From: Bacillota bacterium
GTDB lineage: Bacteria; Bacillota; UBA4882; UBA10575
Assembly: GCA_012838955.1 (NCBI GenBank)
Contig: DUOH01000059.1
Span: 1-64,000 of the forward strand
Reading direction: 5' to 3'
Length of the DNA: 64,000 nt
This document shows positions 1 to 64,000 of this stretch, one piece after another. Position 1 is the first letter of the stretch, and each line of letters starts with the position of its first letter. A program made the translations under genes and the position numbers. The notes beneath the pieces were generated by a model that saw only the letters and a list, made by a program, of their open reading frames with translations, made no database searches and was not told the DNA's origin.

Positions 1-1
1 C

Positions 2-628
2 CGTTCCGCCTATTCTTTTTGCATGTGCCCCGGAGGATATGTAGTGGCTGCCGCTTCCGAAGAAGGCTGTTTGGTGACTAACGGAATGAGTGAGTATAAA
101 AGAGACGGGGCGAATGCAAACTCAGCTTTACTGGTAGGAGTGGGGCCCGGAGATTTTCCCAGCGAGCACCCATTGGCGGGTGTGGAGTTTCAGCGCAGGT
201 GGGAGCGGTTGGCCTATGAGATCGGAGGCGGAAGTTTCCGGGCGCCAGTTCAGCTGACAGGTGATTTTCTTTCCGACCAGCCCTCCGCCAGGTGGGGTAA
301 GGTACGGCCCACTTACCAACCTGGTGTTGTCTTTGGCGAGCTAAAAGCATGTCTGCCCCCTTATGTGATTGACACCCTTAAAGGGGCCATTCTCCATTTC
401 GATGGAAAGATCAAGGGCTTCGCCATGCCGGACAGTATCCTGACAGGGGTGGAGACCAGAAGCTCTTCGCCGGTGAGGATCACCAGAGACGACGAGCATC
501 TCTCGAACATCACCGGCCTCTATCCGATGGGAGAGGGCGCGGGCTATGCCGGCGGTATCATGTCCGCTGCGGTAGATGGAATCCGGACCGCAGAGAAAGT
601 AATGCAAAAGTATGCCCCGTGGGCATAA
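2..628 (+). CDS. FAD-dependent dehydrogenase-like protein (COG2509), C-terminal part
   Basis: The reading frame is already open at base 2, so this is the 3' part of a gene that begins before the window; about 208 codons are visible. The stretch SFCMCPGGYVV, followed by VTNGMS, and the closing GLYPMGEGAGYAGGIMSAA are typical of the COG2509 NAD(P)/FAD-dependent dehydrogenase family, where the last block lies in the FAD-binding end. The ATG at 23 is internal to the family motif and is not a start. The substrate of this family is not established. No partner gene is visible downstream. Confidence 0.85.
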   Translation, partial: RSAYSFCMCPGGYVVAAASEEGCLVTNGMSEYKRDGANANSALLVGVGPGDFPSEHPLAGVEFQRRWERLAYEIGGGSFRAPVQLTGDFLSDQPSARWGKVRPTYQPGVVFGELKACLPPYVIDTLKGAILHFDGKIKGFAMPDSILTGVETRSSSPVRITRDDEHLSNITGLYPMGEGAGYAGGIMSAAVDGIRTAEKVMQKYAPWA

Positions 629-783
629 CTCCGGACAGAGGACCTGTCCGGTGAACCAAGTTAGACAAAGGGACAGGGCTCTGTTCGGCAAATCAAGTCA
701 GACAAAGAGACACAGACAAAGGAAGAGCACAGAGAGGGACAAGGGGACAGGGACTTGTCTGGTAAACGAAGATAGGTAATGGG
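629..783. repeat. Dispersed GACAGGGACCTGTC-type repeat patch A
   Basis: The gap holds several imperfect copies of a GGACAG/CTGTCC palindrome. The first is a hairpin with arms CCGGACAG and CTGTCCGG; further copies read GGGACAGGGCTCTGTTC and GGGACAGGGACTTGTCTGG. The same kind of sequence recurs near 21.8, 52.9 and 61.3 kb. It contains no convincing ORF. Confidence 0.7.
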
Positions 784-792
784 GTGAAATAC

Positions 793-1614
793 ATGCTTTC
801 AGTTGAATTATTTAAAGCGTTTTTCTTGGGGGTAGTGGAAGGGATTACCGAATGGTTACCGATTAGTAGTACAGGTCATATGATTTTAGTGGAGGAATTT
901 ATCCGTTTAAGCGCCTCCGCAGCATTCAAGGAAATGTTCTTTGTGGTCATTCAATTGGGCGCCATCATGGCAGTGGTACTTCTCTACTTTAACAAGCTGA
1001 ATCCTTTTTCAGCAAGTAAATCCAGACAGGAGAAGCTGGATACCATGGGGATCTGGTATAAAGTAATTGTGGGAGTGCTTCCGGCCGCCGTAATCGGCTT
1101 GTTATTTGATGATTGGTTGAATGAACACCTCTATAACTACTGGACAGTGGCGTTGATGTTGATCCTTTATGGCGTGTTATTTATTATCATAGAAGACCGG
1201 AATAAGAATCGCGCTTCAACTATTAGGGATTTTTCCCAGTTATCATATGGGACAGCCTTTCAGATCGGCGTCTTTCAGGTTTTGTCATTAATCCCCGGCA
1301 CCTCCCGTTCGGGTGCTACCATTTTGGGCGCAATTATTCTTGGCGCCTCCCGTCATCTGGCTGCGGAGTACTCTTTCTTTTTGTCCATCCCGGTTATGTT
1401 TGGTGCCAGCGCGCTAAAGCTAATCAAGTTTGGTTTCAGTTTCACCAGAACCGAAATGGCAGTTTTATTGGTGGGGATGATTACGGCCTTTCTCGTTTCG
1501 ATCTGGGCCATTCGTTTCTTATTGGTTTATATCAGAAACAACGATTTTAAGGCCTTTGGGTGGTACCGAATCTTTTTGGGTCTAGCCTTGATCGGTTATT
1601 TCTTGGCTCGATAA
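793..1614 (+). CDS. uppP: Undecaprenyl-diphosphatase UppP (BacA)
   Basis: Integral membrane enzyme that dephosphorylates undecaprenyl diphosphate so that the lipid carrier can be reused in peptidoglycan synthesis; extra copies give bacitracin tolerance. The two family signatures are present: [17 protein letters not shown] near the N-terminus and [10 protein letters not shown] in the middle. About 273 residues with roughly eight hydrophobic segments, the usual length. I chose ATG 793 because GGGGTGA lies just in front of it; an in-frame GTG at 784 would add three residues. A hairpin terminator follows at 1641, so it is probably monocistronic. Confidence 0.95.
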
Positions 1615-1640
1615 CCCCAGAGGAGCCAGGTTTATCTTTG

Positions 1641-1667
1641 AGCGTAGATGAGTCTACGCTTTTATTT
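1641..1667 (+). terminator. Rho-independent terminator after uppP
   Basis: Arms AGCGTAGA and TCTACGCT close a four-base loop and run into TTTTATTT. It lies 27 bases after the uppP stop. Confidence 0.8.
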
Positions 1668-1856
1668 GTCCATTTCTATATCCATAGCAGGAGAGGCAGC
1701 GGTCTAAGCTGAATTAAGTATTATCTCAAGGAGCTTCACTCTAGTTCCAGCTCGGAGTTTAGTGCTGTAAAGAAGAATTACCCAGGAGGAGTGGAGTATC
1801 GATCAACAATTAGAGCGAATTAAAGCGCGTGCACGAGGGGGAAAGGAGAGATCCTG

Positions 1857-2669
1857 ATGAACTATACCATGGAAGAGATCTTATTTGCCTTCAGCCTTAC
1901 TTTACTTGCGGGGTTGTCCACAGGAATCGGGAGTTTTTTGGCTTTTTATACTAAACGGACGAATGAGAAGTTTCTCTCGGCCACTTTAGGCTTTTCCGCA
2001 GGGGTAATGATTTACGTTTCCATGATTGAGATCTTTGCTGAGGCCCGTGCTTCTCTGGAAGCAGTGTATGGTCCGACCAAAGGGTATTTCGTGACCACGC
2101 TGGCCTTTTTTGCCGGTATTGCTGTGATTGCGTTGATTGACAAACTGGTGCCCAGTGTGGAAAACCCCCACGAGATGCGGGATGTTACGGAGATGGACAG
2201 GACAAGCAGGAGCAATTCTGATCTGTTAAGAATGGGTCTGTTTTCTGCTCTAGCTGTGGCTATTCACAATTTTCCTGAAGGACTTGCCACTTTTACCAGC
2301 GCGCTTCAAGATCCTACCTTGGGAATCAGCATCACTGTTGCGATTGCCATCCACAATATTCCCGAAGGTATTGCTGTGTCTGTACCAGTCTACTACGCTA
2401 CAGGTAACCGGAGGAAGGCCTTTTGTTACTCCTTCCTTTCGGGATTGTCCGAACCTTTGGGCGCGCTGGTCGGGTATTTTCTACTGTTTAGTTTCTTTAG
2501 TGAAGCCTTCTTCGGCCTGATCTTCGCCGGAGTGGCCGGAATTATGGTCTATATCTCCCTGGATGAACTACTCCCTACTGCCGAAAAATACGGCGAGCAT
2601 CATGTGGCAATCTACGGCTTGATCCTGGGGATGGCGGTCATGGCCGTCAGTCTGGTGCTGTTTGCCTAG
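1857..2669 (+). CDS. zupT: ZIP-family divalent metal transporter (ZupT-like)
   Basis: Predicted inner-membrane importer of zinc and other divalent metals, 270 residues with about eight membrane segments. The ZIP metal-site helices are clear: HNFPEGLATF in TM4 and HNIPEGIAVSVPVY in TM5, with the H-N-x-P-E-G repeats that coordinate metal in this family. A hydrophilic loop with acidic residues lies before TM4 (about 100-118). AAAGGAGAGATCCTG precedes ATG 1857, a good ribosome site. The gene stands alone. Manganese or iron remain possible substrates. Confidence 0.92.
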   Translation: MNYTMEEILFAFSLTLLAGLSTGIGSFLAFYTKRTNEKFLSATLGFSAGVMIYVSMIEIFAEARASLEAVYGPTKGYFVTTLAFFAGIAVIALIDKLVPSVENPHEMRDVTEMDRTSRSNSDLLRMGLFSALAVAIHNFPEGLATFTSALQDPTLGISITVAIAIHNIPEGIAVSVPVYYATGNRRKAFCYSFLSGLSEPLGALVGYFLLFSFFSEAFFGLIFAGVAGIMVYISLDELLPTAEKYGEHHVAIYGLILGMAVMAVSLVLFA

Positions 2670-2822
2670 GCATGCGGATTGGGACAGGGTTTATCTGTGG
2701 AAGGCACGGGCAGGCGGGAACCGTTTGCTGATTACTAAATAATGGCTGTTTCAAGCCGGGAACTCCCTAGAGTATTGATGCGTCTAATTTGGTATTAAGT
2801 ATTTACTTTGGGGGTAGATTCG

Positions 2823-4133
2823 GTGAAGAAAAGGCAGTGGACAGCTATAATCGCGGCAACCGTCTTCTTGTTGTCATTGGGAACTTTGGTGTATGGGAAA
2901 TCCCATATGAAGTTATTCATAAACGGGGAGGAAGTTAAGACGAAAACCCCCCCGCAAATTGTCGCCGAAGACATTATAGTCTCCCTTCGTGATCTGGCCG
3001 AAGCCTTCGGTGCTCAAGTCGAGTGGGATGAAGAGAATAATTCCGTATTTATCGACGGCCGGGAGCAGGAATCCTTAAAAACCAAGGTCGGCCTCTTAGA
3101 AAAGGCGTTAGCGCCCAAGAGTCCGCTGGCCGCGGTAGAAGCCTGGGCGGAGGGGGTAAAAACCAGAAACGGCGCCTGGCAATATGCAGTACTGTCTCCG
3201 GAGTTGAGAGAGGAACAACACAAGAGATTTGCCGAAGCAAACTGGTCCACCGGGACGTCAAGCCCATGGGTGGAAAGCTATCAGGTGCTTGAACGATATA
3301 GGATTGATCAAGAAGTCTACCGGTATGAAGTAAAATTCACCTATACGGATTCTGCCAAGAAGACTTCTGGCACTAAAGAATATGTCACCGTCCGCAAATA
3401 TGAAGATTCCTGGCTGATATCCTCCATTGAGCAGGTCGAGGTGGAAGGTGAGATCACCAAGATCATCCTCGGTGAGGACGCAAAGGCTCAGAGGATCTTT
3501 GTCAAAGGGAAAGAAAGAGAAAGCCTCGGCTATGATCAAGCTGATGTGATAATTGATAGCAAGACCAAGATTTACAGAGGTTATACCGATCAAGAACTCA
3601 CCGTGGAGGATCTGCAGAAAGGAGCGGAGGTGAGGGTAGACTTCACTGCTGATCCCAGAATCATGATCTATCCGGTTTCCGCTAAAGCGGAAATCATCAG
3701 AGTGCTGGCGCCGGAAGATGTAAACTCAGTGGTTTATGAGAATAATCGATACAATTTTACCTTCACTCTTCCGGAGAACTGGGTAGGGTATCAGATTGAG
3801 GTGGAGGAATGGACCGGAGAGGCTGTAGATGATCGGGGGGAAGGACAGGCTGTGGAGACCGGTGCGCTTATCAAGATCCGGCATCCGTTATGGACCTCCG
3901 ATGAGCCACGGCAGGATATCCCGATTATCGTCTGTACCCTTGCCCAATGGGAGCAGATACAAGAGGGGAAATTCCGGATCGGCGCTGCCCCGATGGGACC
4001 GAAGGAACTTGGGCGGAACAGTAAGTACGTTTTTGCTTTACCGGCCCGATATAACTATGCCTTCCCAACCGGATACGAAGAGGTGGAAAGGATTTTAGAA
4101 AAGGATCCTTTGAAACCGTTGAAAGATGAATAG
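2823..4133 (+). CDS. Exported protein with copper amine oxidase N-terminal-like domain
   Basis: About 436 residues. Starting at GTG 2823 the protein opens MKKRQW followed by a hydrophobic stretch, a convincing signal peptide; GGGGG eight bases upstream supports this start over the TTG at 2808. After it comes LFINGEEVKTKTPPQIVAEDIIVSLRD broken into the usual strand pattern of the copper amine oxidase N-terminal domain (residues about 30-75), a module common on cell-surface proteins of Clostridia. The middle (about 95-190) resembles an NTF2-like/DUF4878 fold by pattern only, and the C-terminal third is unassigned. Role unknown; an envelope location is likely. Confidence 0.75.
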   Translation: MKKRQWTAIIAATVFLLSLGTLVYGKSHMKLFINGEEVKTKTPPQIVAEDIIVSLRDLAEAFGAQVEWDEENNSVFIDGREQESLKTKVGLLEKALAPKSPLAAVEAWAEGVKTRNGAWQYAVLSPELREEQHKRFAEANWSTGTSSPWVESYQVLERYRIDQEVYRYEVKFTYTDSAKKTSGTKEYVTVRKYEDSWLISSIEQVEVEGEITKIILGEDAKAQRIFVKGKERESLGYDQADVIIDSKTKIYRGYTDQELTVEDLQKGAEVRVDFTADPRIMIYPVSAKAEIIRVLAPEDVNSVVYENNRYNFTFTLPENWVGYQIEVEEWTGEAVDDRGEGQAVETGALIKIRHPLWTSDEPRQDIPIIVCTLAQWEQIQEGKFRIGAAPMGPKELGRNSKYVFALPARYNYAFPTGYEEVERILEKDPLKPLKDE

Positions 4134-4173
4134 CTCCAATATGCGCTCTGATCGGTATTTTCCTTCATAACGC

Positions 4174-4213
4174 GCAGATCAAGGCCGTCTTTATGGCAGT
4201 GGTCTGCTTTTTT
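4174..4213 (+). terminator. Terminator after the copper amine oxidase-like gene
   Basis: Imperfect stem GCAGATCA / TGGTCTGC with a long inner loop, followed by a run of seven T. Confidence 0.65.
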
Positions 4214-4453
4214 AATGACAAAATGGAAAACGCAGAGGTCTAGAGGTAGGGAAATGCTAAGCGGATTAACATTTTTAGTCGGCGAGCTTAAGAATGGTAT
4301 TCGTCAGTTGTAAAGCATGTGGTAGAATAGAATATAGATTTAAACTTGGACTCATCAATAGGGATAATAAGTTGAGATTGTTTTAGCCGGACAAGTCCTG
4401 GTGTTTATAGGATTCATCGCTTTCCCGTACTGTAGAGTATTGCTTCATCCTTC
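4214..4453. other. Convergent intergenic stretch without a recognised feature
   Basis: Lies between the terminator of the plus-strand gene and the 3' end of the minus-strand phosphodiesterase. I see no ORF with a ribosome site and no clear hairpin here. Confidence 0.5.
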
Positions 4454-5338
4454 TTACTGTGCTTCTACGTTATTCAGTTCCTCTAGAAAAGACTCGACGA
4501 TTAGATTATCAAAGTTCTCCCGGACCCGGTGATATTCTTCTTTGGCCCTCACTGTCCAGCCCAGAAGAGGTACCCCCAAATTTTTCAACCTTCGCAACCG
4601 GGTGTTGGAAGCATGCGCTACTTCATAGGAGATGAAGTGCGGACGACTTACCGTATTCAGCAGCAAGTTTTCTAGCAAAAACCTTTTATACCACGGTAGA
4701 CGGGTAGTTCCGGCAAATTCTACATCATAATCACTCACGGCAAAGCCGCCGGCGAGCTGTCCCCGGAGAACCGCCGGGGCATTCTGGCGAAACCAATTCA
4801 GAGTAAAGGGGTTAAAGGACTGAATGGCATATTCCCCCTGGTACTCTTGGAGCTCCTTGTAGATCAGGCTCTCCATTTCGCCGGCTTTCCCCTCATTTTT
4901 GATCTCAATGAGGAGTGGAACTTTTCCGTCAACAAAGGCGAGAACATCACGGAAAAGGGGGATTGTTTCGTTAGTGCCAAAAAGCCGATATTGGCTTAAT
5001 TCTTCGTAAGTCAGCTCATGCAAATATTGATCAATGCCTAAACCGCGCCGGAGTTTTCGATCATGATAAACAACCAGTTGTTTATCTTTGGTCATGGCCA
5101 CATCCAATTCGATGATATAGCCCTTTTCCATGGCTCCCTGAAAAGCGGCTATGGAATTTTCAGGAATCCCCCGTTCATTGTGATGCAGACCCCGGTGGGC
5201 GATTAATTTCCTCTTCAGCCAGGCAAAGTCGGCAGGGGCAACCGCTTCTGCCGCCCGGGCAAAGCGGAGCAAATGAAAGAACCCTAATGATAAGGTAAGA
5301 ATAATCAGGAAAATGATTATTAACCCCTTTATCTTCAT
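4454..5338 (-). CDS. Membrane-anchored glycerophosphodiester phosphodiesterase
   Basis: 294 residues, hydrolysing glycerophosphodiesters to glycerol-3-phosphate and an alcohol. One membrane segment (residues about 5-27) precedes a GDPD TIM barrel. The catalytic set is intact: H48-R49-G50, E60-N61, E78 and D80 in the ELDV motif, and H92-D93. The N-terminal anchor and the lack of a cleavage site suggest an enzyme tethered outside the membrane, acting on phospholipid or teichoic acid breakdown products. The DUF6485 gene lies just upstream on the same strand, 68 bases away, so the two may share a transcript. Confidence 0.92.
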   Translation of the reverse strand: MKIKGLIIIFLIILTLSLGFFHLLRFARAAEAVAPADFAWLKRKLIAHRGLHHNERGIPENSIAAFQGAMEKGYIIELDVAMTKDKQLVVYHDRKLRRGLGIDQYLHELTYEELSQYRLFGTNETIPLFRDVLAFVDGKVPLLIEIKNEGKAGEMESLIYKELQEYQGEYAIQSFNPFTLNWFRQNAPAVLRGQLAGGFAVSDYDVEFAGTTRLPWYKRFLLENLLLNTVSRPHFISYEVAHASNTRLRRLKNLGVPLLGWTVRAKEEYHRVRENFDNLIVESFLEELNNVEAQ

Positions 5339-5406
5339 GCGATCATCTCCGATTCATAAAAAACGGTATAGTTTGATCTTTTCCCAACGAGCTGTACTTG
5401 GAAGAG

Positions 5407-5598
5407 CTATTTATTCATTTGGTGGTCCCGGTAGAGATATTCGATGGATCGATCGTAAGTCTTCTCCCCTTTAGCAGAAAAGAAGCAGCCGGGAACTTCA
5501 CCATTCTTCCGGTGATAAGCGACACATTCACAGCATTTACCATGCCGGGAACAAGTGTAGTAGGTGCAGGCGCATTCTGTTTTGGAAGCGCAAGCCAT
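5407..5598 (-). CDS. Cys-rich DUF6485 family protein
   Basis: 63 residues when started at the ATG at 5598, which has GAAAGGAGG seven bases upstream; the longer upstream frame has no support. The sequence MACASKTECACTYYTCSR, then GKCCECVAYHRKNGE and PGCFFS, is the pattern I associate with DUF6485, a short cysteine-rich family found in anaerobes. Eight cysteines in 63 residues suggest a zinc or iron-sulfur site, which is inference. Function unknown. Confidence 0.8.
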   Translation of the reverse strand: MACASKTECACTYYTCSRHGKCCECVAYHRKNGEVPGCFFSAKGEKTYDRSIEYLYRDHQMNK

Positions 5599-6091
5599 TA
5601 GAAAACCTCCTTTCAATGATGGGAAAATGGTCAAGATGGTATATACTACCAAAGTATTATTCGTTGCTAAGATGTTTATTCCTGCTCACTGCTAGTGAGA
5701 CCTTTCCGCGTATGCTCTATAGCTCTCATAGATCATTACAAGCACTAATTAATGTACATTGATGACGATGATTATGCGCCAGTCGTCCATATTCGTTCCT
5801 CGAATATGGTTGGGAGAGAAAAAAAGAAGTTAAAGGAAGAAGTCGGCCATTTTGTTCGGCCTGTGGCCTATCAAACCGTGGTTGTCGGTAGCTACCCAAA
5901 AGGTTTTGAAGAATTATGGAAGTAAGGGCGGCCAAAGGAAGGTGTTTGTTGATGTATGGAAACCTTAGTGTAAAATTACTGTAGATTTTATGGAGGAGCT
6001 ATCTTTCCAAAAAGAGAAGAGGTCAAAGCAATAGTAGAGGCGGAGAAGAACGCAGGTAATCTGTAAAGAGGAATGGAATGGGGGGAGCCGG
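5599..6091. other. Gap with possible gene remnants
   Basis: No complete recognisable gene. Two stretches read as if once coding: a 57-codon frame at 5752-5925 (listed separately) and a frame without a start at about 5979-6066 that ends KAIVEAEKNAGNL. Neither has a good ribosome site. Confidence 0.4.
5752..5925 (+). CDS. Possible small or remnant ORF, 57 codons
   Basis: ATG 5752 opens a frame beginning MYIDDDDYAPVV and ending YPKGFEELWK. The composition (charged middle, valine-rich end) looks protein-like, but there is no ribosome binding site and I do not recognise a family. It may be the tail of a decayed gene. The methyltransferase gene starts 166 bases downstream. Confidence 0.25.
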   Translation: MYIDDDDYAPVVHIRSSNMVGREKKKLKEEVGHFVRPVAYQTVVVGSYPKGFEELWK

Positions 6092-6943
6092 ATGAGGCCC
6101 AAAGTAAAAAGAATAGTGAATGAGAATAATGATTTTCAACGGGTGGAAGTCATTAAGAGAAACCGGGAGAAGCGCACGAAGTATCAGGAGTTTTTTGTGG
6201 AGGGCGTCAAGTCGATTAATTATGCTATTGAATACAACTGGAAGATCAGGTCATTTCTGTACTCAACAGAAAGGCCCCTCTCAGATTGGGCGCAGGGAAT
6301 TTTAGCGCATTCCACAGCCGACTCCCATTTGGAACTTCCTCTAAAGCTAATGGAGAAACTCAGTGATAAAGAGGAAGAGACCCCGGAACTGATGGCCGTG
6401 GTCAGAATGGCGGAGAATGATTTGGCCAGAATTAAAGTTAAGGAAGATCTGTTAGTGGTAGTTTTTGACCGGCCGTCAAGCCCAGGAAACCTAGGGACCT
6501 TAATCCGCTCTTGTGAAGCCTTAAAAGTAGACGGGCTAATTGTTACCGGTCATGCTGTGGATCTCTATGATCCGAAAACGATCAGAGCAAGTATGGGAAC
6601 GTTCTTTGCCGTACCTACCATTAGATTACCTTCCCATCATGAACTTGCGCCCTGGTTTGCGCAGTTGAGAAAGGAATTCGCTGATTTCCAGATTATCGGC
6701 TCCACTGCAAAAGCAGATCATTTGGTGGAGGAGGTTGACTTTACCAGGCCAACAATTTTACTGATCGGTAATGAAACCTTTGGCCTCAGCAATAGCTATA
6801 AAAAAATCTGTGATGACTTCTGCCGAATTCCGATGTATGGCAAGATTACCTCATTTAATGTGTCATGCGCGGCCTCAATTGTGCTTTATGAAATAGACAG
6901 GCAGCGCCGGAAGGCGGACACCCAGGAGAAAAGGGGGAAGTAG
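6092..6943 (+). CDS. SpoU/TrmH-family RNA 2'-O-methyltransferase
   Basis: 283 residues. The N-terminal part (about 15-95) is an RNA-substrate-binding domain containing KYQEFFVEGVKSI. The SPOUT catalytic domain carries the three knot motifs: SPGNLGTLIRSCEA (motif 1, about 133), LIGNETFGLSN (motif 2) and FNVSCAASIVLYE (motif 3), which bind S-adenosylmethionine at the dimer interface. It should methylate a ribose in 23S rRNA or tRNA; the exact site cannot be told from sequence. Start chosen at ATG 6092 with GGGGGGAG upstream. Monocistronic. Confidence 0.9.
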   Translation: MRPKVKRIVNENNDFQRVEVIKRNREKRTKYQEFFVEGVKSINYAIEYNWKIRSFLYSTERPLSDWAQGILAHSTADSHLELPLKLMEKLSDKEEETPELMAVVRMAENDLARIKVKEDLLVVVFDRPSSPGNLGTLIRSCEALKVDGLIVTGHAVDLYDPKTIRASMGTFFAVPTIRLPSHHELAPWFAQLRKEFADFQIIGSTAKADHLVEEVDFTRPTILLIGNETFGLSNSYKKICDDFCRIPMYGKITSFNVSCAASIVLYEIDRQRRKADTQEKRGK

Positions 6944-7060
6944 CCCTTAAGACTATATTGACCGGCGCCATTGCCCCTGGTCATGTTCTTCTTCGGCCCT
7001 CTCGTGGAGGTGGCGCCAATCTTGATCAAGATGGGGAAATGAAGAAAACTTAACCGATGT

Positions 7061-7591
7061 TTACCGGGTATGTTTGTGCCAGAAACTTACCGTTCCTTCA
7101 ATCTTTCTTGGCGTCCAAAGAGTCATATCGCTGGCGGTTAATTCACCCTTCAAGGTATATAAATCGGCAGGCATGGGTCTGCCGTTGGCATCTATAAATT
7201 CATATGCTGTTGTGTATAAGATTGATTCGCCCGGACTTAAGGTTACTTGACCCAGTACCTGTAAGAAGGCTTTGTCGTCAGACCACCGCCAAACTTCCCT
7301 TCCCTTACTGTTATAGATGGCAAAATCATATCGCTGCGAGGTGGTAAAATCTAGCGTGACTGGTATCCGTGAGTAGTTGTAAACCTGCAGCGCCATATTG
7401 ATAACCGGGGGACGGGATGGTGAGGTCGTATAATATTCAGGTTGATCGATCATTATATTTACTCCGAATCCTTTAACACTAATAATCTCTGCGGATGCAC
7501 TAATTTCCCCCGCCCAACTCGTCGTTGGTATACTTGAGATTAGGAGTATCATTAACAAACCCCATATTATTCTAGGCCTCATTCTCATCAT
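7061..7591 (-). CDS. Exported BsuPI-like (intracellular proteinase inhibitor domain) protein
   Basis: 176 residues from the ATG at 7591, which follows AAAGGAGGAAAAAG; the longer frame to 7693 lacks a ribosome site. A hydrophobic segment (about 7-25, ending SWAGE) reads as a signal peptide. The rest matches the BsuPI beta-sandwich pattern: NMALQVYNYSRIPVTLDF, then the Y-D-F-A-I-Y and E-V-W-R-W-S-D blocks and a late LSPGES turn. Despite the family name, most members are uncharacterised. The secretion signal argues against an intracellular protease role here. Confidence 0.75.
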   Translation of the reverse strand: MMRMRPRIIWGLLMILLISSIPTTSWAGEISASAEIISVKGFGVNIMIDQPEYYTTSPSRPPVINMALQVYNYSRIPVTLDFTTSQRYDFAIYNSKGREVWRWSDDKAFLQVLGQVTLSPGESILYTTAYEFIDANGRPMPADLYTLKGELTASDMTLWTPRKIEGTVSFWHKHTR

Positions 7592-8107
7592 TCTTTTTCC
7601 TCCTTTATCCAATTCCTGAGAATTGTCATTTCCCCATCTTTTAGACACAATTTCACTACTTTCCATTAATAACCATTTCGCCAATGACTTCAAATTTCCT
7701 TTTTTTACATTTGCATAATAAAAATTCCTTTGCTGTCTGATGACGGCATGGAATTAGTTGTATTGGGTGGGGTGGAGTAAGAGAAAAGGAGCTGCTGAAG
7801 TTTTCCGCCATGATATGTTGTCTCTTCGACCCTGCACTCTATTCAGCTGTTAAGTAAGGAAAAAAGTTCGATTCGATCATTCTGTGGAGGAAGACCGGTT
7901 CATGGCGAACTCCAACATATTTTACAGCCTCCCACCATATTCTGTAAGGGGTGGGTGTGTAAACTGTTTTTTGATCCGTTGGTTTCAGGCGCAAGTGGAT
8001 TTTCGATGCTATACTGATCCGGTGGCCTGTATTGTGCTGAGGAAATGCCATATTGATCCGGTATTTTACAGTACAAAGACGGAATGATCACAGTAAAGGA
8101 GAAAAGG
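7592..8107. other. Divergent gap upstream of the first Pit gene
   Basis: About 515 bases with no convincing ORF. Its right half holds three copies of TGATCCG and an extended -10 promoter (listed separately). The left half, nearest the BsuPI-like gene, shows nothing I can support. Confidence 0.5.
7972..8060 (+). promoter_or_regulatory. Three direct TGATCCG repeats around an extended -10 promoter
   Basis: TGATCCG occurs at 7972, 8015 and 8054, 43 and 39 bases apart, about four helical turns. The second and third copies share the longer form ATAyTGATCCGGT. An extended -10 element, TG-C-TATACT (8007-8015), runs into the second copy. The arrangement looks like an operator for a factor binding on one face of the helix around the pit promoter. 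The factor is unknown. Confidence 0.45.
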
Positions 8108-9160
8108 ATGTCAGTTTCGCTGAGTGACTTCTTGCATTCGTTATGGTCCAGCAAATTACTGGCGTTTACAGCACTTCTGACTCTGGGCGTTGTAGTGGTT
8201 AACGGGTGGACCGACGCCCCGAACGCCATTGTTACTTGTATTTCTACCAGATCAATGAAGCCGCGCGCCGCTATTATTATGGCGGCGGTATTTAATTTCC
8301 TTGGTGTATTGGTAATGACGGCGTTCAATTCCACAGTGGCGCAAACCATCTATAAAATGGTGGATTTTGGCGAAGAGGCCTACATAGCCTTGATCGCTCA
8401 GTGCGCGGCGTTGTTTGCCATTGTCTTATGGGCCACAGCCGCCTGGTGGTTTGGTATCCCGACCAGTGAAAGCCATGCCCTGATCGCCGGAATCTCTGGG
8501 GCTGCCCTTGCCGTGCAGGGAGGTGTTTCCGGGATTAACCCCGCCGAATGGAGAAAGGTCCTTTATGGGCTGGGACTTTCCACGACAATGGGTTTTAGCC
8601 TCGGCTGGCTGGTGGTAAAGGTGGTTAATGGGATTTTTCGGGGTAGTGATCAACGGGAAATGTTGGAGGTTTTTAAAAAGGCACAGATTGCGGGAGCGGC
8701 AGGGATGGCCTTTATGCATGGGGCTCAGGACGGTCAAAAATTCATCGCCCTTTTTATGCTGGGGATCTTTTTGGCGCAGGAGCAGATGAATGTGACCAGG
8801 TTTCATGTTCCTTTATGGTTGATGATTCTATGCTCTATAGTAATGGGGCTGGGCACTTCCATCGGGGGAATGAGGATCATCAAATCTGTGGGAATGGACA
8901 TGGTAAAGCTGGATAAAGCTCAAGGTTTTTCTGCAGATTTAGCCGCTATAGTATGTCTGCTTATGGCTTCAATGGCGGGTATTCCCGTGAGTACTACCCA
9001 TACGAAGACCACGGCGATTATGGGGGTTGGCGCGGCTAAAGGGTTCTCCTCCGTCAACTGGAGGATAGTTCGTGATATGGTGTTGGCCTGGGTGCTCACT
9101 TTTCCGGGATGCGGGTTGATCGGCTATTTTATGGCTAAAATATTTTTAGGCCTGTTTTAG
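8108..9160 (+). CDS. pit: Inorganic phosphate transporter, Pit family (first copy)
   Basis: 350 residues, PiT/PHO-4 family permease driven by protons or sodium ions. The signature NGWTDAPNAI appears near the N-terminus and the related SADLAA...GIPVSTTHTKT block near the C-terminus, the inverted repeat of this fold, with about ten membrane segments. ATG 8108 is preferred because AAAGGAGAAAAGG precedes it; the frame could extend to 8084 without a ribosome site. The next gene is a close paralogue, and a DUF47 gene follows, the standard partner of Pit permeases in Bacillota. Confidence 0.93.
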   Translation: MSVSLSDFLHSLWSSKLLAFTALLTLGVVVVNGWTDAPNAIVTCISTRSMKPRAAIIMAAVFNFLGVLVMTAFNSTVAQTIYKMVDFGEEAYIALIAQCAALFAIVLWATAAWWFGIPTSESHALIAGISGAALAVQGGVSGINPAEWRKVLYGLGLSTTMGFSLGWLVVKVVNGIFRGSDQREMLEVFKKAQIAGAAGMAFMHGAQDGQKFIALFMLGIFLAQEQMNVTRFHVPLWLMILCSIVMGLGTSIGGMRIIKSVGMDMVKLDKAQGFSADLAAIVCLLMASMAGIPVSTTHTKTTAIMGVGAAKGFSSVNWRIVRDMVLAWVLTFPGCGLIGYFMAKIFLGLF

Positions 9161-9308
9161 TTTAACGGCAATTCACGGTGAAAAGCCGGAATAAACAGCG
9201 AGTATCAGTTATTTATAGATGACAAATTGATCAGAAAAGGTTAGAATAGGGTATGTGCAAAAAAGGACAAAATCCGTACATCTCTGATCAAGGAGGAAGG
9301 AGGCACAG

Positions 9309-10361
9309 ATGTCGATTTCATCAACTGATTTCTTGCGACAGTTATCATCCACACCTGCTCTGATCTTTACATCCGTTTTGACTTTAGGGGTGATGCTGGT
9401 TAATGGTTGGACTGATGCGCCGAACGCCATCGCCACTTGTATTTCCACCAGATCGATGAGACCACGCGCCGCTATTATCATGGCGGCGGCATTTGATTTC
9501 CTTGGGGTTCTGGTAATGACGGCCTTCAATGCCACGGTGGCGCAGACTATCTACAAAATGGTTGATTTTAGCGGAAAATCACAGGAAGCGTTGGTTGCTT
9601 TATGCGCGGCGTTGTTTGCCATTGTTTTATGGGCCACAGCCGCCTGGTGGTTTGGTATCCCGACCAGTGAAAGCCATGCCCTGATCGCCGGAATCTCCGG
9701 GGCTGCCATTGCCGTCCAGGGAGGTTTTTCCGGCATCAACCCCGCCGAATGGGTAAAGGTCCTTTATGGATTGGCCTTATCTACGGTGATGGGGTTTGGC
9801 ACGGGTTGGTTGGTAGTTAAGTTGATTGAAGAGGTGTGCCGTAGTTGTGATCGAAGAAAGGCGTCTGGGGTATTTAAGAACGCGCAAATTCTGGGTGGAG
9901 CCGGGATGGCCTTTATGCACGGCGCCCAAGATGGTCAGAAATTTATCGGCGTCTTTATGTTGGGTATGTCTTTAGCACAGGGACAAGCTAATGTAACCCA
10001 GTTCCAAGTTCCAATCTGGTTAATGGTTTTATGTTCGGTAGTGATCTCTTTGGGTACCTCCATCGGTGGGATGCGGATTATAAAGTCCGTAGGAATGGAC
10101 ATGGTAAAACTAGATAAGCATCAAGGATTTTCGGCTGATCTAGCGGCTGTAGTATGTCTTTTTACCGCTTCACTCACGGGTATTCCTGTGAGTACTACCC
10201 ATACGAAGACTACGGCGATTATGGGGGTTGGCGCGGCAAAACGCCTGACCTCGGTTAATTGGGGCATAGTACGTGATATGGTCTTAGCCTGGATTCTCAC
10301 CTTCCCGGGATGCGGTTTGATCGGTTTTCTCATGGCTCACTTATTTATGGGCATTTTCTAG
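9309..10361 (+). CDS. pit: Inorganic phosphate transporter, Pit family (second copy)
   Basis: 350 residues, the same length as the preceding gene and alignable along its whole length without gaps by eye. It has the same NGWTDAPNAI and GIPVSTTHTKT signatures. The two genes share a stretch of about 70 identical bases (8431-8501 against 9631-9701) although flanking sequence differs at many third codon positions, which suggests gene conversion. AAGGAGGAAGGAGGC precedes ATG 9309. The proteins differ mostly in the central cytoplasmic loop (about residues 180-200), so they may differ in regulation. Confidence 0.93.
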   Translation: MSISSTDFLRQLSSTPALIFTSVLTLGVMLVNGWTDAPNAIATCISTRSMRPRAAIIMAAAFDFLGVLVMTAFNATVAQTIYKMVDFSGKSQEALVALCAALFAIVLWATAAWWFGIPTSESHALIAGISGAAIAVQGGFSGINPAEWVKVLYGLALSTVMGFGTGWLVVKLIEEVCRSCDRRKASGVFKNAQILGGAGMAFMHGAQDGQKFIGVFMLGMSLAQGQANVTQFQVPIWLMVLCSVVISLGTSIGGMRIIKSVGMDMVKLDKHQGFSADLAAVVCLFTASLTGIPVSTTHTKTTAIMGVGAAKRLTSVNWGIVRDMVLAWILTFPGCGLIGFLMAHLFMGIF

Positions 10362-10368
10362 GATTACT

Positions 10369-10400
10369 AGCACTCGATTTGGAGTGCTTTACTCTTATTT
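10369..10400 (+). terminator. Weak terminator or attenuator between pit and the DUF47 gene
   Basis: Arms AGCACTC and GAGTGCT followed by TTACTCTTATTT, an interrupted T-run. The DUF47 gene begins about 90 bases downstream, so partial read-through is plausible. Confidence 0.5.
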
Positions 10401-10492
10401 AGAGCGTTTTAGGCAATTTAGAGTTCTGAATTTTATCGGATTTCAGCGGGCTTCTATGGAATTCCAACATACTTAAGAAGGGGAAGTGAATT

Positions 10493-11116
10493 ATGGCAAG
10501 AAAAAGAGGAGAAAAATACTTCGATATATTTGTGGAATTAGTGCAGTATTCCTGTGATGCGGCTGCGCTTTTATATGAAATTATGAGCAATTTTCATCCG
10601 GAGGATTTAGAGCAGACTATGGCGCGGATGCACCATATTGAACATGCCGGAGACGCGGGGCGGCACCGTATGATGGAGAGCCTGGCCCGGGAGTTCATTA
10701 CCCCCATTGAGCGGGAGGATATCATGGCGATGGCCGATGCCATTGATAATGTGACAGACACCATTGAGGATGTGCTGATGCGCATCTATATGTTTAATTT
10801 TACTACCTTACGCGAAGATGCAATTAAAATGGCGGCAATTATTGTTAAATGCTGTGAAGCCTTGAAAGAAGCCTTGCGGGAGTTCGGTAATTTCCGGAAG
10901 TCCGAATCTCTGCGTGATTTGGTTATAGAGATTAACCGGTTGGAAGAGGAAGGGGATGCGCTGTTTGTGGAGGCAACGAGAAACCTCTATGTTGGTAGGC
11001 AGGATCCGGTGGAGATTCTCGCTTGGTCGCAAACCTTGGATTATTTAGAGAAATCCTGTGATGCGTGTGAAGAGGTATCGGCGGTAATTGAGAGTGTTAT
11101 GCTGAAGAACTCATAA
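10493..11116 (+). CDS. DUF47 family PhoU-like protein
   Basis: 207 residues, all-helical. The repeated pattern MHHIEHAGDAGRH and NRLEEEGDALF, each with E-x-x-x-D, is the metal-binding three-helix bundle shared with PhoU. Members are encoded next to Pit transporters and are thought to modulate them. AAGGGGAAGTGAATT precedes ATG 10493. It probably serves one or both upstream permeases. No signal peptide, so cytoplasmic. Confidence 0.88.
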   Translation: MARKRGEKYFDIFVELVQYSCDAAALLYEIMSNFHPEDLEQTMARMHHIEHAGDAGRHRMMESLAREFITPIEREDIMAMADAIDNVTDTIEDVLMRIYMFNFTTLREDAIKMAAIIVKCCEALKEALREFGNFRKSESLRDLVIEINRLEEEGDALFVEATRNLYVGRQDPVEILAWSQTLDYLEKSCDACEEVSAVIESVMLKNS

Positions 11117-11211
11117 GGGAGTAATAAGGGTTATTCGGGACGAAGAGTGGTGTGCGGTATTCTCTGCAGGACTTACTCTTCCGGTCTTGTTCTGAGTCTT
11201 ATAAAATACCT

Positions 11212-11247
11212 AAGCCACCTTTTCATTCTGGAAAAGGTGGCTTTTAT
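11212..11247. terminator. Strong terminator between convergent genes
   Basis: Arms AAGCCACCTTTTC and GAAAAGGTGGCTT form a 13-base-pair stem followed by TTATT. It lies between the DUF47 gene and the oppositely oriented chemoreceptor and could serve both directions. Confidence 0.85.
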
Positions 11248-11362
11248 TAAAGACTAGAGTATCCCGTGGGGGATACTCACATATTGATAACTCCAGACAC
11301 CGGAAGCAGGATAATTAATTACTCGTACCGCCTAAATATGGATGACGTTGCCTAATGCTGTT

Positions 11363-13051
11363 TCAGCTCAACTCAAACATTTCTACGGCTTGCTTCAAAT
11401 CCCCCGCAATTCTCCTCAAATTATTCGCCAAGGTGGTAACTTGTTCCATGGCGGCGCTCTGTTCCTCAGTGACAGCCGAAACCTCTTCTGTACTGGCTAA
11501 GTTTTGTTCACTGATCGCAGATATTGCGCTGATGGCATCGGTTGCTTTTTCGTTCAGGGCAGCCATTTGCTCAGTGGATTTTACAATGAGATTAATCTCC
11601 GCTATGGTATTCATTAGTGTCTTATTAATCTCTTCAAAAGTGATTACAGCCTGTTCCGCTAAGTTTTTGCTTGCCTCCGCTCTGGAGATCTCCTGGTGCA
11701 TTATTTGGACGGTTTGATCGGTATGGGACCTCATCTCTTCAATCAGCTCAGTAATGGAACGCGCCGACTGTTTTGAACGTTCTGCCAGCTTCGCGACTTC
11801 TCTGGCCACCACAGCAAAGCCTTTTCCATGCTCTCCCGCTCGGGCTGCTTCAATTGAGGCGTTCATAGCCAACAAACTTGTTCGTTCCGCGATGCCTTCA
11901 ATAATAGAGGTAATGCCGTTAATCTCTTCCGAGGAACGAAGCAGCACATTGATGGCTTCCGTCACATTTTGGGTAGAATCATATAAGGCGCTGATCTCGG
12001 TCGCCACATTACTGGTAACTTTCCGTCCAAGTTCGGCGGATTGGGCTACTTCGTTGGAAGCTTGGCCAATTCTTTGTGATTCGCGAGTGACTTGAATTAC
12101 CGTATCGGACAGTTCTTGAATGGAATTAATCGCTTCGGTTATTTGTCGAACTTGTTCCGAAGAAGCGGCGGCAAGTTCATTGGCTGATTTTGCCACTTCC
12201 GTCGCTAACACACCGGTTTCCGTAGAGATCGTGCTCAGTTCCGAGCTGGCATTATCTATAGTAAGTGATTGTTTACTGATCTCAGTCACTAAACTTCTCA
12301 AACCCATGATTGCCCTGTTTAAGCCTTTAATTGCTTCCGCAGCTTCATGTGAACCTGTGATGTCGATCATGCTCTGGGATAAATCTCCGGCGCCCAAGGA
12401 TTGTACCCTATGCACTATTTTTTTCATAGGAAAATAAACGGAGAACGCGATGAGCAGTCCAATCAGGGTTATGCACACCACGCCAACGGTTACCAGTCTC
12501 GTATTGGATTCTTCCAGTTCGGCGGCGAAACTCTCGCTATCTAAATATAAGTTATAATTAACGCTACTGCTGGCATTACGGATATACCTCAATACGCTTT
12601 GTAAATTATCAACCTCCCGGCTGAGCGCTGTAAAGTTACGGGAATTAACCGGTTTTTCCAAAATGGCCTTAATATTTGTAAAGATTTCATCCAGTCTTTT
12701 ATTGGTAGAAGCGTCAATATTTTTTCTAGCTTTAATTTTGTTGAATAATGTATTCACATTAAATACTTGATAGGGTGATCCGCTCAGAGACTCATTAGCC
12801 AGCAACGCCAGATATTGGCCGCGTATTTTTTCTACATTTATTTCGATCTCGATGCTATCTTGCTCAGAGATGCCGGCGGTATTGTCATAGATTTTTTTGG
12901 TATTTTGCTGAATCATATTCATGGCTCTGCTACTATTGATGCTCTGACTGACCATGAAGCCGATCATTAGTATGATAATAAAGATGATCTGATAAAATAC
13001 GCTGATTTTGGATAAAACTTTTTGCAGGGACTCAAGAGGTTTTTTGATCAT
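11363..13051 (-). CDS. Methyl-accepting chemotaxis protein
   Basis: 562 residues from the ATG at 13051, which has GGGGAGGAACGATA upstream. Order: short cytoplasmic tail, TM1 (about 17-36), a helical extracytoplasmic domain of about 145 residues resembling the four-helix-bundle ligand domain, TM2 (about 182-205), HAMP, then the long coiled-coil signalling region. The hairpin tip reads [25 protein letters not shown] in two adjacent parts, the conserved CheA/CheW contact site. Ligand unknown. No che genes are in the window, so it must feed a chemotaxis array encoded elsewhere. Confidence 0.93.
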
Positions 13052-13270
13052 TATCGTTCCTCCCCTTATTTGAATCCGGTAAAAACCCGTCACTTAAGTA
13101 TTATATTTGTCAGATAAGGAACAGGGGAAACTGTTATTTGCCTCTTATCATAACATCGGTTGATTAAAGATCATTCTTTAGACCAACTGAATTCGATCCG
13201 GAAAGGGTGAGTCCGGGAATGAGATACGGTTGATGACGAACGTTAACCCGATGAAGAAAAGTGGTTGGTT

Positions 13271-13750
13271 TTATTTAATTTTTATTACTTCTCCCTTTGT
13301 AATCTCCACTAAAATTCGGGGGGCGAGTTTAAACACGGCATGAGGAGTTCCGGCGGCTGCCCAAATCTCATTGTATTGCATTAAGTCCTGATCAATGTAT
13401 GTAGTGATTGGTTTTCTGTGGCCGATGGGTGGTACTCCGCCGATGGTAAAACCTGTATGCTCCAGCACAAAGTCGGCATCGGCTTTCTCCAATTCCTCGT
13501 TGATCCGTTCCTGGACGGCTTTTTCGTTTACTCTATTTGTTCCGCTGGCCATGATTAACACCGGTTGCTGGGATGTTTTACCTTTGAAAATTATGGTTTT
13601 GGCAATTTGCGCCACTGTACAACCGATGGCGTCCGCAGCCTCTTGTGCGGTACGGGTGGAAGCGGATAACTCCACCACCCGGAGGTCCAATCCGAATGTG
13701 TCCAGTGCGGTCTGGACCTTTTCTGCGCTTTTCTTTAGGTTTTGTACCAT
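13271..13750 (-). CDS. YbaK/EbsC family aminoacyl-tRNA deacylase
   Basis: 159 residues, one YbaK/ProRS-INS domain. The pattern ADAIGCTVAQIAKTIIF with the conserved lysine, then VLIMASGTNRVN and FTIGGVPPIGH, matches the family, which hydrolyses mischarged tRNA (Cys- or Ala-tRNAPro) in trans. AAGGAGGTATTCATC precedes the ATG at 13750. Which mischarged tRNA this subfamily edits cannot be told here. It is monocistronic. Confidence 0.88.
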   Translation of the reverse strand: MVQNLKKSAEKVQTALDTFGLDLRVVELSASTRTAQEAADAIGCTVAQIAKTIIFKGKTSQQPVLIMASGTNRVNEKAVQERINEELEKADADFVLEHTGFTIGGVPPIGHRKPITTYIDQDLMQYNEIWAAAGTPHAVFKLAPRILVEITKGEVIKIK

Positions 13751-14015
13751 GATGAATACCTCCTTAATACTTATGATAAATGAATTATCCTGACAGTCAA
13801 GGACCTTTGTATGATGTGTTATAATTTATTGAGGGGACATTTTGCAAAGAGGTTATGGGGTAGTGTGTATGTTTAAAAGTATGGTACGATAGACATAATA
13901 ATAAAAAATTGGAAATAGTGATTGAGTTTTGAGAAAGGGTGTAGAGCTGCTTATTCGCTTCGGAGATATGGTTTGATAAGCTATTAAATAGTGGCCATCA
14001 GGAAGGAGATCAGAA

Positions 14016-14744
14016 ATGAAAAGGATAAGCCTTAGTTTGCTCGTGGTCTGTTTACTGTTTACTCTGGGTTCTCCGGTATCCGCCGGAGACTTCACTTTTG
14101 CCCTTGCGCAGGATGGAATATCCACTTCTGGCCTATGGAACTCATTGGGACCTTCGGCGGAGAGTTTTGTGTCTACTTTGGCCAGAGAAGAAGAGAAAAA
14201 CAGAAAAATCGGGGGAATCTTCGCAACTGGAACCGGACTGGTGCTTTTAGGACTGGGAGCTTTGTATAATGATGAAGATCCGGCAGATGAAGAAGACGGA
14301 AAAAGGGCTTTTTATACAACAGGAGGCATAATCACTGCCTTAGGGGTATGCAGGTTGGCGATTCCAAGCTATGTGGAGTTCGAATACGAAAGAATATTGA
14401 AGATAGAAGATCCGCATAAACGGGAACAGGCTTCATATGCCACATTAGTTAATGTTGCTAATCAGGCGAGGATATCTAGATTGTCAGCAGGAGTAATTAG
14501 TGGAGCATTGTGTCTTTACTTTTTAAATCGCGATACTCCTTCGTATCTTTCGGATGATTTTGATAGATATAATGCCCTAATTTATGGAGCATTATGCGTT
14601 TGCTCGTTTCTCGTGGAGAGCACACCCGAGAAAATGCTAAAGGAATACCAGGAAGGGCAGAGCAATTTGCAGAAGAATAGCTCTTTCGCGATCCTTCCCC
14701 AACTGGACGGGACAATAACAGCTGTATATACTTATAAATTCTAA
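14016..14744 (+). CDS. Exported protein of unknown function
   Basis: 242 residues. A signal peptide is clear: MKRISLSLLVVCLLFTLG followed by a likely cleavage after PVSAG. Three later hydrophobic segments (about 68-85, 96-115 and 160-180) are short and glycine-rich, so the mature protein could sit in the membrane. Between them lies an acidic loop NDEDPADEEDG. The end, PQLDGTITAVYTYKF, looks like a terminal beta strand. I do not recognise a family. AGGAAGGAGATCAGAA precedes the ATG. A strong terminator follows at 14855. Confidence 0.6.
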   Translation: MKRISLSLLVVCLLFTLGSPVSAGDFTFALAQDGISTSGLWNSLGPSAESFVSTLAREEEKNRKIGGIFATGTGLVLLGLGALYNDEDPADEEDGKRAFYTTGGIITALGVCRLAIPSYVEFEYERILKIEDPHKREQASYATLVNVANQARISRLSAGVISGALCLYFLNRDTPSYLSDDFDRYNALIYGALCVCSFLVESTPEKMLKEYQEGQSNLQKNSSFAILPQLDGTITAVYTYKF

Positions 14745-14854
14745 TCGATCTGTACAAACTGTGTGCAGCAAAGGAGGGCTTTCCTTAAAAGCGGGGTAAA
14801 ACATTTAAATCTAGAGCATCTGGCGGATTATTTTAGTATAAATTGTTTCTGAAG

Positions 14855-14898
14855 AAAAGAGCTGTTTGTGGTAGAAAAGCACAAACAGCTCTTTTTTA
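14855..14898. terminator. Bidirectional terminator between convergent genes
   Basis: Sixteen-base arms AAAAGAGCTGTTTGTG and CACAAACAGCTCTTTT with A-runs and T-runs on both sides. It can serve the exported unknown on the plus strand and the xylanase on the minus strand. Confidence 0.9.
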
Positions 14899-14934
14899 TC
14901 AGTTCAAAAGTCCATTCCTGGAGTTCTAATACTG

Positions 14935-16179
14935 CTAGGAGATTTTGATTTTTACGGACGTCTCGTCCTTTTCAGCAAGTTTAAAAGGGATTTTCTTTCC
15001 GGCCCAGGTTAGCTCATAATCACCTAAAAATCCTTGGAAATTAATTTTTCCTTCTTGATCGGTATGGAAATCCGTAGGCTTCATCCACCATTCACCCTTC
15101 ACTAATTTTAGCAGTTCCTCGTAAGCGGGTTTGGGGGAGCTGTCTTTTCGTAACAGGCCGCCCGGAGCGTTCAGCCATTCTCCGTCCGGCAGGTCCCACC
15201 AGGTAATACCGGTGACTAGCGGATGGGCCATAAGTGTTTTGTAGTGGAGGACGCATTCTTGGGCTTGGCGTTCTTCTCCCTCCGGTGTAGACCGCCACTC
15301 CTGGACCTGGTAGTCGTTGAGATCTTCAATCTCCGGCGGCATTAATTCTCCGGAAACCAAGGTGGTTTCGGTAAAATGAATGGGCAGGTTGAAACGTTCA
15401 AACCGCTCCAGGATGCGTTCGGTTTTTTCCACTCCCCAATATCCTTGGTGCATGTGTGATTGAATACCGATCGCATCGATCTCCACCCCTGCTTCCAAGC
15501 AGCCTTCAATAAGTATATCAAAGGCCGGAGAAGTGTCGAAATCATTTAAAAGCAAAATTGATTGTGGATTCGCCTGGCGTGCCGCTTCAAACATGGTCTT
15601 GATGGTTTTAATCCTCCCCAGTTCTTTGCAGATGCGGGTTATTCCATTGTTGTATTTATCAAAGATCGGCATAATCACAGCCTCATTAACCACATCCCAG
15701 ATTTCAATGAGACCGGCGAAATTCGTTACTTCTCTTTTAATGCGCCCGATCTGGGTTTGCAAGATCTCTTCATTAGTCATGGACAGAAGCCAATCTGCGG
15801 TTAATGTGTGCCAGCAGAGTGGGTGTCCTTTGACCAGAAGATGATGTTCCCTACACCATTTTGCCGTATTGAGCAGTCTCTCCGTATCAGGCTGCCCTTG
15901 AACCGGCTCAAACCGGCCCCAGTAAAAGGGTAAAGTTACATAATTCATTAAATCCAAGAATCTAGCTGTAACTTTTTCAGCTTGCTCTCTTTCTTTGCCT
16001 GTCAGTTCGTTGTTGGCCAGAGGCAAAAGGAAGAAACCGTTACTGCCAAAGAGGAAGCCGTGGTTTTTCTGGGCGACTGTCACCTTTTGGCCCGCCAGGG
16101 GGCTACCATCCTCTTTGTTAATGGTTAAAGTGGCTGTTGTGGTCCGGTATTCCCTGATTCTGGTGTCCAGATTATGCAT
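14935..16179 (-). CDS. Endo-1,4-beta-xylanase, glycoside hydrolase family 10, cytoplasmic
   Basis: 414 residues. A short beta domain (about 12-45) precedes a GH10 TIM barrel. Both catalytic glutamates are visible: the acid/base E166 in WDVVNEA and the nucleophile E271 in IHFTETT. Substrate-site blocks VKGHPLCWHT (116-125) and ITWWDLPD are present. A short beta-rich tail follows the barrel. There is no signal peptide, so it should act on xylo-oligosaccharides inside the cell rather than on polymer. No xylose transporter or beta-xylosidase is adjacent. AAAAGGAGGAATACCCGGC precedes the ATG at 16179. Confidence 0.93.
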   Translation of the reverse strand: MHNLDTRIREYRTTTATLTINKEDGSPLAGQKVTVAQKNHGFLFGSNGFFLLPLANNELTGKEREQAEKVTARFLDLMNYVTLPFYWGRFEPVQGQPDTERLLNTAKWCREHHLLVKGHPLCWHTLTADWLLSMTNEEILQTQIGRIKREVTNFAGLIEIWDVVNEAVIMPIFDKYNNGITRICKELGRIKTIKTMFEAARQANPQSILLLNDFDTSPAFDILIEGCLEAGVEIDAIGIQSHMHQGYWGVEKTERILERFERFNLPIHFTETTLVSGELMPPEIEDLNDYQVQEWRSTPEGEERQAQECVLHYKTLMAHPLVTGITWWDLPDGEWLNAPGGLLRKDSSPKPAYEELLKLVKGEWWMKPTDFHTDQEGKINFQGFLGDYELTWAGKKIPFKLAEKDETSVKIKIS

Positions 16180-16431
16180 GCCGGGTATTCCTCCTTTTAT
16201 GTTTTTCCCAATTTATGGTCCGACGACAATGAATTTATGTTTTATCTTCCACAAATCTTTGAAAAGTCCTGTCCGGAGCGTTTTTTGTGGAGATCCGTAG
16301 TCCGATTTGAGCACCGTTTTTTGGCTTTTGTCATATATTAGATTAACTATTAGCCGTAGGCAAAACTATTGGCGCCTGCGGAAAGATTTCTCAAAGGCTA
16401 AGGAATAAGCAGATGAAGGGAGCGCGGTTCA

Positions 16432-16674
16432 ATGCTTGATCAGGTGTTTGCCTTGACTTATCTTCCCATTGGTAGAAAAGCTCAGGTGATCAAGGTCGGG
16501 ACCGAGGGGTTAATTCGTAACCGGCTATTGGATTTAGGTTTTGTTCCGTCAGCGATCGTAGAAGCCATCCGGAAAAGTCCGGCTGGGGATCCAATCGCCT
16601 ACAGAATCCGCGGGGCGGTTATCGCCTTACGATCGGAGGAAAGCCGACAAATTCAAGTCCGCGTAGTCGACTAA
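16432..16674 (+). CDS. feoA: Ferrous iron transport protein FeoA
   Basis: 80 residues, a single SH3-like FeoA domain: LPIGRKAQVIKVG at the start, NRLLDLGFVPSAIVEAI in the middle and YRIRGAVIALRSEES at the end. FeoA is a small cytoplasmic partner of FeoB. Two FeoB genes follow after 80 bases, forming a feo operon. Ribosome site AAGGGAG lies about 13 bases before ATG 16432, rather distant. Confidence 0.92.
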   Translation: MLDQVFALTYLPIGRKAQVIKVGTEGLIRNRLLDLGFVPSAIVEAIRKSPAGDPIAYRIRGAVIALRSEESRQIQVRVVD

Positions 16675-16754
16675 TATCCGTAGGAAGATTAATCCTCCCC
16701 CGGATGACGCTCATTTTATAAGATGGCGCTTAGACTATTTAAGGAGGAGTTTAT

Positions 16755-17537
16755 ATGCAAGTAACGGGGTTACAAGAATTCTTAGAGAGAATAGAGGAGA
16801 ATAAAGGGGATGCCGTTATTGCCTTGGCAGGAAACCCAAATACCGGAAAGAGCACAGTCTTTAATAGTTTGACGGGACTTAACCAACACACGGGAAACTG
16901 GCCAGGGAAAACAGTAGTCTTCGCGAAGGGGAGCTACCGGTATAAAAAGAAGAACATTACTTTGGTGGATCTGCCAGGCGCCTATTCGCTATTGGCCAAT
17001 TCCGCCGATGAACAAGTGGCGCGAGACTTTATTTGTTTTGGGAAACCCGACGCCACAGTAGTAGTAGTGGACGCTACTTGCCTGGAGCGTAACCTAAACT
17101 TGGCCTTACAGGTAATGGAGATTACACCACAGACTATTCTTTGTGTCAACCTCATTGATGAGGCTAAACGAAAGAAGATGGCGATTGATTTCTCCAAATT
17201 AGCTGATCTTCTGGGAGTGCCGGTCATCCCCACAGTGGCCAGAGATAAAGTGGGTTTACTTGATTTAAAGGAAAGTATACATCGAGTCGTCTTTGAGAAG
17301 CAACTTCTTCAACCAAGACGTATAGTGTATAACAAAGTAATCGAGTCCGCTATAGAAAAAATCCAAGAAGAGGTAGAGGTTTTAGTGCACGGGAGCCTAA
17401 ATAGCCGCTGGGTAGCGTTGCGTTTGTTGGATGGTGATCCAACCATTATCCGGGAGATATTCAACCATTTACAAAGGATGGATCCGGGTGATCAGCAAAG
17501 TAAAAGAGCGCTCAAGGTGGTGGAGGACTGTGGATAG
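16755..17537 (+). CDS. feoB: FeoB N-terminal GTPase subunit (split FeoB)
   Basis: 260 residues: only the G domain and the helical spacer of FeoB, not the membrane part. GTPase motifs are complete: G1 GNPNTGKST (26-34), G3 DLPGAYS, G4 NLID. AAGGAGGAGTTTAT precedes ATG 16755. The stop overlaps the start of the membrane subunit by eight bases (GTGGATAG), which would couple their translation. The full domain set is kept and the junction lies between domains, so I read this as a true split rather than a damaged gene. Similar split FeoB annotations exist in other Clostridia (from memory). Confidence 0.88.
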   Translation: MQVTGLQEFLERIEENKGDAVIALAGNPNTGKSTVFNSLTGLNQHTGNWPGKTVVFAKGSYRYKKKNITLVDLPGAYSLLANSADEQVARDFICFGKPDATVVVVDATCLERNLNLALQVMEITPQTILCVNLIDEAKRKKMAIDFSKLADLLGVPVIPTVARDKVGLLDLKESIHRVVFEKQLLQPRRIVYNKVIESAIEKIQEEVEVLVHGSLNSRWVALRLLDGDPTIIREIFNHLQRMDPGDQQSKRALKVVEDCG

Positions 17538-18918
17538 TTTGGAGGTTGGGCTTAATCAGATTTTATCCAAAGCGCAAAAAGTCCGGTGGCAAGTGGGATC
17601 GGTCAGAGAGGTGATTGTAAAGAGCATCTATGAACAAGCTCAAGAGATAACTGAAAAAGTTGTAACAACCAAAGAGGCCGAGGAAGATCTGGATCGAAAA
17701 ATTGATAATATAGTTACTTCGAAGATTCTGGGTTATCCTCTGATGATTGCCTTATTAGGCCTGGTTTTCTGGCTGACGATTTCAGGGGCTAATCTGCCTT
17801 CGCAGATCCTGGCGGATCTTCTTTTCGGGTTTCAACATCGGTTGACAACCTTTTTTCACTGGATAAGCGCGCCGGAGTGGCTGCACGGGGTCTTGGTTTT
17901 AGGCTTGTATCGCTGTTTAGCCTGGGTTGTCTCGGTGATGTTACCACCGATGGCCATCTTCTTTCCTCTTTTTACCTTCTTGGAGGATCTGGGGTATTTG
18001 CCGCGGGTGGCGTTTAACCTTGATAAACTCTTTAAGCGGGCGGGAGCGCATGGAAAGCAGATTTTAACCATGTGTATGGGGTTTGGTTGTAACGCGGCGG
18101 GAGTCATTGCCTGTCGAATCATAGAATCTCCCAGAGAACGGTTGATTGCCATATTAACCAACAACTTTGTCCCGTGTAATGGTAGGTTTCCAACTTTAAT
18201 CGCCATGGCCGCTGTTTTTCTGGGGATACTGGTCAGCAAGGAGAGTAATTTACTGGCCTCGGCACTGGTAGCAGGTGTAGTAGTCTTGGGTGTCTTCATT
18301 ACTTTACTGGTATCCTGGATTTTATCAAAGACGGTTTTAAAAGGAGTTCCCTCCACCTTTACTTTGGAGCTGCCACCTTACAGGTGGCCGAAGATCGGTA
18401 CACTCTTGATCCGGTCTGTGCTGGATCGTACCTTGTTTGTTCTGATGAGAGCGGTGATAGTGGCAGCGCCGGCAGGAGTAGTCATCTGGACCCTGGCCAA
18501 CATTGAAGTCGCTAATCTCAGTATTATTGGGTATCTGGCTGGGTGGCTTCAGGGGTTTGGCCGCCTCATCGGCTTGGATGGTTACATTATTTTAGCCTTT
18601 ATCCTTGGTTTGCCCGCTAATGAGATTGTGATTCCGATTTTGATCATGAGTTATTTATCTCAAGGAACAATGCTCGAGTTGGACAGTATTGAAGCTCTCC
18701 GTCAACTTCTGATCGCCAACGGTTGGACCTGGTTAACGGCTTTAAATATGATCCTCTTTTCACTGTTGCATTTTCCCTGCGCTACTACTTTATTGACTAT
18801 CCGCAGAGAAACGCAGAGTATAAGGTGGACTTGGCTGGCGGCGTTGATCCCCACAACAGTGGCAGTGGTTGTTTGTTTCCTGCTAGCTCAGACTGCGCGG
18901 GTATTAGGCTTGGTTTAG
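17530..18918 (+). CDS. FeoB C-terminal membrane subunit (nucleoside-recognition/Gate domains)
   Basis: 462 residues from GTG 17530, which lies behind AAGGTGG and GGAGG and overlaps the end of the GTPase gene. An N-terminal helical region of about 65 residues continues the FeoB spacer. Two Gate-type membrane halves follow, with the FeoB marks LPRVAFNLDKLFKRAGAHG, GFGCNAAGVIACRII and FVPCNGRFPT; the cysteines in these blocks line the iron path in FeoB. About nine or ten membrane segments. It should pair with the preceding GTPase to import ferrous iron. The regulator gene follows 111 bases downstream. Confidence 0.88.
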   Translation: MDSLEVGLNQILSKAQKVRWQVGSVREVIVKSIYEQAQEITEKVVTTKEAEEDLDRKIDNIVTSKILGYPLMIALLGLVFWLTISGANLPSQILADLLFGFQHRLTTFFHWISAPEWLHGVLVLGLYRCLAWVVSVMLPPMAIFFPLFTFLEDLGYLPRVAFNLDKLFKRAGAHGKQILTMCMGFGCNAAGVIACRIIESPRERLIAILTNNFVPCNGRFPTLIAMAAVFLGILVSKESNLLASALVAGVVVLGVFITLLVSWILSKTVLKGVPSTFTLELPPYRWPKIGTLLIRSVLDRTLFVLMRAVIVAAPAGVVIWTLANIEVANLSIIGYLAGWLQGFGRLIGLDGYIILAFILGLPANEIVIPILIMSYLSQGTMLELDSIEALRQLLIANGWTWLTALNMILFSLLHFPCATTLLTIRRETQSIRWTWLAALIPTTVAVVVCFLLAQTARVLGLV

Positions 18919-19029
18919 GTTCTGAAGCAAAGATGTTTGGCATAGGCTAAAGTGAGTACCAGTGGTAGCGGGCCAAAGACTCTTTGTGTGCGTGTGCACG
19001 CAGGCGTGAGCTACCTTTGGGGGGATTCC

Positions 19030-19515
19030 ATGTCCAAAGAGAAGCTGTTGACTGAAAGTATGGAGGATTACCTGGAGATGTTCTTCCGGATCGTATCCAA
19101 GCAGGGGTATATTCGACCGGTGGATCTCTCCAAGGCGATTAATGTAAAACCATCGTCCGTCACCCGAATGATCCAAAAACTAGATGAGGCCGGTTTCATT
19201 AAATATGAAAAGTATCGTAATATCGCCCTAACGGACAAAGGGCTGATCTATGGCAATTTTCTGGTCTGGCGGGATGAAAAGCTGAAGGAGTTCTTCCGGT
19301 TATCAAAAGAGAATGTTAAAGTAGAAGAACAGGTGGAAGGGGTTGAGCATTATATCACTCCGGTGACCATGGGGTTTATTCATAAGCTAATCATCTACTT
19401 TTCTTCAGATCCGGACCGGGTGCGAGAGTTGGAAAATGTGCAGCGCCAATCGGATTATCCGGGCCAAGAGGATCTGCGGTATTTACGGGCCTGGCTGTTT
19501 CAGCATTCCGGTTAA
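19030..19515 (+). CDS. DtxR/MntR-family metal-dependent transcriptional regulator
   Basis: 161 residues from ATG 19030, behind a G-rich site GGGGGGATTCC. An N-terminal winged helix (LTESMEDYLEMFFRI, then VDLSKAINVKPSSVTRMIQKL) is followed by a dimerisation/metal domain with E-x-x-x-H-x-x-T (VEHYITPVTM). It lacks the C-terminal SH3 domain of long DtxR proteins. Being downstream of feo genes, it probably represses them when iron is plentiful, though manganese sensing of the MntR kind is possible. A terminator follows. Confidence 0.88.
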   Translation: MSKEKLLTESMEDYLEMFFRIVSKQGYIRPVDLSKAINVKPSSVTRMIQKLDEAGFIKYEKYRNIALTDKGLIYGNFLVWRDEKLKEFFRLSKENVKVEEQVEGVEHYITPVTMGFIHKLIIYFSSDPDRVRELENVQRQSDYPGQEDLRYLRAWLFQHSG

Positions 19516-19559
19516 ATCTGGGTTCGTCCCCCAGGCTGTCACCGCTTACCTAGAAATGA

Positions 19560-19592
19560 GCAACCGAAAGCCACGCGGTTGCTTATTTTTTT
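19560..19592 (+). terminator. Terminator of the feo-dtxR region
   Basis: Arms GCAACCG and CGGTTGC around a nine-base loop, followed by TTATTTTTTT. Confidence 0.85.
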
Positions 19593-19716
19593 GGGATATG
19601 ACAGGGCGTTTGCGTTAGAATGGATAGGCTTCATAAATGAAAAAAGAGGACTAATGATAGTTTTGGGTGAGGAGAAGGATCTGATGAGGAGGATCCTACT
19701 AGTTTACTTTGGTGTA

Positions 19717-19745
19717 TTGACAAAATACCGCAAGAGTTTTATAGT
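19717..19745 (+). promoter_or_regulatory. Sigma-A type promoter for the DUF6530 gene
   Basis: TTGACA (19717-19722), a 17-base spacer, and TATAGT (19740-19745). It lies 61 bases before the next start codon. Confidence 0.7.
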
Positions 19746-19752
19746 AAGTTAC

Positions 19753-19784
19753 TTAGGTTAGTAATTTAGTAAAGTACTAACCTA
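19753..19784. promoter_or_regulatory. Inverted repeat with DtxR-like half-sites
   Basis: TTAGGTTAG (19753) and CTAACCTA (19777) form an inverted pair just after the -10 element. The halves match those of the classic iron-box of DtxR/IdeR regulators, but they are 15 bases apart rather than one. The larger symmetry is AGGTTAGTA / TACTAACCT. A DtxR-family gene lies immediately upstream. Binding is inference; it could also be an RNA hairpin in the leader. Confidence 0.45.
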
Positions 19785-19806
19785 CTAAGAGACTGGAGGT
19801 AAGATT

Positions 19807-20286
19807 ATGAAGATCCCAACTACTTTAAAGCATAAACCGGTCATTGTTTCTGAAAATTATGAAAACGTAGACGGCAGAGCTGCCTACAATTCAGAGGCGA
19901 AAGGGCTATCTCTAGGACTGGCGCAGTGGAATGATCGGGGAAAGGTGGACATTTCCGCCAAAGTATGGAGGTATACCGGGGAGAAATGGTCCAGACAGTC
20001 AGAGGAATTACCTCTGCACCGTGTACTGGATTTAGCAATTCTCGTGTGTAGAGCAAGTCTTTATTTTCAAGAGGCTTATCGTTATGAAAAATTGTATGAT
20101 CCGCAAAATCCGCTCATTGACAGAGTGGGACTACAGGGTGACGCGATGACCGTAGCTGTATGTACAGATAATGAAAGAATTGATGAGGACATTAAATTAT
20201 TTAGTTGAGCCCTCAGCGAAGACGGTGAACTGATCGGCGAACGGCTGCGGACACTCTCCAGAATCTTGAAAGAGATGGGGTATTAG
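19807..20286 (+). pseudogene. DUF6530 family gene interrupted by an in-frame TGA
   Basis: The frame runs 133 codons to a TGA at 20206, but the same frame continues 25 more codons to a TAG at 20284 and reads ALSEDGELIGERL, then RILKEMGY, which looks like the natural end of the protein. The first part (KHKPVIV, then EAKGLSLGLAQWN and EELPLHRVLDLAI) fits DUF6530, a small family of unknown function that I recall as about 155-160 residues. GACTGGAGGTAAGATT precedes ATG 19807. The TGA is a single codon in otherwise intact coding sequence: a recent nonsense change, read-through, or sequencing error. I saw no convincing SECIS hairpin. Confidence 0.6.
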
Positions 20287-20470
20287 TGGGCGTGCACGGC
20301 AGAGAGGAAGGTTGAAATTTACCATATTTAGCTCGGGAAAACCTATTTATAGCGAAAAATTTAGGTTATTGTTCCTCGGCGTATTTTTGGGGTTGGCGCC
20401 TGTGGGTGGACTTAGAGCGGGTAGTTAATGATGCAAAATATTGAGTTGCTAAAAGAGAGGATAATATGTG

Positions 20471-20824
20471 ATGGACAGAAAAAAGAAACTAAAAATGGAG
20501 TATAAACAGATGAAGCCAGAGATGGGCATCTTTATGGTTCAGTCTATTTCAGCAAATAAGTGTTATCTGGAAGTGACTCAGAATCTACGGGGCGCCGTTA
20601 ATGGCACGAGGTTTAAGCTGAAAGGTGGCGTCCATCCCCACCGCGAACTGCAAAAGGATTGGCAGGAACGTGGCGAAGCCGACTTTACCATTGAAGTTCT
20701 TGAGCATCTTGATTACGGCAAAGATGAGGAGAAGACTGATTACCAAGACGAACTGGCTCTTTTACAAATGAGCTGGGAAGAGAAACTAGCCGAACAAGGC
20801 TTGGAGCTTTATAGAAAAAGATAA
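20471..20824 (+). CDS. GIY-YIG nuclease-like small protein
   Basis: 117 residues. The opening MKPEMGIFMVQSISANKCYL has the G-I-F/Y, then hydrophobic strand and N-K-C-Y arrangement of GIY-YIG folds. It continues with NLRGAVNGTRFKLKGG and an FTIEVLEHL strand, then a helical tail. The canonical tyrosines of the GIY and YIG pairs are replaced, so nuclease activity is doubtful. Such proteins are common and uncharacterised in Bacillota. ATG 20471 is chosen over the GTG three bases earlier. Confidence 0.65.
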   Translation: MDRKKKLKMEYKQMKPEMGIFMVQSISANKCYLEVTQNLRGAVNGTRFKLKGGVHPHRELQKDWQERGEADFTIEVLEHLDYGKDEEKTDYQDELALLQMSWEEKLAEQGLELYRKR

Positions 20825-21205
20825 GGTTAACAAGGAAGATCTTGTCTGGCCTAAAGGAACAGGCATTTAGAGAAAGGCTTATCACTGGTTAAGATTTGGT
20901 TTGACGGTAGCAAATTATTATTCCGTCATCAGGCGGGATGAAGAACTTTCGGAAATTCATTAAAGAGAAGAAGAAGTAAATTTTGGGGAAAGAGCGTTAA
21001 GGAAGCCACCTTAACGCTCTTTCAATCAATTCGCGGGCAAACGTTATATTCTCATAACAGAGTCAAGCCTGTTAAGGAGAGATAAAATACTTGCCAAGTC
21101 GGCGCAGAAAAACAGGGGTGTCATATAATAGGAGTAAAATTGTATATACAAACTACCTTTGTACTGCGAACAATAAAGTAAAGTGGAAGATGGGAGGGAG
21201 GCGCC
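20825..21205. other. Gap with a long perfect hairpin
   Basis: No ORF with support. The middle carries a 14-base-pair hairpin (20989-21022, listed separately); the rest is unremarkable. Confidence 0.5.
20989..21022. terminator. Perfect 14-base-pair hairpin, possible terminator
   Basis: AAAGAGCGTTAAGG and CCTTAACGCTCTTT with a six-base loop. The stem ends in TTT only, so it may work as a terminator in either direction or simply as an RNA-stabilising hairpin. Confidence 0.6.
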
Positions 21206-21688
21206 TTGGCGCCCGAAGAATTTGTGGCGCTTTTGAAACCGTACGCCAAGTCAATTCAGAATAGAACAGGGATTCATTGGGCGGTAATCATAGCGCAAGC
21301 CGCTTTAGAGACCGGCTGGTTAAGAAGTCTGATCGTTGATCTGTATACCGGACGTCCGTCTTATAATCTTTTCAATATTAAAGGAAAGGGCCCGGCCGGA
21401 AGTGTGCAGGCTTTTGACACTGAATATGTAAAGGGGAGAGCCCGCAGAATTATCGATGAGTTTCGGGCTTATCATAACTATGAAGAATCCTTGGAAGATT
21501 ACGTCAGTTTACTGACAGAAAGTAACCGGTACAAACCTGCCTTAGCGGTAGGAGGAGATCCGGAAGCGTTCGCCAGAAAACTGCAGGAACTGGGGTATGC
21601 TCAAGATCCGCGCTATGCGGAGAAGTTGATTATGATTATGAGAAAGTATATGAAAGAAGAGAGCAATGAGATAGAGATGATGCGTTAA
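21206..21688 (+). CDS. Glucosaminidase-domain cell-wall hydrolase
   Basis: 160 residues, almost entirely one FlgJ/LytG-type glucosaminidase domain. Marks are WAVIIAQAALETGW with the catalytic-position glutamate, NLFNIKG, and FRAYHNYEESLEDYVSLL. GGGAGGGAGGCGCC precedes a TTG start at 21206. No signal peptide or membrane segment is visible, which is odd for an enzyme that cleaves peptidoglycan; it may leave by another route or act after lysis. Confidence 0.82.
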   Translation: MAPEEFVALLKPYAKSIQNRTGIHWAVIIAQAALETGWLRSLIVDLYTGRPSYNLFNIKGKGPAGSVQAFDTEYVKGRARRIIDEFRAYHNYEESLEDYVSLLTESNRYKPALAVGGDPEAFARKLQELGYAQDPRYAEKLIMIMRKYMKEESNEIEMMR

Positions 21689-21780
21689 GTTCGCGATCTA
21701 TCACTCGTAAAACACAGATTTTTCGGTGCTTTTTTGCCGGATTTGTGAAAGCGGTGATGCGGGTTCAGGCTTAAAAGGAG

Positions 21781-21862
21781 GAATCAGACAGGGACCTGTT
21801 CCCGTGTCCTGGACAGGTTTCTGTCCCTATGTCTCTATGTCTACTGATTGTCCCCTTGTCTG
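21781..21862. repeat. Dispersed GACAGGGACCTGTC-type repeat patch B
   Basis: Contains CAGACAGGGACCTGTTCC, then GGACAGGTTTCTGTCCC and several TGTCTC/TGTCCC units. It overlaps the 3' end of the amidase gene on the other strand by about 20 bases. Confidence 0.65.
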
Positions 21863-23697
21863 AGTGGGCGCATGCGCCGGACGTATCGTTCCAAACCGGT
21901 GATAATCGCCTGGGAGCAAGCGGAGATGAACTCATCTGACTTCAGATATGCTTCTTCCGTCGGCAGATTCATATAGGCCGATTCGATCAGCACGGATGGC
22001 ATCTGCGGTTTCCTGGTCATGGCCAGATTGGCGTAGTGCAACCCGTCATCCGGCAGGTCATAGGCGCCTCCTGCCGGGAAAGTTTCACGATAAGCGGCAT
22101 GAATCTCCTTGGCCAATGGTAAACTCATTGCGGTGAAATAGTAAACGCCAAAACCATGTTTGGTAAATGGGTTTGCACTATAGTCCAGCCCGTTATTGTG
22201 CAGACTGATCAGAATATCCGCCCTATGCCGCCAGGCCGTTTGAGTGCGGGCGCTTAAGGTCAGATCTTCTTTTCCCGGGCGAAGCATGATTACTTCAGCC
22301 CCTTTTGCCTGCAACTTTTCTTTAAGGTTGATGGCTTGGGCCAAATTAACGTCACCTTCCGCCAGTCCGGTCGGGCCAAGCGCTCCGCCGCCGGCTCCAT
22401 GCCCGGCGTCAACGGCAATCTTCAGTCCGGACAAGGGAGGATCGTCGGCGGCGACCGGCGGAGGGGTTCGTAACTGAATAATCAAAGAGTTTCCTTCATA
22501 CCGGGTGTCATACCCCCACCAACTACCGGGGTTTGTATTAATCCGTAACCTGTATGCTCCCTCTTCATCTTGATACCAGTTTAGACTCGTAATACATCCC
22601 GCAGCCAGATTTGTCATCCAGTCGGTATTGGAGAAAGCCCCGTACAGAGTGAGGTCAAGATACTCTCCTTTTATATCCGGTTCGAGATGAAACGGGATCT
22701 TTCTTTGTAACGGAATATGGATCAAGGTTGAGTTCTGGCTTTCGGTAACGGAGACACTGTGCACAGGGACACGCGCCGGTGGGGTTCCGGGCGGTAGGCG
22801 CTTGACTTGGCCAGTGTTGACCCATACGGTTTTAGTTTTTGTCAGATGAATCCGGTATTCGTCTCCAATCCTCCCTGTTACCTTTAAGATTGTGCCAACC
22901 GGCGGAAACATGAGGTATCCCGCTCGCTCACCCCAGGGTAAGGTGGGTCCGGCCCGTAGGATGGCGTTGGGGGAAGTTATTTCAACCATAACCGGAGGAT
23001 TATTTGGAAAACGAGAAAGGGTCCCACTGGCTCTCTGGGATACTCTGGTTCTTCCATGAGTAAGATGTTTATTGATCAAGCTGACTGTAATCTTTGATTT
23101 GTTTAGCCGGTCCTGCGCATCGATACGGTATATGCCCTGATAGAGGCCGCTTTGTCCGGGTTGGGTCTCAGTCATTCGTATCTTTCCTTTGACTCCTTCG
23201 ATTGTAAAATAGGCTTCAGCCCCGGGGCTTCCTTTGCATGTAACTTCGACGTAATCACCGGGGAGCAATTCTTGATCGCGCTCCGGAGTTACATGTTGGA
23301 TGGTTAAGGGAGTGGCAGGGGGGATCTTCTCCGGTTCGGCAACAATGATCGTGCGCGTCAAATGATAGACTTCATTTCCTAACTGAAGTTCCGCCTTGAT
23401 CTGAAACTCCCCGGGTTCTAATTTTACCATGGTGATAAAGCCTCCGCTGGGGTGAACCGGCACGGGCTCACCATTGATCCTTAGTTTTCCCTCCGGGGGA
23501 ACCGAACCATAGACAAAAGTCTCGTCCAGAGCGGGGATCTCCTCATATTCGTATGGATGGACTATACTGAGTGGCTGAGTGGTCTCAGCCGTCGGTGTTG
23601 GCGTCCCGGCCCACAGAGTAACGCAGCCTATGAAAAACAATGATAATAAAGTGAAGAATTTTTTCATGATGAATTTATTTATAATGAATTTATTCAT
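21841..23697 (-). CDS. Exported N-acetylmuramoyl-L-alanine amidase
   Basis: About 618 residues. The likely start is the ATG at 23697 (AAAGGAAAGAACGGGG upstream); another in-frame ATG at 23667 begins the core signal peptide MKKFFTLLSLFF. The mature protein opens with a Ser/Thr/Pro stretch, then Ig-like beta domains, an SH3-like segment with the G-P-T-L-P-W-G-E-R block, an AMIN-like beta domain (about 330-420), and a C-terminal Amidase_3 zinc domain: AVDAGHGAGGGALG, LISLHNNG and VLIESAYMNL give the two histidines and the glutamates. It cleaves the amide bond between MurNAc and the stem peptide outside the cell. Confidence 0.9.
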   Translation of the reverse strand: MNKFIINKFIMKKFFTLLSLFFIGCVTLWAGTPTPTAETTQPLSIVHPYEYEEIPALDETFVYGSVPPEGKLRINGEPVPVHPSGGFITMVKLEPGEFQIKAELQLGNEVYHLTRTIIVAEPEKIPPATPLTIQHVTPERDQELLPGDYVEVTCKGSPGAEAYFTIEGVKGKIRMTETQPGQSGLYQGIYRIDAQDRLNKSKITVSLINKHLTHGRTRVSQRASGTLSRFPNNPPVMVEITSPNAILRAGPTLPWGERAGYLMFPPVGTILKVTGRIGDEYRIHLTKTKTVWVNTGQVKRLPPGTPPARVPVHSVSVTESQNSTLIHIPLQRKIPFHLEPDIKGEYLDLTLYGAFSNTDWMTNLAAGCITSLNWYQDEEGAYRLRINTNPGSWWGYDTRYEGNSLIIQLRTPPPVAADDPPLSGLKIAVDAGHGAGGGALGPTGLAEGDVNLAQAINLKEKLQAKGAEVIMLRPGKEDLTLSARTQTAWRHRADILISLHNNGLDYSANPFTKHGFGVYYFTAMSLPLAKEIHAAYRETFPAGGAYDLPDDGLHYANLAMTRKPQMPSVLIESAYMNLPTEEAYLKSDEFISACSQAIITGLERYVRRMRPLRQGDNQ

Positions 23698-24042
23698 AAT
23701 TATCCCCGTTCTTTCCTTTTGCTCCATGATCTTACTGGATTCCCCAGATCATAATCTTATACATAATTACTCCTGCTTGTCTAGAGGATTCTATTGGATA
23801 TGATCCGGGTGGCGGGGCATGGTCATTTAGACTTGCGAAGAGTAGAGGCAGATCCGGAAAAACCACTCTGTGCAGAGAACATGAGCAGGGATTATACAGA
23901 CGGAATCATCGGTGGCCTGTGCGGCAGAGAGGAAGGAGACGGAAGAAGAGAGGAAGACGGGGATCCTGACTTCAACGCGGAGAACCTTCTCGGGACGGCG
24001 CGAAGGAGGATGCTTAGATAGGGTAAAGGCAGTAGGGGTTGA
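23698..24042. other. Gap between two minus-strand genes
   Basis: About 345 bases. A plus-strand open frame (23794-24021) rich in Arg, Glu and Gly is present but has no good ribosome site and no recognisable pattern. I see no hairpin with a T-run. Confidence 0.4.
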
Positions 24043-24501
24043 TCAGCCTTTAGCTTTTGATAAATTCACAAGGTACACTCCGAATAGGAATATTATGATA
24101 CCCAAGATTTTGGTTAAGTTGATTGGTGACTCTTCAACTCCCAGATAACCGTAGTGATCAATAAATAAGGAAGCAATCAATTGCCCGCTGATGATGTAGA
24201 GAAAACTTTGTGTCGCGCCGTAACGGGGGATGATGATATTGATTGCCGCCAGGATAAAAACACCTAAAACTCCTCCTAAATAGAGATACCAACTATCCCA
24301 TCCCGGTAAGTTTTGCAGGGTAACAGAGTTGGGAATAAAGAGGATGATTAGTCCAACCAAGACTAGATTTATGCTGGCAACTACAAAAATCGAGCCGAAT
24401 GTGCCGATTTTATCGGCTAAAGCCGCATTCAGTGCGCCTTGTGTCGACATCATCATTCCTGTCAGTAATCCTGTGAGCATCCCGATGATAATAAAATGCA
24501 A
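24043..24501 (-). CDS. DUF606/YdcZ-type small permease (DMT superfamily)
   Basis: 152 residues with five hydrophobic segments, the half-size of EamA-type drug/metabolite transporters. LTGMMMSTQGALNAALA in the first helix and the closing LGIIIFLFGVYLVN match the YdcZ (DUF606) family, which probably works as a dimer. GGAGGTGAAGAAG precedes the ATG at 24501. Substrate unknown. Confidence 0.82.
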   Translation of the reverse strand: MHFIIIGMLTGLLTGMMMSTQGALNAALADKIGTFGSIFVVASINLVLVGLIILFIPNSVTLQNLPGWDSWYLYLGGVLGVFILAAINIIIPRYGATQSFLYIISGQLIASLFIDHYGYLGVEESPINLTKILGIIIFLFGVYLVNLSKAKG

Positions 24502-24650
24502 ATCTTCTTCACCTCCGAGACTTGGATAGAAGGATTAGTCCGGGACTCCCTTGGCTGTGGAAAGATTTATGCTGTAGTTACTCTGGAAAGGTCATTTTCG
24601 GACAGGGTGAGCAGTTTATGTTGCGGGGAAAGGCAGTGAAGGCTGATGTA

Positions 24651-25265
24651 TCAGTCAAGTACCAGTAGCTTGCGTAGATCGTTGATTATATTCTGTTTTG
24701 TGGAGGATTCCCCATTGTCATCTCTCGCTATTTTATACCATTTGACTTTGGCGTTTTTAGCCATTTTCACATCATGGTCATGGTCACCGATATAAATGAG
24801 ATCAGAAGGATGATAATGGTTTTTCAGCTTTTCAATGGCATCCGGCGCTGGTTTTACATTGAGGACGTCTTCTCGGCAGATGATCAAGGAGAAAAAGCGG
24901 GTCAAGTTTAGATTTTTCAGTTCCCCATGCACTCTCGACCTTTGCCCGGTGGTGATCAAGGCAAGAATACATCCTCTTGTTGACAATTCGGTAAGGACTT
25001 CTCTAACTTCTGGAAATAAATGGGCCTTGTCTTCATTGAGATAATATTTCAACCAAAGGTTATCCAATTCTTCCCAGCGTTCTTCCGGGATATTTAATTT
25101 TTTATACATTTCGTGATAGTCGGGGCTATATATTTTATTGATACTATTTTCGTTAAAAAAAAGATTCAAAGCGGCCAAGGTCTTACACATACACTGTAAT
25201 CCTTTACGATGCGAATCAATCAGGGTGTTGTCCCAGTCAAAAGCATAAATGATTCTCTTTGTCAT
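24651..25265 (-). CDS. HAD-superfamily phosphatase
   Basis: 204 residues. HAD motifs are present: I FDWDNTLID (10-18), II ITTGQ, III lysine in VKPAPDAI, IV GDHDHDVKMA. A helical cap lies between motifs I and II, as in PGMB/nucleotidase-like members. Its ATG overlaps the stop of the IMPDH/GMPR-like gene by four bases (25262-25265), so the two are translationally coupled. The pairing suggests a nucleotide or phosphosugar substrate, which is inference. Confidence 0.85.
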   Translation of the reverse strand: MTKRIIYAFDWDNTLIDSHRKGLQCMCKTLAALNLFFNENSINKIYSPDYHEMYKKLNIPEERWEELDNLWLKYYLNEDKAHLFPEVREVLTELSTRGCILALITTGQRSRVHGELKNLNLTRFFSLIICREDVLNVKPAPDAIEKLKNHYHPSDLIYIGDHDHDVKMAKNAKVKWYKIARDDNGESSTKQNIINDLRKLLVLD

Positions 25266-26401
25266 ATGAAGGACTCCGTGCTCTTTAGTTCGATGTTTGA
25301 CTTTAAGTCTCTGTAAGAATTGGGTGAAACATATCTAAATACTGTTTTGGCCCGCAATTCATCGATGTTTTTTGCCCCGACAAAGCCGAATGATACCCGG
25401 ATATTTCTAGCGAGTATATACAATAACAGATGCGCGGGTCCGGTATAGGGAACCAGTCCGGAAATTCCCTCCACGCGGTGGCTGTTTTTAAGATCCGAGG
25501 TTAAAAAGGCATCGATCTTCTCCAATCCGGTTTGCTCAGGGATCTCAACTGTATTATAGCGGGCGCCCTCATACTGTTTGTACTTTTTACCGTTAACCTC
25601 CACTATTTTGCCGGGCGCTTCTTCACAACCGGCAAACAACTTGCCAAGCATTACACCATCTGCGCCGGCGGCTAGGGCTTTTACAATATCACCGGAGTTC
25701 CTGATCCCACCATCCGCGATAATCTTCATCTTCTTTGCTTTGGTGACTTGATAAACTTCGAGAATAGATGTTAATTGACTCATCCCACAGCCCGATATTA
25801 TTCCCGTAGTACATATGCTTCCGGGGCCTAATCCTATTTTGAGCGCAGCTAATGGCATAGACGCATATACTTCGGCGCCTGTTTTGTTAGCGATATTACC
25901 GAGAATAATTTTATACGGGTATTTCCTGGACAGAATCCGCACGTTCTCAATAATCTGCACGTGAAGTGGTTGTACATTGTTTAGGATTACATATTGAACA
26001 TCATCACGGGTCAAGAGATATTCGGCTTTCTCCAGATCAAAGGCGGAACAGGCAGCAATGATCACCGGCGTTCCTGATTTGGTGATGACCGCGTCCGGGT
26101 ATTTTTCCACATCAATCTTTACCTGTTTTATCTTTGCTATTTGCTCATCTATATCTTTTATTTCTATGCCTTCATGAAGCGTGCCGAGACCACCCATTTC
26201 GGCGACTGCGGCAATCAGTTCAGGACTGGAGACAGTGGACATATGCGCGGAAATAATCGGGAGGTTGGATTTTAGACCTGTGATCATGGTGGTGCTGATA
26301 TCGGCCTCCTCCGGATAGACACTGGTCACTCTAGGTTCAATCAGAACATCATCAAAGTTGAGACAAGGTAAATTAGTATTTAACAACCCTTTTATTTTCA
26401 T
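25262..26401 (-). CDS. IMP dehydrogenase/GMP reductase-like barrel protein
   Basis: 379 residues, an IMPDH/GMPR TIM barrel without the CBS pair, thus closer to GMP reductase in length. Visible marks: [10 protein letters not shown] at the start, the active-site loop GPGSICTTG with Cys197, [20 protein letters not shown] for the phosphate site, and EGISGLVPY near the end. The residue after the catalytic loop is Gly where both families usually have Arg, and the flap reads [14 protein letters not shown] rather than a typical IMPDH or GMPR flap. Whether it makes XMP or IMP, or uses a different nucleotide, is open. It heads a two-gene operon with the HAD phosphatase. Confidence 0.8.
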
Positions 26402-26768
26402 CTTTACCTCGCTATTACACTCTCTTAATCTATTTGGAATTGAATAGCAATCAAATTGTTACATTCTGTGTAAAAAAATTACGTTTAAAAATAATATATA
26501 ACTAATTGGGAAAGATGTCAAATTATGTTACGGTTATATTTGTTATTCTTTACTATAATTAGCTTATTTGTAGCTTTCTTAGGAATAAAAAATCGTTTTT
26601 ACGCCAAATGTTTCTTTTTTAGTAAGTTTTTGCTTATTTTTTCCGGGACAACGTGGGACAAATGTCCTTTGTAGTTTAGGAAATATTTATTATATTTGGA
26701 TTAACTGGATTAATCAGATGATAAGCACCACAAGACAGGCGAAACCATTATCCGGAAAGGTGAAGAAG
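26402..26768. other. AT-rich divergent promoter region
   Basis: Lies between the IMPDH-like gene (minus) and the Spo0B-like gene (plus). It is markedly AT-rich compared with the genes. A small palindrome GGACAAATGTCC lies near 26655. No riboswitch fold is apparent by eye. Confidence 0.4.
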
Positions 26769-27641
26769 ATGTTTGACGTTTTATTAAATGAAACGCTACA
26801 TTATTTCAGTAGTATTTGGCCGATTGTGTTAATAGTGGCTTCGTTTATTGCCACTTTGACGGTTATTATATCCAGAAATAGTTATCATCGGTATTTAAAT
26901 CATCTATTGGCGAAAAGTGAAATAGAACATAGTCTACGCTTGATTGAAGCCTTGCATAGTGAGCGCCATGAATATTTAAACTGTTTGCAGGTGATGAAGT
27001 CCATGACAGCGTTGGGAAAAACGGAGAAGATGGAGAAGTATCTATCCAATGTGATCACACAGATGAAAAACTCCTCTGCCTTTATTCAGATTGAGGATCC
27101 GGTGTTGGCCGCTTCGATCGCCACCTATCAAGTAAAAGCAAAAGAATATAATATTTTCGTTAGAGTAAATTGTACAACATCACTAAAAGGTATTTCCCGG
27201 ATCTCGGTGGGGTTGGGTGAGATTTTTGATTTATTCTTGGAGAGCATGATCGAAAGTATGACCAGTTTGAGAGGGTTGGGTAATGAAATAAGTATCAATA
27301 TCCAGGAAAAAGCCGGGGAATATATATTTACTTTTAAGGCGGGTAATTATATTGATTCTCCCACTATCTCGGTATTTCCAGCCTTGCGGAGAGAGCCATC
27401 AAATCCGGTTGAGACCAATAAATATGCGAAGAGACTCAATGACGCCAGAAAGAAAATTAAAGAACTAAAGGGCAAGTTTTACTATGTGATGAAAGGCGGC
27501 CATATTTTACGGCTGGAACTGACGGTCAAGAAAAAAGGAAAGACAGTAGACTCTTTCCGATCAAAAAAGCGATCTCATTTTAGTAATCCATTTGCCGCTG
27601 ATCATCTTTGCTCTAAGGCAAAGTCCGGGACTTATATATAG
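26769..27641 (+). CDS. Membrane protein with Spo0B-like histidine kinase core
   Basis: 290 residues from ATG 26769 (GGAAAGGTGAAGAAG upstream). One membrane segment (about 14-34) is followed by a helical hairpin with ERHEYLNCLQVMKSM, the H-box pattern R-H-[DE]-x-x-N-x-L-Q of Spo0B and CitA/DcuS-type kinases; the histidine is the likely phosphate acceptor. The C-terminal part (about 130-245) has the layout of a GHKL ATPase fold but clear N, G1 and G2 boxes are not obvious, so it may be a phosphotransferase rather than a kinase. No response regulator is adjacent. The terminator overlaps its stop codon. Confidence 0.7.
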   Translation: MFDVLLNETLHYFSSIWPIVLIVASFIATLTVIISRNSYHRYLNHLLAKSEIEHSLRLIEALHSERHEYLNCLQVMKSMTALGKTEKMEKYLSNVITQMKNSSAFIQIEDPVLAASIATYQVKAKEYNIFVRVNCTTSLKGISRISVGLGEIFDLFLESMIESMTSLRGLGNEISINIQEKAGEYIFTFKAGNYIDSPTISVFPALRREPSNPVETNKYAKRLNDARKKIKELKGKFYYVMKGGHILRLELTVKKKGKTVDSFRSKKRSHFSNPFAADHLCSKAKSGTYI

Positions 27642-27654
27642 TCCCGGACTTTTT
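27620..27654 (+). terminator. Terminator overlapping the stop of the Spo0B-like gene
   Basis: Arms AAAGTCCGGGACT and AGTCCCGGACTTT with a seven-base AT loop and trailing TTT. The upstream arm encodes the last residues of the protein. Confidence 0.9.
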
Positions 27655-27808
27655 AATTATTGGAGGGCGCTGGCGCCAGCGGGTTATCTTTGATCATCTT
27701 AGATAATTTAACTAGGGAAATTTATTCATGCCTAAATAAAGGGATGTCTGCAAATTAATAGAATTAATAGAATAATATAAACTTTCGCCCAGCGGAGGTA
27801 TTAGTAAT

Positions 27809-28504
27809 ATGCAAAAATTGTTTGAGCTCATTAAGATAATTGATAGCAATTTGGTTCTTTATGAAATATTTAAAAGTTGCCCTTATGAGATCCTGCGGCA
27901 ATGCCAGATAAAAAAGTATCCGGCCGGCACAATTATTTGCCATCAAGGAGAAGTAATTAATTGCTTTAGCATCATAGTCAGCGGCGCTATCGATGTCTTC
28001 ACTGTTAATGAAAATGGGAAGAAATATACGATCGCCACTCATCAATGCGGCGCTATTATCGGCGAAATGGAGTTTTTCCAGAAAAAGCCCTTTGTCTGTT
28101 CGGTGGAAGCGGTTACTGATTTAACGGTGGTCGAGATTAAACCGGACTTTTTTTTAAAGTGGGTAGCAGAGGATCGGAAGATCAGCGCTTATGTAATTGA
28201 GGTATTGTCCAATAAGTTTTATTATTATTCTTTAAAAGTAAATAATGATATTATGTATCCGTTGAAAGACAGGATATGCACATACTTGCTATCACGCTGC
28301 AAGCAGCAGTCGCCAAAGACCACGGAGATTGAGGTCAAGGTCAATAAAGAAAAATTAAGTGAGGAGTTTGCCGTAACTTCCAGAAGCATTCACCGGATTT
28401 TACATAATCTGCAAAAAAAGAATATCATCAAGGTGAAGACGGATGCCATTATCGTAAAAGAATTGGATTTATTAGCCGCCGAAGTAGAAGGCAGATCAAC
28501 ATAA
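27809..28504 (+). CDS. Crp/Fnr-family transcriptional regulator
   Basis: 231 residues. The N-terminal cNMP-binding-like beta roll (about 30-115) shows YPAGTIICHQGEVINCFSI and CGAIIGEMEFF. A long dimer helix follows, then a winged helix (about 165-225) with KLSEEFAVTSRSIHRIL as the recognition region. The cysteine pattern is not that of classic Fe-S Fnr. An FNR-like box lies 44 bases past its stop, on the promoter of the next gene, so that gene is the most likely target. The start is ATG 27809 behind AGCGGAGGTATTAGTA. Confidence 0.9.
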   Translation: MQKLFELIKIIDSNLVLYEIFKSCPYEILRQCQIKKYPAGTIICHQGEVINCFSIIVSGAIDVFTVNENGKKYTIATHQCGAIIGEMEFFQKKPFVCSVEAVTDLTVVEIKPDFFLKWVAEDRKISAYVIEVLSNKFYYYSLKVNNDIMYPLKDRICTYLLSRCKQQSPKTTEIEVKVNKEKLSEEFAVTSRSIHRILHNLQKKNIIKVKTDAIIVKELDLLAAEVEGRST

Positions 28505-28547
28505 CGCGGTTTCGGGACAAGGGACATAGGTTTTAACCGGTATTTGC

Positions 28548-28576
28548 TTGACAAATATCAAGATGTTTGATAATTT
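28548..28576 (+). promoter_or_regulatory. Promoter with an overlapping FNR-like box
   Basis: TTGACA (28548-28553), 17 bases, TAATTT (28571-28576). The -35 element is part of the dyad TTGACAAATATCAA (28548-28561), close to the FNR consensus TTGAT-N4-ATCAA. Bound protein would cover the -35. The Crp/Fnr-type gene ends just upstream. Confidence 0.6.
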
Positions 28577-28599
28577 TTATAGCATACATCAGAGCTCAG

Positions 28600-28945
28600 A
28601 GCGTGAATAAATGCGTTGAACGGGAAAAAACACTGCATAAACAGGCGGTCCAGAGAGCTGTTGGTTGCTGGGAAACAGCCCGCCTCGGCAGATGTGAACT
28701 CACCCGGGAGCAGTCGCCCGAAACTATAGCCGCAGGTTATAGCAAGTAAGCGCGAACGGGTTTCTCACCGTTATCAGGAGAAGGCATTCAGCATTCGTTC
28801 CAGGAATGAGCATCCATTCCTCATGACTGCTCGATGCCGCAGAGTGGGTTTTGCGCCTGAAGGCGTGAAAATCAAGAAGAGTGGTACCACGGAGGCAGCA
28901 GGCTTTCGTCTCTTGCAGAAATGCGAGGATGAAGGCTTTTTTTAT
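28600..28945 (+). ncRNA. T-box leader RNA
   Basis: A full T-box architecture is readable: the AGAGAG box of stem I (28652-28657), a specifier loop with GAACTC (28696-28701), the stem III block GAACGGGTTTCTCACCGTTA (28754-28773), the T-box core AAGAGTGGTACCACGG (28877-28892), and a terminator (28901-28943) ending in seven T. Uncharged tRNA binding would favour the antiterminator. By the usual register, the codon just before GAAC is TGT (28693-28695, Cys), with ATG one base earlier. The core reads TGGT, which pairs with a tRNA whose discriminator base is A. Confidence 0.9.
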
Positions 28946-29081
28946 ACCCTAAGCCAAAAAGTATTGAAGCAGCGCGCAGGCTATAGCTGTTTCGCGAAGA
29001 GCGGAGCGCCCTTTTGAGGCCGGTATTTACCGGGCTTGCTGAGACAGACGGTAGGCCCTTGCGCCGAGAGGAGGAGACATA

Positions 29082-31613
29082 ATGAAAATCGCCTTTTCCA
29101 CTTTGGGATGTCCTAACTTTAGTTGGACGGATATTTATTCGATGGCGAAGGATCTCGGTTTCGATGGAATTGAGATTAGAGGTTTGGGGCAGGAGATCTT
29201 TGCCGTTAAAGCCCAGCCATTTACTGAAGAGCAGTTACCACAGACCATCGAGAAACTCAGACAATTACATCTGGAGATTCCTTGCCTCTCTTCCGGTTGT
29301 TGCTTGAAGTATGCGGAAAAAGCAGAAGAGAATTATCGAGAGATTGTGCAATATATTGAACTCGCTTCCAAACTCGGTACACCGTATATTCGCCTGCTGG
29401 CCGATGTGCAGCCGCAACCAGTGGATGAAGTCGATGACGAAGTAGTATTGAGCATATTGCGCCGTTTAATCCCGGTGGCCGAAGCAAAAGGTGTGACCTT
29501 GTTGGTGGAGACTAACGGGGTGTATACAGACACCAACCGCTTGAAAAACCTTCTGGATCAGGCGGGCAGTGATGCTGTGGCCGCCCTGTGGGATATGCAC
29601 CATCCGTACAGGTTTGCCGGGGAAAAACCGGAGACCACCGTGCAAAACCTGGGCGCGTATATAAAATATGTCCATATAAAAGACTCCGTCTTCGATAACG
29701 GTGTGGTCAAATATAAAATGATGGGCGAGGGCGATCTGCCGATTGACGATATGATGCTGGCTTTACGCTCCATAAATTATGACGGTTATATCTCCTTGGA
29801 GTGGGTTAAACGGTGGGCGACCGATCTGAGTGATGCCGGGGTGGTCTTTCCCCATTACGCCAACTTCATCGGCGGTTACCTGGAAAAGCAGACGGTTAGG
29901 GGGCGCCTCTTCGATAATAAAGCAAGAACCGGCAAATATATCTGGGAAAAGGATACACTAATTGATCTGACCTTTCCACAAGTGTTGGACCGCGTGGTGG
30001 AGGAGTTCCCCCATCAGTACGCTTTTAGGTATACCACTTTGGATTATACCCGTACCTACGCTGAATTTCGGGAGGATGTGGACACCTTTGCCCGTTCTCT
30101 GATTGCCCTGGGTGTCAAACCAGGAGATCATGTGGCAATCTGGGCCACCAATGTTCCTCAGTGGTATATAACTTTTTGGGCGACTACCAAGATCGGCGCC
30201 GTGTTGGTCACGGTGAACACAGCCTACAAAATCCATGAAGTGGAGTATCTGCTCCGCCAGTCGGATACACATACTTTGGTCATGATCGACGGATATAAGG
30301 ACTCCGATTATGTGGCGATCATAAAGGAACTTTGCCCGGAATTGGAAACTGCGGAGGCGGGAAAACCATTGCATATGAAGCGCCTGCCTTTTTTACGCAA
30401 CATTATTACCATTGATTCCAAGCAGAATGGTTGTTTGACCTGGGAGGAGGCATCGGCCTTGGCGGACCGTGTTCCCAGGGAGGAGGTCTACCGGCGGGCG
30501 TTTTCCGTCAGTAAGCATGATGTCTGCAATATACAGTACACCTCCGGGACTACCGGTTTTCCCAAAGGGGTCATGCTCACCCACTACAATGTGGTGAACA
30601 ATGGGAAATGTATAGGTGATTGTATGGATCTCTCCACTGCCGACCGGATGATGATTCAAGTGCCGATGTTTCATTGCTTCGGGATGGTGCTGTCCATGAC
30701 CGCTGCAATGACTCATGGCGCGACGCTCTCCCCGTTGCCTCACTTCTCACCAAGGTTGGCGTTGGAGTGCATCAATAAAGAAAAGATTACTTGCTTCAAC
30801 GGGGTGCCTACCATGTTCATCGCCATGCTCGGGCATGAGGATTTTTCTAAAACAGACTTTTCACAGATGAGAACGGGGATTATGGCCGGCAGTCCATGCC
30901 CGGCCAAGGTCATGCAGGATGTGGTAGAAAAGATGAATATGCGGGAGATCACGATCGTATATGGACAGACTGAGGCTTCACCTGGTTGTACTCAGAGTAG
31001 AGTTGATGATCCACTTGAACTGAGGATTCATACAGTAGGCCGCGCGCTGCCCGGGGTGGAGTGCAAGATAGTGGATCCGAAGACCGGGGAAGATCTTCCG
31101 GACGGGGTGGATGGAGAGTTTGTCGCCCGTGGTTATAACATTATGAAGGGCTACTATAAAATGCCCGAAGCCACCGCAGCTGCGATTGATGAAAACGGCT
31201 GGCTGCACACGGGAGATTTGGCCAGACGTGACGGTAATGGATATTTCAAGATTACCGGGCGAATCAAGGATATGATCATCCGTGGGGGAGAGAATATTTA
31301 CCCTAAGGAGATCGAGGATTTTATCTATACCCATCCCAAAGTGAAAGACGTGCAAGTGATCGGGGTGCCGGACGAGCATTATGGGGAGGAGATCATGGCC
31401 TGCGTCATCTTGAAAGAGGGGATGACTATGACCGCTGAGGAACTGCAGGAGTATGTCCGTTCCCATATGGCCAAGCATAAAACCCCGCGTTATGTTGATT
31501 TTGTTACCGAGTTTCCATTGAACGCCGCCGGAAAGGTTCTCAAGTACAAAATGCGGGAGCAGGCTGCGGAGAAATTAGGTTTAAAGGCGGGAGAGGGGAT
31601 AGTTTCGGTCTAA
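29082..31613 (+). CDS. Fusion of sugar-phosphate isomerase/epimerase-like barrel and acyl-CoA synthetase
   Basis: 843 residues. Residues about 1-270 form an AP-endonuclease-2/xylose-isomerase-like barrel: FSTLGCPNFSWTDI, LVETNGVYTD, LWDMHHPYRF, YVHIKDS and ISLEWVKRW carry the acidic and histidine metal ligands. Residues about 290-840 are a complete ANL adenylate-forming enzyme: P-loop YTSGTTGFPKG, YGQTEAS, GWLHTGDLARR, GRIKDMIIRGGENIYP and the catalytic lysine in NAAGKVLKYK. GAGAGGAGGAGACATA precedes the ATG. Such fusions occur in other Clostridia (from memory), but the reaction is unknown. A T-box leader and an FNR-like box lie upstream, suggesting control by an amino acid and by a Crp/Fnr factor. 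Confidence 0.88.
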   Translation: MKIAFSTLGCPNFSWTDIYSMAKDLGFDGIEIRGLGQEIFAVKAQPFTEEQLPQTIEKLRQLHLEIPCLSSGCCLKYAEKAEENYREIVQYIELASKLGTPYIRLLADVQPQPVDEVDDEVVLSILRRLIPVAEAKGVTLLVETNGVYTDTNRLKNLLDQAGSDAVAALWDMHHPYRFAGEKPETTVQNLGAYIKYVHIKDSVFDNGVVKYKMMGEGDLPIDDMMLALRSINYDGYISLEWVKRWATDLSDAGVVFPHYANFIGGYLEKQTVRGRLFDNKARTGKYIWEKDTLIDLTFPQVLDRVVEEFPHQYAFRYTTLDYTRTYAEFREDVDTFARSLIALGVKPGDHVAIWATNVPQWYITFWATTKIGAVLVTVNTAYKIHEVEYLLRQSDTHTLVMIDGYKDSDYVAIIKELCPELETAEAGKPLHMKRLPFLRNIITIDSKQNGCLTWEEASALADRVPREEVYRRAFSVSKHDVCNIQYTSGTTGFPKGVMLTHYNVVNNGKCIGDCMDLSTADRMMIQVPMFHCFGMVLSMTAAMTHGATLSPLPHFSPRLALECINKEKITCFNGVPTMFIAMLGHEDFSKTDFSQMRTGIMAGSPCPAKVMQDVVEKMNMREITIVYGQTEASPGCTQSRVDDPLELRIHTVGRALPGVECKIVDPKTGEDLPDGVDGEFVARGYNIMKGYYKMPEATAAAIDENGWLHTGDLARRDGNGYFKITGRIKDMIIRGGENIYPKEIEDFIYTHPKVKDVQVIGVPDEHYGEEIMACVILKEGMTMTAEELQEYVRSHMAKHKTPRYVDFVTEFPLNAAGKVLKYKMREQAAEKLGLKAGEGIVSV

Positions 31614-31862
31614 TCAGACACCAAACAGGATAGGAAATGCCACCATCATAGGTGGCGCCGGAATGGGAGGTAAGTGGTGAAACGGAATGGGATTGCCGGA
31701 TTGCGGAGCAAACACCGTACCACTTCCCTCTTGATTTTTATTAAAGAGAGTGTATGATGTAACCGGAGAATAGAGATGATTTTTGAAGATCTGAACTACC
31801 GGTATCCGGTTCTGTCTTCATAAATGTATTAAAATTACAGATGTGGGAGGAAAATTCAGACC

Positions 31863-32669
31863 ATGAATATCCTTGTTACCCTTAATTCTACTTATCTGAA
31901 ACCACTAAGAGTCATGTTGAAATCGATGTTTATCAACAACCCAACAGAAGAGTTTCATATTTATCTGATTCATTCCAGAATTGCTGAAGAGGATCTGACC
32001 GTACTTGACGGCTTCATTACGAGAAACGGTGGGAAATTGTTTGTGATCAGCATCCCCGACGATTACTTCACCGACGCGCCCTTGCGCCTGCATTATTCTA
32101 AAGAGATGTATTACAGGCTGTTGGCGTGTAAGTTCTTACCGCCGGAGCTGGACAAAATCCTCTATCTTGATCCGGATATCATTGTGATCAATGAGTTGCG
32201 TGCCCTTTATCAACTAGATTTAACCGGTTACCTGTACGCCGCCGCCTATCATAGACGTGTTCCGCTTAAGGAGATTAATAAGATTCGGCTGAAAGCCCAT
32301 GAGATGGAAGAATATTTCAACTCCGGAGTGCTCCTGATGAATCTGGAAAGGCAGAGGGAGAGGATGAATGAGCAAGAGATCTTTACTTTTGTGGCTAAAT
32401 ACAAGAACAGATTGGTCATGCCGGATCAGGATGTTTTAAACTCACTCTATGCTAAAGAGATTAAAAAGATCGATGAGATAAAGTATAATTATGATACCAG
32501 ATACTATCGATATTATAAGCTAATCAGCAAGGGCGTTGTGGACATGGATTACGTAATCAATAACACCTCCATTCTGCATTTTTGCGGGAAGAAGAAACCA
32601 TGGCATAAGAACTACCGTGGAGTCTTTCATTCTCTTTATAAACACTATGAAAAACAGGCTTTCCGGTGA
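31863..32669 (+). CDS. Glycosyltransferase family 8 protein
   Basis: 268 residues with a GT8 fold: MNILVTLNSTYL, YRLLACKFLPPELDKILYL in two parts, the metal-binding D-x-D in YLDPDII, FNSGVLLMNL, DQDVLN, and the closing ILHFCGKKKPWH with the conserved H-x-x-x-x-K-P-W motif. The family transfers hexoses, usually galactose or glucose, to lipopolysaccharide, teichoic acid or protein acceptors; the acceptor is unknown. GTGGGAGGAAAATTCAGACC precedes ATG 31863. A TVP38-type membrane gene follows 47 bases later. Confidence 0.9.
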   Translation: MNILVTLNSTYLKPLRVMLKSMFINNPTEEFHIYLIHSRIAEEDLTVLDGFITRNGGKLFVISIPDDYFTDAPLRLHYSKEMYYRLLACKFLPPELDKILYLDPDIIVINELRALYQLDLTGYLYAAAYHRRVPLKEINKIRLKAHEMEEYFNSGVLLMNLERQRERMNEQEIFTFVAKYKNRLVMPDQDVLNSLYAKEIKKIDEIKYNYDTRYYRYYKLISKGVVDMDYVINNTSILHFCGKKKPWHKNYRGVFHSLYKHYEKQAFR

Positions 32670-32716
32670 GTAGCTGGCGCCTGGACGGGAGATCACCAAA
32701 AGTAGGGTGAAGAATA

Positions 32717-33457
32717 TTGTGGAAAGTATTTATGGATAAAAAGCTCAAATTGCTGCAGGGCGTCTTTGCCGTCAGCGCAATAATTGTGATCCTATTTTTT
32801 GCGCGGTATTTTAAGGAACTTTCAGTCCAAAGTTTACTGGATTTTACGCCTGAATCCCCGGCCTTGGCTGCCCTGGTCTTTCTTGGGCTTTATTGTTTAA
32901 AAGCGTTTGTGTTGTTTATTCCTTTAACAGTCTTGTATTTGGGCGCCGGGGTACTCTTTCCGGTGGGTTGGGCTTTTGTTCTGACTTACTTTTGTTTGAT
33001 TGTTGAGTCCAGTATCGGTTTTTTTCTTGGCAGACGTTTGGGAAGGAAACGGGTGCGAGCCTTGCTCAGCCACAGTGAACGCGGGAGGAAACTTTTGGAT
33101 TTTAGCAATAACAACAGTATCCTCAGTTGTTTTATTATCAGAATGATCCCGGGGCCGCCGATTGAGGTCACCAATATGTTTATAGGCACAACCGGCATAA
33201 AATTCTTTCCGTTTATCGTAGGCACGTTATTGGGCTATACTCCCGGGATGATCCCTTTTATTTTATTCGGGGGCGCGATGTCCCAGCCTCTTGCTTTGAA
33301 GTATTTACTTCCGTGCGCCCTCGGTATCATGGCCGTGTTTGGCTTGGCAGGCATATATCTATGGCGCCATTTACGGATGCACAGAGAACCTGTGTTACTT
33401 GAGGACTCTTTGGAAAAAGAGGTTACCGGTGAGACAGGGAAGGGATTGGAAGGGTAA
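32717..33457 (+). CDS. TVP38/TMEM64 (DedA-like) membrane protein
   Basis: 246 residues from a TTG at 32717 behind AGGGTGAAG; an ATG at 32732 is the alternative start (MDKKLKLLQG). Six or so membrane segments. The SNARE-associated/VTT core is recognisable: PLTVLYLGAGVLFPVGWAF, IGFFLGRRLGRKRV and the re-entrant IRMIPGPPIEVTNM with the conserved Arg-x-x-P. Relatives help move or scramble lipids, including undecaprenyl phosphate. Probably co-transcribed with the GT8 gene. Confidence 0.85.
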   Translation: MWKVFMDKKLKLLQGVFAVSAIIVILFFARYFKELSVQSLLDFTPESPALAALVFLGLYCLKAFVLFIPLTVLYLGAGVLFPVGWAFVLTYFCLIVESSIGFFLGRRLGRKRVRALLSHSERGRKLLDFSNNNSILSCFIIRMIPGPPIEVTNMFIGTTGIKFFPFIVGTLLGYTPGMIPFILFGGAMSQPLALKYLLPCALGIMAVFGLAGIYLWRHLRMHREPVLLEDSLEKEVTGETGKGLEG

Positions 33458-33602
33458 TGCCCATACTACCTGGTTGAGCCGGTATTTATGGCGCGGGTTT
33501 ACTGCGCTTGTTGCGCCCTTCTTTATAGGGGATAAGGTGGTGACAGCAAGTTATTGCAGGCCGCGAGGGGGCTATGTCAGTCTTGGATGAAGAGGTGAAG
33601 AG

Positions 33603-34802
33603 ATGACCGGCTTTTTTATTAGAATGTTTGTCAAGGATTATGTAGATACCGCCAGCGTTCAGGGGCGCGAACGCTATGGCAAATTCGCGGGTATCGTCGG
33701 TATAGCCTCAAACTTGTTTCTTTTTCTCCTAAAAATACTTATCGGGGCGCTCTCTGGTAGTATTGCCATTACTGCGGATGCTGTGAATAATCTGTCGGAT
33801 TCCGCCTCTTCCCTCATTACCTTGCTGGGCTTCAAGCTTTCGGGAAAACCCGCAGACGCGCAACATCCTTATGGTCATGCCCGGATGGAGTATGTTACCG
33901 GTCTGATTGTGTCCTTTTTTATCCTGTTTATCGGATTCGAACTGTTCCGGAGTTCAGTCGGGAAGATCCTGCGCCCACAGGACACCGAGTTCAAGCTGGT
34001 TACGATTTTGGCGCTGACCGTATCGATCTTACTCAAGTTTTGGCAATGCCTCTTTTACCGGAAGATCGCCAGACTGATCAACTCTACCACCTTGGCGGCT
34101 ACGGCTATGGACAGTAGAAATGATACTCTAGCCACCACTGCCGTACTAGCGGCTATTATTATCTCCCGGATCAGCGGCTATAATTTGGATGGACATATGG
34201 GAGCGGCGGTGGCCCTTTTCATCTTGGTATCCGGAGTTAACCTGGTCAATGAGACCATCAGCCCTTTGTTAGGCATGGCGCCCACCAACGAATTGGTGGA
34301 AAGGATCTATAAAAAAATCCTCAGTTACGAGAATATCATTGGCTTACACGATCTCGCGGTGCATAGTTACGGCCCGGACCGTTATTTTGCTTCCGTTCAT
34401 TGTGAAGTCTCCGCAGATCAAGACATCATGGTCAGTCACGATCTCATTGACGATATTGAGCGGGACTTTTTGGAAAATGACGGTATTCACTTGGTCATTC
34501 ATCTTGATCCCATCGTCACGGATGATGAACGAACCAATGAATTAAAGGCGGTTGTGGAGGAGTTGGTGCGTGAAATATCTCCGGACCTAAGCATACATGA
34601 TTTTCGGGTGGTCTGGGGAGTCAGCCACGCCAATTTAATCTTTGATATTGCCGTCCCTTGCAGTATTCAGTGGAGCGATACAGAACTGGTAGAGCTGGTT
34701 ACAGAGAGAATTCAGCGGATCAACTCAACTTATTATCCGGTGATTATGGTTGATCACAATTATGTGCCTGCCCCGGACTCGGCGGTGCTTGAAAAGGTAT
34801 AA
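33603..34802 (+). CDS. Cation diffusion facilitator (CDF) metal exporter
   Basis: 399 residues with six membrane segments and a C-terminal cytoplasmic domain. The first metal site is in ADAVNNLSDSASS on TM2 and the second in AMDSRNDTLATT on TM5, the D-x-x-x-D type pattern of manganese/iron CDF proteins rather than the His-containing zinc type. The tail carries a ferredoxin-like dimer domain (SVHCEVSADQDIMVSHDLID) plus an extra region of about 90 residues. GAAGAGGTGAAGAG precedes the ATG. It would expel Mn2+ or Fe2+ from the cytoplasm. Confidence 0.9.
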   Translation: MTGFFIRMFVKDYVDTASVQGRERYGKFAGIVGIASNLFLFLLKILIGALSGSIAITADAVNNLSDSASSLITLLGFKLSGKPADAQHPYGHARMEYVTGLIVSFFILFIGFELFRSSVGKILRPQDTEFKLVTILALTVSILLKFWQCLFYRKIARLINSTTLAATAMDSRNDTLATTAVLAAIIISRISGYNLDGHMGAAVALFILVSGVNLVNETISPLLGMAPTNELVERIYKKILSYENIIGLHDLAVHSYGPDRYFASVHCEVSADQDIMVSHDLIDDIERDFLENDGIHLVIHLDPIVTDDERTNELKAVVEELVREISPDLSIHDFRVVWGVSHANLIFDIAVPCSIQWSDTELVELVTERIQRINSTYYPVIMVDHNYVPAPDSAVLEKV

Positions 34803-34976
34803 AAGGGATGTGCGGAATGGCTTATAGAAAAATGGGAATGTATTCAGCAGCTTGCCTAGGAAAATAGTTCTACGGAGAGCGGTAAAGATGTATTAATCGG
34901 TAATGAGTTCAGAGACAAGAGGAATGGTTATGGTAGAGGACTAGATAGGCTTTAATGGTCTGGGAGGGCATTGGGA

Positions 34977-35780
34977 ATGAGTAGAAATGAAGTGGTTGTG
35001 CATAGCTGGAGCGAGCTGTGTGAGCGGTTATATGACAATGCTTGGAAACCGGAACTGGGTAGATTCCGTAGTGATTATGCTTTTCGCGGCTTACCGGACA
35101 AGAGTTACCAGTTGCAGAATAGTTTTTATCGGATCTGTCAAAATAATCCGCAGTTGGAGTATCATATGTTGCGGAACTTCAAGAAGTATGGTCAATTTGC
35201 CGATGCCAGTATGGTCTCTTCCGACTGGCGGGTGATGACTTTGGCGCAACATCATGGGTTGCCTACCCGCCTAATGGACTGGACATACTCACCCTTTGTC
35301 GCCTTGCATTTTGCCACGGAAGATCCCTCTACCTTTGACCGGGACGGCATCATCTGGCAGGTTGATTACGTCCGCGTGAACAAGCTGTTGCCCGAGCCGT
35401 TGAGGGGTGTCATGGAGCAGGTCGGAGCCAATGCCTTTACTGTGGAAATGATCGAGGAGGCGGTTCCTACTTTACAGGATTTTGACGCCTTCCACGGCGC
35501 TCATCATGATCTGGTGATCTTCTTCGAACCGCCGTCAATTAATGCGCGAATTGTTAACCAATTTGCTTTCTTTTCTGTGATGTCTACCGCCACCGGGAGC
35601 CTCGATGAGTGGCTTTATCATTATCCTGAGTTGTACAGGCGAATCATCATCCCCCACGAATTGAAGTGGGAGATCCGGGATAAGCTTGACCAGGCTAACA
35701 TTACCGAACGTATCCTCTTTCCAGGCTTAGATGGGTTGGCCAAATGGCTATCGCGTCATTATACACCCCGCTGTGAGTAG
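34977..35780 (+). CDS. FRG domain-containing protein
   Basis: 267 residues from ATG 34977 (GGGAGGG eight bases upstream). The name motif is read as FRGLPDKSYQL; AQHHGLPTRLMDWTYSPFVALHFA and RIVNQFAFFSVM complete the FRG pattern. The domain is found in phage-related and defence-associated genes but its chemistry is not established. Here it stands alone, without a recognisable toxin or nuclease partner. Cytoplasmic. Confidence 0.88.
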   Translation: MSRNEVVVHSWSELCERLYDNAWKPELGRFRSDYAFRGLPDKSYQLQNSFYRICQNNPQLEYHMLRNFKKYGQFADASMVSSDWRVMTLAQHHGLPTRLMDWTYSPFVALHFATEDPSTFDRDGIIWQVDYVRVNKLLPEPLRGVMEQVGANAFTVEMIEEAVPTLQDFDAFHGAHHDLVIFFEPPSINARIVNQFAFFSVMSTATGSLDEWLYHYPELYRRIIIPHELKWEIRDKLDQANITERILFPGLDGLAKWLSRHYTPRCE

Positions 35781-35910
35781 GTTTTACTTCTGCGGCTTGC
35801 AAGTAAAATTGATGAGGAAGGCGGGAGCTTTCACGCGTGAGGACACTCTGGCTTGGCACACTTCTTCCTCTTGATTATAATTTTTGATGGCCGGGGTATA
35901 TTAACCTATT

Positions 35911-36966
35911 ATGGTAAAAAGAAGTCAGTTGTTGATCGGTGCTTATTTGGCGTTCAGTCTTTTTTCCACTTTAGTGCTCCAAGCCTATGAAGGGCGGATC
36001 CTGGCGCGTTCAATGCAGGGACCGGATGTGGCGGAGATGCAACGAACGTTGAGTTTTTTAGGCTATGTACTTAAAATAGACGGAAACTTCGGCGCCGAAA
36101 CAGAAAAAGCTGTGCGTCATTTTCAAGAGAAAAACGGAATTCTCGTGGACGGTGTTTTGGGTCCACAGACCATGAAAGCCATTCGGACGGCTGGTATAGA
36201 GGAAATACACCTAGTACGCAGAGGGGATTCTTTATCTAAGTTGGCTGTAGTTTATGGCACAACGGTGTCGGAGATTAAGGCAGCAAATAACCTCAGGGAC
36301 GAGAGGATTTATACCGGACAAAAGCTGGTCATCCCTCCTCCGTTCAGTAGGAGGAAGCGCCAGAACGGCACCGGACGGGGCTGGAGTTGGACAGACGTCG
36401 GCCGGGAGAGCTCAACATGTTTGATATATAAGGTGCGGCCGGGGGATTGCAGTTATGCCATTGCCAGAAGGTTTGAAACAACTGTAGCGGCGCTGCAGGC
36501 AGTGAATAATCTACCGGATCCAGCAAGGTTGCAGGCAGGACAGAGTCTATTGATTCCAGCCGCCGGCGTGCGCTTGACAAAAGAGGGTCTTAGTTGGCCG
36601 GTGCGAGGTCGAATTAGTTCTCCATACGGTTGGCGGGAGCATCCAATCTATAAACACCGTCAATTCCATGGGGGGATCGATATCGCCGTGCCTACCGGTA
36701 CCCAAATCAGGGCTGCGGCCTCCGGTAAAGTGATCAAAGCGGAAAATATGGGAGGCTTTGGCTTGGGAGTGGTGCTGGATCACGGCTATAAGGTTACTAC
36801 CTGGTATGGGCATAATTCAAGGCTATTGGTGAAGGCCGGAGAGAGAGTGGTCAAAGGACAAGTTATTGCTCTCTCCGGAAACACCGGAGTCTCGACCGGT
36901 CCCCATCTTGATTTTAGGATTAAGGTGAATGGGAATACAGTTAATCCAGTGTATTGGCTAGATTAA
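35911..36966 (+). CDS. Exported LysM/M23 peptidoglycan endopeptidase
   Basis: 351 residues. A signal peptide or anchor (about 6-25) is followed by a peptidoglycan-binding domain (MQRTLSFLGYVLKIDGNFG, about 45-95), two LysM repeats (HLVRRGDSLSKLA and YKVRPGDCSYAIA), and a C-terminal M23 domain. Metal ligands H-x-x-x-D are in HGGIDIAVPTG; the usual H-x-H is H-L-D in GPHLDFRI, so the last ligand may be Asp. It should cut peptide cross-links in the wall. The ATG at 35911 has only a weak ribosome site. No partner gene is evident. Confidence 0.9.
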   Translation: MVKRSQLLIGAYLAFSLFSTLVLQAYEGRILARSMQGPDVAEMQRTLSFLGYVLKIDGNFGAETEKAVRHFQEKNGILVDGVLGPQTMKAIRTAGIEEIHLVRRGDSLSKLAVVYGTTVSEIKAANNLRDERIYTGQKLVIPPPFSRRKRQNGTGRGWSWTDVGRESSTCLIYKVRPGDCSYAIARRFETTVAALQAVNNLPDPARLQAGQSLLIPAAGVRLTKEGLSWPVRGRISSPYGWREHPIYKHRQFHGGIDIAVPTGTQIRAAASGKVIKAENMGGFGLGVVLDHGYKVTTWYGHNSRLLVKAGERVVKGQVIALSGNTGVSTGPHLDFRIKVNGNTVNPVYWLD

Positions 36967-37346
36967 TTTACCCGGTTTTTTTGGCGCGGATGGAGTAACG
37001 TTCATCATTCATGATTAGCAAATTTGATGATTCACCAGTTTTCCGTTGAATACGATCCAAAACGGCGCTGTTTTCCATAGATATTGAGCGTAACCTAAAT
37101 GGAATTTAACGGTGATCAAGCTTGCCAAGATGCCGTCCGGGAAAGGGTAGCTAACACCGGGAAGAATAGTAGCGATCTTCGCTAAGCAGGGCCAGAGATA
37201 GAACGGTGAAATCGTGGGAGAGAAGATACGTGAAGGAGAAAGCTGAAAAAAGGGCGAAAATATGTTTGTGTCGGACTATAACGTAAGTCAGCTATGGAAT
37301 TAATCATGTGTGTACAGTGGATGCGCGAGTCATCTTGAGGTGTGCG
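36967..37346. other. Gap between the M23 peptidase and the DNA methylase
   Basis: About 380 bases. I see no ORF with a ribosome site, no strong hairpin and no obvious repeat. Confidence 0.5.
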
Positions 37347-38180
37347 ATGAAGAAAAACCTGTCCTTACAACCCTTTCTGAAATGGGCCGGAGGCAAGAGA
37401 CAACTCTTACCGGCTATTAGAAGTTATGTACCTCGGCAATTCTCAGTCTATCATGAGCCTTTTGTGGGGGCGGGAGCGGTGCTTCTCGCTTTACAGCCTA
37501 CCAAAGCCGTGATTAATGATATAAATACGGAGCTGATCAATTGTTACCGGGTGCTCAAGGAGGCGCCGGAAGAGTTAATGCGGGATCTGGCTCAGCATAA
37601 GAACGAGGCCGATTATTATTATGAGATTAGAGATCTGGACCGCAAACCGGAGTTTAAAACCCTTTCTGCAGTGCAAAGGGCCTCACGGATCATATTTTTG
37701 AATAAGACTTGTTATAACGGGTTATTTAGGGTAAATAGCGCCGGACATTTTAATGTGCCTTTCGGCAGGTACAAAAATCCTAAAATCCTTGACCCCCAGG
37801 GGCTGAAGGCAGTAAGCCGCTACCTAAATGAAAATGAAGTGAAGATTTTAAACACCGACTTTGCCGAGGCGGCCAGTAAAGCCCGGAAAGGAGATTTTGT
37901 CTATTTTGATCCGCCCTATGATCCGGTCTCCGATACTTCGTCCTTTACCGGATATAACTTGAGTGGCTTTGGTAAGGACGAGCAGAGAAGGTTGCGGCAG
38001 GTCTTTGCGGATTTAGACAAAAAAGGATGCTTTGTCTTGCTGAGTAATTCTGCTACAGAGTTCATTTACGACTTATATCATGATTACAAGATCGTCGCGG
38101 TCGCGGCCAACCGTCCGATTAACTCCAAAGCCTCCGGCAGAGGAAAGATTAACGAGGTTTTGGTGATGAACTACGGGTGA
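37347..38180 (+). CDS. DNA adenine methylase (Dam / M.DpnII-A type)
   Basis: 277 residues from ATG 37347, with CTTGAGGTG upstream; an earlier in-frame ATG at 37308 has none. Marks of the alpha-class N6-adenine methylases: FLKWAGGKRQLLP (SAM motif I), YHEPFVGAGAVL, and FDPPYDPVSDTSSF (catalytic DPPY). Members usually methylate GATC. A DpnII-like endonuclease would be expected nearby if it were part of a restriction system, but the downstream region holds only fragments, so it is an orphan methylase here. Confidence 0.92.
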   Translation: MKKNLSLQPFLKWAGGKRQLLPAIRSYVPRQFSVYHEPFVGAGAVLLALQPTKAVINDINTELINCYRVLKEAPEELMRDLAQHKNEADYYYEIRDLDRKPEFKTLSAVQRASRIIFLNKTCYNGLFRVNSAGHFNVPFGRYKNPKILDPQGLKAVSRYLNENEVKILNTDFAEAASKARKGDFVYFDPPYDPVSDTSSFTGYNLSGFGKDEQRRLRQVFADLDKKGCFVLLSNSATEFIYDLYHDYKIVAVAANRPINSKASGRGKINEVLVMNYG

Positions 38181-38229
38181 GTCAATGAAGGCTGATTGAT
38201 GGTTTAAGATTAGGGTACAATATAAGTAA

Positions 38230-38433
38230 CAAGCAATTACGCAGTATGGAGTAAAGATCATAGGAGGAGTAAAGACTCCGGCGGCCTTAACATGTAGTAT
38301 AAGTGTGTCTAGTATATTGCAAGGAATAGGACTATTTAAAGATCTGCAGATAATATTTAGACCGGGGAAATTGGCTACTGAACTTGAGAAGATTCAGAAG
38401 ATAGAAAGTATCTTTAGTCCGGAGGAAAACTAG
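38230..38433 (+). pseudogene. 3' fragment of an unidentified gene
   Basis: A 68-codon frame with no start codon and no ribosome site, opening right after a TAA and ending FSPEEN. The text (GGVKTPAALTCSISVSS, LQGIGLFKDLQII, LEKIQKIESI) is protein-like with a helical end. Its stop shares TAGTG with the start of the next small gene, so it looks like the tail of a gene that once headed that pair. Confidence 0.4.
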
Positions 38434-38621
38434 TGAAAAGAGGTAAAGCATCACTTATATTTTTAATCTGTATTATTATATACATTCCTATTGGCTATGT
38501 TGTGAACAAGTTTATAGATAATTATTTTCTATACTATACCTCATTCTTTTTATCTTCTATGATTGTTCTGTTTATTTTGATTGATTTGTATATAAACACG
38601 AAAAGGAGGATAACTTACTAG
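38433..38621 (+). CDS. Small two-helix membrane protein
   Basis: 62 residues from a GTG at 38433 that overlaps the preceding stop; CCGGAGGAAAAC provides the ribosome site. Two membrane segments (about 8-28 and 32-52) and a basic tail KRRITY. No family recognised. Its operon-like overlap with a broken upstream frame, and the immunity-like fragment after it, suggest it belonged to a toxin/immunity or envelope cassette. That is inference. Confidence 0.5.
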   Translation: MKRGKASLIFLICIIIYIPIGYVVNKFIDNYFLYYTSFFLSSMIVLFILIDLYINTKRRITY

Positions 38622-38641
38622 AATTTTTTCGTGTCTTGACA

Positions 38642-38758
38642 ATGGGGGGCATTATAACTTGGCAGTTACCGATTGTTTCAAAGCATTTTTATGAGGTCAT
38701 TCAGGCTAATAAGATCCGGGGTGTGAAGTTTGAGCCTGTTGAAATTGTTGGTGATTAA
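38642..38758 (+). pseudogene. Fragment resembling the end of an Imm11/Imm43-type immunity protein
   Basis: 38 codons: after MGGIITWQLP comes VSKHFYEVIQANKIRG and then VKFEPVEIVGD. The S-x-x-F/L-x-x-x-I-x-x-x-x-I-x-G-x-x-F-x-P arrangement is what I recall from the C-terminal end of DUF1629-like immunity proteins. No ribosome site supports the ATG at 38642. Likely a remnant. Confidence 0.35.
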
Positions 38759-38843
38759 CTATTTGATAATTGGGAAAAAAGCGGAGGTAACAGAATCCTT
38801 TTATGAAAGATTTGACTATGGCCATGGGGCCATGGCAACCCTT

Positions 38844-38879
38844 TAGCTAAGCTAAGCTAAGCTTAACTAAGCTTAGCTA
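38844..38879. repeat. AGCTA tandem/palindromic repeat
   Basis: TAGCTAAGCT at the left and AGCTTAGCTA at the right are exact reverse complements, with AAGCTA units between. Just before it, GCCATGG and CCATGGC (38821-38836) form another short dyad. Confidence 0.6.
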
Positions 38880-39004
38880 CTTATCCCAGATGGCTGGAGA
38901 ATACCGCGCAAAGAATAAGTTTTAAATTCCAGGGGCAACTTACAACTTTGGTAAAGACCTCAATCATTTTTGCAAAGTTAATAAGCTAAATTTATTATAT
39001 TCTG

Positions 39005-39700
39005 CTAGGCCTGGGGTTTCAAGCCTAAGGCCGCGTTAACCGGTAGAGAGAAGCAGATTCCCCTACCGCTCGTATTCAACCCGACTTCATGGGTGATCGT
39101 CTCCATAATAGCCTGCTTCTTCTCTTGGGGAGCAAGAACCAAGATCACATCTTTCTCAGGTTGAATGGTTATCCCCAGAAATTTTTCTGCTTCTTTGGAC
39201 CCCAATCCTAGGCCGTGCAGGAGCGTTCCGCCAGTGGCGCCAGCCTTTTTTGCGGCTGTCATCACCAGGTCGGAATGGCCTCTGTTCACAATGGTTATGA
39301 TTAAATCGTAATTTTCCTTTAATTCCATGGCCGGATCCTCCCTTTCCGTAAGTGCATGCTCATTATTCTGTTGGCACAGTTTCCAGAGGGAACTACTGAC
39401 ACCGTTCAGCGAAATGGTAAAAGCAATTCCGGTTCCCGGTTGCTCAAAATTAACCTTCTCACTCAACTGAGTTAAGATCCGGCGCGTCATGGCGCTGTTT
39501 AGGATACTCAGGGCGATTACTTTTTTCGGACTGCCGAAGCCAAGCAGATCATAGATCTCCGATTCGGCAGAACCATAGCCGTGGCATAGTAAATAAACAG
39601 GCAACTTGTTTCGTTTATATAAATCTTTTAAGACATTATCCAGACTGGCATCGACGATTGCAATCAATGCTTCCAAGCGGGTTTCTGCTTTCTCTTCCAT
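39005..39700 (-). CDS. Double PII-like regulatory protein
   Basis: 231 residues consisting of two similar halves (about 8-105 and 130-225), each with the beta-alpha-beta pattern of PII-like ferredoxin folds: one reads HGYGSAESEIYDLLGFG, the other HGLGLGSKEAEKFLG. Each ends with a strand of the type GIAFTISL / GICFSLPV. The T-loop tyrosine and nucleotide residues of classic GlnB are not obvious. It lies directly downstream of the DUF1538 membrane gene on the same strand, 117 bases apart, and probably regulates it. GGAGGGGTCCAC precedes the ATG. Confidence 0.8.
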   Translation of the reverse strand: MEEKAETRLEALIAIVDASLDNVLKDLYKRNKLPVYLLCHGYGSAESEIYDLLGFGSPKKVIALSILNSAMTRRILTQLSEKVNFEQPGTGIAFTISLNGVSSSLWKLCQQNNEHALTEREDPAMELKENYDLIITIVNRGHSDLVMTAAKKAGATGGTLLHGLGLGSKEAEKFLGITIQPEKDVILVLAPQEKKQAIMETITHEVGLNTSGRGICFSLPVNAALGLKPQA

Positions 39701-39817
39701 GTGGACCCCTCCGTTTCCTTTATCTGCAGGCAGATCTCTTGACGGCGTAGCTGAGCTGCTGAAACTGTCTGTTCTTCATTATGAAGTTTAGAATTTTACA
39801 GCTTAGTATTTTATAGC

Positions 39818-41332
39818 TTAGTCTTCCTCTTTATCATATAAAATGATTGAGTCTTCGGCAACAGGGATCATGCTTTCTTTCTCGGCTTTCTTCGTTTTTA
39901 TTCTGTAGATCAACCCAAAACACTGGATGGTAAGGACCGGGGTCATCGCCACCAAGGCTACAATACCAAAGGCATCCGTGAAGATGTTACCGCCCATGGT
40001 TTCACAGGCGCCAATGGCAAAGGGAAGCAAGAAAGTCGCGGCCAAGGGCCCGGATGCTACAGCGCCGGAGTCAAAAGCAATCGAAGTGAAGAGGTGCGGC
40101 ACAAATAGCGCTAGGATCAGCGCAAGTGTGTATCCAGGAATTACCAAATAGAGCAAGGAAATCCCGGTAATGATCCGTAGCATGGACAAGCCGACGGAGA
40201 CGGCCACGCCGATGGAAAGACCGATTCCCATGGTTCGAGCGGGAATAGCTCCCTCCGTTATCTCTTCAACCTGTTCTTTTAGGACGAAAACCGCAGGTTC
40301 CGCTGCCACGACGAAATATCCGGCGATCGTTCCCACCAGAACTAAAACCCAAAGTGGCGCATACTCTACCAATAAGGACCCCAACTGATACCCGGCTGGC
40401 ATAAAACCCACATTCGCACTGGTTAGAAAGAGAACCAGGCCCAGGAAAGTATAGATCGTGCCGATTAAGATTTTAAGAAGCTTTTTTCTTCTGAGATGCA
40501 GAACGCTTAGTTGAAAGACGATAAACAGCAGGAACATCGGGGAAAGAGCAATAGCCACCTGTTTAATATACTCGGGGATATTGGCGAGATAGAGGCGGAA
40601 GACATGGGTCAGGGAGGGCAGGTGTGGAATGGAGAGCGCGCTTCCGCCACTGGGTTGAAAGAATAAGCCCAAAATCAACATGGCAAGAATGGGCCCGATC
40701 AAACAGAAGGAGATCAAGCCAAAGCTGTCCTCCTCTGTGGTCTTGTCGCCCCGCACCGCAGCCAAACCAAGCCCCAGGGCCATGATGAACGGTACCATAA
40801 TTGGGCCCGTAGTCACTGCTCCGGATTCATAAGCGATGGACAGGAAGGACTTACCGGTGAAACCCGACAAGGCAAAGGCCGATAAATAGCAGCCGGTCAG
40901 GATCCGGGAGAGCGGGATCTGAAACAGGATGCGGAGAAAGGCCCCGACCAGCGCGATACCTACGCCTATCGAGACTGTAAGAATAATGACTGAATCGGGA
41001 ATCCCGTTGATCTGTCCGGCTAAAACCAGTAAATCCGGTTCGGCGATGCTGATAATAACACCGATGATAAAAGTCAGCGAAACAATCAACAGTAGGTTTT
41101 TACTCTTTACCAGCGCGGATCCGATATATTCTCCGATGGGCATCAAGGAGATATCTACCCCAAGATTAAACAGGGTGATCCCTAGCGTCAACCCTAAAGC
41201 GCTAAACAGAAAGAGAAACATACTATAAAGCGGCATCGGTGCAACTGTAAAATTTAATAGCGTCACAATAACAACGATAGGGAATACAGATAATACAGAT
41301 TCTTTGCATTTGGCCCATAGGAGCTTGGTCAT
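39818..41332 (-). CDS. DUF1538 membrane protein, two repeats
   Basis: 504 residues with about twelve membrane segments arranged as two DUF1538 halves (about 10-240 and 255-490). Each half contains a copy of a repeated block: LGITLFNLGVDISLMPIGEYIG against FLTSANVGFMPAGYQLGSL, and IAYESGAVTTGPIMVPF against IAFDSGAVASGPLAATF. The S-G-A-V-x-x-G-P motif in a membrane stretch suggests a re-entrant pore. DUF1538 proteins are uncharacterised, presumed transporters. The adjacent double PII-like protein suggests control by metabolite binding. GAGAGGACAGGTGAAGCA precedes the start. Confidence 0.85.
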   Translation of the reverse strand: MTKLLWAKCKESVLSVFPIVVIVTLLNFTVAPMPLYSMFLFLFSALGLTLGITLFNLGVDISLMPIGEYIGSALVKSKNLLLIVSLTFIIGVIISIAEPDLLVLAGQINGIPDSVIILTVSIGVGIALVGAFLRILFQIPLSRILTGCYLSAFALSGFTGKSFLSIAYESGAVTTGPIMVPFIMALGLGLAAVRGDKTTEEDSFGLISFCLIGPILAMLILGLFFQPSGGSALSIPHLPSLTHVFRLYLANIPEYIKQVAIALSPMFLLFIVFQLSVLHLRRKKLLKILIGTIYTFLGLVLFLTSANVGFMPAGYQLGSLLVEYAPLWVLVLVGTIAGYFVVAAEPAVFVLKEQVEEITEGAIPARTMGIGLSIGVAVSVGLSMLRIITGISLLYLVIPGYTLALILALFVPHLFTSIAFDSGAVASGPLAATFLLPFAIGACETMGGNIFTDAFGIVALVAMTPVLTIQCFGLIYRIKTKKAEKESMIPVAEDSIILYDKEED

Positions 41333-41653
41333 TGCTTCACCTGTCCTCTCTTGTTGACCTCCTGATTTCTCGGCTCGTTACATCTTCCCTTCAATATCCA
41401 TTAATATTCATCCTATTAATACAATAATATAATAAAGCATATATCTTATTTGTCCAGCCATTTAAAGATAAATTAAGGCATTTTTAAGCGTTAGGACATA
41501 ATATGGACTTATTTTCACCTTTATACTTTGATTTTTCAGTAATGAGATTAGAAAGCGTTCATACATAATATAATTGAGAGAAAACCGGAGATCTCCGGTG
41601 GATAAAAGCTTAACCCAAAAAGGGAAGAAGGGACCTTGCTTCAAAAGATGGTC
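41333..41653. other. Divergent gap before the riboflavin operon
   Basis: AT-rich sequence between the DUF1538 gene and the FMN riboswitch promoter. I see no ORF with support here. Confidence 0.4.
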
Positions 41654-41682
41654 TTGCAAACTGTAGCCGTTTGTGCTATATT
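41654..41682 (+). promoter_or_regulatory. Promoter of the riboflavin operon
   Basis: TTGCAA (41654-41659), 17 bases, TATATT (41677-41682), about 45 bases before the FMN riboswitch. Confidence 0.6.
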
Positions 41683-41728
41683 TCCTATAAAATGTGATAT
41701 ATCTTCAGACAATTGAATAATATATATT

Positions 41729-41858
41729 AAGAACCTTCGGGGCAGGGTGAAATTCCTGACCGGCGGTAACGCTTAATCGAGCGAAGCCCGCGAGCCATGT
41801 GGCTGATCCGGTGTGATTCCGGAGCCGACAGTATAGTCTGGATGGGAGAAGGTGAGTA
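41729..41858 (+). ncRNA. FMN riboswitch (RFN element)
   Basis: The conserved parts are all readable in order: CTTCGGGGCAGGGTGAAATT (41735-41754), CCTGACCGGCGGTAA, AGCCCGCGAGCC, GATCCGGTGTGATTCCGG, CCGACAGTATAGTCTGGATG and GGGAGAAGG. It is followed at 41911 by a terminator, so FMN should cause early termination. It precedes ribD-ribE-ribBA-ribH. Confidence 0.97.
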
Positions 41859-41910
41859 CAGAAGCAGTCTGGTTTTTCTTAACCAGCTTTCTGCGTGTTG
41901 TCTGTTATAG

Positions 41911-41941
41911 CCCCGAGGTTTTATCACCTCGGGGTTTTTAT
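41911..41941 (+). terminator. Riboswitch-controlled terminator
   Basis: Arms CCCCGAGG and CCTCGGGG closing TTTTATCA, then TTTTTATTT. This is the expression platform of the FMN riboswitch. Confidence 0.92.
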
Positions 41942-42101
41942 TTATCCGACCCAGTGGAGAACCCCGGCTTGCTCCAGAAGGATCAGGTTCTTCTTCCCTA
42001 ATCAATAAAGACTGTAAAGGTTGTTTGCGCCGAAACGGGCCTGCGGCAAATGACATATTAGTGCTCTTGGGTGAATGCGTTTTGTAATGGAGGGGGTAAA
42101 G

Positions 42102-43346
42102 GTGCGGGCTGAAAACCAATTCAGTGAGTTTGATCGAAAAATGATGAGAAAAGCGTTTTGTTTGGCCAGGAAAGGGTTGGGGCGGACCTTTCCCAACCCG
42201 GCGGTGGGAGCGGTACTCGTCCGGGAGGGAAAGATTGTAGGCGCTGGTTATCATGGTGTCGCCGGGGGCGCCCACGCCGAAGCCGTGGCCCTGGCCGCCG
42301 CCGGAGAAGCCGCCAGAGGAAGCACACTCTATGTTACTCTGGAGCCTTGCTGTCATCATGGTCGGACTCCTCCCTGTTCGGCGGCGCTGATCAAAGCTGG
42401 TGTCATTCGGGTGGTGGCTGCGATGCCTGATCCTAATCCGCAGGTTGCCGGAGACGGGCTGAAAACTCTGGCTGAGGCGGGGGTGCGGGTGGAGTGTGGT
42501 CTATTCGCGGAGGAAGCCCGGAGAATGAATGAGGCCTTTGTCAAATATATCACCACTGGCCGTCCGTTCATTACCCTCAAGGCCGCCGTCAGTCTGGACG
42601 GGAAAATCGCCGCACATACCGGTGACAGCAGATGGATTACGGGAATTACCGCCAGAAGGTATGTTCATCTCCTGCGTTCCTGGGCGGCTGGGGTGATGGT
42701 GGGGGTGGGCACTGTCTTGAAGGATGATCCCAATTTAACCTGCCGCTGGCGAGCGCCGACGCGTCAGAAAGAAAGCCCTATTGCGGGCGGGATGGTCAAG
42801 CCCTTCGAATTTAAGGAGACATATACCGGAGGGGGAGGTATTCTTCAGCCTGTACGCATAGTGGTTGACAGTAAGGGGCGGACGCCGCTTCACGCCAAAG
42901 TCTTGAAGAACCAGGAAACGGCGCCGACCTTGATTGCTGTGACTGAAGAGGCGTCCGGGGAAAACATTGAACGCCTCCGGCAAACCGGCGCCAGAGTTTT
43001 AATTATGCCATCCGTTGGCGGACGGGTGAATCTGTCCGCATTAGCGCTCCGTCTGGCGGAGGAAGGGATTACCTCCATTCTCTTGGAGGGAGGGGGAACC
43101 TTGAATTCCGCCGCTGTCCAAGCCGGGATCGTTGATAAACTGCAGATTTTTATCGCCCCGAAGTTGATAGGAGGAGCGTCGGCGCCAACCTTTTTGGAAG
43201 GGGCGGGCGTGGAAAGGATGAAAGACGCTTGGCAGGTGACTACGACCAGTATCCGTCGTATTGGCGAAGACTTTTTAGTCACCGCTTATTTAAAGAACAC
43301 GTCAGTTTTTTGTAATTTCAGTGGTGGGGGCATCAAGGAGGTGTGA
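42102..43346 (+). CDS. ribD: Riboflavin biosynthesis deaminase/reductase RibD
   Basis: 414 residues from GTG 42102 (GGAGGGGGTAAAG upstream); ATGs at 42075 and 42087 are in frame but less well placed. The N-terminal deaminase has the zinc site HAEAVAL and PCCHHGRTPPC; the C-terminal reductase has AVSLDGKIAAHTGDSRWITG and LLEGGGTLNSAAV. It deaminates the pyrimidine and reduces its ribose, steps two and three of the pathway. An extra loop of about 35 residues (after DPNLTCRW) lies before the VRIVVDS strand, somewhat longer than usual. Confidence 0.95.
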   Translation: MRAENQFSEFDRKMMRKAFCLARKGLGRTFPNPAVGAVLVREGKIVGAGYHGVAGGAHAEAVALAAAGEAARGSTLYVTLEPCCHHGRTPPCSAALIKAGVIRVVAAMPDPNPQVAGDGLKTLAEAGVRVECGLFAEEARRMNEAFVKYITTGRPFITLKAAVSLDGKIAAHTGDSRWITGITARRYVHLLRSWAAGVMVGVGTVLKDDPNLTCRWRAPTRQKESPIAGGMVKPFEFKETYTGGGGILQPVRIVVDSKGRTPLHAKVLKNQETAPTLIAVTEEASGENIERLRQTGARVLIMPSVGGRVNLSALALRLAEEGITSILLEGGGTLNSAAVQAGIVDKLQIFIAPKLIGGASAPTFLEGAGVERMKDAWQVTTTSIRRIGEDFLVTAYLKNTSVFCNFSGGGIKEV

Positions 43347-43350
43347 TCAA

Positions 43351-44004
43351 GTGTTTACCGGTATTATTCAGGAGATCGGTCAAGTGGTGCGCTTGGAAAG
43401 ACAGGAGCGGGGGGCGCGGCTTCTTCTCCGGGCCGGAGAGATCACAAAAAGCGCTAAAGTCGGGGAGAGCATTTCCACCAACGGAGTCTGTCTGACCGTT
43501 ACCCAAGTACAGGGGGGTGTATTCAGCACCGACCTTTCCCCGGAGACTTTGCGCCACACCTATTTCAGCCGGTTGAAGACAGGAGACTTTGTCAACTTGG
43601 AGTCGGCTCTGCGTCTTGGGGACCGGATCGGTGGGCATCTGGTCACCGGGCATATTGATGGTTTGGCGCGACTGGTATCCATCAGGAGGGAAGGGGCGTA
43701 TGCCACCTTTTGCTTCACTACTCACTCTAAGTGGCGCGGCTTAATCGTACATAAAGGTTCGGTGGCGGTGGACGGAATCAGTCTGACTGTGGCTGATTGT
43801 CAGCAGGACCGGTTCTCAGTAGCGGTCATCCCCCAGACTTTAAAGGAGACGATTCTGCAATATAAAAAACTGGGAGATCCGGTCCATCTTGAGCTTGATA
43901 TGATAGGCAAATATGTACAAGGACTCTTGTTGAATAGCGGTTTTGTTGTGCCAACGGAGAGCGGCGGTCTCAGCCGCGAGCTGTTGTCCAGATACGGATA
44001 TTGA
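43351..44004 (+). CDS. ribE: Riboflavin synthase, alpha chain
   Basis: 217 residues from GTG 43351, behind AAGGAGGTGTGATCAA and five bases after ribD. Two lumazine-binding repeats: MFTGIIQEIGQV with ESISTNGVCLTV in the first, and GHIDGLARL with GSVAVDGISLTV in the second. It dismutates two lumazines to riboflavin and the pyrimidine. In Bacillota it usually sits inside or beside the RibH capsid. Confidence 0.95.
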   Translation: MFTGIIQEIGQVVRLERQERGARLLLRAGEITKSAKVGESISTNGVCLTVTQVQGGVFSTDLSPETLRHTYFSRLKTGDFVNLESALRLGDRIGGHLVTGHIDGLARLVSIRREGAYATFCFTTHSKWRGLIVHKGSVAVDGISLTVADCQQDRFSVAVIPQTLKETILQYKKLGDPVHLELDMIGKYVQGLLLNSGFVVPTESGGLSRELLSRYGY

Positions 44005-44109
44005 CTTTCAGGTCTTCTATTTTTAGTACTTTGGGTCCGAAAGGAAAGCATTGATGGGAGACTCACCATATTGGATTAATGGGCCAGTCTCAAGAAGAGG
44101 TGATTGCTG

Positions 44110-45372
44110 ATGGGTTTTGCGTCGATTGAGGAGGCCATTGTCGCCATCCAGCGCGGGAAAATGGTAATTGTAGTTGATGATGAGGAGAGAGAGGATGAGG
44201 GCGACTTGGTAATGGCGGCCGAGAAGGTTACCCCGGAGGCCGTGAACTTTATGATTACTCATGGCCGGGGGCTGGTTTGCGTGCCAATGACCGGTCACCG
44301 CCTGGAAGAACTGGGCCTGCCGCAGATGGTCTCCTCCAATACCGAACACTTGGAGACGGCGTTTACTGTTTCCGTGGATGCCAGGTCCGTGGAGACAGGG
44401 ATCTCCGCCTTTGATCGCTGCCAAACGATACAAGCCTTAATCAATCCTCAAACGCGTCCTTGTGATCTGGTCCGTCCGGGGCATATCTTTCCCTTGCGGG
44501 CGCGGGACGGTGGTGTCCTGGTGCGGGCCGGTCATACCGAAGCCGCTGTTGATTTGGCGCGCTTGGCTCAGCTGACACCGGCGGGAGTGATCTGCGAGAT
44601 CATGAATGAGGACGGGAGTATGGCCAGACTTCCCCAGCTACAGGCCTTTGCTGCCGCCCATGGGCTGCCGCTGATTACCATCGCGGATTTGATTAGATAC
44701 AGGATGACCAGAGAAAAGTTGGTAAGAAAAGCGGCTGTGGCCAGATTACCGACTCGTTACGGGATATTCACCATGTGTGCTTATGAAGTGGTGACCGGTA
44801 ACCCGGGACAGCCGGAGGACCCGCGTCCTTTAAATGGCGCGCGTCAGTTGACCGGCTTATGTCATTCAAACGGCGCATGTCATTTAGCTTTGATCTATGG
44901 AGAAATCAACAAAGAGGAAGATGTTTTGGTCCGGGTCCATTCCGAGTGTCTGACCGGAGACGCCCTTGGTTCACTGCGTTGTGACTGCGGAGCACAATTA
45001 TCCGCCGCTATGGAGCGTATAACCCAGGCCGGTAAAGGAGTTCTACTGTACATGCGTCAAGAAGGAAGGGGAATCGGCCTGCTCAACAAGGTGCGGGCTT
45101 ATGCTCTGCAAGATCAGGGTAAAGATACAGTGGAAGCCAATGAATTGTTGGGTTTTTCGGCGGATCTGCGGGATTATGGGATTGGCGCGCAGATTCTCCG
45201 GGATCTGGGTTTGTCCACGATCCGGTTACTAACGAATAATCCCCGGAAGATAGTAGGGCTTTCCGAATATGGCCTTACTGTCTCTGAGCGGGTGCCCCTG
45301 GTCATCGCGGCCAATCAGGAAAACGCCTTTTATCTGGGGACCAAAGCCGCAAAACTCGGTCATCTTTTATAG
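44110..45372 (+). CDS. ribBA: Bifunctional DHBP synthase / GTP cyclohydrolase II
   Basis: 420 residues from ATG 44110 (AAGAGGTGAT upstream). The N-terminal half (about 1-200) makes dihydroxybutanone phosphate: [28 protein letters not shown] and GHTEAAVDL are conserved. The C-terminal half opens [21 protein letters not shown] (zinc cysteines) and [14 protein letters not shown] linker of about 20 extra residues ([14 protein letters not shown]) lies just before the second domain's first strand. Both domains look active. Confidence 0.95.
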
Positions 45373-45522
45373 GGCTACCAATAATAAATCTGTAAAACCG
45401 ATCAACCCTTTCCGGCAGGAAACGCAGTCGCGCGGCGACGTCTGGATTATTCAGGAGGTGATCTTGTAGGGTGCAAGCTTTGGGAAGAGTGCGATCAGTA
45501 GTTGCTGAAAGGAGGTAAGAAG

Positions 45523-46041
45523 ATGGACCACTCGAGAGGAAGAGTCTATGAAGGGAAGCTGACCGGCGTCGGCCTGACTATTGAGGGCCTCAAAAGTCAG
45601 AGACACAGATTCGCCATAGTTGTCTCCAGGTTTAATGAGTTTATCACTGGAAAACTGCTGGAGGGCGCCATGGATTGTTTGCGGCGGCATGGGGTGGCTG
45701 CGGAGGATGTGGATACAGCCTGGACACCCGGAGCCTTTGAGATCCCCTTGATCGCGCAGAAGTTGGCCGCTTCCAGGAAGTATGCAGCTGTGATCTGTCT
45801 GGGCGCGGTAATCCGCGGGGCGACCAGTCATTTTGAATATGTCGCCGCCGAAGTGGCCAAGGGAATCGCCCACGTTTCTTTGGAGACGGGGATTCCTGTT
45901 ATTTTCGGGGTCTTGACTACGGATACTATTGAACAAGCTATTGAACGGGCGGGAACCAAGGGCGGAAACAAAGGTTTTGACGCGACTTTAACCGCTTTGG
46001 AAATGGCCAATCTTTGTGCGGAGATTGAGGAGATTGGGTGA
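45523..46041 (+). CDS. ribH: 6,7-dimethyl-8-ribityllumazine synthase RibH
   Basis: 172 residues from ATG 45523 (GAAAGGAGGTAAGAAG upstream). Marks: [48 protein letters not shown] with the catalytic histidine, and [19 protein letters not shown]. It condenses the pyrimidine with dihydroxybutanone phosphate and assembles as icosahedral capsids. An N-terminal extension of about 20 residues precedes the usual start. Last gene of the FMN-controlled operon. Confidence 0.95.
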
Positions 46042-46167
46042 GCAGGGCGCCTCTATAGAAGCTGAAAGTATTCCGCTTGGTAAAAATTAGGGTAGAAATA
46101 ACGATCGAGGACGGACCGGACTGCCTTCCGGACGGTTTCGAAGAGGGCAAACAGGTTCTTGAGGCAA

Positions 46168-46211
46168 GGGAGCGCCGTACGGTGCTGTTAAGCACTGTAC
46201 GGCGCTCCCTC
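46168..46211. terminator. Long hairpin after ribH, possible terminator
   Basis: GGGAGCGCCGTACGGTGCT and AGCACTGTACGGCGCTCCC form a 19-base-pair stem with one G-T pair and a four-base loop. No T-run follows on either strand. It lies between convergent operons. An open frame runs through it (46077-46226) but has poor support. Confidence 0.6.
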
Positions 46212-46330
46212 AATTACCAACTATGAATAGAAGTACTTTCAGGCCGTTATATAACCTTTATTATCGTACTTTTTTGGATGTATTGGATGTGGCTCGGTTC
46301 TATTCGTGAAAATTAGGAGTTCTACTTATA

Positions 46331-47509
46331 TTATTCCAAACGGGAGACAAAAGGTTTGCCTTCGCCCATTACTGCAGCAACGGTCGGCATCCATTTACTG
46401 ATGGGGATCTGCTGCGGACATTTGCTCTCACATAGGCGGCATTGCACACAATTCACCGCCCGGGTGTCAGTCTCACGGCTTTTTTGCACTTCATAGGCGT
46501 ATCTCCACCAGTCGTATTTTCCTCGGGCAGCCTCGGCTTTATTGAACATAATTGCGTCATTGTAGTTTTTGAAGTTCTCCGGGATATCCACCCCTTGTGG
46601 GCAGGGCATACAGTACCGGCATTGGGTACAGGGAATAGCCGTCAGTTCTTGGTATTTAGCGCGCACCCGGTCATAAAGGGCAAGCTCTTCGGGGGATAAG
46701 ATCCCCAGGCCGGAACTGGCGGCTAGGGCCACATTTTCTTTCACCTGTTCCATGGTACTCATTCCACTGAGCACCGTGGAAACCTCCGGTTGATTCCAGA
46801 GCCAATGCAGCCCCCAGCCTGCCGGGGTACGTTTGTTTTTTGCTTGATCCCAAATTTCTTGGATTACCTGGGGCGGTTCAACCAGGTGTCCGCCGAGCAG
46901 AGGTTCCATGATTACAACTGCGATGCCCTTCTGCGCTGCATATTTCAGGCCTTTGACTCCTGCTTGGTTCTGCACATCCATGTAGTTATATTGGATTTGG
47001 CACATCTCCCAGTCGTAGGCGTCGATGATCTCCACAAACTCTTCGTAGGCGCCGTGGAAGGAGAAGCCGAGATGGCGGAAGTATCCGTCAGCCATCGCCT
47101 TTTCCGCCCAGTCCAAAACGGACAGGTTCTGCATCTTCCGCCAAGACTCCCGGTTCAAGGAGTGCAAGAGATAAAAGTCTACGTATTCCATTTGCAAGCG
47201 TTCAAGTTGCAGATGAAGGAATTTGTCCAGATCCGCGTAGTCATTCACTAGCCAAACTGGTAGTTTCGTCGCTACCTTGACCTTTTCTCTATATCCATCC
47301 TGTAAGGCCCGCCCGACAAAACCCTCACTGGTCTCATCGTGGTAAGGGTAAGCAGTATCAACGTAGTTCACACCATGGTCGATAGCGTACCGAAGCATGT
47401 GGGTTGCTTCTTCTTCATTGATCTTTCCTTCCTTCATTGGGAGACGCATGGCGCCGAACCCCAGGGCGGAGACTTTAAAGTCCAACCTGCCGAATTTACG
47501 ATATTGCAT
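46331..47509 (-). CDS. Aldo/keto reductase with 4Fe-4S C-terminal domain
   Basis: 392 residues from the ATG at 47509 (AAAGGAGGTTGTAAC upstream). The barrel (about 1-290) has FGAMRLPMKEG, YVDTAYPYHDETSEGFVG with the catalytic D and Y, VKVATKLP with K, and FYLLHSLNRESW with H. The tail carries CTQCRYCMPCPQGVDI and a second C-x-x-C-x-x-x-C-P cluster near residue 365, a ferredoxin-like module typical of anaerobic relatives. It reduces an unknown carbonyl, probably with electrons passing through the clusters. Confidence 0.92.
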   Translation of the reverse strand: MQYRKFGRLDFKVSALGFGAMRLPMKEGKINEEEATHMLRYAIDHGVNYVDTAYPYHDETSEGFVGRALQDGYREKVKVATKLPVWLVNDYADLDKFLHLQLERLQMEYVDFYLLHSLNRESWRKMQNLSVLDWAEKAMADGYFRHLGFSFHGAYEEFVEIIDAYDWEMCQIQYNYMDVQNQAGVKGLKYAAQKGIAVVIMEPLLGGHLVEPPQVIQEIWDQAKNKRTPAGWGLHWLWNQPEVSTVLSGMSTMEQVKENVALAASSGLGILSPEELALYDRVRAKYQELTAIPCTQCRYCMPCPQGVDIPENFKNYNDAIMFNKAEAARGKYDWWRYAYEVQKSRETDTRAVNCVQCRLCESKCPQQIPISKWMPTVAAVMGEGKPFVSRLE

Positions 47510-47795
47510 GTTACAACCTCCTTTGTTGGTACTGAGCAAAGATGAAACCAGAATTTTCTGCTCCCTCTTTAGCTTAACTCATTCTTAAGATGGGCACAAG
47601 CGCTGAATCCCGTTGTTCAGGAGGTTGTGGGTTTATAAAGAAGGTTGTTTGGAACCGAAAAGTGGTGAAAGAAGCAGCGCGTCCAGGCTTTGGATGGTCG
47701 CCGTCACATCTGAAGTTAGAATGGCGGATATGCGTAGTTTCAAAGGTCAATAACGGTCAGTACGGAGTAGGTAGTTAAATGACCGGGGCCCGCGG

Positions 47796-48173
47796 CTAGC
47801 GGCCCAGATCTCTCCAAGTCTCCTCGAGCGCTCTTAGTTCCGCCAGAGTACCGGCTTTTTCTTTGGCTTCGATGAAACCCGTCATCCGGGCCAGCGTCTG
47901 CTGGAAGTGGTTAATCTCATCTCTTTCCACACTAAATTGCAAGCTGGGAAGGAGTTTTTTCCACTCCGTTTTAAGCTCTTTCAAATAATAGTCGGCAGCC
48001 GACCATTCCTCATTACCAATGCTTACTTGCAGAAGCACAAAATTCTCCGGGATTCGCCTGTTTAATCCGAAAGTCTCTTTGAAAACCGTACCGCTATTCA
48101 TGATTACCATAAAGAGGAGGAGGACTAAAGCGGGAATTACTTTACTGAGCAGGAAGTGCAGAATAATGCTCAC
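47796..48173 (-). CDS. DUF4363 family membrane-anchored protein
   Basis: 125 residues: one N-terminal membrane segment (about 8-26) and an amphipathic helical domain with VSIGNEEWSAADYYLKEL. This fits DUF4363, a small family that commonly follows DUF421 genes in Bacillota. It lies 47 bases downstream of the DUF421 gene on the same strand and probably works with it. Function unknown. Confidence 0.78.
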   Translation of the reverse strand: MSIILHFLLSKVIPALVLLLFMVIMNSGTVFKETFGLNRRIPENFVLLQVSIGNEEWSAADYYLKELKTEWKKLLPSLQFSVERDEINHFQQTLARMTGFIEAKEKAGTLAELRALEETWRDLGR

Positions 48174-48220
48174 CCTTTCTGCTTTGGATAGGCGGGTACT
48201 TTCTTTTTAATCGCCCTCTG

Positions 48221-48949
48221 CTACTTGATGTGTTGATAATCGCTCAGATCGGTCAGGGATTTTAAACGGTCTTTGTACAGGTCGACGTAGAGTTGGCCGT
48301 CTGTATCCAAGGCGGCCAAGAAGACCTCGCCGGGGCTTTTGATCTTCATCGATCTCAGTTGTTTATCCAACCAGGCGCGGTCAAGCTTCATCCGCTCCAG
48401 ATTTTCTTCGATGACGATTCCGTCATAGATCAATTCGGTACTGACTCCTTTATATTCTGTGGAGAGTTGCAGATCAGCCGGGGTGACCGGAGCGAATTGA
48501 CTCTTTTTTAGGACAGAGAGCTTACCGTTGGTTTCCAAGATGGCAAATTCGACGATTCCCAAATCAAAGATGCCGTTATGGCGGAGTTGCAATAACAGCT
48601 CATCCATAGTCAAACGCATCTTCTTCAGGTTATCTTCCATAATATGACCGTTCATAATGAGAATAACCGGCTCTCCGTTTAAGTATTTACTGAGCGCCCG
48701 CGAGCGTAGGGAGAACCATTGTACCAACCAAACAGCGCTTGTCCAAGTAAGTAACCCAACCCAGTGCGGCCAGGCCCTGCTGGATAGATCCGTGGTCAAA
48801 GTCGCGGCGATGGAACCGATACTGATGCCCATAATATAATCGAAGAATGATAATTGACTGACTTGTTGTTTTCCCAGGAAGCGCGCGAAGATATGGAGGG
48901 TGAAGAAGGCGATGATTCCTCGAACAAAAACCACAACTCCTTCGTTCAA
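48221..48949 (-). CDS. DUF421 (YetF-like) membrane protein
   Basis: 242 residues: three membrane segments (about 7-25, 35-55, 60-80) and two cytoplasmic YetF domains. Marks are RFLGKQQVSQLSFFDYIMG, GEPVILIMNGHIMEDNLKKM and the later DGIVIEENLERMKLDRAWL. DUF421 proteins are widespread in spore-formers but their role is unsettled. Forms a pair with the DUF4363 gene. The ATG lies behind GGAGGTGATTCTTTG. Confidence 0.88.
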   Translation of the reverse strand: MNEGVVVFVRGIIAFFTLHIFARFLGKQQVSQLSFFDYIMGISIGSIAATLTTDLSSRAWPHWVGLLTWTSAVWLVQWFSLRSRALSKYLNGEPVILIMNGHIMEDNLKKMRLTMDELLLQLRHNGIFDLGIVEFAILETNGKLSVLKKSQFAPVTPADLQLSTEYKGVSTELIYDGIVIEENLERMKLDRAWLDKQLRSMKIKSPGEVFLAALDTDGQLYVDLYKDRLKSLTDLSDYQHIK

Positions 48950-49142
48950 AGAATCACCTCCAGAAGCCCGGTTTGAAAAGTTCCTGTTCCATGGAGCGGA
49001 AGTAAAACCTGGGTTTAGTGGGATTTTACGGGGTCACTGGGCGGCCCTGCTTTGGTTATTAGTATTTTTGCACCGGCTTTAAATTATGCGGCGGAAGACG
49101 GAAAAACAAGTGAAGATGTCCGGAGATGAGGAGCAGCGCCCA

Positions 49143-49171
49143 TTGACAGGCAGCAGATTCATTATTATGAT
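49143..49171 (+). promoter_or_regulatory. Promoter of the TetR operon
   Basis: TTGACA (49143-49148), 17 bases, TATGAT (49166-49171). The operator begins four bases after the -10 element. Confidence 0.75.
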
Positions 49172-49174
49172 ACT

Positions 49175-49209
49175 ATTAAACAGTGTTCAGACTTTGAATA
49201 ATGTTTAAT
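49175..49209. promoter_or_regulatory. Probable TetR-type operator
   Basis: ATTAAACA (49175) and TGTTTAAT (49202) are exact reverse complements, and GTGTTCA / TTTGAATAA continue an imperfect symmetry inside. It sits between the -10 element and the TetR start codon, the normal place for autorepression. Confidence 0.7.
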
Positions 49210-49225
49210 AAGGTTGGGTGGTTTT

Positions 49226-49843
49226 ATGGGGAGGAAACGACAGTTATTAAGGCAAGAAGAAGTCAAAAGGAAGATTTTGGACGCGGCCCGTAAAATAGTG
49301 GCGAAAGAAGGGTTTCGAGGGCTATCGGTCCGGAAGATCACAAAATCGATGGACTATTCTCCGGGCATCATTTATCACTATTTTAAGAATAAAGAGGCGA
49401 TTGTTGAAGCCCTGGTGAGTGAGGGGTATGGACGGATCCTGGCCACTGTCGCCACTGTATCAAGAGAAGGGAGTTTACCGGAGGCAGAGATCAAGGAGAG
49501 GTTCACTAAATACATCAAAGCCTCCCTGGCCGCTCCGGAAGAGTATAAAGCATTTTTGCTCAATGATAACCCGGCCGTCCTGGAGAAAACATCCCTTTTA
49601 GCCAAAGGCGTCATGGAGCATAGCCGGACTATACAGGCCTTGGGCAAAGGAATTCAAAAAGGGATAGAGATGGGCAGGTTTACTCCTTGTGATCCGGAAC
49701 TGACGGCTCAAGTTTTATGGACTGCAGCCTTTGGGTTGATTATCAAGATTATTATTGAAGGAAATATTCCGCCGGAGCAGATAGACAGGCTGATAAATCG
49801 CCACTTTGAACTGGTTTTTCATGGGTTAACCGCCCGGGAATAA
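49226..49843 (+). CDS. TetR/AcrR-family transcriptional regulator
   Basis: 205 residues from ATG 49226. The N-terminal helix-turn-helix (about 10-55) reads ILDAARKIVAKEGFRGLSV, KITKSMDYSPGIIYHYFKNKEAI split across the usual helices. The C-terminal ligand domain is unremarkable. An inverted repeat just upstream is its likely operator. It probably controls the flavodoxin and phosphotransferase genes that follow. Confidence 0.92.
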   Translation: MGRKRQLLRQEEVKRKILDAARKIVAKEGFRGLSVRKITKSMDYSPGIIYHYFKNKEAIVEALVSEGYGRILATVATVSREGSLPEAEIKERFTKYIKASLAAPEEYKAFLLNDNPAVLEKTSLLAKGVMEHSRTIQALGKGIQKGIEMGRFTPCDPELTAQVLWTAAFGLIIKIIIEGNIPPEQIDRLINRHFELVFHGLTARE

Positions 49844-49940
49844 TCAATAGTCAATGGTTGCCAACGATGTACGATAAAAACAAGACAAATGGCGGGAATG
49901 GGCCGGTAAATACCTTATATAATATTTTGGAGGCAAAAGA

Positions 49941-50504
49941 ATGAAGTATGTTTTGAACGGTATCGGAATGTTGTTTGGTTTGGTTTTTGTCTTTATGCTG
50001 ATCACCGTGGGGGTGGTTTCCGCGGCCAATAAGCCCAAAAGAGAGAACGAACAAATTTTGCCAGGAAAAGGGGATACCCCCAAAAAGGCCATCATCATTT
50101 ACCAGCCGGGCATCACCAAAGTTACAACCAGGATAGCCCAGCAATTGGCGGCCGGGTTGAATGAGGGGGGATATGAAGTAACCTTGAATCATCCGGGAAA
50201 GTATCTTTCCACGGATTTATCCGGGTATGATTTGATTATTTTAGGCTCCCCGACCTATGCCGGACAATTAGCAAAGGCGCTGACCAAATATATGGAACAG
50301 GTTTGTCCGAAATTGGCGAAGGCTCCGGACAAAGCGCCTCGTCTGGTGCTGTTTGCTACCGGTGGCCTCGAGCAGACGGAAGAATTCGACCGGTTGACCC
50401 ACATCCTTTCTGGGTTAAATGTGGTGAGGAAAATAAAGTTTACACCTAAGAAGAATGAGCAGATCGCTTACGATTTGGGTATTGAGTTGGCCAAGAATGA
50501 TTAG
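49941..50504 (+). CDS. Membrane-anchored flavodoxin-like protein
   Basis: 187 residues. An N-terminal membrane segment (about 8-28) is followed by a flavodoxin fold: KAIIIYQPGITKVTTRIAQ at the FMN phosphate loop position, DLIILGSPTYAGQLAKAL at the isoalloxazine loop, and LFATGGLEQ. The phosphate loop lacks the usual T/S-G-N-T form, so FMN binding is likely but not certain. AATATTTTGGAGGCAAAAG precedes the ATG. It lies 97 bases after the TetR gene and overlaps the next gene by eight bases. Confidence 0.8.
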   Translation: MKYVLNGIGMLFGLVFVFMLITVGVVSAANKPKRENEQILPGKGDTPKKAIIIYQPGITKVTTRIAQQLAAGLNEGGYEVTLNHPGKYLSTDLSGYDLIILGSPTYAGQLAKALTKYMEQVCPKLAKAPDKAPRLVLFATGGLEQTEEFDRLTHILSGLNVVRKIKFTPKKNEQIAYDLGIELAKND

Positions 50505-51081
50505 TATTTCCACAACTCCGAAGAGGTCCGCGTGGAGAAGAGTTCCGAACATAATTACACTTTCCCGGGTAATCTTTACTTGTATAGTAAATTACTATAT
50601 TTTGACTCGTTTTGGCCGGGTGATGGTTCCCTTTTTGCTTTTTGTGTTGATTTTCTGCACTGATTATCTGGATGGGAAAATCGCTAGAAGATATGGGGCG
50701 GCTTCGCCCGGCGGTGCCGTCTTTGATCTGGTGGCCGATCTCTTCTTTATATTCCTATCTTATCTGGTATTACAGGTTTTCAAGGTTATTCCCTTCTGGT
50801 TTGTCTGTGTTGTTTGCGGTAAATTCGCAGAGTTTATCCTTACTTCCTTTTTTCTAAAGAAGTCTGGGACTAGTAGGGGTAACCAAGTATTTGTCTTTGA
50901 TTTTCTTGGCAGGTCTGTGGCGGCCATCTTTTATTCGTTTCCTATGTTGTCATATATCTCCTACCAATCATCACCAGCTGTCTACACCTTTTGCGTCAAT
51001 ACACTGGCTTATATCACCCTCTTTTTTGCGTTGCTTTCTTCTGCCCACCGGATTGGGAAATGTTTCCAAAAACGATGGTAG
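50497..51081 (+). CDS. CDP-alcohol phosphatidyltransferase family protein
   Basis: 194 residues from ATG 50497, which overlaps the flavodoxin stop (ATGATTAG). The family motif D-x2-D-G-x2-A-R-x8-G-x3-D-x3-D is met by DYLDGKIARR and then GGAVFDLVADL. About five membrane segments. It would join a CDP-activated lipid to an alcohol such as glycerol phosphate or inositol; the alcohol is not predictable. The coupling to a TetR-controlled flavodoxin is unusual. Confidence 0.85.
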   Translation: MISISTTPKRSAWRRVPNIITLSRVIFTCIVNYYILTRFGRVMVPFLLFVLIFCTDYLDGKIARRYGAASPGGAVFDLVADLFFIFLSYLVLQVFKVIPFWFVCVVCGKFAEFILTSFFLKKSGTSRGNQVFVFDFLGRSVAAIFYSFPMLSYISYQSSPAVYTFCVNTLAYITLFFALLSSAHRIGKCFQKRW

Positions 51082-51222
51082 GTATATGAAACAGGTAGGA
51101 GAATGGCAAAATTGTGAAGTGGTAAGATTTCATTTACGTAATCGATTTTCGTACCAACACAGCTGGACTTCGTTAACTGCGTTGCTCGGTGTCTTTTAAA
51201 ACAATCCCCGTGAGGGCTGATG
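51082..51222. other. Short gap before a small transcription unit
   Basis: No ORF or hairpin with support. The next 190 bases hold a promoter, a 43-codon ORF and a terminator. Confidence 0.4.
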
Positions 51223-51251
51223 TTGACTAGTTTTGGTGGATTGGGTATAAT
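51223..51251 (+). promoter_or_regulatory. Sigma-A type promoter with consensus -10
   Basis: TTGACT (51223-51228), 17 bases, TATAAT (51246-51251), the closest match to consensus among the promoters noted in this window. Confidence 0.75.
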
Positions 51252-51279
51252 AAATTTAAGCTGATCAAGGGAGATGAGA

Positions 51280-51411
51280 GTGGATCAAATGGAGGATAGC
51301 GACAGTAGCGACGGAGATAGAAGCGCGTTAGTTCGAAAACAGACAAGCTGGTCTATTTATTTGACATATAAAGTAAAGCATAACCTTTATTTCGTCATGT
51401 ACGGAATGTAG
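51280..51411 (+). CDS. Small ORF, 43 codons, unknown
   Basis: GTG 51280 lies six bases after AAGGGAG (an ATG at 51274 is in frame but too close to that site). The peptide begins MDQMEDSDSSDGD, acidic, then becomes basic and aromatic, ending LYFVMYGM. A consensus promoter lies 29 bases upstream and a terminator overlaps its 3' end. It could be a real small protein, or the unit may be a short regulatory RNA whose frame is accidental. Confidence 0.4.
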   Translation: MDQMEDSDSSDGDRSALVRKQTSWSIYLTYKVKHNLYFVMYGM

Positions 51412-51430
51412 GTTATGCTTTTCTTTTTTA
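51375..51430 (+). terminator. Terminator ending the small transcription unit
   Basis: AAAGCATAACCT and AGGTTATGCTTTT form a 12-base-pair stem with a 23-base loop, followed by CTTTTTTAT. Confidence 0.8.
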
Positions 51431-51470
51431 TCAGAATTTATGAACCAGAATCCATTGAGGAGGAATTGCT

Positions 51471-52805
51471 GTGGAAACCCCCTTATTTTGGCAGATGGTT
51501 GTACAGATTACTTTGATTGCCTTAAATGCGGTGTTTGCTTGCGCTGAAATTGCCGTTATTTCAGTGAATGATAATAAAATTGCCAAACTGGCCGAGCAAG
51601 GAAATAAGCAAGCGGTGAGGCTGGCCAGGCTCACCAGTCAGCCCGCGAGATTCTTGGCCACAATTCAGGTGGCCATCACTTTTGCGGGATTTCTCGGTAG
51701 CGCTTTTGCGGCTGATCGCTTTTCGGATTTGTTGGTTGATTTCTTTGTTGGTCTCGGATTGAGAGCTCCCGGAGAAACCCTAGATACCATCTCTGTTGTA
51801 CTAATAACCATTATATTAGCCTATTTTACTCTGGTCTTTGGAGAGTTGGTGCCGAAACGGGTGGCTATGAAGAATGCGGAGTCTATAGCCTTGGGTTTGT
51901 CGATGGTAGTCTCCTTTATTGCCAAGTTATTTGCCCCGGTTGTCTGGCTTTTAACTAAATCTACCAATCTGATCCTCTGGATGCTGAAGATTGATCCCCA
52001 CGTTGACCTTTACGAGGTGAGCGAAGAAGAAATTCGCATCATGGTTGATGTCGGTAGTGAAAAGGGAGTAATTGACCACGAAAAAAAGATGATTATTGAA
52101 AACGTCTTCGAATTCGATGATATCACTGTCGGTGAGTTTTGCACCCACCGGACGGAAGTTGCTTTGTTGTGGTTGGACGAAAGTGTGGAAGAATGGGATA
52201 AAACCATTCATACTACTCGCCATATGTTCTATCCGGTCTGCGATAAAACCGTGGATAATGTGGTCGGTGTATTAAATACTAAAGATTACTTTCGTTTGGA
52301 AGACAAGACTTTCGATAATATTATGAAGACTGCGGTGAAGCCCGCTTACTTCGTGCCAGAGAATGTCCGGGCCGATCTTTTGTTTCGCCGGATGAAGCAG
52401 ACCAGGAACCACTTTGCTATTGTCTTGGATGAATATGGAGGGATGTATGGGATAGTGACTATGAACGACCTCCTTGAGCAGTTGGTCGGAGACTTGGAAG
52501 ATAATGAAGAGTCGGTTAACAACTCGGAGGAGATTACGCGCCTTGATGACAAAACCTGGGAAATTCCAGGTTGTGCTCTGCTTGATGATGTTGCGAAGCA
52601 ACTTGACGTCTCACTACCGCCCGGTGAATATGATACTTTTGGCGGGCTAATCTTTGGGTCTCTGGGTTTCATCCCTGATGATGGCAGTGAGTTTGAAATT
52701 GATATAGAAAACCTTCATATAAAGGTGGTTGAGATTAAGGATCATCGCATCCAAAAAGCCCTTGTTACCCTGAACCCTCCTGATGCAGTGCCAACTTCGC
52801 AGTAA
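51471..52805 (+). CDS. CNNM/HlyC-CorC family membrane transporter
   Basis: 444 residues from GTG 51471 (GAGGAGGAATTGCT upstream). Order: DUF21/CNNM domain with four membrane segments (about 1-190) including FAEIAVISVNDNKI-type and LVFGELVPKRVAMKNAE motifs; two CBS domains (about 205-340) ending FAIVLDEYGGMYGIVTMNDLLE; and a C-terminal CorC_HlyC domain with DKTWEIPGCALLDDV and YDTFGGLIFG. Relatives export magnesium or cobalt; the old name hemolysin is misleading. Monocistronic with a terminator at 52846. Confidence 0.92.
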   Translation: METPLFWQMVVQITLIALNAVFACAEIAVISVNDNKIAKLAEQGNKQAVRLARLTSQPARFLATIQVAITFAGFLGSAFAADRFSDLLVDFFVGLGLRAPGETLDTISVVLITIILAYFTLVFGELVPKRVAMKNAESIALGLSMVVSFIAKLFAPVVWLLTKSTNLILWMLKIDPHVDLYEVSEEEIRIMVDVGSEKGVIDHEKKMIIENVFEFDDITVGEFCTHRTEVALLWLDESVEEWDKTIHTTRHMFYPVCDKTVDNVVGVLNTKDYFRLEDKTFDNIMKTAVKPAYFVPENVRADLLFRRMKQTRNHFAIVLDEYGGMYGIVTMNDLLEQLVGDLEDNEESVNNSEEITRLDDKTWEIPGCALLDDVAKQLDVSLPPGEYDTFGGLIFGSLGFIPDDGSEFEIDIENLHIKVVEIKDHRIQKALVTLNPPDAVPTSQ

Positions 52806-52845
52806 GGTAAAGGAGGACACATCTCATAGTGGTCGACTGAACGAT

Positions 52846-52877
52846 AGACCCGGCAGAAAGTCACGGGTCTTTTTTTT
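52846..52877 (+). terminator. Terminator after the CNNM-type gene
   Basis: AGACCCG and CGGGTCT-type arms (AGACCC / GGGTCT) followed by eight T. Confidence 0.85.
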
Positions 52878-52879
52878 GA

Positions 52880-53030
52880 GCAGACAGAGGGAGAGGGGCC
52901 TGTCCAGACAAACCCCTGTCCTCTTGTTGGACTATCCTCTTCTCCAAATCCCTGTGTCTGTGGTATCTGTGTCAGACAGGTCCCTGTCCCTCTGTCCGGG
53001 CTGTCAGTTCCCCTTCTGCCTGGACGTTTG
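52880..53030. repeat. Dispersed GACAGGGACCTGTC-type repeat patch C
   Basis: Contains GGGGCCTGTCC, CCCCTGTCCTC, and CAGACAGGTCCCTGTCCC, with TGTCTGTG/TCTGTGTC spacers. Same family as patches A, B and D. Confidence 0.65.
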
Positions 53031-53289
53031 TTAAATAGTTGACTTTTTCCGGAGACATTGGAAGAAGTAATTGTTAAGAAAATGTTTCAAAAAAGCAGGC
53101 TCTATATTATACTGTTTATACAACTGACTATTGATTAAGGTTCCACAAATAATTGGCATCGTCAAATAATGACGGTTTTAACTATACATCTGCGCACTAT
53201 GCGCATGAAAAAATAGGGTTGGCGATGGAACGGACGATGGGCGCCGGGTGGGCGAGGATTTAGCGAGAAAGATAATAAGGGATGGTAAC
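53031..53289. other. Leader region of the PTS operon
   Basis: No ORF with support other than the 5' extension of the regulator. A small dyad CGTCA-AATAA-TGACG lies at 53160-53174. A ribonucleic antiterminator structure could lie here but I could not identify one. Confidence 0.4.
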
Positions 53290-55431
53290 ATGGAACTCAA
53301 TCAGAGATGTATAGAGATTCTTCAGGTTTTACGAGAGAGTGATGATTATATCAGAACAACTGATCTGGCGGACGCTTATGGCCTTACAGATCGGGCGATT
53401 AGATATAGTATTGATAAGATTGAAGGGTTTCTGGTAAGAAACGGTTTTGATTATCTGGAGAGAGAACACAATAAAGGAATTAAACTAAAACGAAGGGAGG
53501 GTTTGGAGGAGTTTATCGATTCCTTTATTGGCAGTCATACTCCTTACAAGTATTATTTTTCCAGTGAAGAAAGGTTTATCTATTTAGTAACCAGGCTTCT
53601 ATTGGCGGAGTCTCCAGTGAGCAGTGAAGAACTGAGAAGTAAACTTTGTATTTCAAAGAACACTGTCTTGAAGTCCCTTTCTATAGTGGAAGAATGGTTA
53701 CGGGAGAGAAACCTGACTCTAGTTAAAAAGCACAAAGTAGGTATCTGGGTAACAGGTATGGAGATGAATCGCAGGAAAGCGGCGACCGATCTGATTCTGC
53801 AAACGATTACTGTGCAAGATCTCCTAAATTACCTCGATAAACAGACGGTACAATCGAAACTCATCAGTTTACTCATTGAAGAACTCTTTTGCCAAGTGGA
53901 CCTTTGGTTGTTGGATGAACTGATTTGTCAGGCCGAAGCGGAACTGGGGAGAAAATTCAGTGATAAGGCCTATTGCCAATTAGTCATCTATTTAGCCATT
54001 GTCTTAAGAAGGGCGGCGCACGGAATCGACTCCCTGGATTTACAGGTGGATAACATGAAAAATAGTATCGAATTCTCCACGGCAAAACAGATGGTTGAAA
54101 GGCTACAACAGGAATCGGGGGTTAGGATCGCGCCCAGTGAAACAGATCATATTATGCTCTATTTGTTGGGAGCAGATGTGATCAAATCCGAACGGTCCAA
54201 AATGTTCCGGTATCAAAGACAAATCCGTGCGCGACAAGACAGATTATATCAAGTGGCAGCAGCCATGACCGACGAGATGGAAAAAGTCTGCGGTATGAAG
54301 TTTGGGAAAGAAAAGAGGCGAATTGTGGAAGACTTGACCATTCATCTCCGGTCCGCTGTTTACAGAGTGAAGTATGGAATAGCGCAGGAAAACCCGGCCT
54401 ACGATGAAGTCAGAAACAAGTATAATGAGATGTTTCAGCGGACAAAGCAAGCTGCGAGATATTTGGAAGAGTATATCAAGGAAAAAGTGGACGACCACGA
54501 ACTATCTTACTTGACTATGCATTTTGTGGCCGGAATGGAGCGCGCGAAACGGATTACGCATGATAAAACCAGGATTATCGTGGTCTGTGGAACCGGGATC
54601 GGAACCGCCTCGGTCTTGGCTTACAGGTTAATGAATGAATTCAATGTGAAGATCGTCGATACGGTGTCATGTCGCGGTTTGAGTTCTGTACCCGAAGACA
54701 AGTATGACCTGATTATCAGTACCGTGGATCTACCGGGTTATGAGCAAAGCCGTTATCTTAAGGTCCAACCTTTTTTGGGTGAGGAAGACTATCGACGACT
54801 ACAGCAACGTCTTAATCTAAGGTTTCCCAGTTGTTACCAATTTGAACTTTCTTTGGTGAACAGGTTGATTGGAATTGTGGAAAAGTATGCGGAGATCACG
54901 GACAGACAACAACTACAATACGAGATGATGTATGAGATCAAACGGCATAATGAGCACCGTATGGAAAGAAGGTTCGTGTATATGCTGAATGATTTATTGA
55001 CCAGAGAAACAATTAAGCTAAACCTTTCTTGCGCCGACTGGAAAGAAGCCATTGCTGCCGGGACTGCTCTCCTGGAAGAAAAAAAGTGGGTGTCCGCCGG
55101 GTATAAGGAGGCGATTATTAATAATTTTGCTGAATTCGGACCCTATATGGTGGTAGCCCCGGGAATTGTCCTGGCCCATGCTCGGCCGGAGTGCGGAGTG
55201 AGAAAGCTGGCGATGAGTCTGGTGACCCTGGAGAATCCCGTTAATTTCGGCCATGAGTTGAATGATCCGGTGAAATTGGTGGTCACCTTGGCCGCCACGG
55301 ATAACGAGACGCACCTGAAAGCTCTTTCCCAGTTGATGGAGGTCTTCATGAACCAGGAAGATTTGAACATCATCATTAATGCTACGAATAAAGATGAAGT
55401 AATTGAAGTGCTCAAAAAGCACTCTAAATAA
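53290..55431 (+). CDS. PRD-containing PTS regulator with EIIB-like and EIIA domains (LicR/ManR-like)
   Basis: 713 residues from ATG 53290 (AAGGGATGG upstream; the longer frame to 53248 has a poor start). Order: two N-terminal HTH domains (about 1-160), two PTS regulation domains (about 185-290 and 305-400), a fructose-type EIIB-like domain with VVCGTGIGTASVL (about 405-490), and an EIIA domain (about 565-705) with the phosphorylatable histidine in VLAHARPE. Phosphorylation by HPr and the sugar-specific EII complex should switch it. No separate EIIA gene lies in the operon, so this domain may also feed EIIB. First gene of the operon. Confidence 0.9.
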   Translation: MELNQRCIEILQVLRESDDYIRTTDLADAYGLTDRAIRYSIDKIEGFLVRNGFDYLEREHNKGIKLKRREGLEEFIDSFIGSHTPYKYYFSSEERFIYLVTRLLLAESPVSSEELRSKLCISKNTVLKSLSIVEEWLRERNLTLVKKHKVGIWVTGMEMNRRKAATDLILQTITVQDLLNYLDKQTVQSKLISLLIEELFCQVDLWLLDELICQAEAELGRKFSDKAYCQLVIYLAIVLRRAAHGIDSLDLQVDNMKNSIEFSTAKQMVERLQQESGVRIAPSETDHIMLYLLGADVIKSERSKMFRYQRQIRARQDRLYQVAAAMTDEMEKVCGMKFGKEKRRIVEDLTIHLRSAVYRVKYGIAQENPAYDEVRNKYNEMFQRTKQAARYLEEYIKEKVDDHELSYLTMHFVAGMERAKRITHDKTRIIVVCGTGIGTASVLAYRLMNEFNVKIVDTVSCRGLSSVPEDKYDLIISTVDLPGYEQSRYLKVQPFLGEEDYRRLQQRLNLRFPSCYQFELSLVNRLIGIVEKYAEITDRQQLQYEMMYEIKRHNEHRMERRFVYMLNDLLTRETIKLNLSCADWKEAIAAGTALLEEKKWVSAGYKEAIINNFAEFGPYMVVAPGIVLAHARPECGVRKLAMSLVTLENPVNFGHELNDPVKLVVTLAATDNETHLKALSQLMEVFMNQEDLNIIINATNKDEVIEVLKKHSK

Positions 55432-55560
55432 ACAGTATTTGCCATGTAATAGCTGACAGCGCAATGAGGTGGGAGAAGGGATGGTGATGCCGAGAACTTG
55501 ACGCTCCGAAAGGACTCATCGAACACAAAAAAGGCCGGTACAGAATGGAGGTGATACAAA

Positions 55561-55845
55561 ATGAAGATACTGGTTTGTTGCGGAAGCGGCCTTGGCAGCA
55601 GCTTTATGATAGAGATGAATATTAAAAAAGTCTTGAGTGAACTCGGAGTCGAGGCCCAAGTCGAACACTCGGATTTATCATCCGCCAAAGCGATGCAGGC
55701 TGATGTTTATGTTGGAACAAGAGATATCGCCAGCCAACTGGAGTCGCTAGAAGGGGAAGTTGTATCACTAAACAGCATGATTGACCTGGCCGAACTGAAG
55801 GAAAAGTTACGAGAAGTCTTGAGTAAGATGAATTTGCTTCAGTAA
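55561..55845 (+). CDS. PTS EIIB component, ascorbate (Ula/Sga) type
   Basis: 94 residues, a single cytoplasmic EIIB of the lactose/ascorbate fold. KILVCCGSGLGSSFMIEMN holds the phosphocysteine in the P-loop CGSGLG. GAATGGAGGTGATACAAA precedes ATG 55561, 129 bases after the regulator. It passes phosphate from EIIA to the sugar bound by the EIIC encoded next, 15 bases downstream. Confidence 0.92.
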   Translation: MKILVCCGSGLGSSFMIEMNIKKVLSELGVEAQVEHSDLSSAKAMQADVYVGTRDIASQLESLEGEVVSLNSMIDLAELKEKLREVLSKMNLLQ

Positions 55846-55860
55846 AAAAGGAGGGTTCAA

Positions 55861-57123
55861 ATGTTACAGGTTATTCTGGATATCCTGAGTGTACCTGCGG
55901 TGTTAGTAGGTATAGTAGCCTTGGTCGGTTTGGCTGTGCAAAAGAAGAAAGGCGCAGAAGTAATTAAGGGAACCATCAAGACGATCATGGGCTTTTTGGT
56001 CTTGGGTGGCGGCGCCGATATTGCCGTAGCTGCTCTTGGCTACTTTGGAGCCATGTTTCAACAAGGTTTTGGCGTCCAAGGGATCGTTCCCCATAACGAG
56101 GCCGTCGTGGCTTTGGCCTTGAAAGAGTACGGACAACAGACCGCGTTGATTATGACTTTTGGTATGGCGGCTAATATCCTGATTGCCCGGTTTACAAAGC
56201 TAAAGTACATCTTTCTCACCGGTCATCACACCTTATATATGGCTTGTATGATTGCGGCTATTTTCATTGCCGCCGGAATTACCGGAGCGCCTCTGGTCAT
56301 CTTCGGTTCGATCCTCCTCGGTTTGACCATGGCCTTCTTCCCGGCTATTGCGCAACCGACCATGAGAAAGATCACGGGCACGAACGATGTAGCCTTTGGC
56401 CATTTTGGAACCGTAGGTTACGTACTCTCCGCTGGCGTCGGAAAATTGGTGGGGAAGAACTCTAAGTCTACTGAAGAAATGCAGTTCCCGCAAGGCTTGT
56501 CTTTCTTGCGCGATACCTCGGTCTCGGTGGCGCTGGTCATGGGGATCCTCTACTTAGTCGTGGCTTTTGCTTCCGGCCCCGCTTTTGTTGAAGCAAACTT
56601 AAGTGACGGACAGAACTTTATCGTCTTTGCTTTACTGAAGGCGATTACCTTTGCCGGAGGTGTCTATGTGATCTTGGCCGGTGTTCGTTTGATCTTGGCG
56701 GAGATTATTCCGGCGTTCAAGGGTATTGCCGAACGGATTGTTCCGGAGGCTAAACCTGCGCTGGACTGTCCGGTAGTTTTTCCGTATGCTCCTAATGCCG
56801 TATTGATTGGTTTTCTCTCCAGTTTTCTCGGAGGAATTATCGGAATGGCCATTTTGATTGCGCTCAATGCCCCGGTGATCCTACCCGGTGTTGTGCCTCA
56901 CTTCTTCTGTGGCGCCACAGCCGGTGTTTTTGGCAACGCTACCGGGGGAAAAAGAGGAGCTTTCTGGGGCGCGTTGGTTCACGGGATCGTGATTACTTTC
57001 TTACCGGTGCTTCTGATGCCGGTCTTGGGTGATTTGGGTTTTGCTAATACTACCTTCAGTGACGCTGACTTTGGTGTGGTCGGAATCTTACTCGGTAATG
57101 TATTGAGGCTCTTTATACGGTAA
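55861..57123 (+). CDS. PTS EIIC component, ascorbate (UlaA/SgaT) type
   Basis: 420 residues with about eleven membrane segments, matching UlaA-type permeases in length. Recognisable blocks: FLVLGGGADIAVAALGYFG, RFTKLKYIFLTGHHTLYMA with the family H-H, and HFFCGATAGVFGNATGGKRGA near the C-terminus. UlaA relatives import L-ascorbate or other sugars and polyols while phosphorylating them. AAAAAAGGAGGGTTCAA precedes the ATG. No ascorbate-6-phosphate lactonase is nearby, so ascorbate is probably not the substrate. Confidence 0.92.
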   Translation: MLQVILDILSVPAVLVGIVALVGLAVQKKKGAEVIKGTIKTIMGFLVLGGGADIAVAALGYFGAMFQQGFGVQGIVPHNEAVVALALKEYGQQTALIMTFGMAANILIARFTKLKYIFLTGHHTLYMACMIAAIFIAAGITGAPLVIFGSILLGLTMAFFPAIAQPTMRKITGTNDVAFGHFGTVGYVLSAGVGKLVGKNSKSTEEMQFPQGLSFLRDTSVSVALVMGILYLVVAFASGPAFVEANLSDGQNFIVFALLKAITFAGGVYVILAGVRLILAEIIPAFKGIAERIVPEAKPALDCPVVFPYAPNAVLIGFLSSFLGGIIGMAILIALNAPVILPGVVPHFFCGATAGVFGNATGGKRGAFWGALVHGIVITFLPVLLMPVLGDLGFANTTFSDADFGVVGILLGNVLRLFIR

Positions 57124-57524
57124 ATTAAGCGACTGGGTAGGTCTTCTTGTCCTCCCTCCCGGGATGGGCAGGGACCTACCCGGGTAATAATAGCATTCAA
57201 ATATAGGCGGCGCAGATGTAGGCTGCTTTGCTGTTGGACGGTGGTATTGTGTTGGGCGATACAATCTCTGGCAGAAGATGCGACGCAGGTTACTGATGGG
57301 TAATAATCTGCGCTCGAGTGTAATGAGGTTTGTTGGCGGAAGATCGGCTTGGCAGGGGATAATTGCAATCATCAGCGATTATGTAGAGCATTTGCTGATT
57401 GGTTGTGGATAGATACTTTGTTTTTTCTGAGAAAAGATTAAGAAATGAAGATGCGTGAAAGATGGTATTATCTGCACGCCGGTAGAGCGGTGTGCAAAAG
57501 ACGACGAATTGGGGGGGATTGGTG
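57124..57524. other. Gap inside the PTS operon with a hairpin
   Basis: About 400 bases. GGGTAGGTC (57135) and GGACCTACCC (57172) form a hairpin with a 28-base loop and no T-run, perhaps an attenuator or processing site. The rest shows no ORF with support. The size of the gap leaves room for a second promoter before the transketolase genes. Confidence 0.45.
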
Positions 57525-58364
57525 ATGAATGAAAGTACAGTGGCGCAATTGAAGAAGACAGCCCTCCAGGTTAGATTGGATTGTATCAATATACAAAGAT
57601 TGGTTGGCTCCGGGCATCTGGGTGGGTCTCTTTCCGCCGTGGAATTACTGGTTTATCTGTATTTTTACCGGATGAGGATTGACCCGCAGCGCCCCTGGGC
57701 TGAAGAGAGAGATATTTTTATTCTTAGTAAAGGCCACGCCTCCCTTGGGTACTACAGTGTCTTGGCGCGCAGGGGCTTCTTCCCTGTTGATGAACTGAAG
57801 ACCTATCGTCAAATTAATTCGAGATTACAGGGGCATACCCAGATGGATAGCGCCCCCGGAATCGAGTGCAGTTCGGGCTCGTTGGGGCAGGGACTTTCCT
57901 TCGGCTTAGGGATGGCCCTTGGTTATAAAAAAAGAGGTCTGCCCAATCTGGTCTATGTAATGGTGGGCGACGGTGAATTGCAAGAAGGCCAGATTTGGGA
58001 GGCGATTATTCTTCAAAGTCGCTTGTGTCTGGATAATTTAATCCTAATTATCGACCAAAACCATTTGCAATTGGATGATTATGTCCGTAATGTGGTCGGG
58101 GATGAAAACTACCTGGAGCGGTTTCGCACTTTCGGGTTTCATGCCATTGGCGTGGACGGTCATGATTTTCTAGGAATTGACCGGGCCTTCAGGGAAGCGC
58201 GGCCGGGCTGGGCTAATGTGGTAATCGCCGATACAGTCAAGGGCAAGGGGATCTCCTTTATGGAAAACCAAATAGCTTGGCACGCCAAGAAGCTCAACGC
58301 GGAAGAGTATGAAGCGGCCTTGGCCGAGCTAAAGAGGGAGGAGGTATCCTTATGTATGAATTAG
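57525..58364 (+). CDS. Transketolase N-terminal subunit
   Basis: 279 residues from ATG 57525 (GGGGGGATTGGTG upstream), the thiamine-diphosphate-binding half only. SGHLGGSLSAVELLVYL, SKGHASLGYYSVLA and the cofactor motif GDGELQEGQIWEA...NLILIIDQNHLQ are clear. The metal-binding N in DQNHLQLD fits. It pairs with the next gene, which overlaps by 13 bases, to form one transketolase. Confidence 0.93.
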   Translation: MNESTVAQLKKTALQVRLDCINIQRLVGSGHLGGSLSAVELLVYLYFYRMRIDPQRPWAEERDIFILSKGHASLGYYSVLARRGFFPVDELKTYRQINSRLQGHTQMDSAPGIECSSGSLGQGLSFGLGMALGYKKRGLPNLVYVMVGDGELQEGQIWEAIILQSRLCLDNLILIIDQNHLQLDDYVRNVVGDENYLERFRTFGFHAIGVDGHDFLGIDRAFREARPGWANVVIADTVKGKGISFMENQIAWHAKKLNAEEYEAALAELKREEVSLCMN

Positions 58365-59278
58365 TCGCGCCCAGGGATGTGTTCGGATCGACTCTGGTGG
58401 AGATCGGCAAGGTAAATGAAGGGCTTTTTGTGGTGAACGCCGACCTTTCTGCGGCGACAAAAACGGACAAGTTCAGAGCGGTATTTGAGGATAGGTTTAT
58501 TAATGTCGGGATCAGCGAACAGAACATGGTGGGGGTGGCGGCTGGTTTGGCCAGGGTAGGCTTCATCCCGGTCATGAGCACTTTTGCCTGTTTTGCTCCG
58601 GGCCGGTGCTATGACCAGATTAGACAGTCCATCGCCTATACCAACCTAAATGTGAAGATTGCCTCCACCCATCCGGGATTGGCCGTTGGGGTGGATGGGG
58701 CGACTCACCAAAGCCTGGATGATCTGGCGTTGATGAGAGCGCTGCCAAACATGACGGTTTTGGCCCCTTCCGATCAGGTACAGACAAGAAAGGCCGTACT
58801 CAAAGCAGTCGAGTATGAGGGCCCGGTTTATCTTAGAATTGGCAGGATGGAATGCCCGGTTTTCTTCGGAGAAGAGATGGAGTTTGAGATTGGCAAGGCC
58901 TATATATTAAGAGAAGGGGCGGATGTTTCGTTAATCGCCCACGGCTCTATGGTCGGAGTTATTTATGAGGCTGCGCAGATTTTGGCGGAAAAGGGGATTC
59001 AAGCCCGGGTGATCGATATGCCTACCCTTAAGCCTCTGGACCGGGAGGCGATCATCCAAGCAGCTCAAGAAACAAAAGCCATCGTTACTGCTGAAGACCA
59101 TTTTCTCTATGGCGGTCTCTACAGCGCAGTCTGTGAAGTAGTGGCCGGACTGGCACTGGTGCGGGGGGTTGCTGTCCGGGATAGGTTTGGAGAATCGGGA
59201 ACTCCGGCAGAACTATATAAGAAGTACGGCTTAACAGCGGAGAATGTGGTAGAGGAGGTTTTCCATGCCTTACACTGA
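58352..59278 (+). CDS. Transketolase C-terminal subunit
   Basis: 308 residues, starting inside the end of the N-subunit gene with GAGGGAGGAGG upstream. It holds the pyrimidine-binding half and the C-terminal domain: FINVGISEQNMVGVAAGLA has the catalytic glutamate, then CYDQIRQSIAYTNLNV, and EDHFLYGGLYSAV in the C-terminal domain. Two-gene transketolases often serve special sugar pathways rather than the housekeeping pentose pathway. Confidence 0.93.
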   Translation: MYELVAPRDVFGSTLVEIGKVNEGLFVVNADLSAATKTDKFRAVFEDRFINVGISEQNMVGVAAGLARVGFIPVMSTFACFAPGRCYDQIRQSIAYTNLNVKIASTHPGLAVGVDGATHQSLDDLALMRALPNMTVLAPSDQVQTRKAVLKAVEYEGPVYLRIGRMECPVFFGEEMEFEIGKAYILREGADVSLIAHGSMVGVIYEAAQILAEKGIQARVIDMPTLKPLDREAIIQAAQETKAIVTAEDHFLYGGLYSAVCEVVAGLALVRGVAVRDRFGESGTPAELYKKYGLTAENVVEEVFHALH

Positions 59279-60149
59279 GTTTTTCGGTAGCCCCAGATTT
59301 AAACCGGAGATTAAGTTAATTGCCTCAGATATGGATGGCACTTTGCTAAACAGTCAAGGCCGGATTAATGAGTCTTTTTTTTGGCTCATTGAGGAGTTGG
59401 ACCGGAGAGACATTATGTTCGTCGTCTGTAGCGGCAGGTTCTATGCGACACTGGTCCGGAACTTTCAGCGGATAAAAAGTGGTTTGGTTCTGATTGCTCA
59501 TAATGGCGCGATTATTCAACGCAGTAACTTTGGGAAGCCCATTTTTGAACGGAGCATGGAGCATAAAATGGTGATCTCCGCTTTGAAGCAGTTGTCTGCC
59601 TTAAACTTGGAGGCAGAGATCTATTTGGCGGCTAAGAGCACCGCCTATGTAATGAAACCCTCGGCTGAATTAAAAGCGGAGTTTATCCGGACTGATGTGG
59701 ATTTTGTCGAGACGCCTTCACTGTTTGCAGTAGAAGAAGGGATCAAAAAGATCGGCCTCTTTCAAAGGGGCGGACTGTCCGAAATGACCGTCAGGAAAGT
59801 AAAAGAGGCCTTTAGAGGATCTTTTGAGTGTGTGGTCAGTGGCGAGGTGTGGCTGGATATTATGAGCATAAATATTAGTAAAGGCCGGGCCTTGGCCATG
59901 CTCCAGGAGCGGTTTAGAATCAGTCCGGAGAATACCATGGTCTTCGGCGACTACTATAACGATCTGGAACTCTTTCAGCAAGCTGAATATAGCTTTGCCA
60001 TGGCTAATGCTCCAGCAGAAGTGAAGAAGGCAGCCAGGTTCGTTGCGCCAGATAACGACTCCAACGGAGTGGTTAGAGTAATCAAACGGTATTTAGCGGA
60101 GAACTCGGAGTTTTCATACTTAATTGGCAGGCGCGATTTTGCTTACTAG
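59265..60149 (+). CDS. Cof-type HAD-IIB phosphatase
   Basis: 294 residues. HAD motifs: SDMDGTLLNSQG (I), VVCSGRFYATLV (II), lysine in ISKGRALAML (III), FGDYYNDLELF (IV), with a large C2B cap between II and III. Starts inside the transketolase gene, behind GAGGAGG. Cof-type enzymes dephosphorylate sugar phosphates; in this operon the likely substrate is an intermediate that accumulates to toxic levels or a product to be released. Confidence 0.9.
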   Translation: MPYTEFFGSPRFKPEIKLIASDMDGTLLNSQGRINESFFWLIEELDRRDIMFVVCSGRFYATLVRNFQRIKSGLVLIAHNGAIIQRSNFGKPIFERSMEHKMVISALKQLSALNLEAEIYLAAKSTAYVMKPSAELKAEFIRTDVDFVETPSLFAVEEGIKKIGLFQRGGLSEMTVRKVKEAFRGSFECVVSGEVWLDIMSINISKGRALAMLQERFRISPENTMVFGDYYNDLELFQQAEYSFAMANAPAEVKKAARFVAPDNDSNGVVRVIKRYLAENSEFSYLIGRRDFAY

Positions 60150-60255
60150 AAAGCGGATCCGTTTTTCTTTTGCGTGAAAGGGCGGTACCGGAGTGGCGGA
60201 TAGATGTAATTATGTAAACTTTTGGGATCGGAGTTGACGTAAAGGAGTGGACTTG

Positions 60256-60933
60256 ATGTTAATCCTATTGGACTCGGCCGATCTTCAAGCTTTAAGGGGT
60301 ATTATCCCTGACCACCCCCTAGACGGGGTGACAACCAACCCTACTATAATCAGCCGGGCGTGCTCCGGGAAGAGAGAAATTCCCGGTTTGCTCCGGAGTA
60401 TTCGAGGTTTGCTCGGTAACGAAGGTATGCTCCATATTCAGGTAACTGCAGCCACTCTCGATGGGATTTTGGCGGAGGCGGAGACCATCAAAGAACAGTT
60501 CGGAGAGGATGTCTATATTAAAATTCCAGTAACTTCGGAAGGGATCAAAGCCCTATCTATTTTGGCGAAGAAGGGCATACGGGTAACTGCCACAGCTGTT
60601 TTTACTCCGCAGCAGGCTTTGATCGCCGCCAAGGCTGGGGCGGATTTTGTTGCCCCGTATGTAAACAGACTGGATGATCTAGCGGTGGATGGGAGTAGAG
60701 TGGTGAGGGAGATAAAGCAGATTTTTACGGACTACTCGCTAAAAACGCGAGTTTTAGCGGCTAGTTTTAGAAATATCGAACAAGTTCACCGGGTATGTCT
60801 CTCCGGAGCTGACGCCGTAACGATCAGCCCGGAATTGTACTGGAAGATGCTATTCCATCCATTGACCGCAGTCAGTGTGGAGGAGTTTGAACGGGATTGG
60901 GCGGCCATTCCGGAGCGGGAGGAACGGAATTGA
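60256..60933 (+). CDS. Small transaldolase / fructose-6-phosphate aldolase-like protein
   Basis: 225 residues from ATG 60256 (AAAGGAG nine bases upstream; GTG 60247 is too close). The Schiff-base lysine is in VYIKIPVTSEG, preceded by GVTTNPTIISRA and followed by VTATAVFTPQQALIAAKAGADFVAPYVNRLDD and AASFRNIEQV in separate conserved strands. Length fits TalC/Fsa-type enzymes. It may cleave or transfer a three-carbon dihydroxyacetone unit in the pathway fed by the PTS. Confidence 0.92.
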   Translation: MLILLDSADLQALRGIIPDHPLDGVTTNPTIISRACSGKREIPGLLRSIRGLLGNEGMLHIQVTAATLDGILAEAETIKEQFGEDVYIKIPVTSEGIKALSILAKKGIRVTATAVFTPQQALIAAKAGADFVAPYVNRLDDLAVDGSRVVREIKQIFTDYSLKTRVLAASFRNIEQVHRVCLSGADAVTISPELYWKMLFHPLTAVSVEEFERDWAAIPEREERN

Positions 60934-60952
60934 AATAAAAGGAGGCAAACAA

Positions 60953-61213
60953 ATGGTTGAAGAAAAAGTGGTCATTAAGAATGAAACCGGTCTGCACGCC
61001 AGACCAGCAGCAAATCTGGTGAAGGAGGCCTCCACTTATCCTTGTGCGCTGCGCATCAGAAAAGGCGATAAAGAGGTGAATCTCCAAAGTATGCTGGGAG
61101 TTTTGAGTTTAGGGGTGGCAAAAGGAGATGAAGTGACCATCATCGCCGACGGCCCGGATGAAGAGAAGACCCTCAAAAAGATCGTAGAATTTATTAATTG
61201 TTTAGAGGAGTAG
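60953..61213 (+). CDS. HPr-family phosphocarrier protein
   Basis: 86 residues from ATG 60953 (AAAGGAGGCAAACAA upstream). His15 in NETGLHARPA is the site phosphorylated by enzyme I, and Ser46 in LQSMLGVLSLG is the HPr-kinase site. That both are kept suggests a functional HPr. It closes the operon 19 bases after the transaldolase gene, so this system may carry its own HPr in addition to the housekeeping one, or this may be the main ptsH. Confidence 0.93.
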   Translation: MVEEKVVIKNETGLHARPAANLVKEASTYPCALRIRKGDKEVNLQSMLGVLSLGVAKGDEVTIIADGPDEEKTLKKIVEFINCLEE

Positions 61214-61218
61214 GGCTC

Positions 61219-61377
61219 GGAAAAGAGGATACAGACAAGGAGACAGGGACCTGTCTTTTTCGATCGGAGAGAGGGACAGGGATCTGTCTCTTTTCACTCG
61301 AGCGCCTGTCCTCTTCTCCGCTTAAGTCCCTGTCTCTCTGTTCGAAAAAGACAAGTCCCCGTCCTCTCTCCGTGAGT
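61219..61377. repeat. Dispersed GACAGGGACCTGTC-type repeat patch D
   Basis: Contains GAGACAGGGACCTGTCTTTT, GGGACAGGGATCTGTCTC, CGCCTGTCCTC, GTCCCTGTCTCTCTG and AAGTCCCCGTCC. The outer parts CGAAAAAGAC / GACCTGTCTTTTTCG are complementary, so the whole patch could fold into one large hairpin. Confidence 0.7.
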
Positions 61378-61530
61378 AGGATTGCTCTTGACAGCGCTGT
61401 TAAAAAGGGGGTATTATTGATAAAATTAGATCTTTATTATGGGGGAACTCTCCGGAGTGGCAAAGTAAAAACCTAATCCTTTGAATCTGTTGGATTCTTG
61501 AGTAAAGAATTATCCACCGCACACTTGGTT

Positions 61531-61565
61531 GGGTGTTTTCCATATGTAGGAAAACCCTTTTTTTA
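61531..61565 (+). terminator. Terminator upstream of gatC
   Basis: GGGTGTTTTCC and GGAAAACCC arms around ATATGTA, followed by seven T. It may end the PTS operon transcript or act as an attenuator for gatCAB. Confidence 0.7.
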
Positions 61566-61644
61566 TAGCGGCTTCTTTTTACAGGATACTTCGGGGGAAT
61601 ACAGGACCAAAGCCATGTCCGCATGATAGATAAGGAGGAAGAAG

Positions 61645-61935
61645 ATGAGGAGAGTCAGTGAGGAAGACGTGAAATACGTGGCCGGTCTGGCGCGACTTAA
61701 TTTCTCCGCAGATGAACTTCGAACTTTAACGGGGGAGCTCAACCGGATTTTACAGTATTTTGCCAAGCTAAACCAGGTGGATACCACGGGGGCGCCCCCG
61801 ACCGCCCATGTTTTGAAAGTAAAAAACAGGTTCCGGGAAGATACAGTCGAACCTTCACTCCCCAGAGAAGAAGCGTTGAAGAACGCCTCAACGGTTAAGG
61901 ACGGCAGTTTCCAGGTGCCACAGATCATGGAATAG
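61645..61935 (+). CDS. gatC: Aspartyl/glutamyl-tRNA amidotransferase subunit C
   Basis: 96 residues; VKYVAGLARLNFSADELRTL and LNRILQYFAKLNQVDTTG are the family marks, and the end FQVPQIME is typical. GatC wraps around GatA and stabilises the complex. GATAAGGAGGAAGAAG precedes ATG 61645. First gene of gatCAB. Confidence 0.95.
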   Translation: MRRVSEEDVKYVAGLARLNFSADELRTLTGELNRILQYFAKLNQVDTTGAPPTAHVLKVKNRFREDTVEPSLPREEALKNASTVKDGSFQVPQIME

Positions 61936-61947
61936 AAGGTGACAACA

Positions 61948-63429
61948 GTGGAACTCTGCGATTTAACAATTCATGAATTAAGAGGGCTCTATGCGCGGAA
62001 GGAGGTTTTCCCCTCCGAGGTGCTGGCCTCGGTAACCAGGAGAATACATAAGGTAGAGAAGGATTACGGCGCATATCTTACTTTGGATTTAGAGGGCGCC
62101 GCTGAGCAAGCGCAGGCCGCAGACGCTAGGATTAAAGCAGGTAAGGCCTTGGGGGTACTGGAGGGTATTCCGGTAGCCATCAAAGACAATCTGTGTCAGG
62201 CCGGAAAAGAGGCGACTTGCGCCTCCCGGATCTTACAGGGGTTTGTGCCTCCCTATACAGCCACTGTCGTACGGAAGATATTGGCGCAAGGGGCGGTCAT
62301 TCTCGGCCGTGCCAATATGGACGAGTTTGCCATGGGCTCCTCTACGGAGTATTCAGCGGTGAAAGAGTCGAAGAATCCCTGGGATCCGCAGAGGACGCCC
62401 GGCGGGTCCAGCGGCGGTTCCGCAGTGGCTGTAGCGGCCGGGGAAGCCATTGCCGCTCTAGGCTCCGATACTGGGGGTTCTATCCGCCAACCGGCGGCCT
62501 TTTCCGGGGTGACCGGGCTTAAGCCCACTTACGGACTGGTCTCTCGGTATGGTTTGGTTGCTTTGGCCTCTTCCTTAGACCAGATTGGACCGCTCACGAA
62601 GGATGCGGAAGATAGCGCTCTTCTCTTAAATATCCTCTCCGGTTTTGATCCCATGGATTCCACTTCCGTCCGGGTGAAGGAGTTGGATTATACTAGGGAT
62701 TTGCAGCAGGATCTGTCCGGGAAGAAGATCGGTCTGCCGCTGGAGTATTTTGGAGCAGGCATCGACGCAGAGGTGAAGCGTACGGTCATGAAGGCGGTGG
62801 ACCTCCTTAAAGAGCTAGGCGTGGAGGTGGTGGAGATTTCTCTGAAATTTACCGAATACGCCCTGCCCGCTTACTGCATTATTTCTTCGGCGGAGGCCGG
62901 TTCCAATTTGGCCAGGTATGACGGGATCCGGTTTGGTAAAGCCGCCGCCCGGATCGAGGACAACCTTGCCGCCTTCTATACCAGGACCAGGTCCGAGGGG
63001 TTCGGCCCGGAGGTGAAAAGACGAATTATGCTGGGCACTTATGTGCTTAGCGCCGGGTCATACGAGGCTTATTACAAAAAAGCCCAGCAAGTCAGGACGT
63101 TGATTATCAAAGAGTTTAACGAGGTTTTTCAGCAAGTGGACGCGATTATCACGCCGACAACGCCGACAACCGCCTTTAAGTTCGGAGAAAAGTCCCAAGA
63201 CCCCCTGCGGATGTACTGGTCGGAGGTGTGCACTGCTCCGGTGAATATGGCCGGACTGCCGGCGATCTCGATTCCATGCGGGTTTTCTTGCGGCCTGCCG
63301 GTGGGAATGCAGATTATCGGGGATCACTTTATGGAAACAGTGATTCTGAATATCGCCTATCAGTACCAGAGAGTAACGGACTACCATAAAGCAAGACCCG
63401 AACCGGTACGAAAGGAGGGAACGGCATGA
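61948..63429 (+). CDS. gatA: Aspartyl/glutamyl-tRNA amidotransferase subunit A
   Basis: 493 residues from GTG 61948 (AGAAGGTGACAACA upstream); a GTG at 61939 is the alternative. The amidase signature is complete: catalytic Lys in [11 protein letters not shown], cis-Ser in the [15 protein letters not shown] loop and the nucleophilic Ser in [15 protein letters not shown]. It releases ammonia from glutamine for transfer to misacylated Asp-tRNAAsn or Glu-tRNAGln. Its stop overlaps the gatB start. Confidence 0.97.
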
Positions 63430-64000
63430 GGTTCGACACAGTCATCGGCTTGGAGGTCCATGCCGAGCTGGCCACCGCCACGAAGATTTTCTGTGCTTGT
63501 ACCACAAAATTCGGGGGCGCGCCCAATACCCAGACGTGTCCGGTGTGTTTGGGCCTGCCTGGCGCCCTCCCGGTTTTGAATAAGCGGGCGGTGGAATTCT
63601 GCATCCGGGCGGGTCTGGCCTTGCGCTGCGAGATTGCGAAGTTCAGCAAGATGGATAGGAAGAATTTTTTCTATCCGGATATGCCCAAGGCCTACCAGAT
63701 CTCCCAGTACGATCTGCCCTTATGCCGGGATGGATTCCTGACGCTGGACTGTGGGAAGAAAATCCGGATCAACCGAATACACCTGGAAGAAGACGCCGGT
63801 AAATTGACGCATAGTACGGGGACAGAACGATATTCACTGGTGGATTATAACCGGGCCGGTGTGCCGTTGATTGAGATCGTCTCCGGGCCGGATCTCTCCA
63901 CTCCCGCAGAAGCCGTGGAGTACTTGGAGAAGTTACAGAGGATCCTCGAGTATCTTGAGATCTCCGATTGTAAGATGGCAGAAGGGTCTTTACGTTGCGA
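63426..64000 (+). CDS. gatB: Aspartyl/glutamyl-tRNA amidotransferase subunit B, 5' part
   Basis: 191 codons are visible before the window ends. [15 protein letters not shown], a zinc-type cysteine set ([23 protein letters not shown]), [15 protein letters not shown] and [25 protein letters not shown] identify GatB, which activates the misacylated tRNA. ATG 63426 overlaps the gatA stop by four bases, with AAAGGAGGGAACGGC upstream. Confidence 0.97.

Follow-up and report, generated by a model that had tools for sequence, protein, structure and literature searches.

A fused DUF1538 membrane protein and the PII-like protein encoded directly downstream of it probably constitute one functional unit, in which a cation/proton antiporter would be served by a dedicated cytosolic, non-classical PII-like regulator that gates Na+/K+ : H+ exchange in a ligand-dependent manner; the transport, binding, ligand and direction we infer. 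The near-constant adjacency of the two genes suggests that a sensor-like PII protein switches a DUF1538 exchanger on and off. This pairing of PII with a known type of DUF1538 antiporter would be a control system for which no description was found in the literature, most subscription papers lying outside the search, and neither PII nor P-II occurs in the main texts of the UmpAB papers PMC5484666, PMC5996927, PMC10030654 and PMC12093952.

The window analysed is a 64,000-nucleotide stretch of contig DUOH01000059.1 from a Bacillota bacterium, in which the pair is arranged as follows:

39818..41332, minus strand: fused (UmpA-UmpB type) DUF1538 membrane protein of 504 aa, predicted cation/H+ antiporter (PF07556, AlphaFold2 model)
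39701..39817, minus strand: intergenic stretch between the DUF1538 gene and the PII-like gene
39005..39700, minus strand: double PII-like protein of 231 aa (PF00543 on the C half, model, fold matches)

Both ORFs lie on the same strand with a gap of 117 nt, and no minus-strand terminator-like site was found within 39701..39817. Weak promoter-like matches ahead of the PII-like gene (39861-39833 and 39837-39808) indicate that this gene might have its own promoter too. Riboswitch control of DUF1538 genes was considered and rejected, as Rfam scans covering the window, L036 of the same genome and 15 DUF1538 loci (17 sources out of approximately 150 loci) revealed no riboswitch beside these genes at the gathering threshold, apart from an FMN riboswitch in the window. 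The latter is that of the divergent rib genes. A T-box was also identified by Rfam approximately 340 nt upstream of the DUF1538 ORF of L120, on the opposite strand.

The earlier note on this DNA had made its proposal of a PII-transporter relationship depend, beforehand, on conserved linkage in other genomes, and such linkage was found. A PII-like gene lay directly downstream, on the same strand, in 74 of the 79 DUF1538 clusters of a phylum sample and in 79 of 80 named DUF1538 loci, the eightieth stopping at a contig edge. The pair was likewise present, reciprocally, in 9/9 plasmid records, representing five Bacillota and two Alphaproteobacteria species (two species with two strains each); the Methylocystis PII-like protein recovered all nine records as a query, and that of the window two. 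Conversely, 77 of 82 PII loci (E <= 1e-12, counted by the author from the listing) adjoined a DUF1538 match, with four of the remaining five beside other genes and one at a contig edge. Recurrence in nearly all DUF1538 loci examined places the pairing above chance, and a PII-transporter relationship remains the best reading of it. Domain numbers also corresponded. Fused DUF1538 proteins were accompanied by two PII domains wherever downstream DNA existed (a 2:2 count in 34/34 clusters with room and 79/79 named loci), 16 of 31 split UmpA/UmpB pairs had one PII domain, and each of the five single-gene DUF1538 loci had one PII. In Christensenella intestinihominis (L159) and Mobilisporobacter senegalensis (L120), the fused DUF1538 is followed by two separate PII genes of one domain each. 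No single-chain DUF1538-PII fusion was found among ORFs carrying either domain.

The 504-aa protein matched PF07556 in two stretches (E 9.9e-124, 411 bits against a gathering threshold of 22.6), and its AlphaFold2 model was obtained with a pLDDT of 87.8 and a pTM of 0.86. Its principal features, all on the minus strand, are:

40649..41287, minus strand: DUF1538 N half, residues 16-228, UmpA position, predicted N-in/C-out
39896..40546, minus strand: DUF1538 C half, residues 263-479, UmpB position, predicted N-out/C-in
41036..41041, minus strand: E98-P99, helix break of the N half in the AlphaFold2 model, both residues invariant in A4
40295..40300, minus strand: E345-P346, helix break of the C half in the AlphaFold2 model, both residues invariant in A4
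40802..40825, minus strand: SGAVTTGP, residues 170-177, second helix break of the N half (sequence, model)
40046..40069, minus strand: SGAVASGP, residues 422-429, second helix break of the C half (sequence, model)
39839..39856, minus strand: EDSIIL, residues 493-498, acidic-x-Ile-Ile, candidate docking peptide in the low-confidence C-tail of the AlphaFold2 model

The internal duplication described previously, with S-G-A-V-x-x-G-P in both halves, was borne out by the two DUF1538 stretches, by a BLASTP match between the halves (E 6e-21, 26% identity over 235 aa) and by the motif at residues 170-177 and 422-429. In the tree, the first genes of split pairs clustered with the fused N half and the second genes with the C half; on these sequence comparisons, the protein arose by the joining of two ancient paralogues. 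By the author's reading of the AlphaFold2 helix list, each half has seven TM-like elements, of which two are broken, so that the protein has the two homologous 7-TM halves of the UmpAB type according to helices, BLASTP and tree. Profile comparison of sub-segments found no repeat inside a single half. The K+R bias is opposite in the two halves, which are therefore probably antiparallel; the pseudo-two-fold axis would then lie in the plane of the membrane, leaving no two equivalent faces toward the cytosol. The proposal that matching two-fold symmetry lets one PII pair dock on one transporter was consequently not upheld, and the 16 split pairs with one PII domain, together with the generally trimeric state of PII proteins (in an excerpt of PMC6516651), also count against it. 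Structure comparison of the predicted model recognised no known fold for DUF1538: the match to NCX_Mj (3v5u; Z 5.0, rmsd 5.3, 184 aligned) fell within the helical-protein background, and the best Foldseek hit, to CLC-ec1, had an E of 7e-3.

The statement that DUF1538 has no assigned substrate needs correction, since UmpAB of Halomonas zhaodongensis, a DUF1538 pair, is a characterised two-component Na+(Li+,K+)/H+ antiporter, whose homologous 7-TM subunits UmpA and UmpB are reported to form a heterodimer and are both needed for full activity (PMC5484666). The window protein shares DUF1538 with both subunits, and its halves correspond, in order, to the two genes of split pairs; it differs in being a single fused chain followed by a PII-like gene. 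Within the extent of the cloned Halomonas fragment, no ORF was described after umpB (PMC5484666). It also missed the UmpA and UmpB equivalogs NF041627 and NF041628 by a wide margin (151.6 against 490 bits and 110.9 against 500 bits, the separate halves scoring below the whole protein), which makes transfer of the substrate from Halomonas uncertain.

These low scores favour an alternative in which DUF1538 proteins of the window's clade move some other solute, such as ammonium, bicarbonate or a cation-coupled organic ion, under a nutrient-type regulator as in GlnK-AmtB or SbtB-SbtA. PII proteins control AmtB, NrtABCD, UrtABCDE and SbtA (excerpt of PMC10710835), and the known PII-regulated transporters covered by such excerpts take up ammonium, nitrate, urea or bicarbonate. 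We nevertheless regard this alternative as unlikely, because the nitrogen-sensing classical residues are gone from the consensus of the PII-like group, the sole DUF1538 pair found with a described activity is the Na+(Li+,K+)/H+ antiporter, and the closest PII relatives that are not members of the family have as neighbours Na+/H+ exchangers, which belong to an antiporter family unrelated to DUF1538. This last association held for all 13 of the second-tier PII-like genes fetched, and both second-tier PII-like genes of L036, in this genome, adjoin Na+/H+ exchanger-like ORFs.

The preferred reading, of a dedicated antiporter regulator, was further examined in the PII-like protein, which comprises two domains:

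39386..39682, minus strand: PII-like N domain, residues 7-105, degenerate (profile and fold matches)
39011..39316, minus strand: PII-like C domain, residues 129-230 (Pfam, fold matches)

PF00543 detected the C half alone (residues 133-224, E 7e-8, 33.2 bits against a gathering threshold of 25), and BLASTP aligned the two halves over 57 aa only, at E 0.001. Profile-profile comparison related them with 99.8% probability, the N halves having been picked by the C-half profile. Both halves of the AlphaFold2 model (pLDDT 86, pTM 0.81) matched PII structures with Z of about 10-11. The two PII-like repeats previously proposed are thus confirmed, by Pfam for the C half and by profile and fold for the N half, and sequence relationships suggest two separate origins for the doubling of PII. 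Classical GlnB/GlnK signatures (T-loop YRG, B-loop TGxxGDGK, C-loop RTGE) were found neither in the group consensus nor in the window halves, both of which lack the B-loop Lys, the C-loop RTGE arginines and the T-loop Tyr, residues with functional roles in classical PIIs. The group, in which the T-loop is short, retains a G-x-G at the T-loop base and the B-loop glycines, and branched apart in the tree from the phylum's classical PIIs (16 sequences, a comparison set chosen partly via the pattern GxxG[DN]G). Fold matches extended to SbtB (Z up to 10.6), PstA (Z 10.1) and CutA (Z 10.1-10.5). The neighbouring membrane protein does not belong to the SbtA family, matching PF07556 alone at E up to 10.

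As CutA structures fit about as well as PII and the T-loop is short, the PII-like protein could instead be a partner that aids assembly or stability, or that binds metal in the manner of CutA, with no ligand-switched gate; the tight gene packing (gaps from DUF1538 to PII of <=12 nt in 64 of 75 cases, with start codons chosen mechanically) is compatible with co-translational assembly. This is improbable given the conserved G-x-G and B-loop glycines, as one would anticipate for a ligand cleft, and given that transporter-adjacent PII proteins regulate in the described cases, as excerpted. Co-transcription without protein contact, with the PII-like protein responding to a shared stress through targets other than the antiporter, would accommodate the four strong relatives located away from DUF1538 and the weak promoter-like matches; we consider it very unlikely in view of the reciprocal, near-exclusive linkage in the phylum sample and the Bacillota and Alphaproteobacteria plasmids, the matched domain numbers of the fused clade and a PII duplication that apparently occurred on two occasions. 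A GlnK lying by chance beside a membrane protein, in keeping with the automatic annotation of relatives as 'P-II family nitrogen regulator' and the above-threshold Pfam match, is scarcely credible with the classical loop residues missing and the group apart from classical PIIs in the tree.

Under the favoured reading of a PII-gated antiporter, the antiporter would be a covalent version of UmpA-UmpB, with its two homologous 7-TM halves inserted in antiparallel fashion, and the regulator, doubled into two diverged domains, would bind a small molecule, for which an adenine nucleotide or a messenger related to one is the likeliest candidate; nitrogen/2-oxoglutarate signalling is excluded from the proposal. 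Binding would alter the contact that PII makes on the antiporter's cytosolic side, probably through the antiporter's acidic-Ile-Ile C-terminal tail in the window's clade, and the altered contact would gate Na+/K+ : H+ exchange. It counts against this reading that UmpAB showed activity in E. coli with no PII partner cloned alongside it (PMC5484666), so that PII is not required for basal antiport. The acidic-Ile-Ile motif, defined after inspection of the tails, occurred in 75 of 79 antiporter C-tails of this clade, against a shuffled mean of 15.3 and maximum of 27 (47/79 with a narrower pattern). It tracked one PII C-domain clade (33/35 domains, against 1/20 in a second clade whose support was just 0.32), and in the DUF1538 tree the proteins bearing the motif did not cluster as a separate clade. 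From these patterns the tail is a candidate docking peptide for PII in the window's clade; other fused proteins mostly lack it and it is not evident in split pairs, yet these have PII partners, hence it is not a general docking site.

Comparable arrangements are known. GlnK-AmtB likewise places a PII-fold gene beside a membrane transporter presumably regulated by it, but involves another transporter family, and the window PII is without classical T-, B- and C-loop residues or any nitrogen link found. SbtB-SbtA similarly combines a non-classical PII-like fold with a cation-coupled secondary transporter; SbtA and SbtB are, however, trimers (excerpt of PMC10710835), in contrast to the doubled PII and predicted antiparallel two-half antiporter here. 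PII-NG, another non-classical PII, has its gene clustered with those of a proton/cation antiporter, the proteobacterial metal-efflux system CzcABC (Sant'Anna 2009, as cited in an excerpt of PMC7726332), whilst the present families, DUF1538 and Na_H_Exchanger, are of the monovalent-cation type. The likeness to c-di-AMP-binding PstA/DarA is one of fold alone; the excerpted literature links c-di-AMP with K+ and osmotic physiology, and the present group includes Alphaproteobacterial members.

A broader reading, which we hold tentatively and at somewhat less than even confidence, would have a whole PII-like branch specialised not in nitrogen but in monovalent cation/H+ antiporters, made up of the DUF1538/UmpAB group and a sister clade at CPA-type Na_H_Exchanger proteins, with an occasional partner swap (L196). 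DUF1538 would have passed from single genes, whose products are predicted to have dual topology, to antiparallel pairs and then to a fused antiparallel protein, PII would have doubled at least twice, and the two-domain PII of the window's clade would dock via the acidic-Ile-Ile C-terminal peptide. Were such a branch real, it would break the view of PII acting on trimeric transporters only; PII-regulated transporters appear limited to trimers in excerpts of a review, whereas UmpAB is a reported heterodimer, a mismatch that also weighs against a PII-gated DUF1538 antiporter.

The pH of the cytoplasm and its balance of ions are set by Na+/K+/H+ antiporters. If UmpAB-type antiporters have a PII regulator of their own, PII control would reach beyond the uptake of nutrients and take in the homeostasis of ions and pH, and the annotation 'P-II family nitrogen regulator' would prove misleading for this PII-like group. 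The antiparallel arrangement of UmpA and UmpB would explain the published need for both Halomonas subunits for full activity, and the DUF1538 and PII-like pair would offer a small, directly testable two-protein system.

The pair under study lies on the minus strand of the window, both ORFs sitting where the earlier note had placed them, amongst the following features (in what follows, L numbers denote retrieved loci, and G and C numbers sample genomes and their contigs, G000 being the window's own genome):

39818-41332, minus strand: ORF for the DUF1538 membrane protein, 504 aa
39005-39700, minus strand: ORF for the double PII-like protein, 231 aa
37308-38180, plus strand: D12-class DNA adenine methyltransferase, before the PII gene region
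28607-28916, plus strand: T-box leader
41729-41857, plus strand: FMN riboswitch, upstream of a ribD-like ORF at 42075-43346

The ribD-like ORF (42075-43346) is divergent from the DUF1538 gene, and a small hydrophobic ORF followed by a AGCTAAGCT-type repeat stretch (approximately 38826-38885) lies between the methyltransferase and the PII gene. Outside the window, OLE RNA was located at G000:C35:44364-44994 (plus strand) and occurs in 148 of the 199 phylum-sample genomes.

The two ORFs run in the same direction with a gap of 117 nt, in which a scan of the window found no terminator-like site on the minus strand; weak promoter-like matches were present immediately 5' of the PII-like gene. Two PF07556 stretches (Pfam, E 9.9e-124) were identified in the 504-aa protein, the halves of which align to each other at E 6e-21 and each carry SGAVxxGP, bearing out the internal duplication described in the earlier note. 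The 231-aa protein gave a Pfam P-II score in its C half alone, its N half being a degenerate PII copy. Profiles of the two halves aligned at 99.8% probability, the N halves having been picked with the C-half profile, and both PII-type domains of an AlphaFold2 model (63 sequences, pLDDT 86.3, pTM 0.81) matched PII-family structures at Z of approximately 10-11 (Foldseek best E 1.3e-5), in agreement with the two PII-like repeats that had been claimed.

Linkage of the two genes, on which the earlier note had made its idea depend, proved to be conserved in other genomes. DUF1538 was found, among the matches listed, in at least 67 of the 199 Bacillota genomes of the phylum sample. Regions were taken from 65 of these, with the window as a 66th and G107 represented by its PII gene (L195); two fragments, one at a contig edge in G138 and the other G083:C326, were left out of the cluster set. 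With the window excluded, the next ORF downstream, on the same strand, was PII-like in 74 of 79 DUF1538 clusters, the exceptions being:

L046: second gene broken, PII 697 nt off
L051, 6342-6644: 100-aa DUF1538 fragment, no adjacent PII
L072: contig end, no downstream PII
L106: lone 230-aa unit, PII on the other side only
L109, 6073-6682: degraded DUF1538, no adjacent PII

When the 697-nt gap was included and starts were picked mechanically, 64 of 75 gaps were of 12 nt or less and 50 of 75 were overlaps. The named set comprises the best 80 of 565 related loci, and hence is entirely fused (both domains in one gene) and close to the window protein; 79 of the 80 have a downstream PII-like gene, whilst L139 stops at a contig edge. 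Amongst 72,556 plasmids, a DUF1538 query matched nine records, from five species of Bacillota and two of Alphaproteobacteria, two of these seven species contributing two strains each, and a Methylocystis DUF1538-linked PII matched the same nine, nearby on the same strand; the window's own PII recovered two of them, and annotated regions were examined for three. In the reverse test, a profile of DUF1538-linked PII domains retrieved 82 loci at E <= 1e-12 among the phylum-sample matches listed, 77 of which adjoin a DUF1538 match, including G153:C87, at a contig start, where the DUF1538 gene is on the PII's far side. One of the other five (L195) is at a contig edge, and four are found elsewhere:

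L194, 4703-5050: DUF1538-type PII adjoining PntB
L196, 1792-2106: DUF1538-type PII adjoining a Na+/H+ exchanger with TrkA_C
L197, 4783-5127: DUF1538-type PII adjoining an ArsP permease
L198, 4453-4899: DUF1538-type PII adjoining an aldehyde ferredoxin oxidoreductase

Neither PII nor P-II is mentioned in the main text of the Halomonas UmpAB paper (PMC5484666), and no description of the linkage was found in the open-licence literature, represented mostly by listings and passages.

The earlier note had regarded DUF1538 as a family without an assigned substrate, which is superseded by the demonstration, in PMC5484666, that the DUF1538 pair UmpA and UmpB of Halomonas zhaodongensis is a heterodimeric Na+(Li+,K+)/H+ antiporter. 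Since the window protein scores far under the NCBI UmpA and UmpB equivalog cut-offs, it is classed as a relative and not an equivalog. A DUF1538 tree was built from 156 domains, representing 29 split pairs, the Methylocystis pair and 48 fused proteins, of which 15 were randomly drawn named loci and the other 33 came from the phylum sample plus window. Its midpoint divided fused N halves and split first genes from fused C halves and split second genes, 78 against 78 without exception, which identifies the fused protein as an UmpA-UmpB fusion and shows that the duplication predates the fusion. A pH-adaptation gene table that includes DUF1538 (in PMC13255231), and passages linking UmpAB homologues to salt adaptation in cable bacteria (PMC10030654, PMC12093952), are consistent with an ion or pH role.

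Topology was assessed by counting Lys+Arg in even versus odd loops, the positive-inside rule relating loops rich in these residues to the cytosolic side. The excess fell in even loops for fused N halves (48/48) and split first genes (30/30), and in odd loops for fused C halves (48/48) and split second genes (27/30, with two contrary and one tied); given this opposite bias, the two homologous 7-TM halves are predicted to lie antiparallel. UmpB-like and fused proteins also have a Lys+Arg-rich C tail, and UmpA-like proteins stop almost at the profile end. In the model of the window protein (50 sequences, pLDDT 87.8, pTM 0.86), each half contained two broken helices, at E-P (residues 98-99 and 345-346) and at SGAVxxGP, an arrangement that would fit alternating access by an antiporter whose pseudo-two-fold axis runs in the plane of the membrane. 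Comparison of the model with solved structures gave no convincing match (Foldseek best E 7e-3, best Z 6.0, NCX_Mj Z approximately 5), nor did a sequence search of the PDB yield a match up to E 1. Five loci (L052, L070, L081, L101 and L107) encode one DUF1538 gene (231-265 aa) and then one PII gene, these DUF1538 proteins being united in a separate clade (support 0.93) that falls outside the UmpA-type group. Their even/odd Lys+Arg counts (5/3, 4/3, 5/2, 3/5 and 5/2) are mostly weakly biased, and they are perhaps dual-topology homodimers, a guess because two of the five are as biased as the average first gene of a split pair.

Every fused DUF1538 gene with room downstream was accompanied by two PII domains, both in the phylum sample (34 of 34; 33 doubles, one pair of singles) and in the named set (79 of 79; 74 doubles, five pairs of singles). 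The 31 split-scored clusters with a PII, which include L044, actually a fused gene with a frame break, had one single (16), two singles (4) or a double (11). Counted apart were nine clusters in which a single DUF1538 ORF was visible, namely the five single-gene loci, L046 and cases at contig edges; six of these had one PII and three a double. The docking of one double PII on one DUF1538 double repeat by matched two-fold symmetry, as first envisaged, does not follow, as antiparallel halves would offer different cytosolic faces and, of the split systems that have a PII, about half use one domain.

A PII tree of 211 domains was rooted with 16 classical PIIs and included 22 of the 80 named loci; in it, the split-lineage duplication fell inside a clade with support of 0.97 and the fused N domains formed a clade with support of 0.987. 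Separate duplications in the split and fused lineages are only suggested, because each domain spans approximately 100 aa and support is low at several deep nodes, being 0.25 for the entire DUF1538-linked group. The PII of L196 fell among the DUF1538-linked domains, whilst 16 exchanger-linked domains formed a clade (support 0.946), L053 being only presumed to be exchanger-linked. The window's genome encodes one DUF1538 gene and three PII-family genes. Apart from the one paired with DUF1538, these immediately precede a gene for a Na_H_Exchanger protein in both cases (E 1.7e-34 and 3.1e-33):

L036, 5612-9400: PII-like gene with Na+/H+ exchanger gene, in two tandem copies

A further 13 weaker non-classical loci, down to E 1.2e-5, were taken among the listed matches of the DUF1538-linked PII profile, leaving out those shared with the strong P-II list and G040:C31:283 at a contig start. 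An exchanger-like ORF was adjacent in all 13 (phmmer), and PF00999 was matched in each of the six submitted to Pfam; together with L036, therefore, the non-classical PIIs of the two closest groups lie beside antiporters of two different families.

Classical PIIs of the phylum, taken as its strongest P-II matches and partly picked by a GxxG[DN]G pattern, have the consensus QKG...YRG, TGxxGDGKIFV and RTGE, whereas most DUF1538-linked groups have GGT, G-x-GTG-x-HE, EPEKE and PG-x-GI. By group consensus, the latter have a shorter T-loop and are without the B-loop lysine and C-loop arginines, the fused N domains being the most degenerate group. With the classical loop residues lost, a ligand other than that of classical PII is expected, possibly an adenine nucleotide held by fewer phosphate contacts. 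Among solved sequences, the nearest (E 3.5e-8) was 9p1x, titled 'P-II family nitrogen regulatory protein'. Classical PII domains were also observed in open frames of 543-620 aa (G192:C40, G053:C13, G195:C21 and G142:C15), perhaps Amt-PII fusions.

Beyond the last helix, fused proteins of the window's clade have a tail that is variable and of low confidence but in which one motif recurs, an acidic residue followed by 0-2 residues and [IV][IV]. This pattern, framed after the tails had been inspected, was present in 75 of 79 named-set tails (shuffled mean 15.3, maximum 27) and 14 of 34 from the phylum set plus window (shuffled mean 4.7, maximum 11), with L139, L072 and L105 omitted. Restriction to Ile-Ile gave 72/79 and 12/34, and a narrower acidic-x-[IVLM]-I form 47/79 and 13/34, whilst 45 of 79 named-set tails end exactly in [IV][IV][DE][LIVF]. 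The L151 tail has five [DE]II copies. Tails from 25 split pairs showed no evident sign of the motif. It was associated with one clade of PII C domains (support 0.98), accompanying 33 of the 35 for which tail data were available, against 1 of 20 in the other clade (support 0.32); for N domains the figures were 33/36 versus 1/20. In the DUF1538 tree, by contrast, motif-bearing proteins did not group together as a clade. The positively charged start of the tail places it, by prediction, in the cytosol, and we propose the motif as a candidate PII docking peptide in the window's clade only; other DUF1538 clades must presumably use other surfaces.

The best reading is that the PII-like protein would be a ligand-switched regulator of a DUF1538 cation/H+ antiporter, which in the window's clade it may dock through the C-tail motif. 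It would resemble SbtB, which regulates the transporter SbtA according to passages of PMC10710835, and PII-NG, which adjoins CzcABC proton/cation antiporters (as cited in a passage of PMC7726332), is a precedent for a PII-antiporter link. Rival explanations are that DUF1538 moves another solute, that the PII-like protein has an assembly or metal-binding role, or that the two genes are merely co-transcribed. If regulated by the PII-like protein, a UmpA-UmpB unit with antiparallel halves would contest or qualify the view, expressed in passages of PMC10710835, that PII-regulated transporters seem to be confined to trimers.
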